Assembly (NCBI GenBank): GCA_902568235.1
Contig: CACFPS010000002.1
Location: 1 to 64,000 of the forward strand
Direction of reading: 5' to 3'
From: an uncultured Pelagibacteraceae bacterium
Lineage (GTDB): Bacteria > Pseudomonadota > Alphaproteobacteria > Pelagibacterales > Pelagibacteraceae
DNA length: 64,000 nt
Position 1 is the stretch's first letter. Each line of letters opens with the position of its first letter. Made by a program: the position numbers and the translations under genes. Below, piece after piece: positions 1 to 64,000 of this stretch. Below the pieces are notes generated by a model that was given only the letters and a program-made list of their open reading frames with translations, was not told where the DNA came from and did not search any database.

Positions 1-19
1 AAAATTTTAATAAAAAGTA

Positions 20-928
20 ATGAAAAGTTTTATTACAAATTTATTCCAAAAATTTATAATAAAAAAGGATATAAGAAATTTTAAGAGAAATTTTATTTAC
101 TACTTTTTATTTAGATTTATAAGAAAATTTTTAAATTCAAAATTAATAGTCAACATTTATAACTTTAAACTTTATGCTAGTAACAAAAAAAACACCACAT
201 CTTATTCAATTTTAAGAAAGTGTGATTTTGAGGATAAAAGTGAATTAAACTTTATAAAAAAAATTTCAGATACTAATTCTACATACCTTATAGATTGTGG
301 TTCTAATTTTGGTTTTTACTCATTGTTTGTTGCTTCTTTATCTAAAAAAAATAAAATCACTTCAGTAGAAGCTTCAAATAAGATTTTTAAGGATCTAAGT
401 GAAAATATAAAATTGAATAATTTTCAATCTATAGAAATGTTCAACTATGCAGTATCAAATAAAAATGATTTATTTGTAGAACTAAATGAAAGTGAAAATG
501 ACTGGGAAAGTTCAATATCTCATAATAAATTCAATAGTATTGGTAAAACAATAGTAAAGACTATTACAATTGATAAATTAATGGAAAATAAAGAACTTTC
601 TAATTATCATTTAATAATAAAAATTGATGTAGAAGGCCATGAGATGAATGTTATTAAAGGATCGTGTGATACTATAAAAACCTATTCTCCATTAATTATA
701 ATTGAATTTTCAAAATTTATAGAAATGAATGATAAGAATGATTATGAAAATTTAAATATTTTTTTAGATCAATATGATTATCAAATTTATGATGCAGAGT
801 ATAAAAAAATTAATTTGGAAATTGTTCAAGAAAGAATAAACAAATTATCTAAAAGTATGTATGGAATTGGAAATAATTTTCTGATAAAAAAAAATTCCAA
901 CTTTGAAAAAATGATTCAAAATGTCTGA
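20..928 (+). CDS. FkbM family methyltransferase
   Basis: ORF with SAM-MTase-like LIDCGSNFGFYSLFVA and IKIDVEGHEMNVIKG typical of FkbM family. Confidence 0.85.
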   Translation: MKSFITNLFQKFIIKKDIRNFKRNFIYYFLFRFIRKFLNSKLIVNIYNFKLYASNKKNTTSYSILRKCDFEDKSELNFIKKISDTNSTYLIDCGSNFGFYSLFVASLSKKNKITSVEASNKIFKDLSENIKLNNFQSIEMFNYAVSNKNDLFVELNESENDWESSISHNKFNSIGKTIVKTITIDKLMENKELSNYHLIIKIDVEGHEMNVIKGSCDTIKTYSPLIIIEFSKFIEMNDKNDYENLNIFLDQYDYQIYDAEYKKINLEIVQERINKLSKSMYGIGNNFLIKKNSNFEKMIQNV

Positions 929-1259
929 TTTAAGTAAAAAAAAATGTATTCCTTGCGAAGGTAATATTCCACCATTTAATAACGAAGAAATACAAAAGTA
1001 TTTAAAACAAGTTGACGGCTGGAAAGTAATAGAAGATACTTTAGATGGTTATCATTTAATTAAGAATTTTAAATTTAAAAATTTTGTAGAAAGTCAAAAT
1101 TTTGTTAATAAAGTTGGACATATTGCTGAAGAAGAGGGACATCATCCAGATATATGGTTTGGTTGGGGTTATGTAAAAATTAAAATTTATACCCATTCAA
1201 TTAAAGGATTAGCTGAAAGTGATTTTATTTTAGCTTCTAAAATTGATAAATTTTCTTAG
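921..1259 (+). CDS. phhB: 4a-hydroxytetrahydrobiopterin dehydratase (pterin carbinolamine dehydratase)
   Basis: GHIAEEEGHHPDIWFGWGYVKIKIYTHSIKGLAESDF motif. Confidence 0.9.
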   Translation: MSDLSKKKCIPCEGNIPPFNNEEIQKYLKQVDGWKVIEDTLDGYHLIKNFKFKNFVESQNFVNKVGHIAEEEGHHPDIWFGWGYVKIKIYTHSIKGLAESDFILASKIDKFS

Positions 1260-2797
1260 TGTTTAAAATGGCGAGTTTTTGAAAATATTAAAATTGTATT
1301 TGTTTGATTTGCAAATTTAATTATTTCCTTATCTTTTATTGAACCAGAAGGCTGAATTACTGCTGAAACGCCAGCTTGTACTAAAGTCTCTATTCCATCT
1401 ACAAATGGAAAAAATGCATCTGATGCTGCAATTATTTCATCTGCCTCATTTATTTTTTGAAATTTATTCATTTTTTCTATGGCAATTTTGCAGCTGTCCA
1501 ATCTACTAGGTTGACCCGATCCTATACCTACTGTTGTTGAATTTTTTGATAAAACAATCGCATTAGATTTGACGTTTCTACATACATTAAATGCAAACAC
1601 TAAGTTTTTCATCATTTGTTTGCTAGGTTTATTTTTTGAAACTACTTTAAAATCATTAGGGCTAAAGATTTTATTGTCTTGGTTTTGCATTAACAGAGAA
1701 TTAAAATTTGAAACAATATTATAATTATTTTTGTTATTAAAATTTGAAAAATCTATAAGTCTAACTTTTTTCTTTTTTTTTAGAACTTTTAAAGCATTCT
1801 TTTCAAAACCTTTTCCAATAATGACTTCTATGAATAGTTTATTTAATTCTAAAGCCAAGCTTCTATTGATTCTAAAATTACATAAAACTATTCCTCCAAA
1901 GGCACTTATTGGATCAGAAGCTAGTGCTTCTTTATAACTTTTCAATTTATTTTTATTAATTGATACACCACAGGGATTAGAGTGTTTGATAATTGTAGTG
2001 CCTCTATTATTTGGCAATGTTTTTGCTAAATTTAATGCAGAAAATATATCGTTATAATTATTATAACTAAGCTTTTTTCCATGCAGTTGCTCAATTCCTA
2101 AATTATTACCAATGCAATATAATGCACTATTTTGATGTGGATTTTCACCGTATCTAAGTATTTCAATTAAATTAGAATAAATAATTTTTTTAGAAGGAAA
2201 AAAATTTTTTAATTTATTATTAAAATATTCAGAAACTACAGCATCATAATAAGCTGTCTTCATAAAAGCTTCTTCAGATAATTTTTCTCTAAATTCTATA
2301 GATGTGGAACCTTTATTTTTTTCAATTTCGTTTATTAAATTTTTATATTGTTCAGTATTGGTTATTACAACAACATCCTCATAATTTTTTGCAGCGGCTC
2401 TTACAATAGCAGGACCCCCAATATCGATATTTTCAATAATTGATTTATGATTTTTCGTTTTATAAATAGTATTTTGAAATGGATAGAAATTTACAATAAC
2501 CAAGTCTATATCATTAAAGTTATTTTTTTTCATTTCTTTTTGATGATGCTTATTTTTTCTTACATTTAATATCCCAGCATGGACTTTTGGATGTAGAGTT
2601 TTAACTCTCCCACCTAATATCTCTGGAGATTGCGTGTAATCAGAAACTTCTTTACATTTAAATCCTAATTGTTTTATTTTTTTATAAGTTCCACCAGAGC
2701 TTATTATTTCAATTTTATATTTTTTTAAAACTTTAAGTATTGAAGCTAATTTTTTTTTGTCTGAAACAGAAATAATTGCGCGTTTTATTTTTTTCAT
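1256..2797 (-). CDS. purH: bifunctional AICAR formyltransferase / IMP cyclohydrolase
   Basis: RAIISVSDKKKL, SSGGTYK, LGGRVKTLHPKVHAGIL, LRYGENPHQ, KHSNPCG motifs. Confidence 0.97.
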   Translation of the reverse strand: MKKIKRAIISVSDKKKLASILKVLKKYKIEIISSGGTYKKIKQLGFKCKEVSDYTQSPEILGGRVKTLHPKVHAGILNVRKNKHHQKEMKKNNFNDIDLVIVNFYPFQNTIYKTKNHKSIIENIDIGGPAIVRAAAKNYEDVVVITNTEQYKNLINEIEKNKGSTSIEFREKLSEEAFMKTAYYDAVVSEYFNNKLKNFFPSKKIIYSNLIEILRYGENPHQNSALYCIGNNLGIEQLHGKKLSYNNYNDIFSALNLAKTLPNNRGTTIIKHSNPCGVSINKNKLKSYKEALASDPISAFGGIVLCNFRINRSLALELNKLFIEVIIGKGFEKNALKVLKKKKKVRLIDFSNFNNKNNYNIVSNFNSLLMQNQDNKIFSPNDFKVVSKNKPSKQMMKNLVFAFNVCRNVKSNAIVLSKNSTTVGIGSGQPSRLDSCKIAIEKMNKFQKINEADEIIAASDAFFPFVDGIETLVQAGVSAVIQPSGSIKDKEIIKFANQTNTILIFSKTRHFKH

Positions 2798-4422
2798 TAT
2801 ATTTTAATAAATTCCCATACTACTTCTTGATCGATCGAACGATTTAAGCCAGAAATACAAATATTTTGATTTTCATTAGAACTGTTTTTATTACCAAAAT
2901 AAAGTCCATTTTCAATGTTTATTGATCCATGATCTGAATAAAATTTCCAACCCGAATTATTTAATTTAATTAAAACTGTTTTATTATCTTGTGTTTTGGT
3001 TAATTTTGTTCCTGGGATAAAATGAAATCTAATTTCAAAATTTGATTCTTTAAAGTTTTTCTTTTTGATCAATTTATCTTTTCCCAAAATTTTATAATTT
3101 TTAGTATAAAATGTTATTGTTCTTTGATGAATAATTCCATATTTTTTTAAATATCCATCATGTGAACTACTAATGATCCAATAATCTTTATTATTTACAA
3201 TATTTTTATTTGAAGTTTTAATTAAATTATTTAAAAAACTTTGTTTATTACGCATTATGTTAAATGAACAAGATGAATTATTATTGATGATTAGTGTAGA
3301 ATGTGCTGCAGTTGATTTAGATATTAGATTTAGTTTATTTTTGTAATCCTGAAAGTATCCTGCATTACAAATTAATTTTTCACCTTTATAGATAAACTCG
3401 AAAGATAGTGTTCCACTTTGAAAATTTTCTGAAAACTTTTTATTAGGAGAAGATCCAATATCCATACAAAGTATAGAATTTTTATTTTGAAGTAATGCAT
3501 ATCCTCCAGCTTCATTTCCATCATTTTTAAATTTATATCGATTTAGAGATAAATATTTATTAAACTCTTTTAAATCTGAAACATGATTGCCATTAAATAA
3601 AAAACTTTCTTCGGAACCTAATAACAAATAATATGATTTTCCAAGATAAAAAATTATTTCATCAAGATATTCTGGTATTTCATTTGAAGACTCTTTTAAC
3701 AATTCTCTAATAAGTATAAAATATTTCAAATAAAAGGTTAATTGTCTTATACTTCTAGATTTTGGAAAATAATTACTATCAAAAGATGAATTAATTATTG
3801 TTTTTAGTAATCTTAAACCATAAGATAAAAATTTTTCATCATTATATGAAAGTCCCACAATTAATATAGCTGTACACCCTAACATTTTATCATCAACAGT
3901 CTTAGATCTACTTATTTCATTTATAAGGTGATTTATTTGTTTATTAATTAATTTATCAAACTTATTTTTGTATGAATTGTCACTTCCTTCATATGTAATC
4001 TTTGTATTTGCAATCCATGATATTGTTCTTTTGGATAATATGTCGATTTGCCAACTATTTGGATTATATTTTTGAAATTTGTCTATCCAATTTTCAATTA
4101 TAGATTGGGTAATTTTGTTAGATGATTTTAAATCAATAGTAAATAACCAATAAAAACTATGAAGTTTTTTATAATTTTTATTAGTTAAATTTTTTTTTTC
4201 CCAAAAAAAATTTAAATCTAAATCCTCAATTCTATTTTTTGCTTTATCGTATTTAATTAAACAACTTAAAATGCTTAATGTAGGTTTATAAGTTAAAGGC
4301 TTACTTTGAATAGCTGATATTTTTTTATTATAAAGTGAAGATCTTAAATATAATTTTCTTACTTTGTTTAGCGATATTGAATAAAGCTCAAAAATATAAC
4401 TTATAGAATTTTTAAAAGACAT
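2797..4422 (-). CDS. heparinase II/III family protein
   Basis: C-terminal AAHSTLIINN / GYLKKYGIIHQRTI pattern typical of heparinase II/III-like proteins; next to purH and rpe. Confidence 0.75.
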   Translation of the reverse strand: MSFKNSISYIFELYSISLNKVRKLYLRSSLYNKKISAIQSKPLTYKPTLSILSCLIKYDKAKNRIEDLDLNFFWEKKNLTNKNYKKLHSFYWLFTIDLKSSNKITQSIIENWIDKFQKYNPNSWQIDILSKRTISWIANTKITYEGSDNSYKNKFDKLINKQINHLINEISRSKTVDDKMLGCTAILIVGLSYNDEKFLSYGLRLLKTIINSSFDSNYFPKSRSIRQLTFYLKYFILIRELLKESSNEIPEYLDEIIFYLGKSYYLLLGSEESFLFNGNHVSDLKEFNKYLSLNRYKFKNDGNEAGGYALLQNKNSILCMDIGSSPNKKFSENFQSGTLSFEFIYKGEKLICNAGYFQDYKNKLNLISKSTAAHSTLIINNNSSCSFNIMRNKQSFLNNLIKTSNKNIVNNKDYWIISSSHDGYLKKYGIIHQRTITFYTKNYKILGKDKLIKKKNFKESNFEIRFHFIPGTKLTKTQDNKTVLIKLNNSGWKFYSDHGSINIENGLYFGNKNSSNENQNICISGLNRSIDQEVVWEFIKI

Positions 4423-5082
4423 TTACACTGCTTTAAGTATTTCTATATTTTTTTTAATATCTCCATTATTTTCTTTAAAAATTGTAGTTCCAGAAACTAA
4501 AATATTTGCACCAGCTTTTATAACTTCTTTTGAATTTGAAAAATTTATTCCACCATCTACTTCAATATCAAATGTAAATTTATTTGATTCTTTTATTTGT
4601 TTTAATATTTTAATTTTTGAAATAACTTCTGAAATGAATTTCTGCCCACCAAATCCTGGATATACACTCATAACCAAAATTAATTCAACGTCTGAAATAT
4701 ATTCTTTGATTATTTCTATTTTAGTATCTGGATTCAATGATACACCAACTTTTTTATTTAATTTTTTAATAAGGTTAATAGACTCTTTAAGATTTTCAGT
4801 AGCTTCAGGATGTATAGTAATAATATCAGCACCAGCTTCTGCATAATCTTCAAGATATTTATGTACAGGTGAGATCATCAAGTGTACATCAAATGGAATT
4901 TTTGTAAATTTTCTTAATCTTTTGATTACTGGAGGTCCAATTGTTAAGTTTGGCACGAAGTGACCATCCATTACATCCACATGTATCAAATCAGCCCCAC
5001 CATCTTCTAGTCTTTTAATTTCATTTCCTAGTTGACTAAAATCAGCAGAAAGTATCGACGGTGAAATTTTTATTTTTTTCAT
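4423..5082 (-). CDS. rpe: ribulose-phosphate 3-epimerase
   Basis: ISPSILSADFSQLG, HVDVMDGHFVPN, MSVYPGFGGQKF, DGGI motifs. Confidence 0.97.
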   Translation of the reverse strand: MKKIKISPSILSADFSQLGNEIKRLEDGGADLIHVDVMDGHFVPNLTIGPPVIKRLRKFTKIPFDVHLMISPVHKYLEDYAEAGADIITIHPEATENLKESINLIKKLNKKVGVSLNPDTKIEIIKEYISDVELILVMSVYPGFGGQKFISEVISKIKILKQIKESNKFTFDIEVDGGINFSNSKEVIKAGANILVSGTTIFKENNGDIKKNIEILKAV

Positions 5083-5126
5083 TGATAGATAAGTTTAGTA
5101 CTATCAACTTTTGTTTTTTATTTGAA

Positions 5127-5465
5127 TTAATTTTTACCAAAAAGTCTATAGATTTCTCCAGCTATTTCACTTTCTAATGGAAATGAAAGCATTCCCATTA
5201 CTGAATATCCCATCAAATATGGCATGACATAAAATCTAAACATATAAAAAAACCAAGCAACATATAAAGGAATTAGTGGACCTATAATAAAACTTGGAGT
5301 TATAAATTTAAATAATTTTATAATTGGATTAGTATATTTTACGAAAACTCTCATAAAAAAGAATGTGGAATCTTCTCTTTGAAATATATTCATTGCAGAT
5401 CTTCCTATTAAAGTCCACATTACAATACCTAAGATATAATCAATAACTAAAATATAGAGTGGCAT
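5127..5465 (-). CDS. small integral membrane protein, unknown function
   Basis: 112-aa ORF with several hydrophobic segments; only weak resemblance to YggT-like proteins. Confidence 0.6.
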   Translation of the reverse strand: MPLYILVIDYILGIVMWTLIGRSAMNIFQREDSTFFFMRVFVKYTNPIIKLFKFITPSFIIGPLIPLYVAWFFYMFRFYVMPYLMGYSVMGMLSFPLESEIAGEIYRLFGKN

Positions 5466-5523
5466 AGACAGTTTAGAAAAATTTATGGGGCGAAATATTA
5501 TATCGCCCCATAAAAAAATTTAT

Positions 5524-7362
5524 TTAATGTTGTTTACCAAGAATAGTTCTACCACTTGGAACTCTAACTTCATCTACCATTTTTTGCGTAGCTTTATCTG
5601 GTTCTGGTGTCATTAAACTAACAACAACCATAACAACTAAACAAACACTAGCTCCAATGATACCGAAACGTAAGTGGTCTATACCCCATAACATTGGATT
5701 ACCCATAAACTTAGGATATACCCAAATTAGATATGCCGTTCCTGATGCCAGACCTGCAATCATTCCTGCAATTGCACCTTGTCTTGTTGCTCTCTTCCAC
5801 CATACTCCAAGTATTAATGGGAAGAACAAGCCAGACATGGCAAAATCAAAAGCCCAAGCAACTGCACCAAGAATACTAGTTATTCTCATTGATGCAATAT
5901 AAGCTCCAAAAGCTCCGATTATTACAAGTAATGAACGTGCAACTAATAATCTTTTTCTTACATCTGCTTTAGGATCAATGATTTTGAAATAGATATCATG
6001 TGATAAAGCATTAGCGATTGCAAGAATTAGACCATCAGCAGTAGACATTGCTGCAGCCATACCTCCGGCAGCAACTAGACCAGAAATAACATACGGCAAT
6101 CCAGCAACCTCTGGAGTTGAAAGAACAACCACGTCACCTCTCATAAACCATTCATTTAACTGAAGAACTCCATCTCCGTTAAAATCAGCAATGAATGCTT
6201 GTTTTTGTGCAGTCCATGCTTGCACCCAATCAATTGCCATAACAGCTGATATTTCTTTTCCTATTATACCAGTTGGTAAATTTGGATCCATTAGCGACAA
6301 CTTAGATAGTGTAGCCAACATAGGCGCAGAAGTATAAAGTAAAGCTATGAAAAATAGGGACCAAGCCACTGATTTTCTAGCTGCTTTTACACTAGGTGTT
6401 GTGAAATATCTCATTAATATATGAGGCAAAGAAGCAGTTCCTACCATCATACATAAAGCTAATGAAATAAATTTCCAAGCAGCCATTCCTCCTGCCGGCA
6501 CTTCAGAGTGCGGAACAGAAATAGATTTTAATCCACCTGGAACACCAGCAGCTTTAACATCTGCTGCAGCGTTTTTAACTAAACCAAATTGTGCTTCTAG
6601 TTCACCTAGTCTTGCAACTTCTTCTCCCAGCATTAAATGTGGGAATAAACCGAACCCACCTTTATTACTAATCCAGAAAATTGGAATTAAGTATGCTATA
6701 ATCAATACAATGTACTGAGCAACTTGTGTCCAAGTAACCGCTCTCATACCACCAAGCATTGAACATAATAAAATACTTACTAATCCAACCCAGACTCCTA
6801 ACTCAAATGGGATACCAAGCGCTCTAGCAGCAATAGTTCCTGTTGCGTTAATTTGAGCTGTCACATATGTAAAAGAAGCCAAAGTAAGAACTACAACCGC
6901 ACAAAATCTTGCGAAATTTCCACCGTATCTAGTTCCAATGAAATCTGGCACAGTATAACAACCAAATTTTCTTAAATATGGTGCCAATAGTGAAGATACC
7001 AATACGTAACCCCCGGTCCATCCGACCAAGAATGCCATATAAGTATAACCACCAAAATAAATTCCACCTGCCATTGCAACGAATGATGCACCTGACATCC
7101 AGTCAGCAGCAGTAGCCATTCCATTAAATACAGTTGGAACTTGTCGTCCAGCAACATAATAAGCATCAACCTGTACAGTTCTAGATAAATACCCAATCAC
7201 TGCATATATACAAACTGTAAAAGCCACAAACAATATACCTATTGTCTTCGCTGTCATACCTGCAGATTCTGCAATAGCCATCAATATTATGAATACTAAG
7301 AAACCACCAGTATATAACCCGTAGACTTTAGGTAAATTATCTATAAATTTTCCTTTAATCAT
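5524..7362 (-). CDS. sodium:solute symporter (SSS family, acetate-permease-like; VC_2705-type associated with DUF4212)
   Basis: YYVAGRQVPTVFNGMATAADWMSGASFV and many TM helices; adjacent DUF4212 subunit. Confidence 0.88.
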   Translation of the reverse strand: MIKGKFIDNLPKVYGLYTGGFLVFIILMAIAESAGMTAKTIGILFVAFTVCIYAVIGYLSRTVQVDAYYVAGRQVPTVFNGMATAADWMSGASFVAMAGGIYFGGYTYMAFLVGWTGGYVLVSSLLAPYLRKFGCYTVPDFIGTRYGGNFARFCAVVVLTLASFTYVTAQINATGTIAARALGIPFELGVWVGLVSILLCSMLGGMRAVTWTQVAQYIVLIIAYLIPIFWISNKGGFGLFPHLMLGEEVARLGELEAQFGLVKNAAADVKAAGVPGGLKSISVPHSEVPAGGMAAWKFISLALCMMVGTASLPHILMRYFTTPSVKAARKSVAWSLFFIALLYTSAPMLATLSKLSLMDPNLPTGIIGKEISAVMAIDWVQAWTAQKQAFIADFNGDGVLQLNEWFMRGDVVVLSTPEVAGLPYVISGLVAAGGMAAAMSTADGLILAIANALSHDIYFKIIDPKADVRKRLLVARSLLVIIGAFGAYIASMRITSILGAVAWAFDFAMSGLFFPLILGVWWKRATRQGAIAGMIAGLASGTAYLIWVYPKFMGNPMLWGIDHLRFGIIGASVCLVVMVVVSLMTPEPDKATQKMVDEVRVPSGRTILGKQH

Positions 7363-7622
7363 TAATCGTCCTCCCCTTGTTCGGTGAAGCCAAATTCCTC
7401 ATCTATACTTTCTTGTTTATTTGCAAACCAAAATATTAATACAACAAATGCTATAATCGATCCCTGTGCACACATGTAGTATGCTAATGGATAACCAAGA
7501 AAACTTGCCGAATTCAAACTTGAACCAAACATGAAGATTAAATAACCGAAAACAAACCAAATAATTAATGTTAGAACCATTAATCCTTTAGTTTTTTCCC
7601 AGTGTTTATCTTTGTTTGACAT
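7362..7622 (-). CDS. DUF4212 domain-containing small membrane subunit
   Basis: 86-aa, two TM helices, immediately upstream of the SSS symporter. Confidence 0.85.
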   Translation of the reverse strand: MSNKDKHWEKTKGLMVLTLIIWFVFGYLIFMFGSSLNSASFLGYPLAYYMCAQGSIIAFVVLIFWFANKQESIDEEFGFTEQGEDD

Positions 7623-7731
7623 TTTAATGCCTCCCTATAGGTTAAAAATGAGAACATACTATTATAAAAATAGAATGGAAGTATTAAAATATTTAGAAAC
7701 TAGAGTATAAGTTGTAAAATTAATATTTAAA

Positions 7732-8358
7732 ATGGGCATTAAATACAAATTAAAACTAAAAGATTTAAAATTTGCATATTTTAAAGAGTATTTTTCTCCA
7801 TTTCTAAAATATTTTAAAAAAACACAAAAAATTGAAAATTATTCTGACTTAAAAAATTTTATCCAAAAAAAAGCCGCATGGGTAAGCCAAGTTACCCTTT
7901 ATGGATATTTAAAAACAAGAATGGGAGCAAAGTATGTTCTTATGTTTGAAGATGAAATTTTTTTAGGATCAATCAATAAAGCAAAATGGAATATTTATGT
8001 TGTGGCATTACAAGATTTGACATTTTATACGATATCTTATTTAAAAAATGAGAGAAATTTACATGACACTGAGAAGTCAAAAGAGATTTATATAAAAATT
8101 TTAGAGGATGAAATCAAAAATCAAATACCACAAGATATTTTAGAAAAAGCAAAAAAAGAATTTTCAGAAAGATATGAAAAAATAAATTGGGCTGATTATT
8201 ATAAATCTATTCCATTTAATCCTAGTTCACTTTCATTATATGAATGGTCACCAATAGCGGAAGAATTAAAAATATTAGATAAAAAAATTGTTTTAAATTC
8301 AATGATATTAAAGTGGGATAATGTAAAAAAAGAATTTAAAGATATTTTAAATTTTTAA
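7732..8358 (+). CDS. conserved hypothetical protein
   Basis: 208-aa ORF, no family recognised by eye. Confidence 0.6.
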
Positions 8359-10394
8359 GTATTTTTTCTGTTATCTACTAAACTTTTTACAACACTTGGG
8401 TCAGCTAAAGTTGTAGTATCACCCAATTGATCATGTTCATTTGCGGCAATCTTTCTTAATATCCTTCTCATAATTTTTCCAGATCTTGTTTTAGGAAGAC
8501 CTGGCGAAAATTGAATTAAGTCAGGGGTAGCAATAGGTCCTATTTGTTTTCTTACCCAAAGTTTTAAATCACGTTCTAAATCCAATGAACTTTCTTCACC
8601 CGCATTTAAAGTTACATAACAGTAGAGTCCATTTCCTTTTATATCATGAGGATATCCTACTACAGCAGCCTCAGCAACTTTTGGATGAGCCACGAACGCA
8701 CTTTCAATTTCTGCAGTTCCAAGATTATGTCCAGAAACAATTATAACATCATCAACTCTTCCTGTTATCCAGTAGTACCCATCTTTATCTCTTCTACATC
8801 CATCTCCTGTAAAATATTTTCCATCGAATTGAGAAAAATATGTATCTATAAATCTTTGATGGTCTCCATATACTGTTCTCATTTGACCTGGCCAAGATTG
8901 AGCAATACACAAATTGCCTTGAGCTTCACCTTTTAATTTTTTTCCTTTTTTATCTACAATAACTGGTTTAATTCCATAGAACGGCTTAGTAGCTGAACCG
9001 GGTTTTAAATTTATGGCACCAGTTTGAGGACTAATTAAGATTCCCCCAGTTTCAGTTTGCCACCATGTGTCAACAATCGGACATCTAGAATCCCCAACAG
9101 TTTTATAATACCATTGCCATGCTTCTGGATTTATTGGTTCGCCAACAGTACCAAGTAATTTAAGAGTTTTTCTAGAAGTTTTTTTAACTGGCTTATCACC
9201 TTCTCTCATTAAGTCTCTTATTGCTGTTGGCGCAGTATAAAAAATATTTACCTTATATTTATCAACTATTTGCCACCATCTTGATCTATCAGGATAATTT
9301 GGTACACCTTCAAACATAACAGTGGTAGCCGCATTAGATAATGGACCATAAATTATATAACTGTGACCAGTTATCCATCCTATATCTGCAGTACAAAAAT
9401 AAATATCATTTGGTTTGTAATTAAAAATATATTGGTGAGTCATTGAAGCATAAACCATGTATCCACCAGTTGTATGCAAAACACCTTTTGGTTTTCCAGT
9501 AGATCCAGATGTGTATAGAATAAAAAGAGGATCCTCTGCATTCATTTCTTCTGGTTCACATTTATTTGAAACTGTTTCAGTAAGTTCGTGATACCAAACA
9601 TCTCTCCCACTTTCTATGTTAACAAAATTTCCAGTTCTTTTAACAACAATACATTTTTTAACATTAGGACAATTAATAAGTGCTTCATCAACATTTGATT
9701 TCATGGGAATAACTTTATCACCTCTCAAACCCTCATCTTGAGTTATTATATAATCTGACTCACAGTCATTTATTCTTCCCGAAATGCTATCTGGGGAAAA
9801 ACCACCAAAAATAATTGAATGAATCGCACCTATTCTTGCACATGCTAACATTGTATATGCTAGCTCAGGAATCATAGTTAAATAAATTGTTACTCTATCT
9901 CCTTTTTTTACACCAATTTCTTTAAGAGCATTAGCAGTTTTTGAGACTTCTCTGTGTAATTCTTTGTATGAAATTTTCTTTTCAACTTTTGGATCATTTC
10001 CAACCCAAATAATTGCAGTCTTATTTTTATTCTTTTTTAAATGGCGGTCGACACAATTCGCAGAAGCATTTAAAGTTCCGTCGTAAAACCATTTTATATT
10101 AACGTCTTTCTTGCTGTATTTAACATCTTTAATTTTTGTATATGGTTTTATCCAAGTAATTCTTTTTCCTTCTTTTTTCCAAAATCCCTCATTATCTTTT
10201 ATTGATGAGTTATATTTTTTTTCATACTGAGACTTTTTTACAATGGCTTTACTGATCCACTCTTTTTTAGTTTTATAAATTAGTTCTTTTTCAACCGGCA
10301 GTTTTGATATTTTCTTTTTTGGTTTCTTCTTTGAGACTTTCCTTTTGATTTTTTTCTTAACTACTCTTTTTTTTGATTTTTTTTTCTTTGGCAT
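8355..10394 (-). CDS. acs: acetyl-CoA synthetase with Lys/Arg-rich N-terminal extension
   Basis: [31 protein letters not shown] motifs. Confidence 0.95.
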
Positions 10395-10403
10395 AAATTT
10401 TTT

Positions 10404-10826
10404 TTAGACAATACTACCCATCTTCAAAATAATTTTCCAGCTTTTAGTATCAATGGGCATTACTGATAATCTGCTCTGCCTAATTAATGGAAGATTTTTG
10501 AGATCCTTATTTTTTTTAATTTTTTCAAGCGAAACAGGAGATTTTAACTTAGTTTTAAACCTAACTTTTACTGCAACAAATTTTTTTGTTTTATCTGTTG
10601 GATCGGTAAATGCAGTTTTTATTACTTCAACAATACCGACAATTTCTTTGCCAATATTAGAGTGGTAAAAAAAACACAAATCACCATTTTTCATCTTTCG
10701 TAAATTATTTGATGCTTGATAATTTTTAACTCCATCCCAATCAGTTCCCATTCTTCCAGCTTTAATTTGTTGATCAATTGACCAAACACCAGGTTCTGAT
10801 TTAAGTAGAAAATAGGATCTTGCCAT
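10404..10826 (-). CDS. EVE domain-containing protein
   Basis: YFLLKSEPGVWSID, DWDGVKNYQASNNLRKMKNGDLCFFYHSN motif. Confidence 0.92.
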   Translation of the reverse strand: MARSYFLLKSEPGVWSIDQQIKAGRMGTDWDGVKNYQASNNLRKMKNGDLCFFYHSNIGKEIVGIVEVIKTAFTDPTDKTKKFVAVKVRFKTKLKSPVSLEKIKKNKDLKNLPLIRQSRLSVMPIDTKSWKIILKMGSIV

Positions 10827-10916
10827 ATTTTATAGGATAAATTTTTTTTTAAAAAAAACAATATTCTTATACACGTGAATGCAAATGCGTGATAAACTAA
10901 TCTTTACTGGAGATGT

Positions 10917-12050
10917 GTGAAAACAAGAAAAAAATTACTTAAGCAATTAGGTTTAGATAATTTACGAAAAATTGCATCAAAATCATTAAATAAGACAAAA
11001 AAATCTTTAAATAAAACTTTTCAAGATTTAAAAAAAAAAAGGGATGAAGAAATAGCTAAGAAAATTAAAAAAGAGAAAATTGAACAAAAAAAACAATTAT
11101 TAAGAGATAAAAAGCAACAACAAAAAATTGAACAGCAAAAAATAAAAGATGAACAAAAAAGATTAAAGGATTTGGAAGTTCAAAGGCAGAAAGAAGAAGA
11201 GCAAAAATTAAAAGATGAAAGAGAAAGAATAGAAGCTAAAGAAAAACTAAGATTAGAAAATGAAAAACAACAAAAAAAAAATGAAGCATATGCACAGAAA
11301 ATTGAAGTCCAGAGACTAAAGGCAGAAGAGCAAAAATTAAAAGATTTAGAAGAAAAAAAAATAAGGGAAGAAGAAATAAAATTAAAAGAAGAACAATTAA
11401 GATTGCAATACCTAGAAAGGCAAAGAGCTAGAGAAGAAAAAAAAATAAGGGAAGATGAGCAACAAAGATTAAAGGATTTGGAAGTTCAAAGGCAGAAAGA
11501 AGAAGAGCAAAAATTAAAAGATGAACAACAAAGATTAAAGGATTTGGAAGTTCAAAGGCAGAAAGAAGAAGAGCAAAAATTAAGAGAAAAAAACCACATG
11601 TTACAATATGAGGAGCAAAAATTAAAAGAAACTGCTCAAAAGTTGCAAGATTTAGAAACACAAAGAATAAAAGAAAGAGATGCTCAAATATTAGCAGAGC
11701 AAGAAGAATATAAAGAAAAAGAAAAAGAATTGAGATTAAAAGAAAAACAACAAAAAGCAGAAGAAAAAGAAAAGAGAGTAATTGAACAACGACAAAAAGC
11801 AGAAGAAAAAGAGCGAAAATTAAGAGAAGAGGAGTTTAAATTAATAGAAGAAAAAAAACAAAGAGAATTAGAAGCTAAAATTGAAGAAGAAAAAAGAATT
11901 AAAGAAGAACAAGAAAGATTAAAACAATGGGAATTAAAATTTGATGAAGAACAAGCAAAAAGAGAAGAAGAATTGATAAGAAAGTTTTATAAAGATAATG
12001 AAGATGATAAAACAGATACTAGTGAAGACGATAAAACAAATAATAATTAG
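10917..12050 (+). CDS. K/E/Q-rich coiled-coil protein with internal repeats
   Basis: ORF with GTG start; long heptad-like charged sequence with near-identical 22-aa repeats. Confidence 0.75.
   Translation: MKTRKKLLKQLGLDNLRKIASKSLNKTKKSLNKTFQDLKKKRDEEIAKKIKKEKIEQKKQLLRDKKQQQKIEQQKIKDEQKRLKDLEVQRQKEEEQKLKDERERIEAKEKLRLENEKQQKKNEAYAQKIEVQRLKAEEQKLKDLEEKKIREEEIKLKEEQLRLQYLERQRAREEKKIREDEQQRLKDLEVQRQKEEEQKLKDEQQRLKDLEVQRQKEEEQKLREKNHMLQYEEQKLKETAQKLQDLETQRIKERDAQILAEQEEYKEKEKELRLKEKQQKAEEKEKRVIEQRQKAEEKERKLREEEFKLIEEKKQRELEAKIEEEKRIKEEQERLKQWELKFDEEQAKREEELIRKFYKDNEDDKTDTSEDDKTNNN
11158..11591 (+). repeat. near-identical 66-nt tandem/dispersed repeats inside the coiled-coil ORF
   Basis: gattaaaggatttggaagttcaaaggcagaaagaagaagagcaaaaatta occurs around 11161, 11467 and 11533; the last two copies are in tandem with 66-nt period. 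Confidence 0.9.
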
Positions 12051-12155
12051 CTTTAATCAACATTTTTAATTGTAAAGATAAGATAAAGGTTAGTGGGAGT
12101 CGGTAGAGTCTTATCGATGTACTACAAGCTTTGGTTTTAATAACCAATATTGCAT

Positions 12156-12272
12156 CTAATTTTTTTTCTTTTTTTTTTCTTTTTTAAGTTTTCTCTTTTC
12201 TTTTAAAGAAAGTTTTGCTTTTTTCATTACACTAGAATCCTTAAATGATTTTCCGCTATATCTTTTTGACAT
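12156..12272 (-). CDS. putative 38-aa Lys-rich small protein, start codon abutting tsaD stop
   Basis: Manual translation MSKRYSGKSFKDSSVMKKAKLSLKEKRKLKKEKKKKKN*; below the ORF-track length cutoff. Confidence 0.5.
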   Translation of the reverse strand: MSKRYSGKSFKDSSVMKKAKLSLKEKRKLKKEKKKKKN

Positions 12273-13346
12273 TTATAATTTTACTCCAGCACCTTTTAAA
12301 AATTTTGCATCTACATCTAATGATAGTCTAGGATTAGCTGATAAATCTAAACTATCAAATTGCTTTATTTTATATTTCTCTAAGCCCACCATTGCAATCA
12401 TAGCTGCATTATCACCACATAATTTTAAATCAGGAAAAATTGTTTGAAAATTATTTTGATTACTAACTTCTATAAGTTTTTTTCTTATTCCTTCATTTGC
12501 AGCAACACCTCCTGCAACAACAAATTTTTTTTCATCTTGTAAATTAAATTTATTAAATTCCTCAAAAGCTTTTTTTGTCTTTATAAATAAAATATCCTCA
12601 ATTGTTTTTTGAAATGAAGCAGCTAGATCAAATTTCTCTTGATCAGATTTAATTTTTTTTGTTATCCTTAAAATTGCAGTTTTAAGACCTGCAAAAGAAA
12701 GATTACACCCACCTTTATTTATTATTGGTTTTGGAAGTTCATATTTATTTGGATTACCTTTTTGAGCGAACTTTTCTAATTTTGGACCACCTGGAAATTC
12801 AATTCCTAAAAGTTTTGCGGTTTTATCAAAAGCTTCTCCCAATGCATCATCAATTGTAGTGCCAAGTCTTTTATAATTACCAAGACCGTTAACGCTTAAA
12901 TACTGGCTATGTCCTCCAGAAATTAATAGAAGCAAATAAGGATAATCGAGTTTTGAGTGTAATTTTGGACTTAAAGCATGCCCTTCTAGATGGTTTACTC
13001 CTATGAATGGAATGTTTAATGACATAGCCATTGCTTTTCCAAAGTTTAAACCAACTGTTAAACAAACTATTAATCCTGGTCCAGCGGTTGCTGCAATAGC
13101 AGAAACTTTATCTAAATTGACTCTGCTTTCTCTAATTGCTTCTTTGGCAATTAAATCAATTTTTTCTATATGAGATCGAGCAGCCAATTCAGGAACCACT
13201 CCACCAAACTCTTTATGAACATCAAATTGACTTGAAATAACATTAGACAAAATTTTAGGTATACCAGTTTGATCATCTTGAATTAGTGATACTGCGGTTT
13301 CGTCACAACTTGTCTCAATGCCTAATATTATTGGTTTTTCTGCCAT
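12273..13346 (-). CDS. tsaD: tRNA N6-adenosine threonylcarbamoyltransferase
   Basis: GIETSCDETAVSL, GVNHLEGHALSP, LISGGHSQ, VAGGVAAN motifs. Confidence 0.97.
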   Translation of the reverse strand: MAEKPIILGIETSCDETAVSLIQDDQTGIPKILSNVISSQFDVHKEFGGVVPELAARSHIEKIDLIAKEAIRESRVNLDKVSAIAATAGPGLIVCLTVGLNFGKAMAMSLNIPFIGVNHLEGHALSPKLHSKLDYPYLLLLISGGHSQYLSVNGLGNYKRLGTTIDDALGEAFDKTAKLLGIEFPGGPKLEKFAQKGNPNKYELPKPIINKGGCNLSFAGLKTAILRITKKIKSDQEKFDLAASFQKTIEDILFIKTKKAFEEFNKFNLQDEKKFVVAGGVAANEGIRKKLIEVSNQNNFQTIFPDLKLCGDNAAMIAMVGLEKYKIKQFDSLDLSANPRLSLDVDAKFLKGAGVKL

Positions 13347-13404
13347 AAAAAATTTTTTCTTATTAATACAATTAAACTATAAGATTGTAATAAAAATAAG
13401 ATTT

Positions 13405-14316
13405 ATGAAAAGAGATAAAATCATTATTGGCTCTAGAGGCAGCAAGTTAGCTTTGATTTATACGGAGAAAGTGAAATTTGAGTTAGAAAAAGAGTTTTCT
13501 AAAAAAATTGAAATAAAAAAAATTGCAACTACCGGAGATGAAAATCAAAAAGATAGATTATCAAATTTAGGTGGCAAAGGATTATTCTCAAAAAAAATTG
13601 AAAATGAACTAATTAATAATGAAATTGATATTGCCGTTCATGCATTAAAAGATATGCCCTCGATAGAGACAGAAGGATTGGTTACAAATTTTTTTTTAAA
13701 AAGAAATTCAGCAAATGAAATTTTAATTAGTAAAGGAAATGTCAAATTTGAAGATTTAAGACCCAATTCAGTTATCGGAACATCATCCTATAGAAGAGAG
13801 TTTCAACTTAAACAAAAAAGAACAGATTTAAATTATAATTTAATAAGGGGAAATGTAGATACAAGAATTAAAAAATTAGAAAATGGTGAATATGATGCAA
13901 TTCTTTTATCTAAGGCTGGAATAGATGCTTTGGGCTTTAATGAAAAAATATCACAAGAGTTTAGTGTGGATGAATTAATACCTTGTGCTGGTCAAGGAAT
14001 AATAGCTATACAGTGCAGAGCAAATGATAATGAAATGAAAGATTTATTAGAAAAAATTAACAATGAAGATTCTAGAATTTTAGCAAATGCAGAAAGGGAA
14101 GTATTAAAAATTCTTGAAGGAGATTGCGATACTGCAGTTGGTGTTTATGCTAAAATTAAAAATCAAAAAATAAATTTAAAAACCGAACTTTTTTCAGTAG
14201 ATGGAAATGAAAGATACTTTATAAACGAAAGTGACGAAAAAAAATCATATTTAAGTTTGAGTAAAAATATTGGAGAAGAATTAAAATTAAAATCTAAAGG
14301 ATCTTATAAAAGATAA
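13405..14316 (+). CDS. hemC: hydroxymethylbilane synthase
   Basis: IIGSRGSKLAL, KDMPS, CAGQGIIAIQCR, GDCDTAVG motifs; ATG at 13405 preferred over track start 13318. Confidence 0.96.
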   Translation: MKRDKIIIGSRGSKLALIYTEKVKFELEKEFSKKIEIKKIATTGDENQKDRLSNLGGKGLFSKKIENELINNEIDIAVHALKDMPSIETEGLVTNFFLKRNSANEILISKGNVKFEDLRPNSVIGTSSYRREFQLKQKRTDLNYNLIRGNVDTRIKKLENGEYDAILLSKAGIDALGFNEKISQEFSVDELIPCAGQGIIAIQCRANDNEMKDLLEKINNEDSRILANAEREVLKILEGDCDTAVGVYAKIKNQKINLKTELFSVDGNERYFINESDEKKSYLSLSKNIGEELKLKSKGSYKR

Positions 14317-15014
14317 TGCATATTTTATTAACAAGACCATTAGAAGATAGTAAAGAATTGATATTAAGATTTACCTCATTGGGTCACAAAGTATCTCATC
14401 TTCCAGTAATTAATGTTCAACCAGTTCAATACAGTGAGCCTGACTATAATCAGTTCAAGGGAATTATTTTTACAAGCGCAAATGCTATAAAAAATTTGAA
14501 TATTTCTAAAATAAATAAAAATATTAAATGCTTTTGTGTTGGATCTGTAACAGAAAAATTTGCAAAGAAACTTGGTTTTCAAAATATTTATTGTGCTGAG
14601 GGCAATGTGAATAATTTAAAAGAAATTATTTTGCAAAATTTTGATAGAAAAATTGGTTCTCTTATTTATATTAGTGGTGAATTTGTTTCTTATAATCTTG
14701 ATAAAGATTTAACTTCAGAGGGTTATTCAGTAACAAGATTAATCAATTATACTATTATACCGATTGAAGAACTCAGAGAGGAATTTATTAAAAATTTAAA
14801 GTCATTTATTCCTGATATTGTTTTTATCTATTCAGAAAATAGTGCTAAAAATTTTCTAAATGTTTTAAAAAAATATAATTTACAGAATGAATGGATGGAG
14901 ACGAACTTAATGTGCCTAGGAGAGCGTGCATCTTCAGCATTAAATGAGATTAAATGGAAAAAAATCTTCCTATTTAACCCTGGTGAAGAAGAGTTTTTGC
15001 TATATAAAATTTGA
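14316..15014 (+). CDS. hemD: uroporphyrinogen-III synthase
   Basis: MHILLTRPLEDS start, FTSANAIKN, follows hemC. Confidence 0.9.
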   Translation: MHILLTRPLEDSKELILRFTSLGHKVSHLPVINVQPVQYSEPDYNQFKGIIFTSANAIKNLNISKINKNIKCFCVGSVTEKFAKKLGFQNIYCAEGNVNNLKEIILQNFDRKIGSLIYISGEFVSYNLDKDLTSEGYSVTRLINYTIIPIEELREEFIKNLKSFIPDIVFIYSENSAKNFLNVLKKYNLQNEWMETNLMCLGERASSALNEIKWKKIFLFNPGEEEFLLYKI

Positions 15015-16102
15015 AAATGGAAGTTTTAAAAAATTTTAAAGATTTATTTTTATCTGTCTGGACGAAGGGAATTATGGGAGTTGATTTCTTTCAAATTATC
15101 ATTGGTCTTGCAATTTTTTTTATATTTTTAGTATTTAGAGGATTGATCAGTAAATTAATAATTAAAAAATTAGAATTAATATCAAAAAGAACAACAAACA
15201 AGCTAGATGATACATTTGTAAAATCAATGGTTGGGCCTACAAGATTTTTTCCGATTGTTCTTGGGGTATTTTTTGCAAGTTATTATATGTCTTTTTCGGA
15301 TGAAATGAGATCATTTGTAGACAATATAAATAGAACTTTAATTACAATATTAATTTTTTGGATTATTCATCAAATTATCGAGCCGGTCTCATATGTATTA
15401 AGTGGTTTAGACAAAATTTTAACTAGGGAGTTAATTGGATGGATTATAAAATCTTTAAAAGTTTTAATTTTTATTTTAGGAGTTGCGGCAGTACTTGAAT
15501 TATGGGGAATAAAAATAGGACCTATTATAGCTGGACTTGGACTATTTGGTGTAGCTGTTGCATTAGGAGCTCAAGACTTATTTAAGAATTTAATTTCAGG
15601 AATTTTGGTTTTGGTTGAAAAAAGATTTAAAATTGGAGATTGGATTTTGGTAGAGGGCATAATTGAAGGCATTGTTGAAAAAATAGGATTTAGATCTACT
15701 GTGATTAGAAAGTTTGATAAATCAATTGCCATAATTCCAAATTTTCAGTTTGCAGAAAATGCTGTAATTAATGTTAGTCAAACTACAAATTGGATAATTA
15801 GTTGGGTAATTAATTTGCAGTATGACACAACTGTTGAACAACTTAAAATTATCAGAAATGAAATTGAGGATTACATAATAAAAAATGAAGATTACAAACC
15901 TGAACTTGGGTATGCAGTTAGAGTGGATAAATTTTCTGATAGTTCCATTGATATGTACATTCGTTGTTTTACCAAAACCGATGACTGGGATGAATGGTTA
16001 GCAGTAAAAGAAAGACTTGCAATATCAATAAAACAAATTGTAGAAAAAAATAAAGCATCATTTGCATTTCCTAGCCAATCTATTTATGTTGAAAAAAAAT
16101 GA
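15011..16102 (+). CDS. mechanosensitive ion channel (MscS family)
   Basis: GLFGVAVALGAQDLFKNLISGILVLVEKRFKIGDWI motif; TTG at 15011 or ATG at 15017 as start. Confidence 0.93.
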   Translation: MKMEVLKNFKDLFLSVWTKGIMGVDFFQIIIGLAIFFIFLVFRGLISKLIIKKLELISKRTTNKLDDTFVKSMVGPTRFFPIVLGVFFASYYMSFSDEMRSFVDNINRTLITILIFWIIHQIIEPVSYVLSGLDKILTRELIGWIIKSLKVLIFILGVAAVLELWGIKIGPIIAGLGLFGVAVALGAQDLFKNLISGILVLVEKRFKIGDWILVEGIIEGIVEKIGFRSTVIRKFDKSIAIIPNFQFAENAVINVSQTTNWIISWVINLQYDTTVEQLKIIRNEIEDYIIKNEDYKPELGYAVRVDKFSDSSIDMYIRCFTKTDDWDEWLAVKERLAISIKQIVEKNKASFAFPSQSIYVEKK

Positions 16103-16389
16103 TTGCAATTTTTTACTTAGCTCTTCAAATTCTTAAACTTTATTCATACGTTGTTATAGCAAATGTAGTGATTAGTTGGTTAATTGCCTTTAATATTTTG
16201 AATACATCAAATAGGTTTGTTTATTCAATTTTAGAATTTACCTACAAACTAACCGATCCAATTCTTAATAAAATTAGAGGATTTATACCTAATTTAGGAG
16301 CTTTTGACATATCGCCTATAATTCTTCTTTTATTGATCTGGTTTGTAGAAATGTGTATGAAGCTCTACGTGGCACCATTAATTTTTTAA
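16099..16389 (+). CDS. YggT family protein
   Basis: SYVVIANVVISWLIAFN, LTDPILNKIRGFIPNLGAFDISPIILLL. Confidence 0.92.
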   Translation: MIAIFYLALQILKLYSYVVIANVVISWLIAFNILNTSNRFVYSILEFTYKLTDPILNKIRGFIPNLGAFDISPIILLLLIWFVEMCMKLYVAPLIF

Positions 16390-16394
16390 TTATC

Positions 16395-17243
16395 ATGATA
16401 CTAATTGACGGAAAAAAAATTGCAGCAGAACTTAGAGAGGAGTTGAAGCAAGAAGTATCGGAATTAAAATCAAAATATAATAAAGTTCCAGGTCTTACAG
16501 TAATATTAATAGGAGATCTTGCTCCTAGTCAAATTTATGTTCGAAATAAAGAAAAGTCCGCAATTGAAGTAGGTTTAAAATCAGAAGTGATTAAGTATAC
16601 AGAATCTATAGAAGAAAAAACTGTTTTAAATAAAATCAATGAATTAAACAACGACGATACAGTTTCAGGCATTTTAGTACAATTACCACTTCCAAAACAC
16701 ATTGATAAGCAAAAGGTTATTGAAGCAATTTTACCTAGTAAGGATGTCGATGGATTTCATCCTATGAATGTTGGCAATCTTTCATCAGGCTACGAAAGTT
16801 CAGTTCCTTGTACACCTCTAGGATGTTATTTATTAATAAAAAAAATTGAACCAAATTTAAGTGGAAAAAAAGCTGTAATAGTTGGTAGATCAAATCTTAA
16901 TGGAAAGCCGATGACTCAATTATTATTAAAAGAAAATTGCACTGTTACAATAACTCATTCAAAAACAAAAGACCTCAAAGAAGAATGTCTAAAGGGCGAT
17001 ATTATTGTTGCTGCGGTTGGTATGCCAGAACTTGTAAAAGGTGATTGGGTTAAAAAAGATGCAATTGTAATTGATGTTGGTATTAACAAAATAGATAAAG
17101 GAATTGTTGGAGATGTTGCATTTGATGAAGTTTCTAAAGTTGCAAAAGCTTTAACACCTGTTCCAGGTGGCGTTGGACCTATGACAATCGCATGTTTATT
17201 GAAAAATACAATTGAGTGTTTTAAAAGATCTCAAAAAAATTAA
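16395..17243 (+). CDS. folD: bifunctional methylenetetrahydrofolate dehydrogenase / methenyltetrahydrofolate cyclohydrolase
   Basis: GILVQLPLPKHID, KDVDGFHPMNVG, PVPGGVGPMT motifs; ATG at 16395 preferred over track start 16353. Confidence 0.97.
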   Translation: MILIDGKKIAAELREELKQEVSELKSKYNKVPGLTVILIGDLAPSQIYVRNKEKSAIEVGLKSEVIKYTESIEEKTVLNKINELNNDDTVSGILVQLPLPKHIDKQKVIEAILPSKDVDGFHPMNVGNLSSGYESSVPCTPLGCYLLIKKIEPNLSGKKAVIVGRSNLNGKPMTQLLLKENCTVTITHSKTKDLKEECLKGDIIVAAVGMPELVKGDWVKKDAIVIDVGINKIDKGIVGDVAFDEVSKVAKALTPVPGGVGPMTIACLLKNTIECFKRSQKN

Positions 17244-17253
17244 TTATATAAAA

Positions 17254-18318
17254 GTGTCAAAGTTAACAATTTTAATTGTTATTTTTTTTATTTATAATTC
17301 TTTAACTTTTGCTATGGAAAAAAAACCTTATCATCATTTACCTGATGGAACTTTTAGAAATCCTGAGGGTTCTCCTAAACGAAATTCTAATTTTAAATGG
17401 TCTTTTAGCACTTATAATAAAGAAAAGAAAAAACTTGATATGACCGTTCCAAAAGATCATATCGTTGAGAAAACAAAAGTCTTATCTGATTTAGAAAGAT
17501 TTAAAGATGATGATTATATTGCCTGGATTGGTCATGCTACATTTTTAATAAAACTAGGAGATACAATAATAATAACTGATCCTGTATTTTCAAAAAATGC
17601 TGGACCATTAATTTTCGGGCCAAAAAGATTTACTGAACCAGCTCTAAAACTAAATGAAATTCCAAAAACAGATTTATTTTTATTAACGCATAATCATTAT
17701 GATCATCAAGATATGAGAAGTATTAAAAGGTTTCCATTCAAGAAAAGCAAAGTTTTACTGCCTTTAAAACTTGGTAAATATTTTACACGAAATGGATATA
17801 GAGATGTAAATGAAATGGATTGGTATGATAAAATTAAAATTAATAATGAATTAGCAGTTACATTACTACCGGCGGTTCATTGGTCTAAAAGAAGCTTTAC
17901 TGACACTAATAAAACTCTTTGGGGAAATTTTTTAATTGAATACAGAGATAAAAAAATAATTTTTGGATGTGATACAGGTGTTGGAAATATCTATAAAGAA
18001 CTTGGAGATAAATACGGTCCTATTGATCTAACTCTAATTAACATTGGTGCATATAATTTTTATCCAATGATGCCTTATAAAGATAAATCAGCTTATCATA
18101 CTAATCCCGAAGAAGCTTTAAGTATTGCAAGAGATTTAAAAAGTAAGAAAGTGATTGGTATGCATTGGGGTACTTTTGTTTTATCATTAGAGCCTATTAT
18201 GGAACCACGAGTAAGATTTAAAAATAATGCAGAAAAATTTGGTTATAAACAAGAAGATGCTATTATTTTTAAAATTGGAGAATTTCAATCTTTAAAAAAT
18301 CTACTCTCATATAATTAA
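17254..18318 (+). CDS. exported MBL-fold metallohydrolase (NAPE-PLD-like)
   Basis: WIGHATFLIKLGDTIIITDPV, THNHYDHQD, GMHWGTF; GTG at 17254 gives a plausible signal peptide (track start 17212). Confidence 0.88.
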   Translation: MSKLTILIVIFFIYNSLTFAMEKKPYHHLPDGTFRNPEGSPKRNSNFKWSFSTYNKEKKKLDMTVPKDHIVEKTKVLSDLERFKDDDYIAWIGHATFLIKLGDTIIITDPVFSKNAGPLIFGPKRFTEPALKLNEIPKTDLFLLTHNHYDHQDMRSIKRFPFKKSKVLLPLKLGKYFTRNGYRDVNEMDWYDKIKINNELAVTLLPAVHWSKRSFTDTNKTLWGNFLIEYRDKKIIFGCDTGVGNIYKELGDKYGPIDLTLINIGAYNFYPMMPYKDKSAYHTNPEEALSIARDLKSKKVIGMHWGTFVLSLEPIMEPRVRFKNNAEKFGYKQEDAIIFKIGEFQSLKNLLSYN

Positions 18319-19379
18319 TTTTTTTCCATTAAATATAGTCCATCAGGGTTTAAAAAGAAAATTTTTCCATTTTCAGGATGTATAATGATATCTCTTATTC
18401 TACCTATTTTATCTTTAAATATAATTTCTTCTTTAACTTCATATAAATCATCAAAAATTAATTTTCTTAATGATTGATCTTTCAAAGAAGTAATTAATGC
18501 ATGTCCATTCCATTCTTTAAATTCATCACCTTTATAGATTTTAATTGCACTAGTTGCTATTGATGGTACCCAATATTTAATAGCTTTTGTAAAACCTGAT
18601 TTCCATTTAGGTCCAATTGGTAATCCTGAATAATTAGTTCCTCCCCAACCTAAAATTTTCCATCCATAATTTTCTCCTTTTTTAACCTCACCAAACCAAT
18701 CACCACCCTTTGCTCCATGATTACTAATATAAACTTTTCCATCATATGGAGATATAGTTAAGCCTTGAGGATTTCTAATACCTATTTGATATATTTCCGG
18801 TAACCATTTTGATTTACTTTCAAATCTAGGATTGTCTTTTGGTATGCTTCCATCTAAATGAATTCTTATAATGCTGCCTGGATGTTTAGATGCATCTTGA
18901 GCAATCATTCCCTTTCCTCTTTCACCCGCAGATGCATAAAGATAATTATCTTTTATAGCTAATCTTGAACCAAAATGGTAACCCGAGTCCATTGGTGGAT
19001 TTGCTTGAAAAAGATTTTTAAATAATAACTTTTTTTTATCTAATTTTGCTTTTGCAATAGATGTACTACTTTTCCAATTTCCTCTATTTTCAGTATAAGA
19101 AATGTAAATAAAATTATCTTTATAAAGAATATCTAGTAATCCGCCTTGGCCATGTTCTAAATAATTAAGATTATGTTCTATTTGGATTACATTATTAGTT
19201 AGGATGTTTACAATTTTAATTTTTCCACTTTTTTCTGTTATTATTATTTCATCATTACTAATAAATGATGAGCCCCAAGGCTTATCCAAAGTGACAATCT
19301 TTTTAAATTTTAAATTTTTTGCTAAAGAAACTGAAGTAAAATTTAAAATAATTAATATGTACAAAAATATTTTTTTCAT
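18315..19379 (-). CDS. PQQ-dependent sugar dehydrogenase (soluble aldose dehydrogenase type)
   Basis: Signal peptide; GIRNPQGL, HGAKGGDWFGEVKKGENYGWK motifs. Confidence 0.9.
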   Translation of the reverse strand: MKKIFLYILIILNFTSVSLAKNLKFKKIVTLDKPWGSSFISNDEIIITEKSGKIKIVNILTNNVIQIEHNLNYLEHGQGGLLDILYKDNFIYISYTENRGNWKSSTSIAKAKLDKKKLLFKNLFQANPPMDSGYHFGSRLAIKDNYLYASAGERGKGMIAQDASKHPGSIIRIHLDGSIPKDNPRFESKSKWLPEIYQIGIRNPQGLTISPYDGKVYISNHGAKGGDWFGEVKKGENYGWKILGWGGTNYSGLPIGPKWKSGFTKAIKYWVPSIATSAIKIYKGDEFKEWNGHALITSLKDQSLRKLIFDDLYEVKEEIIFKDKIGRIRDIIIHPENGKIFFLNPDGLYLMEKN

Positions 19380-19396
19380 TAATTACGTGAAATATA

Positions 19397-20581
19397 TTAT
19401 CTAAGTTTTTTTTTATGAAAATTAATAAATCTCTCAACATTTGATTTATTAAAAGTTTTGTTTTCTTCAAAAGATACTTTTTTCATCGAATATGCATTGC
19501 TATTAGTTATTCTTGATTGAATAGTAATATTGCCTTTATAAAGCTTGAGCTTGACGGATCCATTTACCCTACTTTTTTTTTGGTCAATAATTTTTTGAAG
19601 TTTAAATCTTTCTTTTGAATACCAGTAGCCATTGTAAATTAATTCTGCATACCTGGGCATTATAGAGTCTTTTTTATGCATTGTTTCTTTATCAAGAGTT
19701 ACTGACTCAATTGCCCTATGTGCATTTATTAATAACGTTCCACCAGGAGTTTCATAAACACCTCTGGATTTAATGCCAATAAATCTGTTTTCTACTAAAT
19801 CAACTCTGCCTATTCCATTTTTTCCAGCTAATTGGTTAAGTTTTTCTAGAAGTTTAGATGGAGATAATTTTACTCCATTAATTCCAATCGGATCACTATT
19901 TTTAAAATTAATTGTTACAAATGTTGGTTTGCTTGGTGCTTTCTCAGGATCAGTAGTTCTTTGAAAAATTAACTTAGGTGCTGAATTTTTTGGATTTTCT
20001 AAAACTTTACCTTCAGTGGATGTGTGAAATAAATTGTCATCTATAGAAAAAGGAGGAGAACCTTTTTTATCTTTTGGAATTGGAATCCCATGTTTTTTTG
20101 CATAATTAATTAGGTCGGTTCTAGACTTAAGTTTCCATATTCTCCAAGGCGCTATTATTTTTATTTTTGGTCCAAAATAATGATAGCCAAGTTCAAATCT
20201 AACTTGATCATTTCCCTTTCCTGTTGCTCCATGAGACACTGCATATGCTTTAAATTTTTTAGCAACTCTAATTTGATCTTTTGCAATTAATGGTCTTGCA
20301 ATTGATGTTCCTAATAAATAAGCACCTTCATAAACTGCATGACCTCTAATCATTGGATATACATACTCTTTTACAAAAGTATTTTTCAAATTGTGAATGA
20401 TAATGCTCTTAACACCAAATTTTTTGGCATTTCTAATTATTTTTTTTTTATCTATTTTTTGTCCTACATCTGCTACGTAAGCTATGACTTCAGATTTATA
20501 ATTTTCTTGCAGCCATTTTAGTATAATTGATGTGTCTAGTCCGCCAGAATAGGCAAGAACTATTTTTTTTTTGGACTTCAT
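19397..20581 (-). CDS. argG: argininosuccinate synthase
   Basis: VLAYSGGLDTSIILKWL, SHGATGKGNDQVRFE motifs. Confidence 0.98.
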   Translation of the reverse strand: MKSKKKIVLAYSGGLDTSIILKWLQENYKSEVIAYVADVGQKIDKKKIIRNAKKFGVKSIIIHNLKNTFVKEYVYPMIRGHAVYEGAYLLGTSIARPLIAKDQIRVAKKFKAYAVSHGATGKGNDQVRFELGYHYFGPKIKIIAPWRIWKLKSRTDLINYAKKHGIPIPKDKKGSPPFSIDDNLFHTSTEGKVLENPKNSAPKLIFQRTTDPEKAPSKPTFVTINFKNSDPIGINGVKLSPSKLLEKLNQLAGKNGIGRVDLVENRFIGIKSRGVYETPGGTLLINAHRAIESVTLDKETMHKKDSIMPRYAELIYNGYWYSKERFKLQKIIDQKKSRVNGSVKLKLYKGNITIQSRITNSNAYSMKKVSFEENKTFNKSNVERFINFHKKKLR

Positions 20582-20584
20582 TAC

Positions 20585-21097
20585 TTAAGTGCAATTTTTT
20601 TTTGCTGAGTTGTATGCTTTTGTAAATCCCATTAAAGAATAATGGTCAATTGTTTGAGATCCTGATTTATTGTAACCAGTAACCATTATTCTTGAAGCTT
20701 TTTTCATTCTTTTAACAATCTTCTTTTCGATTTTATTGTTAGATATCCAAGCAAAATTATCCTGAGTTAAGTCAAATTTATATTTTGATTTACCCGATGC
20801 TGCTACTACTGAATTTTGACTATTATATTCATAACCAGAGGTAGTGCTGACTTCATCTGTAATTTTATCTGATGGTCTAAACGTAACAAATAATCTTGCA
20901 TCCCTATCACCCTTTTTTGGAGATTGTAGTACTGGCTTTGATTGAGCAAAACAAACTTTTCCATTATCATTCGAAACAACTATTGTTTCCCAATCCTTAA
21001 ATGTTCCTACTTTTTTTAACTCTTCAGAATGAACTAAACCAATTGAAAAGATAATTAAAACAAAGGATTTTATAAAAATTTTTTTAATTAAGGACAT
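20585..21097 (-). CDS. invasion-associated locus B (IalB) family protein
   Basis: Signal peptide; VGTFKDWETIVVSNDNGKVCFAQSKP pattern. Confidence 0.8.
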   Translation of the reverse strand: MSLIKKIFIKSFVLIIFSIGLVHSEELKKVGTFKDWETIVVSNDNGKVCFAQSKPVLQSPKKGDRDARLFVTFRPSDKITDEVSTTSGYEYNSQNSVVAASGKSKYKFDLTQDNFAWISNNKIEKKIVKRMKKASRIMVTGYNKSGSQTIDHYSLMGFTKAYNSAKKNCT

Positions 21098-22125
21098 GGA
21101 TTTGGATATAATTTTTGTACTTCGTTAATATCATTTATAACTTCTTTGTCTAAATTTACTTTTACACTTTCTATGTTTGTTTTCAACTGCTCCATATTAG
21201 TCGCGCCAATTATTACACTAGTCATAAAGTCTTGTATCTCACAAAATTTTAATGACATTTGACTCATATCTAAATTATATTTTTTGCTTATTTTGTAATA
21301 CTCCTCTACTGCTTTATTCATATTAGGCGTTTGGTATCTATATTTCCAAAAATTTCCATCTCTTTCCATCCTAGACCCCTTTGGTAAAGTGCCATTTCTA
21401 TATTTTCCACTTAAATATCCACTGGCCAGCGGAGAATATGCTAAACAACCAATCTTTTCCCTAATAGATACTTCCGAAAGACCAATTTCATATGATCGAT
21501 TTAAAAGACTATAAGGATTTTGAATTGACATCATTCTTGGCAAATTTTTTTCTTTATTAAGCTTTATATAATTCATTACTCCCCAAGGAGTTTCATTAGA
21601 TAAGCCAACATATCTAATTTTTCCTTGATCAATGTATTTTTCCAAATTTTCTAATACATCTTCAAATCTATTCCATTCTTTTTCTTGGTGAAGGTAGTTT
21701 AGTCTTCCAAAATTATTTACATTTCTTTCTGGCCAATGAAGTTGATAGAGATCTATATAATCAGTCTTCAGCCTTTTTAGACTTGCATTGATAGCATCTT
21801 CAAAATTTTTACCAACAAAACTGTTCTGGCCATCTCTGATATAATCTCTCGCAGGACCAGCCACCTTTGTAGCCAAAATTACCTTGTCTCGCTTTTTATT
21901 TTTTTCAAACCAGTTCCCCATTATTATTTCGGTAAGACCATAAGTTTCTTTTTTGGGAGGAACTGCATAAAGTTCTGCAGTGTCCCAAAAATTTACTCCT
22001 TCATTTAATGCGAAGTTCATTTGTTCAAATGCATCGGTTTCTGAGTTCTGTTCACCCCAAGTCATAGTTCCTAAACAGATAGTGCTAACTTTAAGGTCTG
22101 TATTGCCTAATTTTCTGTAATTCAT
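21088..22125 (-). CDS. aldo/keto reductase (Tas-like)
   Basis: MNYRKLGNTDLKVSTICLGTMTWGEQNSE; NFWDTAELYAVPP. Confidence 0.93.
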   Translation of the reverse strand: MNYRKLGNTDLKVSTICLGTMTWGEQNSETDAFEQMNFALNEGVNFWDTAELYAVPPKKETYGLTEIIMGNWFEKNKKRDKVILATKVAGPARDYIRDGQNSFVGKNFEDAINASLKRLKTDYIDLYQLHWPERNVNNFGRLNYLHQEKEWNRFEDVLENLEKYIDQGKIRYVGLSNETPWGVMNYIKLNKEKNLPRMMSIQNPYSLLNRSYEIGLSEVSIREKIGCLAYSPLASGYLSGKYRNGTLPKGSRMERDGNFWKYRYQTPNMNKAVEEYYKISKKYNLDMSQMSLKFCEIQDFMTSVIIGATNMEQLKTNIESVKVNLDKEVINDINEVQKLYPNPCP

Positions 22126-22196
22126 TGAATATTAAATATTTTTTAAGGTTTTTATGATATCTTGAATAATTAGTAAAAGGCTATTATATAAACGTT

Positions 22197-22955
22197 ATGG
22201 AATTTAATAAGCAAAATATACTTAATAAAGTAAAAGAAGCCCAGCAAACAACAGTTGTTATGGATGAAGGCTTAAGAGCCTACATGCTTAAAGTTTATAA
22301 CTATATGGCAACTGGAGTATTATTAACAGGTATAATAGCTCTTTTAACTTTTAAGATGGGTGTTCAAGAAATTACAAGCATGGGAATAATTTTAACGCCT
22401 TTTGGTGATGCAATCTACAATTCTGCTTTAGCATGGGTTGTAATGTTGGCACCTCTAGGAATTGTTTTTTATATGAGTTTTGGAATTAATAAGATGAGTG
22501 CGGCAAAAGCTCAAACTGCATTTTGGGTATTTGCAGCATTAATGGGATTATCACTTTCATCAATTTTATTAGTTTATACTGGTTTGAGTGTAACAAGAGT
22601 TTTCTTTATTACGTCAGCAACATTTGGCGCAATGAGTATTTATGGCTACACAACAAAAAGAGACTTAACTAAAATGGGATCTTTTTTAATGATGGGTTTA
22701 ATAGGAATAATTATTGCATCATTAGTAAATATTTTCCTAAAGTCACCAATGATGTATTTTGCTATTTCAATTATAGGTGTTTTAATATTTGTAGGACTGA
22801 CAGCTTATGACACTCAAAAAATTAAAAATATGTATGCAGCTTCAGACTCAGGTGAATTAATGGGTAAAAAAGCTGTTATGGGTGCACTAACACTATACTT
22901 AGATTTCATTAATTTATTTATAATGTTGCTAAGATTGTTTGGTCAGCGAAGATAA
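22197..22955 (+). CDS. Bax inhibitor-1 / YccA family protein
   Basis: Multi-TM; FVGLTAYDTQKIKNMY; LYLDFINLFIMLLRLFG. Confidence 0.95.
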   Translation: MEFNKQNILNKVKEAQQTTVVMDEGLRAYMLKVYNYMATGVLLTGIIALLTFKMGVQEITSMGIILTPFGDAIYNSALAWVVMLAPLGIVFYMSFGINKMSAAKAQTAFWVFAALMGLSLSSILLVYTGLSVTRVFFITSATFGAMSIYGYTTKRDLTKMGSFLMMGLIGIIIASLVNIFLKSPMMYFAISIIGVLIFVGLTAYDTQKIKNMYAASDSGELMGKKAVMGALTLYLDFINLFIMLLRLFGQRR

Positions 22956-23300
22956 TTACTTTTGAAGTTTTCTCCAATTAGTTATTTTTAATAAATTTTC
23001 AAGCTCAAAAGAATTTTTAAGAATTTTGCCGTTAGTATCAGTTATTAAATATTTTAGGTTTTTATTTGATGGTTTGAAGTTTTTACATATTTTATAAATA
23101 GCGTTTTCAGCTGCATTTTTAAAAACACTAAAACTTATTTGTTTACTAGAAATAGAAAGGCCATAATCTTTCCAAGATCCTTCAGATACCATTTTAGCAT
23201 ATAGATCAAGAATTATTTTGAGTTCATTTTTTTTAAAAAAATAATTCTGATTTTCATTTTTATAAATATTGTTAACTACAAGTTTTAAATTTCTATTCAT
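22956..23300 (-). CDS. DUF2794 domain-containing protein
   Basis: FFKKNELKIILDLYAKMVSEGSWKDYGLS pattern. Confidence 0.8.
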   Translation of the reverse strand: MNRNLKLVVNNIYKNENQNYFFKKNELKIILDLYAKMVSEGSWKDYGLSISSKQISFSVFKNAAENAIYKICKNFKPSNKNLKYLITDTNGKILKNSFELENLLKITNWRKLQK

Positions 23301-23844
23301 TTAATTTGTATTTATTTATCAAACCTATTTGAAACGCTGTAAATATGAATGTTATTGGCAACATGCCCCATACTTTAAAGTTGACCCAAAATTCTTCAGA
23401 TTGTGTACGCCAAACAAACTCATTCAAAAGTGCCAATGAAAGGAAGAAATACATCCATCTGTAATTAAGTATTCTCCATCCTTCATCACTCAAGGGTATA
23501 GATTTTCCTAATATTTTTTTTAAAACAGGTTCATTTGTAAAATATTTTCCAAAAAATAAAGCTAGGGCGAATAAAATATTTATTATTGTAGGTTTCATAT
23601 ATATAAAAACAGGATTATCAAAATAAATAGTTAATCCGCCAAATAGTGTAATTAATATTCCACTTAAAAGTGGGACCATAGGAATTTTCTTTTCCATTAT
23701 CCAAACTACCAAAACGGCAATAATAGTTGCAACTATCAGTGGTGGAATAGCTATTTTTAAATTTTTGTCATTGTTATAATAAAATAAAAAAAAAATGACT
23801 AATGGACCTATATCTGTGACGAATTTTAAAAAAGATTTATTCAC
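23293..23844 (-). CDS. yciB: inner membrane septation-type protein IspZ/YciB
   Basis: FVTDIGPLVIFFLFYY; NEFVWRTQSEEFWVNFKVWGMLPITFIFT. Confidence 0.92.
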   Translation of the reverse strand: MNKSFLKFVTDIGPLVIFFLFYYNNDKNLKIAIPPLIVATIIAVLVVWIMEKKIPMVPLLSGILITLFGGLTIYFDNPVFIYMKPTIINILFALALFFGKYFTNEPVLKKILGKSIPLSDEGWRILNYRWMYFFLSLALLNEFVWRTQSEEFWVNFKVWGMLPITFIFTAFQIGLINKYKLNE

Positions 23845-23922
23845 TGCTACATATTAACAGATTAATGAAACATTCATATTTTTTTTTATTGATTTTTTTA
23901 TTCAAATAATCATATTTAAAGT

Positions 23923-24243
23923 GTGAGTATAAGAAAAACTAAATTCTCAATAGGCGATGTAGTTAAACATAGACACTTTGATTTTAGAGGTGTTATTTAT
24001 GATGTCGACTTTGAATTTAATAATTCTGAAGATTGGTATCAATCTATACCAAAAAATGTCAGACCAAGAAAAGATCAACCATTTTATCACTTACTAGCTG
24101 AAAACGATGAGATAACTTATGAGGCATATGTATCAGAACAAAATTTATTAGTTGATGAGTCTGACGAACCAATTAAACATCCTTTGATAAATGAGATTTT
24201 TTCAGGAAAAAAAGGATCTAGCTATTTTAAGCCATCAAATTAA
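23923..24243 (+). CDS. hspQ: heat shock protein HspQ
   Basis: KFSIGDVVKHRHFDFRGVIYDVDFEF; QPFYHLLAEN; YVSEQNL; GTG start. Confidence 0.92.
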   Translation: MSIRKTKFSIGDVVKHRHFDFRGVIYDVDFEFNNSEDWYQSIPKNVRPRKDQPFYHLLAENDEITYEAYVSEQNLLVDESDEPIKHPLINEIFSGKKGSSYFKPSN

Positions 24244-24313
24244 ATAAGCCAATTTTTAAACACATTTGTTACAAAACTCTGACATAAATATTTTATATTT
24301 TAATTAAATATTT

Positions 24314-24383
24314 TAACCAAGGATACTTTTTTATTCCTCTATTATTTATCTCCCTCAGTGTTCTTGGTTAGAAATACTTTCTA
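24314..24383. other. inverted repeats / candidate structured element between hspQ and ccmC
   Basis: TAACCAAG (24314-24321) complementary to CTTGGTTA (24363-24370); TAGAAA-TAC-TTTCTA hairpin 24369-24383. Confidence 0.4.
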
Positions 24384-24422
24384 GGAATTTCATTTAAATG
24401 ATTTTGTGTTATAAAAAAGTAA

Positions 24423-25130
24423 ATGTTAAATTATTTTAATCCAAATAATATCTTAAAGATTATTAACAAATTACAAAAATTTGTTTTTACACTCTTCATA
24501 ATAGTTTTAATTATAGGTCTATTAGAAGCCTTGGTACTTTCCCCTGAAGATTATAAACAAAGCGACTCAGTAAGGATAATGTATGTTCATGTGCCATCCG
24601 CATGGATATCACTTGGAATTTTTTCAGTTATTTCTATTTTGTCTTTTGGAATATTGATTTTTAAAAATAAAAATTTTTCTTTAATTACTAAAAGTTTAGC
24701 ACCTTCTGGTTTTGTATTTAATATAATTGCACTTGTTACAGGCTCCATATGGGGCAAACCCACTTGGGGCACATGGTGGGCATGGGATGCTAGAATAACC
24801 TCAATGTTATTGTTGTCACTTTTTTATCTTATGTTTATTATTACTTGGAGGATTACTGAAAATAATGACAAAGCTATTAAGATAAGCTCATATATTGCTA
24901 TATTGGGTTTAATTAATGTTCCAATAATAAAGTTTTCTGTTGATTGGTGGAATACTTTACATCAACCATCATCAGTAAATATATTGTCAGATACAACTGT
25001 TCATTCTTCAATGTTGATACCATTAGGAATAATGACTGCGGCATTTGTACTTTTTTCACTTTTGATATTTTTAATGAAATATAATACAGAACTGATAAAG
25101 ATTAAAAATAAAGGATTAGATAGATTATGA
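24423..25130 (+). CDS. ccmC: heme exporter protein CcmC
   Basis: MYVHVPSAW, WGKPTWGTWWAWDARITSML motifs. Confidence 0.97.
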   Translation: MLNYFNPNNILKIINKLQKFVFTLFIIVLIIGLLEALVLSPEDYKQSDSVRIMYVHVPSAWISLGIFSVISILSFGILIFKNKNFSLITKSLAPSGFVFNIIALVTGSIWGKPTWGTWWAWDARITSMLLLSLFYLMFIITWRITENNDKAIKISSYIAILGLINVPIIKFSVDWWNTLHQPSSVNILSDTTVHSSMLIPLGIMTAAFVLFSLLIFLMKYNTELIKIKNKGLDRL

Positions 25131-25360
25131 TTAGAGAGATTTTATTTATGAATGGATATGGCCCTTATGTTTGGTCATCATTTATATTTACTCTAGTTAG
25201 TTTTGGAATTTTGTACTCAGTGGTTAAATCTCAGCTAACTAAAGAACAGAAAAAGTTTGAAGCAAAGTTTAAATCTTTGTGTTCTGACAAAATTGAGTTA
25301 GCAAATAAACAAAAAACATACAGAGAGATTTTAACAAATACATCTACTTCTAATATTTAA
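25127..25360 (+). CDS. ccmD: heme exporter protein CcmD
   Basis: [10 protein letters not shown] small TM protein between ccmC and ccmE. Confidence 0.85.
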
Positions 25361-25371
25361 CTTTATTTCAC

Positions 25372-25794
25372 ATGTATGGTAAAAAAGTTAAATTAAGAGC
25401 TCTCTTCATTGTCTTAATTTTTTTTTCTTTAGTTCTCACAGCTTTTTTAGTTTTTAAGTCTCTAGAAGAAAACGTAGTTTATTTCAAATCACCATCAGAT
25501 GTAAAAAATTTAACTGAATTAAAAGCAAAGAAAATTCGAGTTGGAGGCATGGTAAAAGAAAATTCGGTTGAAACATTTGATAATGAAATCAAATTCATTA
25601 TTACTGATTTTAAAAATGAACTTTTTGTTAGTTTTGTTGGATCTGTGCCTAATTTATTTGAGGAAGGAAAAGGAGTTGTAGCCGAAGGGTTTCTAGAAGA
25701 TAAATATTATTTAAAAGCAGATAAAATTTTAGCCAAACATGATGAAAATTATATGCCACCAGAGGTAAGCGAGGCATTAAAGGATAAAAATTAA
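25372..25794 (+). CDS. ccmE: cytochrome c maturation heme chaperone CcmE
   Basis: [42 protein letters not shown]. Confidence 0.95.
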
Positions 25795-27662
25795 TGATAA
25801 ATCAATTTGGCAACTATTCTTTATATATAGCTTTATTGGCCTCTGTATATTTAATTTATAAATCACTCTTCTCATTAAAATTTGTTGAAAAAAGTATAAA
25901 TAATAAAATATTTTCTGCGATTTCTATTCAATCTTTAATGATATTAATAAGTTTTGTAAGTTTAATTTATGCTTTTATTATCTCAGATTTTAGTAATGAA
26001 ACTGTATTTAATAATTCGCATACAGCAAAACCCTTGTTATATAAAATTTCGGGAACATGGGGGAATCACGAGGGAAGTTTATTATTATGGTTGTTAGTTT
26101 TGGTAATTTTTTTATTTATATTCTTAATAAAGTCTACTGATCAACTAAATAAATATAGATTGCTAACAATTTTGTTTCAAGAAATTATAATATTTGGATT
26201 TCTTTTGTTTATACTTTTTACTTCAAACCCATTTGAATATTTATTTCCAATTCCAAATGAAGGATTGGGGTTAAATCCTATTTTACAAGATCCAGCTTTA
26301 GCAATTCATCCTCCTATTTTATATTTAGGATATGTCGGCACATCTATAATTTTCTCTTCTGCTTTAGCAGCATTAGTATGCAAAAATATTAACCCAAACT
26401 GGGCTTCTCATATAAGAAAATGGATAATAATTTCATGGATATTTTTAACATTAGGAATCATGCTTGGTTCTATATGGGCATATTATGAGTTAGGATGGGG
26501 TGGCTTTTGGTTTTGGGATCCAGTTGAAAATGTTTCATTAATGCCATGGTTTTGTTTAACTGCATTAATTCATACAGTAATAGTTTTGCAGAAAAGAAAT
26601 TTATTTCACTCTTGGATAATAATCTTATCAATTACAACTTTTTCATTAAGTATGAGTGGAACTTTCTTAGTAAGATCAGGAATATTAAACTCTATTCATA
26701 CTTTTGCTAATGACCCTTTAAGAGGAGTTTTTATTCTTTGTTTTTTGTTTGTACTAATTTTATCTGCAATTTTTATTTTTTTCATATTTCAAAAAAATCT
26801 TCCATCTTTTTCTGCAAAATATTTTTTTATAAGTAAAGAAATTACCATACTTATAAACAATTGGTTTATGATGTTTTTTTTATCAGTTGTTTTAATTGGC
26901 ACTATTTACCCTATCTTTTTGGAAGTAATCAATGGTTCCAAAATATCTATAGGTCCACCATTTTATCATAAATTAATAATTCCTTTTTTAATCCCTTTTT
27001 TATTATTTATGGCTTTGGGACCAAAAATTAACTGGATAAAAGATAAGATGAAAAAATTTAATTATAAACAATTATTGTTATTCATTATCTCAGTATTAAT
27101 TTCTTATTTTATAATTGATAGAAGTGATAGATATTTTTTATTTTCAATTCCATTACTTGCATTAAGTTTCTATTTATTATTTGTGACAATCAGAGATTTT
27201 ACTCTTAACGGATCTTCATTTAGTCAGAAAGTATCTCATTTTGGTTTCAGTTTATTAATATTAAGTATTTTGCTAAATGGTATTTTTTCAAGTGAATTTT
27301 CTTCTAATATGAAAGTTGGAGATGAAAGAAAATTTAAAAATAAAATAATTAAATTTGAAAAAATAAAAGTAAAAAACGAGAAAAATTTTCAATCGCTCAT
27401 AGCAGAATTTAAGATTACAGATAAAGAAACAACTCTTGTATTGAAGCCAGAGTTAAGAATATTTAATCAACCTAAAACAATTACTAGCGAAGCAGATATA
27501 ATTACCACATTATATTCAGATAATTTTTTAGTTTTCAATATTTTAAAAAAAGACGATTATTTTAATGTAAGATATCAATTTAAGCCTTTAATGATATGGA
27601 TTTGGCTATCGGTTATAATGATAACTCTTGGTGGAATTATAAGTTTTTTAAGGTCTAAATGA
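25794..27662 (+). CDS. ccmF: heme lyase CcmF/NrfE family subunit
   Basis: KISGTWGNHEGSLLLW, LGWGGFWFWDPVENVSLMPW motifs. Confidence 0.97.
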   Translation: MINQFGNYSLYIALLASVYLIYKSLFSLKFVEKSINNKIFSAISIQSLMILISFVSLIYAFIISDFSNETVFNNSHTAKPLLYKISGTWGNHEGSLLLWLLVLVIFLFIFLIKSTDQLNKYRLLTILFQEIIIFGFLLFILFTSNPFEYLFPIPNEGLGLNPILQDPALAIHPPILYLGYVGTSIIFSSALAALVCKNINPNWASHIRKWIIISWIFLTLGIMLGSIWAYYELGWGGFWFWDPVENVSLMPWFCLTALIHTVIVLQKRNLFHSWIIILSITTFSLSMSGTFLVRSGILNSIHTFANDPLRGVFILCFLFVLILSAIFIFFIFQKNLPSFSAKYFFISKEITILINNWFMMFFLSVVLIGTIYPIFLEVINGSKISIGPPFYHKLIIPFLIPFLLFMALGPKINWIKDKMKKFNYKQLLLFIISVLISYFIIDRSDRYFLFSIPLLALSFYLLFVTIRDFTLNGSSFSQKVSHFGFSLLILSILLNGIFSSEFSSNMKVGDERKFKNKIIKFEKIKVKNEKNFQSLIAEFKITDKETTLVLKPELRIFNQPKTITSEADIITTLYSDNFLVFNILKKDDYFNVRYQFKPLMIWIWLSVIMITLGGIISFLRSK

Positions 27663-28183
27663 ATAGAAATTTTAAAATAATCTTTTCTGTTATTCTTGGA
27701 CTAAGTATTTTTTTTGTTCTTTTGAAAGGATTGGAAAGTACAAAACAATACTCACCTCTTAATACTTCAAATAAAATAGATTTAAATATTTATTTTCAAA
27801 GTCTTTTTGATGAAAAAGAATACTCAATTAGAGAATTAGCAAATAAGAAAAATTTTATGTTAATTAATATATGGTCTTCTTGGTGTTTGCCATGTAGAGA
27901 AGAACATTCTTATTTAATGAAGTTAAAAAAAAATAATATAAATTTGATTGGAGTAAATTATAAAGATAACTCGAATAATGCGAAAGTTTTTATTAAAGAA
28001 ATGGGAAATCCATATACAACAATACTCGTTGATGTTGACGGAACTAAATCAATAGAACTTGGAGCAATAGGAGTTCCAGAAACATATTTAGTTGATAGTT
28101 TTGAAAGCAAAGTACTAAAAAAATATATTGGACCTTTAGATCAGAAAAAAATTGAAGAAATAATTTCTATACTTAAAAAATGA
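27659..28183 (+). CDS. ccmG: thiol:disulfide interchange protein DsbE/CcmG
   Basis: NIWSSWCLPCREEH; GVPETYLVD. Confidence 0.93.
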   Translation: MNRNFKIIFSVILGLSIFFVLLKGLESTKQYSPLNTSNKIDLNIYFQSLFDEKEYSIRELANKKNFMLINIWSSWCLPCREEHSYLMKLKKNNINLIGVNYKDNSNNAKVFIKEMGNPYTTILVDVDGTKSIELGAIGVPETYLVDSFESKVLKKYIGPLDQKKIEEIISILKK

Positions 28184-28545
28184 ATAAATTAAAATATTTT
28201 ACAGTTATATTAATTTTGTTTTTAAATTTTTTTGGAGCATCTTACTCTCAAAGTTTAGATCAAGTACATAAAATTTCAAAAAATTTAAGATGTTTAATTT
28301 GTCAAGGTCAATCTGTTTACGACTCAAATTCTGATTTTGCAATTAGTATGAAGTTGTTGATAAAAAAAAAAATTAATGAAGGAAGAACTGAAAAAGAAAT
28401 ATATGAGTTTTTGAAAAATAGATATGGTGAATGGGTAGTTTATGATCCAGAAATAAATAAAAATACAATCTTATTATGGTTGATTCCTTTGATTTTATTT
28501 GTTTTTGGCGGCCTTTTAATTGTCAGAAAAGTATCTATAAAGTAG
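28180..28545 (+). CDS. ccmH: cytochrome c-type biogenesis protein CcmH/CycL
   Basis: LRCLICQGQSVYDSNSDFA; RYGEWVVYDP. Confidence 0.95.
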   Translation: MNKLKYFTVILILFLNFFGASYSQSLDQVHKISKNLRCLICQGQSVYDSNSDFAISMKLLIKKKINEGRTEKEIYEFLKNRYGEWVVYDPEINKNTILLWLIPLILFVFGGLLIVRKVSIK

Positions 28546-28558
28546 TGTTAAATTTATT

Positions 28559-29056
28559 ATGAAATCAATTTATAAAGCTCTAGTATTATTTTTAGTTTTT
28601 TTTGGTTCAGCAAATGCTGCTGACCTTTCTGGCAATAAGTGGAGCTTTTATTCTGGAACCTTTGATTTCAGTGATGATGGTAAAAGGTCTAGTCTTTTTG
28701 GAGTTCAACATATAAATGAAAACTTATATAGAGAAAGTTTTTTAGGAACATTACAGCCAGTGACTGGAGCTATGATTACAGCAGATAATGCGGGTTACGT
28801 TTATACAGGATTTCAAGTTCCTTATAAATCAGGATCTATGACATTTACTCCAAGTTTTACACCAGGACTATACAGCGAAGGTAACGGTAAAGATTTAGGT
28901 CATGTAATTGAATTTAAAAGTGAAATACAATTAACTTACGAATTATCTTCTAGTAGTGAATTTGGTTTTTCATACAATCATATATCTAATGCAAGTCTAG
29001 GTGACAAAAATCCAGGAGCAAATAGCTATATGTTTAATTTTATAAAAAAATTTTAA
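28559..29056 (+). CDS. acyloxyacyl hydrolase / lipid A 3-O-deacylase (PagL-like)
   Basis: Signal peptide; C-terminal FGFSYNHISNASLGDKNPGANSYMFNF characteristic of PagL family. Confidence 0.8.
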   Translation: MKSIYKALVLFLVFFGSANAADLSGNKWSFYSGTFDFSDDGKRSSLFGVQHINENLYRESFLGTLQPVTGAMITADNAGYVYTGFQVPYKSGSMTFTPSFTPGLYSEGNGKDLGHVIEFKSEIQLTYELSSSSEFGFSYNHISNASLGDKNPGANSYMFNFIKKF

Positions 29057-29064
29057 CATAAATC

Positions 29065-30216
29065 ATGAATTTAAAAGATTGTCATAATTTTTATGACTTT
29101 AGGAAGTTGGCAAAAAAAAAATTACCATCTCCAATTTTTCATTATATTGATGGAGCAGCAGATGATGAAATTACTTATAAAAGAAATTCCAGTGCTTTTA
29201 ATGATGTAGATTTGGTGCCAAATGTTTTAAGAGGTGTCGAAAATATAGATTTATCGACAACCATATTTGGAAAAAAATTAGACTTACCTTTTTATTGTGC
29301 ACCAACTGCCTTACAAAGACTTTTTCATCATGATGGAGAAAGAGCGGTTGGCAAAGCTGCACAAAAATTTAATACCATGTTTGGTGTTTCAGCTTTAGCA
29401 ACTGTAAGTGTAGAAGAAATAGCATCATTAATTGATACTCCAAAAATGTTTCAATTTTATTTTCATAAAGATAGAGGCTTAAATAGCGCAGTACTCGATA
29501 GAGTAAAAGCAGCAAAATTTGATGTAATGGCATTAACTGTGGATACTATAACCGGAGGAAATAGAGAAAGAGATCTTCGAACAGGATTTACTTCTCCTCC
29601 AAAACTAACATTATCAAGCTTATTTAGTTTTGTATCAAAACCAATGTGGGGAATTAATTATCTTACTAAAGGTAAATTTGAATTACCACATTTACAAGAT
29701 TATGTTCAAGAAGGAACAAGTACCGCAACATCAATTGGCAACTATTTTTCATCAATGCTTGATCAATCAATGAATTGGAAAGATGCAGAAAAACTTTGTT
29801 CTGATTGGGGAGGTCATTTTGCTTTAAAAGGCATAATGAGCGTTGATGATGCTAAAAGAGCTGTCGATATTGGATGTACAGGTATAATGGTTTCAAATCA
29901 TGGAGGTAGACAACTGGATGGATCAAGATCACCATTTGATCAATTGAAAGAGATAGTTGATGCAGTAGGAGATAAAATAGATGTAATTTGTGAAGGTGGT
30001 ATACAACGTGGAACACATATTTTGAAAGCTTTATCTATAGGTGCTAAAGCCTGTTCAGGGGGTAGACTTTATCTTTATGCTTTAGCAGCCGCAGGTCAAG
30101 CCGGTGTGGAAAGAGCATTAAATCAATATCGTAACGAATTAGAGAGAGATATGAAACTCATGGGATGTACTAAAATTAGCGATTTAAATAGAAATAATTT
30201 AAAATTTAGAAATTAA
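29065..30216 (+). CDS. alpha-hydroxy-acid oxidizing protein (FMN-dependent, LldD-like), copy 1
   Basis: PIFHYIDGAADDE, MVSNHGGRQLDGSRSPFDQL motifs. Confidence 0.93.
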   Translation: MNLKDCHNFYDFRKLAKKKLPSPIFHYIDGAADDEITYKRNSSAFNDVDLVPNVLRGVENIDLSTTIFGKKLDLPFYCAPTALQRLFHHDGERAVGKAAQKFNTMFGVSALATVSVEEIASLIDTPKMFQFYFHKDRGLNSAVLDRVKAAKFDVMALTVDTITGGNRERDLRTGFTSPPKLTLSSLFSFVSKPMWGINYLTKGKFELPHLQDYVQEGTSTATSIGNYFSSMLDQSMNWKDAEKLCSDWGGHFALKGIMSVDDAKRAVDIGCTGIMVSNHGGRQLDGSRSPFDQLKEIVDAVGDKIDVICEGGIQRGTHILKALSIGAKACSGGRLYLYALAAAGQAGVERALNQYRNELERDMKLMGCTKISDLNRNNLKFRN

Positions 30217-31367
30217 TGAATTTAAATGATTGCTATAATTTTGAAGATTTTAGAAAGTTAGCAAAAAAAAAATTACCAGCCCCCATATTTCATTACATAG
30301 ACGGTGGAGCAGATGATGAGGTAACTTTAAATCGAAATACCAATGCGTTTAATGAATGTGATCTTGTTCCAAATATTTTAAATAGTGTTGGAGAACCTGA
30401 TTTATCAATAACAGTTTTTGGCACAAAAATTAACATGCCACTATTTTTGTCACCAACAGCCATGCAAAGTTTATATCATCCTGATGGAGATAAAGCTTCA
30501 GCACGTGCCGCAGAAAAATATGGAACAATTTATAGCATGTCTACAATGGCTTCTTTTTCTATTGAGGAGGTTTCAAATATATCAAATGGACCTAAAATTT
30601 TTCAATTATATATACACAAAGACCAATCAATTACTGATGATTTAATTGATCGATGCAAAGATGCAAATTTTAATGGAATGTGTATTACAGTAGATACAAT
30701 TGTTGCAGGAAATAGAGAAAGAGATCATCGAACAGGATTTACAACTCCACCAAAATTTAATTTGGAAAGCCTTATGAGTTTTGTGATGAGACCTAAGTGG
30801 GTATTTAATTATTTTACAAATAAAAAATTTGAATTAGCAAATTTAAAAAATAAAACAGATAAAGGTACTAATATTGCAAAGTCAGTTATGGAATACATTA
30901 ATGAACAATACGATCCTGCAATGAATTGGAAAGATGCTGAATATTGTATAAAAAAATGGAATGGTCCTATGGCCCTAAAAGGAGTTATGTCAGTCGAAGA
31001 TGCTAAAAAAGCAATCGATATTGGATGTACATCAATAATGATTTCAAATCATGGAGGCAGACAATTGGATGGATCAAGAGCACCATTTGATCAAGTTAAA
31101 GCAATTAGGGATGCAGTTGGAGATAAGCTTGAAATTATTCTTGATGGTGGCATTAGAAGAGGAACTCATGTTTTAAAATCACTTGCAGCAGGAGCAACAG
31201 CTTGTAGTTTTGGAAAAGCTTTTTTATTTAGCTTAGGAGCAGGAGGACAACAAGGTGTAGAAAAACTGCTAAAAAATATGCGCGAAGAAATTAAAAGAAA
31301 TATGATATTAATGGGTTGTAAAAATATTAGTGAACTTGATAGTTCAAAATTAATTTATAGAAAATAA
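30216..31367 (+). CDS. alpha-hydroxy-acid oxidizing protein (FMN-dependent, LldD-like), copy 2
   Basis: Same length (383 aa) and clear homology to upstream ORF; MISNHGGRQLDGSRAPFDQV. Confidence 0.93.
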   Translation: MNLNDCYNFEDFRKLAKKKLPAPIFHYIDGGADDEVTLNRNTNAFNECDLVPNILNSVGEPDLSITVFGTKINMPLFLSPTAMQSLYHPDGDKASARAAEKYGTIYSMSTMASFSIEEVSNISNGPKIFQLYIHKDQSITDDLIDRCKDANFNGMCITVDTIVAGNRERDHRTGFTTPPKFNLESLMSFVMRPKWVFNYFTNKKFELANLKNKTDKGTNIAKSVMEYINEQYDPAMNWKDAEYCIKKWNGPMALKGVMSVEDAKKAIDIGCTSIMISNHGGRQLDGSRAPFDQVKAIRDAVGDKLEIILDGGIRRGTHVLKSLAAGATACSFGKAFLFSLGAGGQQGVEKLLKNMREEIKRNMILMGCKNISELDSSKLIYRK

Positions 31368-31372
31368 AACTA

Positions 31373-32536
31373 ATGAAATTTGCTGAAAATTTAAATCGTT
31401 TAGGTACCGAGTCAGCTTTTGCAATATTGGCTGAAGCTAAAAAAGTCGAGGCAACTGGAAAAAAAATAATAAATCTTGGTATAGGACAACCGGACTTTAA
31501 GACCCCAAAACATATAATGGAAGCTGCAAAAAAAGCCATAGATGATGGCCATCATGGGTATGTTATATCAAATGGAATAATAGAATGCAGAGAAGCAGTT
31601 TGTAGAAAAATTAATAAACTTTATGGCGCAGATATTAATCCAAATAGAATTATAATTACACCTGGCGGAAAACCAACAATGTATTTTGCTATTTCAATGT
31701 TTGGAGAGCCTGGAGCAGAAATTGTTTATCCTGATCCTGGATTTCCTGTTTATGAGTCAATGATAAATTATACGGGTGCCAAAGCAGTGCCGTATAGTAT
31801 TTTGGATAACAAGGATTTAAAATTTGATCCAGATAAAGTTCTTTCTTTAATAAACGAAAAGACACGTATGATAGTTATAATAAATCCTAACAATCCAACA
31901 GGAAGTTTTGTTGATAAATCAACAATAGATTATTTAGCTAATGGTTTAAAAAAATATCCAAATTTAATTATATTTAGTGATGAAATATATAGTAGATTAA
32001 TTTTTGATGGTAAAGAAATGCCATCATTTTTTAATTATCCAGAACTTAAGGATAGGTTAATTGTTTTAGATGGTTGGAGTAAAACATACGCAATGACAGG
32101 TTGGAGATTAGGTTGGAGTTATTGGCCTGAAGAATGTATTGAACATATTGTTAAATTGTTAATCAACAGCGTATCTTGTGTAAATGCTCCTACTCAATAT
32201 GCAGGTACTGCAGCATTAGATGGGCCTGATGACTCAATAAATTTCATGATGAAAGAATTTACGGAAAGAAGAAATTTAATTCACAAATTGTTAAATGAAT
32301 TACCAGGAGTAGAATGTAGTTTGCCAGGTGGAGCTTTTTATGCTTTTCCTAAAGTTATAAATACAGGTATGAATGGAGCAGAGTTTGCTAAAAAATGCAT
32401 GTATGAAGCTGGAGTAGCAGTTGTTCCAGGAACAGCATTTGGAAGTACTGCAAAAGATTATGTTAGATTTAGTTTTGCAGCCTCACAAGATGACATATCA
32501 CAAGCCTTAGAAAATATAAAAAATATGTTAAATTAG
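31373..32536 (+). CDS. pyridoxal phosphate-dependent aminotransferase (class I/II)
   Basis: NLGIGQPDFKTPKHI, NPNNPTGS, SKTYAMTGWRLGW motifs. Confidence 0.95.
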   Translation: MKFAENLNRLGTESAFAILAEAKKVEATGKKIINLGIGQPDFKTPKHIMEAAKKAIDDGHHGYVISNGIIECREAVCRKINKLYGADINPNRIIITPGGKPTMYFAISMFGEPGAEIVYPDPGFPVYESMINYTGAKAVPYSILDNKDLKFDPDKVLSLINEKTRMIVIINPNNPTGSFVDKSTIDYLANGLKKYPNLIIFSDEIYSRLIFDGKEMPSFFNYPELKDRLIVLDGWSKTYAMTGWRLGWSYWPEECIEHIVKLLINSVSCVNAPTQYAGTAALDGPDDSINFMMKEFTERRNLIHKLLNELPGVECSLPGGAFYAFPKVINTGMNGAEFAKKCMYEAGVAVVPGTAFGSTAKDYVRFSFAASQDDISQALENIKNMLN

Positions 32537-32587
32537 TTTTAAGTATATTTTTATTTATAATTTTTGTAATATTGTATTATTAAATTT

Positions 32588-33961
32588 ATGAACGAACAGT
32601 TACAAACAGAACTTAAACAACTTTTGAATGGTAGATTTTCATTGTCAGAGTCTACAAGAGCAAATTATGCTAGAGGCGAGGATACTTATGAACCTGTCTT
32701 ATCTCAAGCAGTGGTCTTTCCAGAAACAAATGAAGAAGTTTCAAAAATTTTAAAAATGTGTAATTTATACAAAGTTCCTGTAGTTCCATTTGGAACAGGC
32801 ACCTCCCTAGAAGGACATGCAGTTGGTAATGCAAATGGTATTACAATATCTCTCGAAAAAATGAATAAAGTATTGACTGTTAATGCAAATGATTTTGATT
32901 GTCGAGTTCAAGCAAATGTTACTAGAAAACAATTAAATGAATATTTAAGAGAAGATGGAGTATTTTTTCCAATTGATCCAGGAGCGGATGCTGCTCTTGG
33001 TGGAATGGCTGCTTGTTCAGCTTCTGGAACCATGGCAGTAAAATATGGCACAATGCGTACAGTAGTAAATGGATTAACAGTTGTTTTAGCTAATGGTGAA
33101 ATCATTAAAACAGGAGGTAGAGCAAAAAAATCTTCAGCTGGATATAATTTAACAAACTTATTTATTGGTTCTGAAGGAACATTAGGAATTATTACTGAAG
33201 TGCAATTAAGATTATCTCCAATTCCAGAAAGCATTATGAGTGCTGTTTGCTATTTTCCTGATTTAGACTCTGCTGTTCTAACTTCTCAGGAAGTAATTCA
33301 ATATGGAGTTCCTATTGCAAGAATTGAGATGTTAAATAAAGACCAAATGGAGATAAGTATTAAATATTCGAAATTAGAAAATATAAAAGCTTCTCCCACT
33401 CTTTTTTTTGAATTTCATGGAAGTGAAGAGTCTAATAAGGAGGCAATAAACATCGTTGAAGAATTATCAAAAAATAATGGTGGTAGCGATTTTAAATGGG
33501 CAGATTCTATTGAAGAAAGAAATAAATTATGGAAGGCAAGACATGATGTTTATTATTCAGTTAAAGCTCTAGGAAAAAACATGAAAGTATATTCTACTGA
33601 TATATGTGTTCCAATTTCAAAACTTGTTGAATGTATTTCTTGGGCTGAAAAACATGTGAAAGAAAATGATCTTATAGCTCCAATGGTAGGTCACGTTGGA
33701 GATGGTAATTTTCATTCAGTTATTTTATACGATCCAAATGATACAGAAAAACAAAAACTCATAAGAGAATATAGTGACAAACTTATTGAAAAAGCATTAG
33801 AGTTAGAAGGAACCATTACTGGCGAACATGGAATCGGTTTACAAAAAAAACATTACTTATTAAAAGAGCATCCTGACAATTTACCAGTAATGAAAAGTAT
33901 AAAACGTAGTTTGGATGTTAATAATATAATGAATCCAGGCAAAGTATTCGATCTAAATTAA
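32588..33961 (+). CDS. FAD-binding oxidase (GlcD / D-lactate dehydrogenase-like)
   Basis: VVPFGTGTSLEGHAVG, IDPGADAALGGMAACSASGT, GEHGIGLQKKHYL, NPGKVFD motifs. Confidence 0.95.
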   Translation: MNEQLQTELKQLLNGRFSLSESTRANYARGEDTYEPVLSQAVVFPETNEEVSKILKMCNLYKVPVVPFGTGTSLEGHAVGNANGITISLEKMNKVLTVNANDFDCRVQANVTRKQLNEYLREDGVFFPIDPGADAALGGMAACSASGTMAVKYGTMRTVVNGLTVVLANGEIIKTGGRAKKSSAGYNLTNLFIGSEGTLGIITEVQLRLSPIPESIMSAVCYFPDLDSAVLTSQEVIQYGVPIARIEMLNKDQMEISIKYSKLENIKASPTLFFEFHGSEESNKEAINIVEELSKNNGGSDFKWADSIEERNKLWKARHDVYYSVKALGKNMKVYSTDICVPISKLVECISWAEKHVKENDLIAPMVGHVGDGNFHSVILYDPNDTEKQKLIREYSDKLIEKALELEGTITGEHGIGLQKKHYLLKEHPDNLPVMKSIKRSLDVNNIMNPGKVFDLN

Positions 33962-34083
33962 AATTTCAATTGCAGATTGTACTATATTTAAAATTTTCCT
34001 AATTTTATTATTATAAATTTAAAAGGACTCAGACAAAATAATATGCTTAAATCAGCAAAGTTAATTAACTAAGAGGAGAAAAA

Positions 34084-35214
34084 ATGATTAAAGGAAAAAA
34101 ATCATTGAAGGGAAAAACACCTTCAAGACGTAAGTTCTTTAAGGCTGCTGCTGCAACTGGTGTTGCTGCTGTAGCTGCATCATCTTTAGCTGCTCCAGCT
34201 GTTGCCGCAGAAAGAGTAGAAGCTGCAATGGTTGCTACTTGGCCAAGAGATTTTCCTGGTCTAGGTACAGGTGCACAAAGATTTGCAAAACAGCTAAGCG
34301 ATATGAGTGATGGTCGAATACAAGTTACTTATTACGCTTCTGGAGAAAGAGTAAAAGCTTTTGATTCATTTGATGAAGTTGCTTCTGGTAACTCGCAAAT
34401 GTATCATGCTGCAGACTACTACTGGGTTAAAAAACACCCAGCTTTTGGATACTTTACTGCAGTTCCATTTGGTTTTACTTACTCAGAAATAAACGCTTGG
34501 ATTCACCATGCTGGAGGACAAGCACTTTGGGATGAGTTAACTGATGATTTTGGAACTCAAAGCTTTATTTGTGGTAACACAGGAGTTCAAATGGGTGGTT
34601 GGTTTAATAAAAAAATTAGATCAGCTAACGACCTAAAAGGTTTGAAAATGCGTATACCTGGATTGGGAGGACAAGTTATTGGAAAACTTGGAGGTTCTCC
34701 GATTTCACTTCCTGGTGGACAAATTTATGAAAACCTTGTTTCAGGAGCAATTGATGCAACTGAATGGGTAGGTCCTTGGAATGATGAGGCTATGAAGTTT
34801 CATGAAGCTGCTAAATACTATTATTATCCAGGTATGCACGAACCTGGTTCGATGTTAGCATGTGGTGTTAACAAATCATGGTTTACAAGCTTAACAAAAT
34901 CAGATCAAACGTTAATTAAAACTTGTTGTGCTTGGGCAGATGAAATTACTATGGCAGAGTATAATGCTAAAAATGGTGCTGCATTAGCTCGTCTAGTAAA
35001 TGATCACGGTGTTAAACTTGAGAAATTTAATGATAAAGTTTATGATGCATTTGCTAAAGGTGCCGCTGAAGTTTACGATGAAGTTCAGCAACACAGTGAT
35101 CTTGCAGCTAGAACGCATGCAGCTTTTGTAAAAGGTCGTAAAGAAATTGGTGCTTGGACTAACTTATCTGACTCACCATATATTCAACAAAGAAATAGAG
35201 CTTTAGGACTTTAA
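34084..35214 (+). CDS. TRAP transporter substrate-binding protein with Tat signal (TakP/DctP-like)
   Basis: Twin-arginine SRRKFFKAAAATG signal; GLKMRIPGLGGQVIGKLGGSPISLPGGQIYENLVSGAIDATEWVGPWND; SD AGGAGA upstream. Confidence 0.94.
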   Translation: MIKGKKSLKGKTPSRRKFFKAAAATGVAAVAASSLAAPAVAAERVEAAMVATWPRDFPGLGTGAQRFAKQLSDMSDGRIQVTYYASGERVKAFDSFDEVASGNSQMYHAADYYWVKKHPAFGYFTAVPFGFTYSEINAWIHHAGGQALWDELTDDFGTQSFICGNTGVQMGGWFNKKIRSANDLKGLKMRIPGLGGQVIGKLGGSPISLPGGQIYENLVSGAIDATEWVGPWNDEAMKFHEAAKYYYYPGMHEPGSMLACGVNKSWFTSLTKSDQTLIKTCCAWADEITMAEYNAKNGAALARLVNDHGVKLEKFNDKVYDAFAKGAAEVYDEVQQHSDLAARTHAAFVKGRKEIGAWTNLSDSPYIQQRNRALGL

Positions 35215-35242
35215 ATAACAAAGTTAGAGTAAAATTTGATAT

Positions 35243-35272
35243 AAGGGCCCTTTATTAAGGGCCCTTTATTTT
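35243..35272 (+). terminator. GC-rich stem-loop followed by T-rich stretch between TRAP SBP and permease genes
   Basis: AAGGGCCC (35243-35250), 8-nt loop, GGGCCCTT (35259-35266), then TATTTT. Confidence 0.75.
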
Positions 35273-35304
35273 AGAGAGTTATAGTAAATAGAATTTTTAT
35301 TTTT

Positions 35305-36288
35305 ATGGTTACAAAAAACAATTTACCGACATTGATTAGAATATTTAGTTTTTCGATATTAGCTATTACTTTTGTTTTTTTAATCAATAATGTTTTAACT
35401 ATTTGGTTTGATTGGCCTGGTATTAAACAATTATTTTCACAATATGGTTTATTTGGATTTAAAAAATTAAGCAAACCTTTAGAAGGATCAGTGCTAACTT
35501 TTGCTTTTATACAATTATTTTTTTATTTTATTTCGATATTATTAGTAATTTTTTATGTATTTAGATCTATTAACCGAACTTTAGAATCTGATGCAGAAAT
35601 TCTTACTAAATTTACAGCTTATATTATTCGTTCGTCTTTCTGGGCAGTTTTGATTGTTGGTCTTGCAGATTTTATAGTTTCATTGATGGTTGTTGAAAAA
35701 TTAGTTGAGCCAATTTTAGGTGAAACTTTAAAAGTTAAATTAGTTATTCCAAATTTTAGAATTACGTTTGTTCATTTTCCTTTAATATTAATTTCATTTG
35801 TAATTGGATATTTTACAAGAACAGTAGGTTTTATTTGGCTAGCTGTTTTAGTAGTTGGCAGTGAATTTGCAATTGTTATATCTAGATTTATATTTGAGTA
35901 TGAACAAGCTTTTCAGGGAGATTTAGTTCGTTTTTGGTATTCTGCCCTTTATCTTTTTGCTAGCGCATATGCTTTAATGCATGAGGGTCATGTACGAGTA
36001 GATGTTTTATACACTGGTTTTAGTGAACAAAAAAAAGCTTGGACAAACTCCATAGGATCATTGGTATTAGGAATCCCACTTTGTCTTATTGTTATATTTT
36101 TGGGAATGATTAATAAAGCGAGTATTATTAATGGTCCAGTTCTTTCTTTTGAAATTACACAACAAGGTTCTAATGGATTATATTTGCTTTATTTAATGGC
36201 AATATATTTAGCAGTCTTTGCCGTAAGTATGTTAACCCAATTTACTAGTTATTTTATGAGTAGCAGTCATAAACTTTTGAAAAATTAA
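35305..36288 (+). CDS. TRAP transporter small permease subunit
   Basis: RFWYSALYLFASAYALMHEGHVRVDVLY typical DctQ segment. Confidence 0.9.
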   Translation: MVTKNNLPTLIRIFSFSILAITFVFLINNVLTIWFDWPGIKQLFSQYGLFGFKKLSKPLEGSVLTFAFIQLFFYFISILLVIFYVFRSINRTLESDAEILTKFTAYIIRSSFWAVLIVGLADFIVSLMVVEKLVEPILGETLKVKLVIPNFRITFVHFPLILISFVIGYFTRTVGFIWLAVLVVGSEFAIVISRFIFEYEQAFQGDLVRFWYSALYLFASAYALMHEGHVRVDVLYTGFSEQKKAWTNSIGSLVLGIPLCLIVIFLGMINKASIINGPVLSFEITQQGSNGLYLLYLMAIYLAVFAVSMLTQFTSYFMSSSHKLLKN

Positions 36289-36291
36289 ATT

Positions 36292-38943
36292 ATGGAACAT
36301 CTATTTTTAACTATACTTGTATTAATAATGATAGCTGCATTAGCTTCAGGCTTTCCCGTTGCTTTTGCATTGCCGGGCTCTGCTATTATTTCAATAGGTC
36401 TTGCAGCTTTTTTTGGATATCTGTTTGAAGGAAATGCGAGTGCTTATTTTGCAACTGATGGCCCCATAGAATGGTTAATTGCAGGGATTACAAATTTCAG
36501 GAGTAATTATTGGGATGTAGAAACCGATACTTTAATTGCAATACCTTTGTTTATTTTTATGGGGATCATGTTGCAAAAATCTAAAATTGCAGAAGATCTT
36601 TTGGTAACCATGGGTCAATTATTTGGGCCTATACCTGGAGGATTAGGAATTTCAGTAATTTTTGTTGGAGCGTTGCTTGCAGCAACAACAGGTATAGTTG
36701 GAGCAACAGTAATTGCAATGGGCTTAATTTCATTGCCTACTATGTTGAATAATAATTATGATAAAAGTCTTGCGAGCGGAATTGTCTGTTCATCAGGAAC
36801 TCTTGGTCAAATAATTCCTCCATCAATTGTTCTAATTATTATAGCCGATCAATTAGCCAGCGCTTCTGACGTTGCAAATACAATTAGACAGGCAGATTAC
36901 AAATTAATTACTGGTGAGTTTAATATGCCTGGAGAGTTTAGAGTTGGATCTACAAGTGCAGGAGATATGTTTCTTGGGGCATTACTACCAGGATTAGTAT
37001 TAGTTGGTTTGTATATGCTCTACGTTTTTGTATATGCAAGATTAAATCCAAAGGCAGCTCCACCCGTTCCATTTAAAGGTGAATTTGATTTTAAATTTTG
37101 GATAAAAGTTATTATGGTAATAATACCTCCGCTTGCTTTAATTTTTGCAGTTCTTGGGTCTATTTTAATGGGTATAGCAACTGTAAATCAGGCTGGTTCT
37201 ATTGGTGCAATAGGAGCGACTATAATGGCGGGTTATCGTCTTCATCAAGGTAAAAAAGATGCATTTTATCCATTAATAATAACCGTTGTAGCTTTAATTC
37301 CTATTTTTATAATTTCAAATAATTATAACTTAAACATTAAAGCTTTAGAAACTAGAGACTTAACTGCAATTCTTGTAACAGCATTTTTTACTATAATATT
37401 TTTAATCGGTATTACATGGAGTTTTTGGAGATCTTACAAAGTTGATAATGTTTTAAAAGAAGTTGTTACAGAAACATGTGTAACTACATCGATGGTTTTT
37501 ATAATTCTTTTAGGAGCAGCGATGTTAACATCGGGTTTCAGAGCTTTTGGAGGTGAAGAATTAGTAAGAGATTTTTTACAAGATTTGCCCGGAGGATTTT
37601 GGACTCAGTTTATTGTTGTTATGGCAGTAATATTTTTATTGGGTTTTTTCCTTGATTTTATAGAAATTGCTGTTGTTGTTGTTCCTATTATTGCACCAAT
37701 ATTATTAGCAGAAACTGGGGCTAACGTAAGTGCAATTTGGTTAGGAGTAATGATTGGTGTTAATTTGCAAACTTCTTTTTTAACTCCGCCATTTGGATTT
37801 GCATTGTTTTATTTAAAAGGTGTTGCGCCTAAGTTTGTTACAACTTTAAATATTTGGAAAGGTGTTGTTCCTTTTATAGTATTGCAATTAATAGGTCTTG
37901 GAATTGTAGGTTTTTATCCAAGTTTAGTAAATTATCTACCAGCAAGAACATATTTAACATCTCATGTGGCTCCGCCCCCAATGAACCCTAAACTTCAAAT
38001 TTGTTTACAAGAATATAAGTTTGCCATTTATAATAATGAAGAGCAAAAAATCAGAGCTGCAATCACAGGTTTTCAACAACTGGTTCCTTCAAATCTTCCT
38101 AATGATAAACTAGATATTTTTGAAGAACATTTTGAAAATGCACTGGGAACTTTTACTTTAGTTAAAAAACTTCAAAAAACAGAAGCAGAATATAATTTAT
38201 TTGCTAAAGATTATAGAGATCTTCACTTTAGTTCAAGAAAGAAAGAGAAAAAAATTAGAAAAATAGAAAATAGAATTGCAAAATTAGAATCTGAAATTAG
38301 GAATTTAGATAAAGATAACGTGGCTGAAAAAAATAAAATTGAGCTAAAAATCGAAGATTATAAATTAGAAATTGATGAAATAACTAAACAAATACCAGAA
38401 AATTGGAAATCTAAAAACAAAGAATTTAAAATTATTCAAAAAGCTAAAAATACTCAAACAAAAAGATATAAAAAAAATGTTGATGAAGCATATGATAACT
38501 TAGAACAAATAGCTATGTTCATTAAAGATCATGAAAAACTAAACAAACTTTTTCCAGATATAAATAATTTAAATTCAAATATTAGTAATGGAGATTATGA
38601 AAATTCAATTTCAATTATAGACAACTTGTTCGAAAAAACTAGTGAGATTTCAGGAACGGAAGAGTTTGCCAACAGATTAGATGATTTATATTCTTTACTA
38701 GATAGTGACGAAAAAGAGCTTGATAAAATTTTAGATTCAAGCTCTGAAGTTTTTATGTTGTATGATCAAGAAGTGAAATGGAGAAAAGATGCATCAGAAA
38801 ACTTACTGCCAGAACTCGAGAAATATAATTTAGTTATAAAAAATAATATAGGTTTAAGACTTCAGTCGCGATTAACTAAAGAACAAGCTAAATTTGTTGC
38901 AAAATGCAACTCTATCCACCGAGACATATCTTTGAATTTTTAA
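36292..38943 (+). CDS. TRAP transporter large permease with long C-terminal coiled-coil extension
   Basis: FIFMGIMLQKSKIAEDLL, GLGISVIFVGALLAATTGIVGATV, NLQTSFLTPPFGFALFYLKGVAP; tail beyond about residue 560 is K/E/N-rich. Confidence 0.93.
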   Translation: MEHLFLTILVLIMIAALASGFPVAFALPGSAIISIGLAAFFGYLFEGNASAYFATDGPIEWLIAGITNFRSNYWDVETDTLIAIPLFIFMGIMLQKSKIAEDLLVTMGQLFGPIPGGLGISVIFVGALLAATTGIVGATVIAMGLISLPTMLNNNYDKSLASGIVCSSGTLGQIIPPSIVLIIIADQLASASDVANTIRQADYKLITGEFNMPGEFRVGSTSAGDMFLGALLPGLVLVGLYMLYVFVYARLNPKAAPPVPFKGEFDFKFWIKVIMVIIPPLALIFAVLGSILMGIATVNQAGSIGAIGATIMAGYRLHQGKKDAFYPLIITVVALIPIFIISNNYNLNIKALETRDLTAILVTAFFTIIFLIGITWSFWRSYKVDNVLKEVVTETCVTTSMVFIILLGAAMLTSGFRAFGGEELVRDFLQDLPGGFWTQFIVVMAVIFLLGFFLDFIEIAVVVVPIIAPILLAETGANVSAIWLGVMIGVNLQTSFLTPPFGFALFYLKGVAPKFVTTLNIWKGVVPFIVLQLIGLGIVGFYPSLVNYLPARTYLTSHVAPPPMNPKLQICLQEYKFAIYNNEEQKIRAAITGFQQLVPSNLPNDKLDIFEEHFENALGTFTLVKKLQKTEAEYNLFAKDYRDLHFSSRKKEKKIRKIENRIAKLESEIRNLDKDNVAEKNKIELKIEDYKLEIDEITKQIPENWKSKNKEFKIIQKAKNTQTKRYKKNVDEAYDNLEQIAMFIKDHEKLNKLFPDINNLNSNISNGDYENSISIIDNLFEKTSEISGTEEFANRLDDLYSLLDSDEKELDKILDSSSEVFMLYDQEVKWRKDASENLLPELEKYNLVIKNNIGLRLQSRLTKEQAKFVAKCNSIHRDISLNF

Positions 38944-39960
38944 TTAAATAGTTAGTTTTTCTATTAAGTCTAATCTTTTATATAGACCCATTTTTTCAGC
39001 TTTAAGTTTCAGACGTGAATTTACGGATTTTAAATTTGGAGTTTCAATATTTAGTTTATTTGCTATTTCTATAATTGACCCAATTATTGGATCAATTTCT
39101 AAAGGTTTTCCTGCATTTAAATCTTGTGTTGTTGAGGGTTTATGCCCAATAACAGAAATTGCTGCCTTAATACGATCATCAATAGAAACATTGAATTTAG
39201 CTCCTATTCTTTCACCTACCAATTGACACTCTTCCATAAGTTTTCTAACTAAATTGAGTAATTCTTTATCATTTCCTATTTCATCTAAAGTTTTATTTGT
39301 TAGAGCACTTACTGGATTAAATGAGCAGTTACCCCATAATTTGATCCAAATTTCATCTCTAAGATTTTTTTTCTGAGGAACTTTAAGTCCACCAGCTATT
39401 AACAAATTAGCAATTTTTTTTAATCTTTCAGATTTTGTGCCATCAGGTTCTCCCAATGAAAATCTCTCACCTTCATTATGTTTTATTATTCCAGGTTCTA
39501 TTATTTCACAGGCTGGATAAACTACACAACCAATCGCTTTTTCAGGATTAAAAAAATTCCATATTTTTCCTCCTGGATCCACACTTTCAATACATTTGTT
39601 ATCTAAATCGGTACCAGTATTTGCTTTATAAAAATACCACCAAGGTAATCCATTTACAGCAGAAATTATTGAAGTCTGATTGTTAATTATTGGTGCTAAA
39701 TTCTCGACTATATTTGAAATAGAGTGAGCTTTAATCGAAATAAAAATATAATCTTGCACTTCTAATGTTTTTGGTTCGTCAGTTATTTTAAATTTAAAAT
39801 TTTCTGATTTATTATTTTTAATAAATGTTAAACCGTTTTCTTCTATAGCCTTTTTATGAGGACCTCTTGCAATTAAAGAAATTTTCGAATCTGTTTTGGC
39901 TAAACTTGCTGCTATATAACCTCCAATTGCCCCAGCACCAAATATACAAATTTTAGTCAT
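38944..39960 (-). CDS. ketopantoate reductase family protein (2-dehydropantoate 2-reductase-like)
   Basis: KICIFGAGAIGGYIAASLAK; KLWGNCSFNPVSALT. Confidence 0.88.
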   Translation of the reverse strand: MTKICIFGAGAIGGYIAASLAKTDSKISLIARGPHKKAIEENGLTFIKNNKSENFKFKITDEPKTLEVQDYIFISIKAHSISNIVENLAPIINNQTSIISAVNGLPWWYFYKANTGTDLDNKCIESVDPGGKIWNFFNPEKAIGCVVYPACEIIEPGIIKHNEGERFSLGEPDGTKSERLKKIANLLIAGGLKVPQKKNLRDEIWIKLWGNCSFNPVSALTNKTLDEIGNDKELLNLVRKLMEECQLVGERIGAKFNVSIDDRIKAAISVIGHKPSTTQDLNAGKPLEIDPIIGSIIEIANKLNIETPNLKSVNSRLKLKAEKMGLYKRLDLIEKLTI

Positions 39961-41466
39961 TTAATTATTTAACCCAAAGTTTTTTGCCAATACATTTCTC
40001 TGAAGTTTTCCAGTTGCTCCCTTTGGAATTTCGCTAACAAAAAAAAATTTTTTTGGGATTTTAAATTTTGATAATTTTTTTTCAGCATAATTTTTTACAT
40101 CAGTTTCCGAACAATTTTGACCTTCTTTAATAATTATTGCAGCAGCAATTTCTTCACCTAACATTTTATCTTTATAACCAAAACAAACGGCTTGCTCAAT
40201 TAATGGATGATCCATAAGAATGTTATCAACTTCTAGTGGAGATATTTTTTCTCCTCCTTTATTTATTATTTCTTTTAATCTACCTGAAATTTTTAAATAT
40301 CCATCTTTATCAAAATAACCTTGGTCTCCTGTTCTGAACCAACCATTTGAAAAACTCTTTTTATTTTCTTCAGGATTATTTTCGTATCCAAGAGTTACAT
40401 TTAAGCCTTTAATACATACTTCACCTTCTTTTCCTTGATTTAATATTTTGTCATCTTTATTCATTATGCAAACCTCTGGTCCAGCTGGAATCCCTACAAA
40501 ACCAGGTTTTTGCTTATATGGTGGCAGTGGGTTTGAAGTCATCTGATGTGTTGCTTCTGTCATGCCGTATGCTTCAATTACCGGGCATTCAAAAACACTA
40601 TTTAATTTTTCGAAAACGGTTGGTGGCAATGAAGCTGAAGATGATCTCAAAAATCTTAATTTTAAATTTTTCGCAAGTTCTAAATTTTTATCAGCCCTCA
40701 TCAATATAGCTTGATGCATTGTAGGTACACCTGAGTACCAAGTAATTTTTTCCGATTTTGCTAATTCTAAAAATTTTAATGCATTAAAACCACCACTAGC
40801 ACATACAGACGCACCAACTTTCATTGAAGATGCTAGAATAGCTATCAAGCCATGTATATGAAAAAGTGGCATAATATTTAAACAGTGATCTTTTTCAGTA
40901 AGTTCTAAACTTGATGAAATATTTATTGATGAGGCAAAGATATTTTTATTTGATAATGGTACTATTTTAGGCCTAGATGTAGTTCCTGATGTATGAAGTA
41001 CTAACGCTTCATCTTCTTCTTTTGGTAAATTAAAATCTTTATTATTCTCAAAAAGATTAAAAAAACCACTAGGGGCATCTTTTTGGTTCTTAATCTCACA
41101 TACTGGAATTTTAAGTTTATTTGCTACATCTACAGCTGGATTTTTAGAATTATGATCAACAATTAATAATTTAGGTTTTAAATCGCTTAAATAAAATTCA
41201 AATTCTTCTGCCTTATAATTTGGGTTCAATGGAGCTGCTGACATATAACTAGATATAGCTAAGAAGCTTGTCGCCATATAAGGTCCATTTGGTAAAACGA
41301 TTGCTGCCCTATCTTTATTTGAAATTCCGTTAGCAGATAATTGTCTTGAGATATTTTTAATCAATATCTTTAAATTTCTATAACTAAGTGGAGGACTTTC
41401 TACAGATGTAATTGCAATATTTTCATCATTTTGTTCTTCAATTATATTTTTTACTATTTTTTCCAT
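39961..41466 (-). CDS. AMP-binding acyl-CoA synthetase (oxalate-CoA ligase-like)
   Basis: LHTSGTTSRPKIVPLSNKNI; GWFRTGDQGYFDKDGYLKISGRLKEIINKGGEKISP. Confidence 0.88.
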   Translation of the reverse strand: MEKIVKNIIEEQNDENIAITSVESPPLSYRNLKILIKNISRQLSANGISNKDRAAIVLPNGPYMATSFLAISSYMSAAPLNPNYKAEEFEFYLSDLKPKLLIVDHNSKNPAVDVANKLKIPVCEIKNQKDAPSGFFNLFENNKDFNLPKEEDEALVLHTSGTTSRPKIVPLSNKNIFASSINISSSLELTEKDHCLNIMPLFHIHGLIAILASSMKVGASVCASGGFNALKFLELAKSEKITWYSGVPTMHQAILMRADKNLELAKNLKLRFLRSSSASLPPTVFEKLNSVFECPVIEAYGMTEATHQMTSNPLPPYKQKPGFVGIPAGPEVCIMNKDDKILNQGKEGEVCIKGLNVTLGYENNPEENKKSFSNGWFRTGDQGYFDKDGYLKISGRLKEIINKGGEKISPLEVDNILMDHPLIEQAVCFGYKDKMLGEEIAAAIIIKEGQNCSETDVKNYAEKKLSKFKIPKKFFFVSEIPKGATGKLQRNVLAKNFGLNN

Positions 41467-41471
41467 ACTAA

Positions 41472-43073
41472 TTAATATCCTTTAGCGAAACCATCTTTTC
41501 TAGGATCTGAACCTCCAATTAAATTACCTTTCTTTCTATCTATGCTTATTGCTTGCCCACCTCCATGAGTCTCATCAATGTATTGTGCGTCATGACCAAT
41601 TTTTTTTAATCCTTCCATTACTTCACGAGGAACAGATTTTTCTAATTTATAAATATTGTTAAAATGAAAAGCTCTTGGAAAACTGATAGCTTGTTGTGGA
41701 GAAAGATTATAATCCAAAATACTATTCAAAACATGTACCTGGCCTACTGGTTGGTATTGGCCACCCATTACGCCATAACTTAATGTTTGATCACCATTCT
41801 TATCTAAAATCATTCCAGGTATGATCGTGTGTAAAGGTCTCTTTAAGCCTTGAATACAGTTTGGATGTCCATCTTCAAGTCTAAAATTTGTTCCTCTATT
41901 GTGCATAATAATACCAGTTTTCTTAGTTGTAATTCCTGAGCCAAATGCATAACAAACTGAATTTATTATTGAAACAGTGTTTAAGTCTTTATCAACTACT
42001 GTAAGATAAACAGTCTCAGGATGACTTGGAATGTTTAAGTCACCAACATCTGAGCATGCTTTTATAGAAATATTTTTATAAATATCGTCAATAAAATTTT
42101 CTGATAAAATTTTTTCTAAATTTAAATCTATAAAATCTGGATCTCCAAAATTTTCTTCTTTAATTTTATAAGCTTGCTTTGTTACTTCAGCTTCCAGATG
42201 AAATCTTTCTACACTATTAAATTTATAATTTTCTATTTTTAATTTATCTAACAATTTCATCATTATTAAAACAGTTACACCAGGGCCATTAGGAGGACAT
42301 TGATGAATATCTACATTTTTATAATTAGAAAATATTGTTTTAGATTTAATTGTTTTTTGTTTTGAGAAATCCTCTAGTGAATGTAGTCCTCCAAGTTCAT
42401 TTAAAGATTTAACCATATCGTTAGCTATAGATCCTTCATAAAACTCAGCAATGCCTTTTTTTGATATTAATTCCAAAGTATTAGCCAGCGGGTCAGATTT
42501 TCTTATTTCTTTGTTTTGATAGCTTTTTCCATTATTTAGTAATAATTTTTTTGAATTTATATTCTCTGATAATTTTCCTAAATTTTTATTCCAAGCATTT
42601 GCAACAACTTTAGTGACCTTGAAGCCATTTCTGGCTATATTAATTGCAGGTATAAATAATTTTTCAAAATCGAGTTTTCCAAAGTCATCATGAATTTTTT
42701 TCCAGGCATCAACAGCCCCAGGGATGGTTACAGAATGTGGACTAGTTAATCCTATTTTATCTATGTTATTATTTTTAAAAAAATCATAATTTGCTTTTTC
42801 AGGTGCTATGCCTGAACCGTTATAAGCGACTGGGTCCTTGCCTTCCATTTTAATAATAGCAAAACAATCTCCGCCAATGCTTGTTGCGTTTGGTTCAACA
42901 ACAGATAGTATTATTGATGCACTTATTGCAGCATCCACTGCATTTCCTCCATTTTTTAAAATCTTTAAAGCTTCTTCTGTCGCCAATGGATGAGAAGTTG
43001 CCACCATTGCATTTGAAGAAATAGCATCATTTTCTTTTGTTGATTGATAATTCATAGTACTGCTTAACTTCAA
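41472..43073 (-). CDS. ggt: gamma-glutamyltransferase family protein
   Basis: ATSHPLATEEALKILKNGGNAVDAAI; HPETVYLTVVDKDLNTVSIINSV; GVMGGQYQPVG. Confidence 0.93.
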   Translation of the reverse strand: MKLSSTMNYQSTKENDAISSNAMVATSHPLATEEALKILKNGGNAVDAAISASIILSVVEPNATSIGGDCFAIIKMEGKDPVAYNGSGIAPEKANYDFFKNNNIDKIGLTSPHSVTIPGAVDAWKKIHDDFGKLDFEKLFIPAINIARNGFKVTKVVANAWNKNLGKLSENINSKKLLLNNGKSYQNKEIRKSDPLANTLELISKKGIAEFYEGSIANDMVKSLNELGGLHSLEDFSKQKTIKSKTIFSNYKNVDIHQCPPNGPGVTVLIMMKLLDKLKIENYKFNSVERFHLEAEVTKQAYKIKEENFGDPDFIDLNLEKILSENFIDDIYKNISIKACSDVGDLNIPSHPETVYLTVVDKDLNTVSIINSVCYAFGSGITTKKTGIIMHNRGTNFRLEDGHPNCIQGLKRPLHTIIPGMILDKNGDQTLSYGVMGGQYQPVGQVHVLNSILDYNLSPQQAISFPRAFHFNNIYKLEKSVPREVMEGLKKIGHDAQYIDETHGGGQAISIDRKKGNLIGGSDPRKDGFAKGY

Positions 43074-43082
43074 AAAATATAA

Positions 43083-44288
43083 ATGATAAATAAAGTAAAT
43101 AAAAGCATTATAATTTTCGCAATATTTGCATTTGGTTTTTTTATTTCTAATTTATTAAGGTCGATAACTGCTACTCTTACACCTGTCTTAACAAATGAAT
43201 TTAATTTAACTGCTGGAAACCTGGGTCTACTTGCTGGTGGATACTTTTTAGGTTTTTCACTCATGCAAATCCCAGCTGGTTTATTGCTAGATAAATATGG
43301 TCCAAAGAAAGTAGTTGCCTATCTTTTACTTATTGCATTAGTAGCTACAATTTCATTTGCTTTTGCAAAGAACTTTACAGGTTTGTTGATTTCAAGATTT
43401 TTTATTGGCGTAGGTGTTAGTGCTTGTTTAATGGGCCCTTTGACTGGTTATAGATTGTGGTTTAAAGAAAAGTATCAGCAAAGAGCCAATTCTTGGATGT
43501 TGATGGTAGCAAGTTTCGGATTTGTAACCTCTACCTTACCCGTACAAATTTTATTGCCAATGATTGGATGGAGATCAATTTTTCTTTTGATTGTTTTTTT
43601 AATTCTTTTAAGTGTAATTCTAATATTACTTTTTACACCAAATTGGGAAACTGAGAAGAAAATTGAAAATTATAGTATTACAGGTGGCTTAACTGAAATT
43701 TGGAAAAATAAATTTTTTATCAGTTTAATTCCAATTGCTTTTTTTAACTATGGTGGCGTTCAAGCTATGCAAACACTTTGGGCAGGTCCATGGATGCTTA
43801 ATGTTTCTGGTTTTTCACCACTAGCAAGCGCAATTGGTTTATTTTGGATAAATATTACTATGTTATTTGGTTTTTTAGTTTGGGGATACCTTTTACCAAA
43901 ATTTTCTGCTTATGGCATTGATAGCATGAAGATAGTTAAAATAGGATTACCTTTCAGTTACATAATATTTTTCTTAATAATAATAATGGGTCCAAAAGCA
44001 GGTGCGTCAATGTTTGCATTATATATTCTTTCTTCAATTGTTTTATCATTGACACAGCCAGCTATAGCTTTAAATTTTCCAAAGCAACTGGCGGGCAAAT
44101 CACTTACCTCTTTTAATGTTTTTATTCACTCAGGAACTTTTTTTGTTCAGTGGGGAATAGGATTAATAATAGATTATTGTAAAAATATAGGTTTTGATAC
44201 AATTTTAAGCTATAAAATCTCTTTTTTTGTGTTTTTAGTTATATGTATTTTAAGTTATTTATTTTTTATATTTAAAAATAAAAATTAA
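43083..44288 (+). CDS. MFS transporter
   Basis: 12-TM-like; GYFLGFSLMQIPAGLLLDKYGPKKV. Confidence 0.92.
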   Translation: MINKVNKSIIIFAIFAFGFFISNLLRSITATLTPVLTNEFNLTAGNLGLLAGGYFLGFSLMQIPAGLLLDKYGPKKVVAYLLLIALVATISFAFAKNFTGLLISRFFIGVGVSACLMGPLTGYRLWFKEKYQQRANSWMLMVASFGFVTSTLPVQILLPMIGWRSIFLLIVFLILLSVILILLFTPNWETEKKIENYSITGGLTEIWKNKFFISLIPIAFFNYGGVQAMQTLWAGPWMLNVSGFSPLASAIGLFWINITMLFGFLVWGYLLPKFSAYGIDSMKIVKIGLPFSYIIFFLIIIMGPKAGASMFALYILSSIVLSLTQPAIALNFPKQLAGKSLTSFNVFIHSGTFFVQWGIGLIIDYCKNIGFDTILSYKISFFVFLVICILSYLFFIFKNKN

Positions 44289-45083
44289 TTGATGGTATCT
44301 AAAATAATAATAACTGCATTAATAATTTATTTCATACTTTTATTATCTATATCACTTTTTCAAAGAAAGCTTTTGTATTATCCTAAAGTAAATAATTATT
44401 CAGATGGTTATAAACTAAACCACGAGATAGACATTGTTAATATAAATTCTGAAAATAATCTAATTGGATGGTACTGCAAAAAAGATAGTAATAATAAAAC
44501 AATACTACTTCTGCATGGAAATGCAGGGACTCTCGAAAATAGAATTTATAAATTAAATGAGTTTTATAATTTAAATTTAAACTACTTAATTTTTGCTTAT
44601 AGAGGGTACAGTGGAAATGATGGAAAACCAACTGAACAAGGAATTTATTATGATACGAATGAAGCTATTAAATGGCTAAAATCTAATGGAGTGGAAGAAA
44701 AAAATATAGTGATTTATGGAGAGTCATTAGGAACTGCTGTGGCTATTGAAGTTGGTCAAAATAAAAATTTTGGTGGAATAATTTTAGAAGCACCTTTTAC
44801 ATCAATGGTAGAATTAGGCCAAAAATATTATCCTATTTTTCCAGTTAAATTTCTTCTTAAAGATAAATATGAAAATAAAAATAAAATTAAAAATTTGAAA
44901 TCACCCATTTTAGTTTTACACGGAAGAAAAGATAAAATCGTACCATTTTATATGGGAGAAAAAATTTTTGAAATGGCAAATAATCCTAAATTTAAATACT
45001 TTACAGATTTGGATGATCATATGATGGACTTTAATGATAAGTTAATAAATGAAATCGATTCATTTATTGAAAATTTAAATTAG
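44289..45083 (+). CDS. alpha/beta hydrolase
   Basis: LLLHGNAGTLENR; YGESLGTAVA; LHGRKDKIVPF. Confidence 0.92.
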   Translation: MMVSKIIITALIIYFILLLSISLFQRKLLYYPKVNNYSDGYKLNHEIDIVNINSENNLIGWYCKKDSNNKTILLLHGNAGTLENRIYKLNEFYNLNLNYLIFAYRGYSGNDGKPTEQGIYYDTNEAIKWLKSNGVEEKNIVIYGESLGTAVAIEVGQNKNFGGIILEAPFTSMVELGQKYYPIFPVKFLLKDKYENKNKIKNLKSPILVLHGRKDKIVPFYMGEKIFEMANNPKFKYFTDLDDHMMDFNDKLINEIDSFIENLN

Positions 45084-46306
45084 TTTTGTTTGACTTTTAA
45101 TAAAATAAGTAAACCAATCAAAAGAAGAATTATTGCTGAAGAAAAGCCTATTCTTTGACTACTTGATATATAAGTAATTGTGCTTACTAGTAAAGGCCCA
45201 ATAAAAGATGTTAATTTTCCTGACAAAGCAAATAGACCAAAGCCCGAAGCTTGATTATTTTCATCAATAGATTTAGTAATGAAAACTCTGCTAGCTGACT
45301 GAATTGGGCCGATAAAAAAACCATTAATTGCAGCGAAAATCAAAAAAAATAACTGTGACTTAACGAAAAGAATTATTGATGAAGAAATAATTAAACCAAA
45401 TAGAGAAAAAATAATTACTGATTTGGATGAGAATTTATCATTGGCATAACCTCCTACTATCGCGCCTATAAAGGCAGTAACATTCATAAGTATTGATAAT
45501 ATTAGCAAATCTTTGATTTCTAAATTGAAAACACCTACTGCAAATATTCCACCCATTACTATAATGGCATTCAAACCATCTGCATAAAGCATTCTTGCAA
45601 TTAAAAACTTTCCTAAATTATTTAAACCATTATTCCAAATTAAATCTTTAATTTTTTTTATATTATTTTGGGATACTTCGATCTTGTTATTTATTTTTGT
45701 TTTTAAACTAAATAAAAAAGGAATTGAAAAAACCAGATACCAAACAGCAACAACAATTGATGTGGCTCTGATATTTTCTGAATTTTCTATTAAAAGACCA
45801 AAGGGCAAAGCATCATTATCTATAAAAACCTTTATACAAATTATTAATATTAATATTCCCCCAATATAACCTAATGCAAAACTAAAACCTGAAGATTTGC
45901 CCAAATCTTTTGTATTTGAAATTCTTTTAAGGATTGAATTATAAAAAATTAGGCTTAATTCATAAAAAAAATTTGCAAGAGCAACTATAATCAAAGTAAA
46001 TAATAAATATTTTTCAGAAGGTTTTGAAAACCATAATAAAGTTGTTAACGAAATACATATTATTGTAAATAATTTAATAAAGAATTCTGTAAAATTTTTT
46101 TTATCTGCGTAACTTCCTAATATTGGACCAATTATTGCTACTAACACCCCAGTCGCTCCTATAGCCCAACCCCAGTAGGATTGCCCCAAAACAGGATTAG
46201 GAGCAATTTGTTTCGCAAAATATGTTGAGAAAATAAAAGTAATTATAATTGTCGTAAATGCAGAATTAGCGAAGTCATATAAAGCAAAATTAAGAACTTT
46301 TTTCAT
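45080..46306 (-). CDS. MFS transporter (UMF1/Atg22-like)
   Basis: YDFANSAFTTIIITFIFSTYFAKQIA; GPIQSASRVFI. Confidence 0.88.
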   Translation of the reverse strand: MKKVLNFALYDFANSAFTTIIITFIFSTYFAKQIAPNPVLGQSYWGWAIGATGVLVAIIGPILGSYADKKNFTEFFIKLFTIICISLTTLLWFSKPSEKYLLFTLIIVALANFFYELSLIFYNSILKRISNTKDLGKSSGFSFALGYIGGILILIICIKVFIDNDALPFGLLIENSENIRATSIVVAVWYLVFSIPFLFSLKTKINNKIEVSQNNIKKIKDLIWNNGLNNLGKFLIARMLYADGLNAIIVMGGIFAVGVFNLEIKDLLILSILMNVTAFIGAIVGGYANDKFSSKSVIIFSLFGLIISSSIILFVKSQLFFLIFAAINGFFIGPIQSASRVFITKSIDENNQASGFGLFALSGKLTSFIGPLLVSTITYISSSQRIGFSSAIILLLIGLLILLKVKQN

Positions 46307-46379
46307 TAAATTTTATAATCATATTTTATTCATAATTTAAACAAACCATATACAAAATTTTACTTTACTCTTATTTTAT

Positions 46380-46949
46380 ATGAAATTTAAAGTATTAATT
46401 GTATTAATTTTTTTGATTTGTAAAAATTCTTTCGCTGATCCTAATAAATTAGAAACTAAAGATTTTTTTTATATTGGAAAAATGCAATCATATAATAATG
46501 ATTTTACACTTTATTTTAAAACTAGAAATAAAGCTGTACTTGCTAGAGGAGAAGAATTTAATTATATCACTGATTATCCGCAAGATTTATATTTGTATGA
46601 TCATACTACAAAACAAGATAAACCAATTATTTCTTATGATTGGTTTCCTAGCCAACTTAAAAAAATAACAAAATCATATAATTATCCATTGTTTCCAGAG
46701 GATTTCGCTTATTATTTACTAAATGATAATAACACTTTAATTTTAGTGAGTGCTCAAAAAAAATTTTACCAAAATTTAAAATTTAATATTCAAAATAAAA
46801 AACTTTCACTAATGGATAACAAAGGAAAATTAGATTTTATTATTTCTTCATTTGCAAGAAGTTGTGGTTATTCATCACTTAAAGATAATTTTGAATGCAG
46901 ATTATATAAACCTTTAATTTCTAGTAACTTAATTAGTTCAATTGAGTAA
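46380..46949 (+). CDS. hypothetical exported protein
   Basis: 189-aa ORF with N-terminal signal peptide-like KVLIVLIFLICKNSFA. Confidence 0.6.
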   Translation: MKFKVLIVLIFLICKNSFADPNKLETKDFFYIGKMQSYNNDFTLYFKTRNKAVLARGEEFNYITDYPQDLYLYDHTTKQDKPIISYDWFPSQLKKITKSYNYPLFPEDFAYYLLNDNNTLILVSAQKKFYQNLKFNIQNKKLSLMDNKGKLDFIISSFARSCGYSSLKDNFECRLYKPLISSNLISSIE

Positions 46950-47850
46950 AAGCTTTAGCAAATTGTTCTGCATCGAAGATCTGCAAATCATCTTCTTTTT
47001 CACCTAAACCCAAGGCCACAATAGGGATTTTATATTTTTTTGATATTGAGACTAATATACCACCTTTTGCAGTTCCATCCAACTTCGTCATAATTAATCC
47101 TGTTATAGGAATAACCTTATTGAATTCCTCTAGTTGATTAATAATATTTTGACCAGATGTTGCATCCAAAACCAAAATTACTTCATGTGGAGCGGTAGAG
47201 TCACTTTTACTAATAACATTGGCAATTTTTTTAAACTCATCCATTAAATTTTTTTTATTCTGCAATCTTCCAGCAGTGTCAATTAATATCTGATCAACTT
47301 GATTATTTTTTGCATGTTCCATTGCTTTGTATGCTACAGATGCAGGATCTGACCCTGCATCTGATTTAACTAAATCTACACCAACTTTTTCTGACCATTT
47401 TTCCAATTGTTCAATGGCTGCTGCTCTAAATGTGTCACAAGCAGAAAATAAAACTTTGTTATCAGCTTCTTTAAATATTTTTCCTATTTTTCCAATTGTT
47501 GTTGTTTTTCCAACGCCATTTACTCCAGATACTAAAATAACATTTTGTGATTTTTTTTTTTCAAAAAAACTTTTTTTTTCCAATGGTTTCATCAAGTCAG
47601 TAATATAACCACTTAATATTTTATTTACTTCTTGAATTGTATCATTTTTAGGGTCAATTTTTTTTTGAGCGATAATATTTTTGATTTCAGCTGCAGCATC
47701 CACACCAACATCAGAACTAATTAAAAACTCTTCTATCTTGTCTAAAGTATTGTCGTCAATTTCTTTTTTTACAATTATTTCCCTTAAACCAGATGCAATG
47801 TTACTAGCACTTTTTCTAAAACCTAATTTAAATTTATCAAATATACCCAT
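46933..47850 (-). CDS. ftsY: signal recognition particle receptor FtsY
   Basis: VSGVNGVGKTTTIGKIG, DTFRAAAIEQLEKW, DTAGRLQNKKNLM, TKLDGTAKGG. Confidence 0.97.
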   Translation of the reverse strand: MGIFDKFKLGFRKSASNIASGLREIIVKKEIDDNTLDKIEEFLISSDVGVDAAAEIKNIIAQKKIDPKNDTIQEVNKILSGYITDLMKPLEKKSFFEKKKSQNVILVSGVNGVGKTTTIGKIGKIFKEADNKVLFSACDTFRAAAIEQLEKWSEKVGVDLVKSDAGSDPASVAYKAMEHAKNNQVDQILIDTAGRLQNKKNLMDEFKKIANVISKSDSTAPHEVILVLDATSGQNIINQLEEFNKVIPITGLIMTKLDGTAKGGILVSISKKYKIPIVALGLGEKEDDLQIFDAEQFAKAFTQLN

Positions 47851-48674
47851 TAGATATTAATTTTTATTTCTTCAATATTTGAAACAGGGCCTTTCATAGT
47901 AATATTTTTATTTTCATCTATTAAAATTAATAATTTTCCTAAATTAAATTCAATTTCAGTTTGAGTATTTTCCATTTTTTCTAAATTTGCTGCCACCGCT
48001 GTTGCACAAGCAGCTGTTCCACAAGCTTTAGTTAATCCAGCCCCTCTTTCCCAAACTTTAACTTTATAATGATTATCAGCTACTTTTTGTGCGAGTGTTA
48101 AATTACATTTTTCAGGAAATAATTCATGATTCTCTATATCAGGACCAACTTTTTCTAGATCAAAATTATCAATGTCATCTACAAAAAATATTACATGAGG
48201 ATTCCCCACATTAATCCCGATTCCTCCTTTTGTTATAACATTTTTTCTATTTTTAATTTCTAGTCCTAAATTTTTAGTATCCATAAATTTAATAATTGGA
48301 ATTTGATCCCAATTTGTTTTTGGCAAACCAATAATTGTTTCAACAAAGTTATTTTCTAGTATTTTTGATTTTAACTTTGTTGAATATACTACAAGATTAA
48401 TTTCATCTTTTTTTTTCTCTCTAGATAATAAATAAGCAACACATCTTGTACCATTTCCACAAGCACCGGAAGTACTACCGTCGGAATTATAAAACTCCAT
48501 TCCAGCATCAGCTTCATTATTTTCTGTAATATAAATAAGCTGATCACATCCAATAAAACTTCTATCACAAATCTTCAAAATCTGATTTTTGTTTAGGTCA
48601 ACTCTTTTTTGCCTTTGATCAATAATGACAAAGTCATTACCTAATCCATTCATTTTAAATGCATTAAATTCCAT
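47850..48674 (-). CDS. dapF: diaminopimelate epimerase
   Basis: KMNGLGNDFVIID, SGACGNGTRC, WERGAGLTKACGTAACA. Confidence 0.97.
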   Translation of the reverse strand: MEFNAFKMNGLGNDFVIIDQRQKRVDLNKNQILKICDRSFIGCDQLIYITENNEADAGMEFYNSDGSTSGACGNGTRCVAYLLSREKKKDEINLVVYSTKLKSKILENNFVETIIGLPKTNWDQIPIIKFMDTKNLGLEIKNRKNVITKGGIGINVGNPHVIFFVDDIDNFDLEKVGPDIENHELFPEKCNLTLAQKVADNHYKVKVWERGAGLTKACGTAACATAVAANLEKMENTQTEIEFNLGKLLILIDENKNITMKGPVSNIEEIKINI

Positions 48675-48698
48675 ATAAATAAATACTTAACTTATTTA

Positions 48699-48724
48699 TT
48701 GACTTTTTGAACCTCTAATATAAT
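48699..48724 (+). promoter_or_regulatory. putative sigma70 promoter upstream of the ffh leader RNA candidate
   Basis: Perfect TATAAT at 48719-48724; TTGACT at 48699-48704 but spacer is only 14 nt (TTATTG further upstream gives 17 nt). Confidence 0.45.
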
Positions 48725-48730
48725 TTATCG

Positions 48731-48834
48731 CCGTTTCCGCAAAATACAGCAATTTGCGGTGTCTTTGATTACAAAGAGATCGACATCAGTCAGCGAGGTT
48801 TCGCCCACTGGTGCGATACTTGCTGTGTGAAATT
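48731..48834 (+). ncRNA. candidate structured leader RNA upstream of ffh
   Basis: Three consecutive stem-loops: CCGCAAA/TTTGCGG (48737-48759), TCTTTG/CAAAGA (48762-48777), CAGCGAG/CTTGCTG enclosing TCGC/GCGA (48791-48825); locally GC-richer than flanks. Confidence 0.65.
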
Positions 48835-50193
48835 ATGTTTGAAAATTTAACTAATAAATTTGAAGAAATATTTTCTTCTTTAAAAAAAGCACCTTCTTTA
48901 GATGAGAAGCAGGTGGATGAAGGCTTAAAAAACATCAGACTAGCCCTTCTTGAAGCGGATGTGTCGCTTGAAGTAGTTAAAGAATTTATCAATAGAGTTA
49001 AACCAAAAGCATTAGGACAGGAAATAGTTCGCTCAACATCACCAGGACAAATGGTTGTAAAAATTGTTTATGATGAACTAGTTTCTTTTTTAGGAGACAA
49101 AACTTCAGATATACAGCTAAATGCCGTGCCCCCAGTGCCCATTATGCTTGTTGGACTTCAAGGATCTGGAAAAACAACAACAGCAGCAAAACTAGCAAGA
49201 TTTTTAGAAAAAAATAATAAAAAGAAAGTAATGATGGCCAGCCTTGATGTTTATAGGCCAGCGGCTCAAGAACAATTAAGATTACTAGGAGAACAAAATA
49301 ATATTTCAACTTTGCCCATAATAGACGGACAAGTTCCAGCAGATATTTGCAGAAGAGCAATAAGTGCCGCAAATTTAAATGGTTCAGAAATAATATTATT
49401 TGATACTGCGGGACGAACTCAAATTGATTTTCAGATGATGAATGAAATCAAACAAATAGAAAATATAATTAATCCATCGGAAACAATATTAGTTGCGGAC
49501 TCACTAACAGGACAAGTTGCGGCCAATGTTGCAAAAGAATTTAAAAATACAGTTAATTTAACTGGAATTGTCCTTACAAGATCAGATGGTGATGGTAGAG
49601 GTGGAGCAGCATTAAGTATGAAGTATATTGCAGATGTTCCAATCAAATTTTTAGGGGTCGGAGAAAAAATAGAAAATTTTGAGGTTTTCTATCCTGATAG
49701 AATAGCAAATAGATTGTTAGGCATGGGAGATATAGTTTCCTTAGTTGAAAAAGCATCAGAAGATTTAGATCAAGAAAATTTAAAAAAAACTGAAGAAAAA
49801 CTTAAAAAAGGACAGTTTTCATTAGAAGATTATCTTTCACAACTAAGACAAATGAAAAAAATGGGTGGTATTGAAGGTGTAATGTCTTTTCTTCCGGGAG
49901 TTTCAAAAATTAAATCTCAAATGGATCAAGCAGGTGTTGACGAAAAGATTATCACTCAAAATGAAGCTGTAATCTTGTCTATGACAAAAAAAGAAAGAGA
50001 GAATCCTAAAATAATTAATGGATCTAGAAAAAAAAGAATTGCTAGTGGCTCCGGAACTGATGTGGCTACGATCAATAAATTGTTAAAACAATTTAAAATG
50101 ATGTCTGAAATGATGAAAAAGATGTCAAAAGGAAATATGAAAGGAATGGCGGACAAAGGAATACCGCCTGAACTTTTTAATCAAATAAAATAA
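48835..50193 (+). CDS. ffh: signal recognition particle protein Ffh
   Basis: MFENLTNKFEEIF start, VGLQGSGKTTTAAKLA, DTAGRTQID, TRSDGDGRGGAAL; ATG at 48835 preferred over track start 48811, which lies inside hairpin 3. Confidence 0.97.
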   Translation: MFENLTNKFEEIFSSLKKAPSLDEKQVDEGLKNIRLALLEADVSLEVVKEFINRVKPKALGQEIVRSTSPGQMVVKIVYDELVSFLGDKTSDIQLNAVPPVPIMLVGLQGSGKTTTAAKLARFLEKNNKKKVMMASLDVYRPAAQEQLRLLGEQNNISTLPIIDGQVPADICRRAISAANLNGSEIILFDTAGRTQIDFQMMNEIKQIENIINPSETILVADSLTGQVAANVAKEFKNTVNLTGIVLTRSDGDGRGGAALSMKYIADVPIKFLGVGEKIENFEVFYPDRIANRLLGMGDIVSLVEKASEDLDQENLKKTEEKLKKGQFSLEDYLSQLRQMKKMGGIEGVMSFLPGVSKIKSQMDQAGVDEKIITQNEAVILSMTKKERENPKIINGSRKKRIASGSGTDVATINKLLKQFKMMSEMMKKMSKGNMKGMADKGIPPELFNQIK

Positions 50194-50211
50194 AATATAA
50201 AAGGAGAAAGA

Positions 50212-50670
50212 ATGTTAAAAATGAGATTATCAATGGGTGGAACAAAAAAAAGACCCGTTTATAAAATAGTAGTTGCTGATAGTAAGTTTCCCAGAGATGG
50301 AAGATTTATTGAAAAATTAGGATTTTATAATCCACTACTTCCAAAAGATAAAAAAGAAAGAGTAGGATTAGATATTGAAAGAATTAAATATTGGATAGAC
50401 CAAGGAGCAAGACCTACAACTAGAGTTGCCAGAATATTAGGTGAAAATGAAATAATGCCTATGCCAGCTAAAGGTAATAATCCTCAAAAAGCAATTCCTA
50501 AAAAGGATAGAAAAAAAGAAGGTGAAACTAGTGAAGCTAAAGCAGAAGCACCTAAAGCAGAGGCTAAAGCAGAAGCACCTAAAGAAGAAGCACCTAAAGC
50601 AGAGGCTAAAGCAGAAGCACCTAAAGCAGAGGCTAAAGCAGAAGCACCTAAAGCAGAGGAAAAGAAATAA
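50212..50670 (+). CDS. rpsP: 30S ribosomal protein S16 with APKAEA-repeat C-terminal tail
   Basis: KMRLSMGGTKKRPVYKIVVADSKFPRDGRFIEKLGFYNPL; SD aaaggagaaag. Confidence 0.97.
   Translation: MLKMRLSMGGTKKRPVYKIVVADSKFPRDGRFIEKLGFYNPLLPKDKKERVGLDIERIKYWIDQGARPTTRVARILGENEIMPMPAKGNNPQKAIPKKDRKKEGETSEAKAEAPKAEAKAEAPKEEAPKAEAKAEAPKAEAKAEAPKAEEKK
50536..50658 (+). repeat. 27-nt tandem repeat in rpsP 3' end
   Basis: gctaaagcagaagcacctaaagcagag at 50536, 50605, 50632 and a variant at 50563, with a 15-nt partial unit at 50590. Confidence 0.9.
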
Positions 50671-51357
50671 ATGTTTTTATCTCGAATATTTACATTGTAT
50701 CCAGAATACTTTCCTGGCTATCTAAACAAAGGTTTGTTTGGAAAAGCTCTGAGTGAAAAAATTTGGAATTTAGAAACAGTAAATATAAGAGATTATACTT
50801 TTGATAAACATCGAACAGTTGATGATACGCCTTATGGAGGAGGCAATGGCATGCTAATAAAGGCTGATGTCTTAGCAAGATCTTTAGATGAAAATATAAA
50901 AGAAAAAGAAAAAATAATTTATTTAAGTCCAAAAGGTAAATTGTTTAATCATCAATATGCTAAAAAACTTTCAAATGAAAAATCTATAAATTTTATTTGT
51001 GGTCACTTTGAAGGTATTGATGAAAGAATAATCAAAAGTCGAGGCATAGAAGAAGTAAGCATAGGTGATTTTATTTTATCTGGTGGAGAAGTAGCAGCTT
51101 TTGTAGTTCTTGATGCAATTTTAAGATTTATTCCAGGTGTTTTAGGAAATGAGAATTCTACTGAAGAAGAAAGTTTTGAGAATGGACTTTTAGAATACCC
51201 CCAATATACTAAGCCTCAAATTTGGGAAGATAAAGGTGTGCCAGAAGTCCTATTATCGGGCGATCATGCCAAAATTAAAGACTGGCGTTTATCTCAATCA
51301 GAGGCTATAACACGCGACCGAAGACCAGATTTGTGGCAAAAATATAAAAAGAATTAA
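50671..51357 (+). CDS. trmD: tRNA (guanine-N1)-methyltransferase
   Basis: [47 protein letters not shown]. Confidence 0.97.
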
Positions 51358-51358
51358 T

Positions 51359-51943
51359 ATGAAAACTATAGAAGAAATTAATCGATCAAATGTTAAAAAA
51401 ATAATTTCAGAAAGAAAACATCCAGATTTCTTTGCAGGAGATATTATAAAAGTTGGTGTTAGAATTACTGAGGGAAAAAGAGACAGAATTCAGTATTTCG
51501 AAGGTGTTTGTATTGCAAAAAAAAATAGAGATATTAATTCTTCATTTACAGTAAGAAAAATTTCTTTTGGCGAAGGTGTAGAAAGAACTTTTGCATTATA
51601 CAGTCCAATTGTGGATACAATCAAAGTAGTTAGATCAGGAAAAGTAAGAAGAGCAAAACTATATTATCTAAGAGAAAGAACAGGTAAGTCTGCAAGAATA
51701 GCTGAAAAGATTAAAAAGAAAATTGGTATAGATATTGAAACAAAAATACAGCAAGTTACAGAAGAAAATGTAATGCCAACACCAGAAGAAAACGCAGAAA
51801 ATGTAAATAAAGCAGAAGCACCTAAAGCAGAAGTTAAAGAAGAAGCGCCTAAAGCAGAAGCAAAACCTGCTCAAAAAAAAGCTCCTGAAAAGGAAGAAAA
51901 CAAAAAAGAACAACCAAAAGAAAAAACAGAGCAGAAAAAATAA
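51359..51943 (+). CDS. rplS: 50S ribosomal protein L19 with charged Ala/Lys/Glu/Pro C-terminal tail
   Basis: [55 protein letters not shown]. Confidence 0.96.
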
Positions 51944-51955
51944 TTTTTTTCTTAA

Positions 51956-53359
51956 ATGTCACAAACAATTTACGATAAAATATGGAATGATCATCTGGTT
52001 CATGAACAAAAAGATGGAACCTCCCTTCTTTTTGTAGACAGGCATTTAGTTCATGAAGTTACAAGCCCACAAGCTTTCGAAGGCTTAAGAACGTCAAATA
52101 GAAAAGTTAGGCAACCAAAATTAACTCTTGCTGTAGCCGATCATAATGTTCCGACAACTGATAGATCAAAAGGAATATCAGATAAAGAATCTAAAATACA
52201 AATAGAAACTTTAAATAAAAACTGTAATGAATTTGGAATTCAATTATTTGGAATGGATGATAAAAGACAAGGTATTGTTCATATAATTGGACCAGAACAA
52301 GGATTTACTCAACCTGGAACTATAATTGTTTGTGGAGATAGTCATACTGCTACCCATGGTGCATTTGGTGCTTTGGCATTTGGAATAGGAACCTCTGAAG
52401 TGGAACATGTATTGGCAACTCAAACTTTAGTGCAAAAGAAATCAAAAAATTTTAGAATAAGTGTAAATGGCAAATTATCAATTGGCGTTACTGCAAAAGA
52501 TGTAATTTTACAAATTATTGGGAAAATAGGAACTGCTGGTGGAACAGGGTATGTAATTGAGTATGCTGGAAATTTAATATCTAACTTAAGTGTCGAGCAA
52601 AGAATGACAATTTGCAACATGACTATTGAGGGTGGAGCTAGAGCTGGATTAATTAAACCAGACGAAAAAATATTTGAATATTTAAAAAATAAACCAATGT
52701 CTCCAAAAAATGAAAATTGGGAAAAAGCAGTTGAATACTGGGGAAAATTAAAAACAGACTCTGATGCAAAATTTGACAAAGAAATTGTTTTAGACGGCTC
52801 TGCAATAAAGCCCATGGTAACTTGGGGAACATCGCCACAAGATGTTGTTGAGATAGATGGCCAAGTTCCTAATCCAGAAAATGAAAGAGATGAAGATAAA
52901 AAAAACTCAATAGAAAGATCACTTAGTTATATGGGTTTAAAACCTAATACAAAAGTAAAAGATATAAAAATTGATAAGGTTTTTATAGGTAGCTGCACAA
53001 ATGGAAGAATTGAAGATATAAGAGAAGCGGCGAAAATTTTAAAAGATAAAAAAATAGCATCCCATGTTAATGCTATAATTGTTCCAGGCTCAGGTTTGGT
53101 TAAGGAACAGGCGGAACAAGAAGGATTAGATCAAATATTTATAAAATCTGGATTTGAATGGAGAGAGCCTGGATGCTCAATGTGTCTGGCAATGAATGCT
53201 GATAAACTAAAACCAGAAGAAAGATGTGCTTCTACCTCAAATCGTAATTTTGAAGGAAGACAAGGACGCGGAGGCAGAACTCATTTAGTGAGTCCAGCAA
53301 TGGCAGCAGCAGCAGCCATTTCTGGAAATTTAGACGATGTCAGAAAGTATCAGAATTAA
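51956..53359 (+). CDS. leuC: 3-isopropylmalate dehydratase large subunit
   Basis: [47 protein letters not shown]. Confidence 0.97.
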
Positions 53360-53965
53360 ATGAAAAAATTTGCAATACTTAAAAGTATACCTGCCTACCT
53401 TCCGATAGTTAACATTGACACTGATATGATTGTTCCTAAACAGTTTTTAAAAACTATAAAGAGAACAGGTTTAGGTAAGAATTTATTTTATGAGATGAGA
53501 TATGATCAAAATGGTAATAAAATGAATGAATTTATTTTAAACAATAATCCATATAATAAATCTAAAATATTAGTTACTGGAAAAAATTTTGGCTGCGGTT
53601 CCTCAAGAGAACATGCGCCCTGGGCGCTTTTAGATTTTGGTATTACCTGTGTGATTAGTTCAAGTTTTGCAGATATTTTTTATAATAATTGTTTTAAAAA
53701 TGGAATTTTACCTATTACTATAAGTGAAGACGAAATAAAAGAAATTGCAGAATATTCAAACAGAAAAGAAGAGATCTCAGTTAACTTATCTGATCAAAAA
53801 ATAATATTTGGAAATAAAGAAATTAATTTTGAAATCGATGAATTTAAAAAAAAGTGTTTAATGGAAGGTTTAGACGATATTGCTTTATCTTTAGAAAAAA
53901 TAGATAATATTGTTTCGTTTGAAAAAGAAATAAAATCTACTAAACCTTGGATTTTTAATGATTAA
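53360..53965 (+). CDS. leuD: 3-isopropylmalate dehydratase small subunit
   Basis: [31 protein letters not shown]. Confidence 0.97.
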
Positions 53966-55064
53966 AATTAAAAAGAGAAAATTTTTGTTATTACCCGGTG
54001 ATGGCATTGGTCCAGAAGTAATAGGAGAAGTAAAAAAAATTATTAATTGGTTTAACAAAAACAAATCATTAGATTTTGAAATTGAAGAAGAATTAGTTGG
54101 GGGTGCATCATATGAAAAACATGGGACACCAATAACAGATGAAGTATTTTATAAAGCACTAGAAAGTGAAGCGGTAATATTGGGAGCCGTCGGAGGTCCT
54201 AAATGGGATGATCTTGAATTCTCAAAAAAACCTGAGCGAGCATTATTAAAATTAAGAAAAGAGCTGAAATTATTTGCTAATCTTAGGCCTGCGATCTGTT
54301 TTAAACAGTTAGTAGATGCCTCGAGTCTAAAACCTGATTTAGTATCAGACTTAGATATACTTTTTGTTAGAGAATTAACCGGAGGAATTTATTTTGGAGA
54401 ACCTAGAGGAATTAAGCCTATTGATAACGGAGAAAGAAAAGGAATTAATACTCATGTATATACATCAAGTGAAATTGAAAGAGTAGCTCGTGTTGCCTTT
54501 GATCTTGCTAGAAAAAGAAGTAAAAAGGTTACATCTTGCGAAAAATCAAATGTCATGGAGTCAGGTCAACTTTGGAAAGAAGAGGTTAAAGTTCTGCACG
54601 AAAAAGAATATAAAGATATAGAATTAAATCATATGCTAGCAGATAATTGTGCTATGCAATTAGTGAGATATCCTAAGCAATTTGATGTAATTGTTACAGA
54701 TAATCTGTTTGGAGATATGTTATCAGATGAAGCTGCTATGTTAACTGGTTCTTTAGGACTTTTGCCATCTGCATCATTAGGAGCTAAAGATAAAAATGGA
54801 AATATGAGATCATTATATGAACCAGTTCATGGTTCTGCACCTGATATAGCTGGAAAAGGGATTGCAAATCCAATCGCATCAATTTTAAGTTTTGCAATGG
54901 CGTTAAAATATTCTTTAGACTTAGACAAAGAGTCAAATTCTTTAGAAAAGGCAGTTCAAAGTGTTTTAGATGAAGGATTAAGAACTAAGGATATATTATC
55001 ACAAGGCACAAAAGAAGTTTCAACGTCTGAAATGGGTGATGCGATAATTTCAAAATTGCAATAA
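53958..55064 (+). CDS. leuB: 3-isopropylmalate dehydrogenase
   Basis: [44 protein letters not shown]. Confidence 0.97.
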
Positions 55065-55090
55065 TTAATCGTTTATTCTAGAATATATTT

Positions 55091-56854
55091 ATGCCAAGTT
55101 ATATTGCTCCAGTAGAAGATATGATGTTTCTTTTTAACAAGTTGAGAAACAATGAAAAATATAATGAAATTGAAAAATATAAAGAAGTTAACCCAGATTT
55201 AGTTAAAGATATTTTAGAAGAAGCAGCTAAAATTAGTCAAAATTTAATTTTACCCTTAGCAAAATCAGGAGACGAGAGTCCTCCTATTTTAGAAAATGGA
55301 GTAGTGAGAACTTCTCCTGGCTATAAAGAAGCATATAAAAAGTTTATTGAAGATGGATGGATTTCTTTATCTTGCGATCCTAAATATGGAGGACAAGGTA
55401 TGCCAAAAACTGTTAGTACTTTTTTTGATGAAATGTTATCATCGACATGTCTTGCTTTTAAACTCTATAGTGAACTGACTATAGGTGCTTATAATTGTAT
55501 TTTACGTCATGCTAGTGATGAAATAAAAGATATGTATCTTCCAAAAATGGTTCAAGGTAAATGGAGTGGCACAATGTGTCTTACAGAGCCAGTCTGTGGC
55601 ACAGACTTAGGTCTATTAAAAACAAAGGCAGAAGAACAATCTGATGGCACATATAAAGTTAGTGGACAGAAAATATTTATTACTTCAGGAGATCATGATC
55701 TTACTGAAAATATTATACATTTAGTTTTAGCTAGAGCAACCGATTCTCCAAAAGGAACAAAAGGTATAAGTTTGTTTCTTGTTCCTAAGTTTATTGTAAA
55801 AGAAGATGGAACTATAGGTACGAGAAATGGTGTGTCTACCGGATCGATAGAAAATAAGATGGGCATCAAAGGATCGGCAACATGTGTTTTAAATTTTGAT
55901 GAAGCTACTGGATATATGATTGGACCGAAAAATAGAGGACTCAATTCTATGTTTACAATGATGAATTTAGAAAGAATTGTGGTTGGAATACAAGGTCTCG
56001 GGATGTCTGAAATTGCTTATCAAAACTCATTAACCTATGCAAAAGAGAGAAAACAAGGAAAAGCAAATAATACAAAATCTGAAAATGGTGCAGATTTTAT
56101 AATTGATCATGCCGATATAAGAAGATCTTTACTCAATATGAAATCAATAATCGAAGGAGAAAGAGCATTGTGTTTTTGGTTGTCGCAACAGACGGAAGTT
56201 AGTCTTAATCATAGCGATGAAAATGTAAAACAAGAAGCTTCTGATTTTGTTTCACTAATGACGCCTGTAGTTAAATCAATGTTTACTGATATGGGAATGG
56301 AAATTACAAGCGAGGCAATGCAAATTCATGGAGGTTATGGTTTTACAAAAGATCTTGGTATTGAACAGCTATATAGAGATAATAGAATTACTCCAATTTA
56401 TGAGGGCACAAACTCAGTGCAGGCAGCTGATTTAGTTTTTAGAAAATTAGTAACTAAAAATGCTGATATAATTGATAAATATTTAAATCTAGTTAAAGAA
56501 GAAACAAACATTAATGATGAAAAAATACAATCATACAAGAAACAAATGGATCATTATTTAGATATTTTAAATAAATTTACTACTTGGATTAAAGAAAAAA
56601 TAAAAGATTCTAAAGATGATGTAAGTGCAGCTTGCAATGATTATTTAAAAGTTTTAGGCTTGGTTGCAACAGCTCATGCTTGGATAAAAGTTTTAGAAGT
56701 TAGTTTTAAAGATTATGAAAAAAACAAAGATTTTTATGAAGATAAAATACAAACTGCCAATTTTTATTTCAATAGAGTTTTGCCTAGAGTTGAAAGTCAT
56801 TTTAAATCGGCAACAACTGGAAGTAGGTATATAATGGATTTTAAATTTAATTAG
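55091..56854 (+). CDS. dmdC: acyl-CoA dehydrogenase, probable 3-methylmercaptopropionyl-CoA dehydrogenase
   Basis: Acyl-CoA dehydrogenase with extended C-terminus (MCLTEPVCGTDLGLLKTKAE; QIHGGYGFTKDLGIEQLYRD), adjacent to dmdB/dmdA-like genes. Confidence 0.82.
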   Translation: MPSYIAPVEDMMFLFNKLRNNEKYNEIEKYKEVNPDLVKDILEEAAKISQNLILPLAKSGDESPPILENGVVRTSPGYKEAYKKFIEDGWISLSCDPKYGGQGMPKTVSTFFDEMLSSTCLAFKLYSELTIGAYNCILRHASDEIKDMYLPKMVQGKWSGTMCLTEPVCGTDLGLLKTKAEEQSDGTYKVSGQKIFITSGDHDLTENIIHLVLARATDSPKGTKGISLFLVPKFIVKEDGTIGTRNGVSTGSIENKMGIKGSATCVLNFDEATGYMIGPKNRGLNSMFTMMNLERIVVGIQGLGMSEIAYQNSLTYAKERKQGKANNTKSENGADFIIDHADIRRSLLNMKSIIEGERALCFWLSQQTEVSLNHSDENVKQEASDFVSLMTPVVKSMFTDMGMEITSEAMQIHGGYGFTKDLGIEQLYRDNRITPIYEGTNSVQAADLVFRKLVTKNADIIDKYLNLVKEETNINDEKIQSYKKQMDHYLDILNKFTTWIKEKIKDSKDDVSAACNDYLKVLGLVATAHAWIKVLEVSFKDYEKNKDFYEDKIQTANFYFNRVLPRVESHFKSATTGSRYIMDFKFN

Positions 56855-56855
56855 T

Positions 56856-58484
56856 ATGAATCATTACGACATAAATTTAGATAAAAACAAAGCAAATTTT
56901 GTTCCATTAACACCCTTGTCATTTTTGAAAAGAGCAAAAGATATTTATCCTAATTATGAGGCATTAGTTTACGAAGATAGAAAATACACTTGGAGCGATG
57001 TGTATAAAAGATGTGTTAAATTTGCAAGTGCATTACAAAAAGTTGGAGTTAGCAAAGGAGATACAGTTTCATTTTTAGCTTTCAACACACCTGAAATTTT
57101 TGAAGCTCATTATTCTGTTCCTATGACTGGAGGAGTATTAAATACAATTAATATTAGATTGGATGCTAAAACTATAGCCTATATTTTAGATCATAGTGAT
57201 GCCAAGGTTTTGGTTGTGGATAGACAGTTGCATATAGAAGTTAAAAAAGCATTAAGCACTATAAATAAAAAAATTATAATAATTGACATAAATGATAAAT
57301 ATGCAGACCAATCAAAAGTAGAAAAAATTGGTGACTTAGAATATGAGGAATTTTTAAATACAGGTGATGAAGATTATCTTTGGAAAATGCCAGAAGATGA
57401 ATGGCAAGCTATTTCTTTAAGTTATACTTCAGGAACAACAGGAAATCCTAAAGGTGTTGTTTATCATCATAGAGGATCATATTTAATGTCAACAGGTAGT
57501 GCAACAGCTTGGAATATGCCAAGTAGATTAAATTTTTTAACTGTTGTACCAATGTTTCATTGTAATGGTTGGTGTTATCCTTGGACCGTTCCAATGTTAA
57601 ATGGAAAAACAATTTGTCTAAGAAACATAGATATTAAAAAAATCTTCGAACTAATTGAAAAATATAATGTAACTCATTTTGGTGGAGCACCTATAGTGCT
57701 TAATATGATTACTGGAGCACCTGAAAATGATCGGAAAAAATTAAAACAAAAAGTTTATGTATTAACTGCAGGAGCTCCACCACCAAGTATTATTTTTAAA
57801 AAAATGAAAAGCCTTGGTTTTGAAGTAATGCATGTTTATGGATTAACCGAAACCTACGGACATGTAACTCAATGTGCATGGAATGAAGAATGGAATGAAT
57901 TAGAAGAAGAAAAACAAAATGAGATTAAGGCTAGACAAGGAGTTAGATATCCTAATACAGAAGGTGTAACAATTATGGAACCAGAAACTATGAAAGAAGT
58001 TCCAAAAGATGGCAAAACAATTGGAGAAATAATGATTAGAGGAAATGTAGTTATGAAAGGATATTATAAAGATAAAGATGCCACAGAAAAAGCAATGAAA
58101 GACGGATGGTTTCATACTGGCGATCTAGCTGTGATGCATCAAGATGGATATGTAAAAATTCAAGATAGATCTAAGGATATAATTATTTCAGGAGGCGAAA
58201 ACATTTCATCAATTGAAATAGAAAACACTTTATCAAAACATCCTTCCGTATCTATTGCTGCAGTAGTAGCTAAACCAGATGAAAAGTGGGGCGAAGTACC
58301 TTGTGCATTTATAGAGTCCACAAAAGATAAACCAGTTACTGAAAAAGAACTGATTAATTTTTGTAAAGAAACTCTTGCTAATTTTAAAGTTCCAAAAAAT
58401 GTAGTATTTTGCGAACTACCAAAAACATCTACAGGTAAAATTCAAAAATTTGAGCTTAGAAAAAGAGTCAAGGATCTATCTTGA
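56856..58484 (+). CDS. dmdB: acyl-CoA ligase, probable 3-methylmercaptopropionate-CoA ligase
   Basis: LSYTSGTTGNPKGVVYHHRGSYL; ISGGENISSIEIEN; KTSTGKIQKFELR; gene context with dmdA. Confidence 0.8.
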   Translation: MNHYDINLDKNKANFVPLTPLSFLKRAKDIYPNYEALVYEDRKYTWSDVYKRCVKFASALQKVGVSKGDTVSFLAFNTPEIFEAHYSVPMTGGVLNTINIRLDAKTIAYILDHSDAKVLVVDRQLHIEVKKALSTINKKIIIIDINDKYADQSKVEKIGDLEYEEFLNTGDEDYLWKMPEDEWQAISLSYTSGTTGNPKGVVYHHRGSYLMSTGSATAWNMPSRLNFLTVVPMFHCNGWCYPWTVPMLNGKTICLRNIDIKKIFELIEKYNVTHFGGAPIVLNMITGAPENDRKKLKQKVYVLTAGAPPPSIIFKKMKSLGFEVMHVYGLTETYGHVTQCAWNEEWNELEEEKQNEIKARQGVRYPNTEGVTIMEPETMKEVPKDGKTIGEIMIRGNVVMKGYYKDKDATEKAMKDGWFHTGDLAVMHQDGYVKIQDRSKDIIISGGENISSIEIENTLSKHPSVSIAAVVAKPDEKWGEVPCAFIESTKDKPVTEKELINFCKETLANFKVPKNVVFCELPKTSTGKIQKFELRKRVKDLS

Positions 58485-58517
58485 TTTCTAAAAAATAAAA
58501 TATTTAAAATTAAAAAT

Positions 58518-59627
58518 ATGAAAACATTTTCTGTTGCTAAATCAAGAAGGTTAAGAAGTACACCATATACATCAAGAATTGAGAAACAAGGAGTTACTGC
58601 TTACAGTTCGTATAATCATATGTTATTACCTGCTGCATTTGGATCAATAGAGGAATCTTATCATCATTTAAAAAAAAATGTACAAGTTTGGGATGTTGCT
58701 GGTGAAAGACAAGTCGAAATTATCGGAAAAGATTCTGCAAAATTAGTTCAGTTAATGACTTGTAGAGATTTATCAAAATCAAAAGATCAAAGATGTTATT
58801 ATTGTCCAATCATTGATGATAAGGGAAATATGATAAATGATCCTGTAGTTCTTAGAATAAGCAATAACAGATGGTGGATATCAATCGCGGACTCAGATGT
58901 AATTCTATTCGCAAAAGGTTTAGCAATAGGAAACAAATTTGATGTTAAGATATTTGAACCAGATGTAAATATAATGGCCGTTCAAGGTCCCAAATCATTT
59001 ATATTAATGGAAAAAGTTTTTGGAGAAGAAATAAAAAAATTAAAATTTTTTGGTTTTGATTATTTTGATTTTAAAGGAACAAAACATTTAATTGCACAAT
59101 CCGGATGGTCTAAACAGGGGGGATATGAAATATATGTAGAAAATACAAATTCAGGTTTAGCATTATATGATCATCTATTTGAAATTGGTAAAGAATTTGA
59201 TGTTAAGCCAGGATGTCCAAATCTTATAGAAAGAATTGAAAGTGCATTACTATCTTACGGCAATGATATGGATATGAATGACAATCCTTTCGAATGTGGT
59301 TTTGATAAATTTGTGAATGTAGATTCAGATGCAAATTTTTTAGGAAAAGAAAATTTAAAAAAAATTAAGTCAGAAGGAATTAAAAAAAGATTAATGGGAG
59401 TTCAAATTGAAGCTAAGGAAATAAATGTGACTGGATCTATTACATTAAAAAACGAAAATGATATAAAAATTGGTGAACTAAGATCTGGCTGTTATTCACC
59501 TTATTTTGGAAAAGTTATTGGAATAGCAATGTTAAATAAACCATTCTGGGAAGTGTCTCAAAAGGTAAAAATTGAGATAAATAGTAATTCCTTTGATGGA
59601 AAAGTTTGCGATTTACCTTTCATTTAG
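58518..59627 (+). CDS. dmdA: dimethylsulfoniopropionate demethylase (GcvT fold)
   Basis: GcvT-like; [54 protein letters not shown] resembles Pelagibacter DmdA; dmdC/dmdB neighbours. Confidence 0.85.
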
Positions 59628-59647
59628 TATAAAAGTTTTAAGATATC

Positions 59648-60655
59648 ATGAATATAGCAATTGTAGGTGCGACCGGAAATGTTGGACGAAAATTAATAGA
59701 AGTTTTGGAAAAAAAGAATTTTAAAATTTCTCAATTATTTTTAGTTGCATCCTCAAAAAGCGAGGGAAAAAAAATTAATTTTAATGGCAAAGAGCATATA
59801 GTTATTGATCTTGAAAAATTTGATTTTTCAAAAGTAAAAATTGCTTTTTTTGCCGCAGGAAGTGCTATTGCAGAAAAATGGGCTACTGTTGCTGCAGAGA
59901 AAACGATAGTAATTGATAATTCAAAATTTTTTAGAAAAGATCCTGACATTCCTTTGGTAGTTCCAGAAGTTAATTCAAAAGAATTAGCTCAGGTAAAAAA
60001 TAAAAATATAATTGCAAATGCAAATTGTTCGGTAATACCAGTAGTAGTCGCTTTAAAACCTTTGCATGATTTATATAATATTAGGAGAATAGTTGTTTCA
60101 ACTTATCAGTCTGTATCAGGTGCAGGAAAAGCACCATTGGATGAATTACTATCTCAAACTCAAGACTATTTTAAAAATAAAAAACTAGAGTCAAAATATT
60201 TTACAAAACAAATTGCATTTAATGCTATTCCTCATATCGATAGTTTTTTGGAAAATGGCTACACTAAAGAAGAACAAAAAACTTCAGATGAAATAAAAAA
60301 AATATTAGACAAAAAAATTAAAATTACTTCAACTTGTGTAAGAATACCTGTTCTTATATCTCATTCCATAAGTACAAATGTAGAATTTAATAAGAAATGT
60401 AATTTAGAAGAAATCAGAAATGTTTTATCTACTTCTCCCGGCTGCAAGGTTGTTGATGAACATAAAGATGGGGGATATATAACTCCTGTTGAAGCTGAAG
60501 ACAAGTTTGAAACTTTTATTTCAAGAATTAGATTAGATGAGTCTCAGCCTAACACTATAAACTTGTGGATTGTTTCTGATAATCTGCTTAAAGGAGCAGC
60601 ATTAAATGCGGTTGAAATAGCAGAAACTTTAATAGATAAAGATTTTTATGGATAA
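59648..60655 (+). CDS. asd: aspartate-semialdehyde dehydrogenase
   Basis: IAIVGATGNVGRKLIEVLE; NANCSVIPVVVALKPLHD. Confidence 0.96.
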   Translation: MNIAIVGATGNVGRKLIEVLEKKNFKISQLFLVASSKSEGKKINFNGKEHIVIDLEKFDFSKVKIAFFAAGSAIAEKWATVAAEKTIVIDNSKFFRKDPDIPLVVPEVNSKELAQVKNKNIIANANCSVIPVVVALKPLHDLYNIRRIVVSTYQSVSGAGKAPLDELLSQTQDYFKNKKLESKYFTKQIAFNAIPHIDSFLENGYTKEEQKTSDEIKKILDKKIKITSTCVRIPVLISHSISTNVEFNKKCNLEEIRNVLSTSPGCKVVDEHKDGGYITPVEAEDKFETFISRIRLDESQPNTINLWIVSDNLLKGAALNAVEIAETLIDKDFYG

Positions 60656-61022
60656 TAAAAATCCCTTATCTCCACATATACAAATTTATTCTTGGCATAT
60701 ATCTTCTTTAGTTTCAATATCTCATCGAATAACTGGAATTATTAACATATTGGCAGTTATTTTAATTTGTTTGTGGGTAGCTTATTTATTGTTGGGCGAA
60801 ACTAACTATGAAATTATTAAATTTTTTTTACAATCTTTTTTTGGTAAATTTTTAGTTATTGGAATTGTTTGGTCTTTCTGTTTTCAAATATTAGCAGAGG
60901 CTAGACATTTATTAATGGATCTTGGATACGGTTTTGAATTAAAAACTAGTAAAATTTCAGGATTAGTAGTTATCTTTGGTTCATTTATATTAACAGTATT
61001 TATTTATTTAATAGGGCGTTAA
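60648..61022 (+). CDS. sdhC: succinate dehydrogenase cytochrome b556 subunit
   Basis: PLSPHIQIYSWHISSLVSISHRITG; EARHLLMDLGYG. Confidence 0.95.
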   Translation: MDNKNPLSPHIQIYSWHISSLVSISHRITGIINILAVILICLWVAYLLLGETNYEIIKFFLQSFFGKFLVIGIVWSFCFQILAEARHLLMDLGYGFELKTSKISGLVVIFGSFILTVFIYLIGR

Positions 61023-61030
61023 GAGATTTC

Positions 61031-61360
61031 ATGAGAATAGTAACAAAGAAATGGTTATTTTTGAAAATAAGTTCAGCTATCTTAATTCCGTTAATGATAT
61101 GGTTTATTATAAGTTTTTCATCATTGTATGATAAAGATTATACTGAAATAGTAAGCTTTCTATCAACTCAACCATCAAAATTATTATTTAGCTTGTTTTT
61201 AATTTTTGTATATTTTTTTTCATCACTAAGTATTAGCGAGGTATTAGAGGATTATATAGAAGATGAAAAAATCAAAAATGCCGCAAATAAAGTAATAAAT
61301 ATCTTTGCTATAATAATTCCTTTAATTACAATTATTATAATTTTTAATTTAAGAATATGA
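61031..61360 (+). CDS. sdhD: succinate dehydrogenase membrane anchor subunit
   Basis: 109-aa TM protein between sdhC and sdhA. Confidence 0.85.
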
Positions 61361-63132
61361 GTGAATACAAGATTATAGATCACGAGTATGATGTTGTTGT
61401 ACTCGGGGCGGGTGGCTCAGGTCTTAGAGCTGCTGTAGGATTAAGTGAGGCTGGACTAAAGACAGCCTGCATTTCAAAAGTTTTTCCTACAAGAAGTCAT
61501 ACTTCTGCAGCTCAAGGAGGAATATCTGCAGCTTTAGGAAATATGGGTGAAGACGATTGGCGTTGGCATATGTACGATACAGTAAAAGGATCTGATTGGT
61601 TGGGAGATCAAGACTGTATAGAATATTTATGTAAAGAAGCTCCTAGAGCTGTTTTAGAATTGGAAAAATACGGAGTTCCCTTTAGCAGAACAAAGGATGG
61701 AAAAATTTATCAAAGACCATTTGGTGGAATGACTAAAAATTATGGAAATGAAACTGTTCAAAGAACTTGTGCTGCAGCTGATAGAACTGGACACGCAATA
61801 CTTCATACTTTGTATGGTCAAGCGCTTAAACATAATACAGAATTTTTTATAGAGTACTTCGCTCTAGATTTGCTAATGATGAATGGGGCTTGCAAAGGTT
61901 TGATTGCATGGAATTTAAATGATGGCACTATACATAGATTTAGATCTCACATAACTATAATAGCCACAGGTGGTTATGGTAAAATTTATTATTCTTCTAC
62001 GTCTGCACATACATGCACAGGAGATGGTAATGCTATGGCATTAAGAGCAGGTCTACCTTTGCAAGATATGGAATTTGTACAGTTTCATCCAACAGGAATT
62101 TATGGACACGGTACATTAATTTCAGAGGGTGTTAGAGGAGAAGGAGGCTTCTTAGTAAATTCAGAAGGAGAAAGATTTATGAAGCGTTACGCTCCAAATG
62201 CAAAAGACCTTGCGTCAAGAGATGTTGTTAGTAGATCAATTGCTATTGAAATTAATCAAGGAAGAGGTGTTGGAAAAGAAAAAGACCATGTGCATCTTCA
62301 TTTAGATCATTTAGACCCTAAGGTTATTGAAAATAGATTGCCAGGAATATCTGAGTCTTCTAGATTATTTGCAAACGTTGATGTCACAAAAGAACCGATA
62401 CCAGTTGTGCCAACGGTTCATTATAATATGGGAGGTATACCAACCAACTATAAAGCAGAAGTCATTACTTTAAATGCTTCTGAGGAAGTTATACCTGGTT
62501 TAATGGCAATAGGTGAAGCGGCATGTGTTTCGGTCCATGGTGCAAATAGACTTGGCTCTAACTCTCTGATTGATCTAGTAGTGTTTGGAAGAGCTGCAGC
62601 AAAAAGAGCTGCAGAAATAATTAAACCTGAAATGATACATGAAGAAATTCCTCAAAGCGAGACAGATAAGTGCTTAGATAGATTTGACAGACTTCGAAAT
62701 TCAAATGGACCAAACCCAACTTCAGAATTACGAACATCAATGCAAAAAACAATGCAATCAAAATGTGCAGTTTTTAGAACTGAAAAAACTTTAAAAGAAG
62801 GTATTGAAGAAATAAGAAATACTTTTAAAAGAATAGATTCTATATCGGTAAAAGATAAATCTTTAATTTTTAATACTGACTTAGTCGAAACTTTAGAATT
62901 TGACAATCTAATTAGACAAGCAATAACAACAATGGATTCCGCTTATAATAGAAAAGAAAGCAGAGGTGCTCATGCAAGAGAAGATTTTCCAAATAGAGAT
63001 GACAAAAAATATATGAAACATACTTTAACATGGCTTAATGGCTCGAAAACAAAAATTGATTATAGACCAGTCCATACATCAACATTAACAAATGAAGTTC
63101 AATATTTTCCACCTCAAGAAAGAGTTTATTAA
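61357..63132 (+). CDS. sdhA: succinate dehydrogenase flavoprotein subunit
   Basis: [54 protein letters not shown]. Confidence 0.98.
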
Positions 63133-63905
63133 TGGTTCAAATTAATTTACCGCATAATTCAAAAGTTCTTAAAGGAGATTATTATAAAGATAAAACAGGT
63201 TCTAAAAATATTAGAAAGGTAAATATATATAGATGGGATCCATCTAAAAAAGAGAATCCAAAAATTGATACTTATGAAGTGGATATGGATAATTGCTCTT
63301 CAAAAGTTTTAGATATATTAAATAAAATTAAGAATGAAATAGACCCTTCTATAGCCTATAGAAGATCCTGCGCTCATGGCGTATGTGGCTCATGTGCTAT
63401 GAATATGAATGGAAAAAATGGCCTTGCGTGTACTAAATCTCATTCTGAATTAGAAGGTGATATAAATATTTATCCTTTGCCACATTTAAAAGTTTTAAAA
63501 GATTTAATAGGTGATTTGAGTACATTATATAAGCAGTACGAGTCCATTGAACCATGGCTTAAATCTTCTAATAAAAATAACGAAACGGAGAATTTACAAT
63601 CTATAGAAGATAGAGAAAAATTAGATGGACTTTACGAATGCATAATGTGTGCATGTTGTTCAACTTCATGTCCAAGTTATTGGTGGAATGGTGAAAAATA
63701 TTTAGGACCTGCAGTTTTGTTGCAGGCTTATAGGTGGATAATTGATAGCAGAGATGAAGAAAGAAAAGAACGATTACAAAAAGTAGCAGATGAATTGAAG
63801 TTATATAGATGCCATACTATTTTGAATTGTACTAATGCATGTCCTAAAGACTTAAATCCAGCAAAAGCTATAGCTGAAATAAAGAAAATGCTTGCAACGA
63901 CTTGA
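63132..63905 (+). CDS. sdhB: succinate dehydrogenase iron-sulfur subunit
   Basis: [56 protein letters not shown]. Confidence 0.98.
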
Positions 63906-63929
63906 TTACTTAATTAAATAATTGCGACA

Positions 63930-64000
63930 ATGAATTTAATAGAACATTTTATTGATGGAAAAATAGTTTCGGGTTCTTCTGATAGAAAAGGAAAGGTTTT
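63930..64000 (+). CDS. partial CDS at window edge; N-terminus resembling CoA-acylating methylmalonate-semialdehyde dehydrogenase
   Basis: Manual translation MNLIEHFIDGKIVSGSSDRKGKVF; truncated at 64000. Confidence 0.5.
   Translation, partial: MNLIEHFIDGKIVSGSSDRKGKV

Follow-up and report, generated by a model that had tools for sequence, protein, structure and literature searches.

The three-hairpin RNA that lies before ffh in the window, by which we mean the whole 64,000-nt stretch of DNA from an uncultured Pelagibacteraceae bacterium that was analysed, is an already known family, Rfam RF01793, which was described in 2009 as the 'ffh motif'. We consider it probable from comparative sequence evidence that this RNA serves the rpsP operon as its leader and is not specific to Ffh, since its retention before rpsP in a family with no detectable SRP suggests control of a ribosomal-protein operon and not of SRP. 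More tentatively, we propose that RF01793 may be misnamed: it would be a three-helix, pause-coupled autoregulatory leader of rpsP-trmD read by ribosomal protein S16, with ffh as a passenger, and one family would have lost SRP entirely and kept the leader.

The RNA element and its hairpins

An Rfam scan of the whole window called RF01793 as the sole RNA family; the match covers positions 48,769 to 48,821 of the forward strand, with a covariance-model score of 56.9 bits (gathering threshold 35). Together with the description by Meyer et al. in 2009, this match means that the element itself was already known, and it is exactly the Pelagibacter 'ffh motif' that the preliminary description had mentioned. 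The structure given by these authors is one bulged hairpin, reported from SAR11, Rhodobacterales, Sphingomonadales and Rhizobiales, and they considered a role in ffh regulation possible (PMC2704228). Rfam types the family as an sRNA, and no functional study of the motif was found in the literature. The view that the element is not a 4.5S RNA was also borne out: RF00169 was not matched in the window, of 101 genomes searched, the window's own plus 100 relatives, 76 have a separate RF00169 gene, and a 4.5S RNA identity was therefore rejected. The assembly that contains the window, about 80% complete, gave no RF00169 call.

The three stems first reported are all present, on the forward strand, and are here called H1, H2 and H3. 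H1 (48,737-48,759) is a 7-bp hairpin, CCGCAAA...UUUGCGG, formed by 48,737-48,743 and 48,753-48,759. H2 (48,757-48,782) consists of outer CGGU/AUCG pairs (48,757-48,760/48,779-48,782), a G.G mismatch and a 6-bp inner stem UCUUUG/CAAAGA (48,762-48,767/48,772-48,777); CGG is common to H1 and H2 in the window. H2 is absent from the published structure, and one base (A or C) separates it from H3 (48,784-48,813), the published ffh motif, which could be parsed across loci. H3 has 7 bp (48,784-48,790/48,807-48,813), a C.C mismatch (48,791/48,806), an A.C position (48,792/48,805), 4 bp (48,793-48,796/48,801-48,804) and a 4-nt loop. The C.C mismatch, corresponding to the bulge cytosines, occurs in practically all parsed H3 loci, and the position beside it is mostly A.C, otherwise G.U, C-G, U-A, G-C or, in a few cases, a mismatch. 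H3 ends at 48,813 and the ATG of ffh is at 48,835, so that the gap is 21 nt and not 9 nt as first given. A GTG-initiated in-frame extension of ffh begins within H3 (48,811), but it is the ATG that aligns with the starts of other Ffh proteins.

The element is unusually GC-rich, as had been noticed (0.39-0.41 against 0.22-0.29 just upstream), and it folds better than all of 200 dinucleotide shuffles (z = -3.5). To this the comparison with relatives added covariation, which together with the folding confirmed a genuine structured RNA. In 38 leaders aligned without structural guidance, 108 cells of H2 and H3 were changed on both sides, against a shuffle mean of 30 and 14-30 in slid controls; changes on both sides were found at 5 of 7 pairs of H2 and at 9 of 12 counted pairs of H3. 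A second helix beyond the published hairpin is thus supported by sequence covariation across alphaproteobacteria. H1 probably belongs to the conserved unit as well, since its modest covariation score of 0.317 compares with at most 0.191 when the helix is slid, with 67% of cells paired. The mean folding z of the H1-H2 region was -2.5 and -3.0 in the two SAR11 families and -1.3 elsewhere, whereas upstream controls gave -0.4 to 0.1 and coding controls -0.6 to -0.8; beyond SAR11 the margin over the latter is therefore small.

The minimum-energy fold of the window pairs 48,744-48,752 with 48,820-48,828 (9 bp), an alternative to H1 that is not simultaneous with it. A general mechanism in which the H1 loop pairs with the tail ahead of the ATG was rejected, as this pairing was found in only part of one SAR11 genus and was absent in sister species. 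An exact pattern scan of all genomes was likewise set aside as unspecific, with many phyla among the matches listed.

The promoter box and the 3' tail

The TATAAT reported upstream of the element is indeed there, at 48,719-48,724, and from its position transcription is predicted to start near 48,731, at the foot of H1. A -35-like box, TTGACT (48,699-48,704), precedes it on the same strand. The box is imperfect here because its spacer to TATAAT is 14 nt, and this spacing is why a simple promoter scan missed the TATAAT. A TTGAC box precedes most copies of the motif: in the window's family 31 matches, in 31 distinct leaders, lie 84-86 nt 5' of H3, and in other families 60 matches in 60 leaders lie between -125 and -50, whereas TTGAC is rare in control windows (4 of 43, 0 of 22 and 4 of 61).

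The 3' tail that follows H3 (48,814-48,826, forward strand) reads CGAUACUUGCU followed by GU. About 85-100% of distinct tails have a pyrimidine-G step at 11/12 or 12/13 nt past H3, and such a step is almost never found at 9/10 or 10/11 nt. The step of the window, U48,824 to G48,825, fits this hairpin-to-step spacing of 11-12 nt, and a pause with the RNA 3' end at U48,824 is proposed. SAR11 tails have the form CGAUnnnUGCU followed by GG. The corresponding E. coli hisL region, the letters of which were checked in E. coli genomes, is CGAUGUGUGCU followed by GG, and we take it to be the his pause, with a spacing of 11 nt. The window tail is identical to it at 9 of 13 letters, and the mean identity in the window's family, in a comparison made post hoc, is 8.1 of 13 against a background of 3.0. 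The hisL hairpin-stabilised pause and the ffh-motif leader thus share a hairpin with U-G 11 nt on and, in SAR11, the tail letters given above; they differ in that no leader peptide or amino-acid attenuation was seen in the ffh-motif leader, where a pause is inferred. We regard a pause at H3 as possible, though somewhat doubtful.

Two other roles for the tail were considered and rejected. The CGAU of the tail can pair with the AUCG of H2, but a switch between them showed no covariation. An intrinsic terminator was not called in the window, and a test for a U-tract counted 2-4 T among the first 8 nt of the tail in the window's family; U-rich tails follow H3 in several lineages outside SAR11. Since SAR11 tails have no U-tract, termination cannot be the general mechanism.

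Distribution of the motif and the family without detectable SRP

RF01793 was found in 81 of the 101 genomes. In a sample of 289 genomes of the class at least 75 have it, candidates having been capped in large GC-rich genomes; there is one copy per genome, strictly linked to one operon. The motif-less relatives do not serve as counter-examples, as the assemblies of all 20 lack a full-length ffh. In almost every genome, the window included, it is ffh that follows the motif, the exception being the family f51 described below; in parsed loci the distance from H3 to the first start codon can be as short as 17-21 nt.

In the window the motif is followed, all on the forward strand, by ffh (48,835-50,193; Pfam SRP54, SRP_SPB and SRP54_N), rpsP (50,212-50,670; Ribosomal_S16), which encodes S16 and is the proposed regulated gene, trmD (50,671-51,357; tRNA_m1G_MT) and rplS, encoding L19 (51,359-51,943; Ribosomal_L19). 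The general order is ffh-rpsP-(rimM)-trmD-(rplS). Two checks outside f51 found rpsP downstream of the motif in 20 of 20 and 38 of 40 loci, and it is also downstream in three further SAR11-order genomes. One of the two remaining genomes, G352, has rpsP farther on. The other, G330, was rejected as an exception: its ffh frame (L372, 15,262-16,023) turns recF-like past residue 137, and the contig looks mis-joined. In nearly every genome with enough downstream sequence, trmD follows rpsP. rplS was not found in about 8 kb past trmD in G383, though the motif of this genome is high-scoring, and rimM is absent between rpsP and trmD in the window, where the two genes adjoin directly (50,670-50,671); rpsP and trmD are therefore the constant downstream genes. 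In the other SAR11 family checked, rimM is present between them (L376, L377).

Family f51 comprises 18 small alphaproteobacterial genomes of three genera, up to about 1.4 Mb in size. The motif is present in 14 of them, each time directly followed by rpsP. Where the contig reaches far enough, in 13 of the 14, a divergent dapF lies on the other side of the motif, as it does in SAR11. The promoter box, H2, H3 and the tail are all recognisable, and the two sides of the outer H2 stem vary together within the family (CGGU/AUCG, CAGU/AUUG and CAAU/AUUG). Linkage to the rpsP operon, a criterion for a ribosomal-protein leader, is thus kept across rearrangements.

None of the 18 genomes gave a match over the cut-off to PF00448, the SRP54 GTPase domain common to Ffh and FtsY; the same search matched all 14 named controls. 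A hidden FtsY was discarded, as the single weak PF00448 match was an APS kinase. 4.5S RNA was not matched in any of the 18 genomes either, and ftsY was not found past dapF and mtaB in two genomes. SecY is present in 14 of the 18, including 6 of the 6 best ones. At the locus itself (L054, L174, L294-L306, L327 and L328), ffh is missing from the place that it normally occupies between dapF and rpsP, in agreement with the two models. An alphaproteobacterial family with no detectable Ffh, FtsY or 4.5S RNA would in itself matter for the question of SRP dispensability.

In two genomes of another family, f70, Ffh seems to be strongly divergent or otherwise unusual: G288 matches the Ffh M-domain and not the SRP54 GTPase domain, from which it follows that absences seen with a single model can mislead, and the SRP54 match of G168 is weak and partial. 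In two nearly complete alphaproteobacterial genomes, G175 and G230, neither the Ffh M-domain nor SRP54 was matched.

Proposed function and comparison with known systems

Taken as a whole, the evidence leaves us evenly balanced on the following scheme: the RNA acts in cis as the leader of the rpsP (trmD) operon, S16 is its most likely reader, and H3 serves as a pause or attenuator hairpin. The operon ffh-rpsP-trmD-rplS would be transcribed from the promoter immediately 5' of the leader, and as the polymerase leaves the promoter H1, then H2, then H3 would fold. H3, in which the C.C mismatch is conserved, ends 11 nt short of the pyrimidine-G step and would probably act as a hairpin that stabilises a polymerase pause; in lineages with U-rich tails it may act as a weak attenuator. 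During the pause an operon protein, most likely S16, would bind the leader, and bound S16 would lower operon expression when S16 exceeds rRNA. Two points weigh against the rpsP-leader reading: gene order by itself does not prove which gene the leader controls, and f51 represents one lineage only.

The choice of S16 as the effector is plausible and falls slightly short of an even bet. S16 joins 16S rRNA after other proteins and is for this reason not an obvious autoregulator, and a 16S-like site that would indicate rRNA mimicry was not identified in the leader. The effector might instead be TrmD, L19 or a small molecule connected with tRNA methylation, a reading favoured by the near-constant place of trmD behind rpsP and by the existence in Rfam of an L19 leader family in Firmicutes. 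We judge it unlikely, as the failure to find rplS near trmD in G383 speaks against L19, and the single mismatched hairpin would seem to offer a small molecule no apparent ligand pocket. Nor is an effector needed if the RNA were a constitutive structure at the 5' end that keeps the operon mRNA stable or sets how well it is translated. Strong folding right at the predicted transcript start agrees with this, but the C.C mismatch, the varying position beside it and the fixed register of the tail exceed what stability needs, which makes such a structure very unlikely.

A stand-alone trans-acting sRNA, released by termination or processing after H3, would accord with the Rfam type, with the U-rich tails of several lineages and with the listing of the Bartonella ffh leader RNA among expressed sRNAs (PMC7717549). 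It is hard to reconcile with one copy per genome in strict linkage to one operon, with start codons so close behind H3 and with the window, where no terminator was called, and we hold it to be distinctly unlikely. Feedback on SRP protein synthesis, offered as a possibility in the preliminary description, would have Ffh (or free 4.5S RNA) bind the leader and repress ffh. The position before ffh in nearly all genomes, seen by Meyer et al. too, is what this predicts; however, it cannot explain why the motif is kept on rpsP in f51, with no detectable Ffh, FtsY or 4.5S RNA, and Meyer et al. saw in the motif no likeness to the Ffh-bound part of 4.5S RNA (PMC2704228). Such feedback is highly improbable.

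As an rpsP-operon leader, the element would resemble the S2/rpsB and S12/rpsL motifs of SAR11 and the L19 leader of Firmicutes in being a structured leader before a ribosomal-protein operon. It differs from them in that the binding protein is putative and rRNA mimicry was not identified; moreover, a 2024 review states that information on the regulation of the trmD (S16) operon is lacking (PMC10931766). With RF01793 as published (PMC2704228) it shares H3, the conserved bulge cytosines, the place upstream of ffh and the occurrence in SAR11 and other alphaproteobacteria. The family has stood in the catalogue since 2009 under a name that points to SRP, with no function established for it; the family without detectable SRP provides a clean test, which points to the rpsP-trmD operon. 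The published form is one bulged hairpin, whereas the element described here adds H2, probably H1, the TTGAC box and the 3' tail, and in one family sits on rpsP instead of ffh; adding H2 and the tail to the Rfam model should make copies easier to detect and help in planning experiments.
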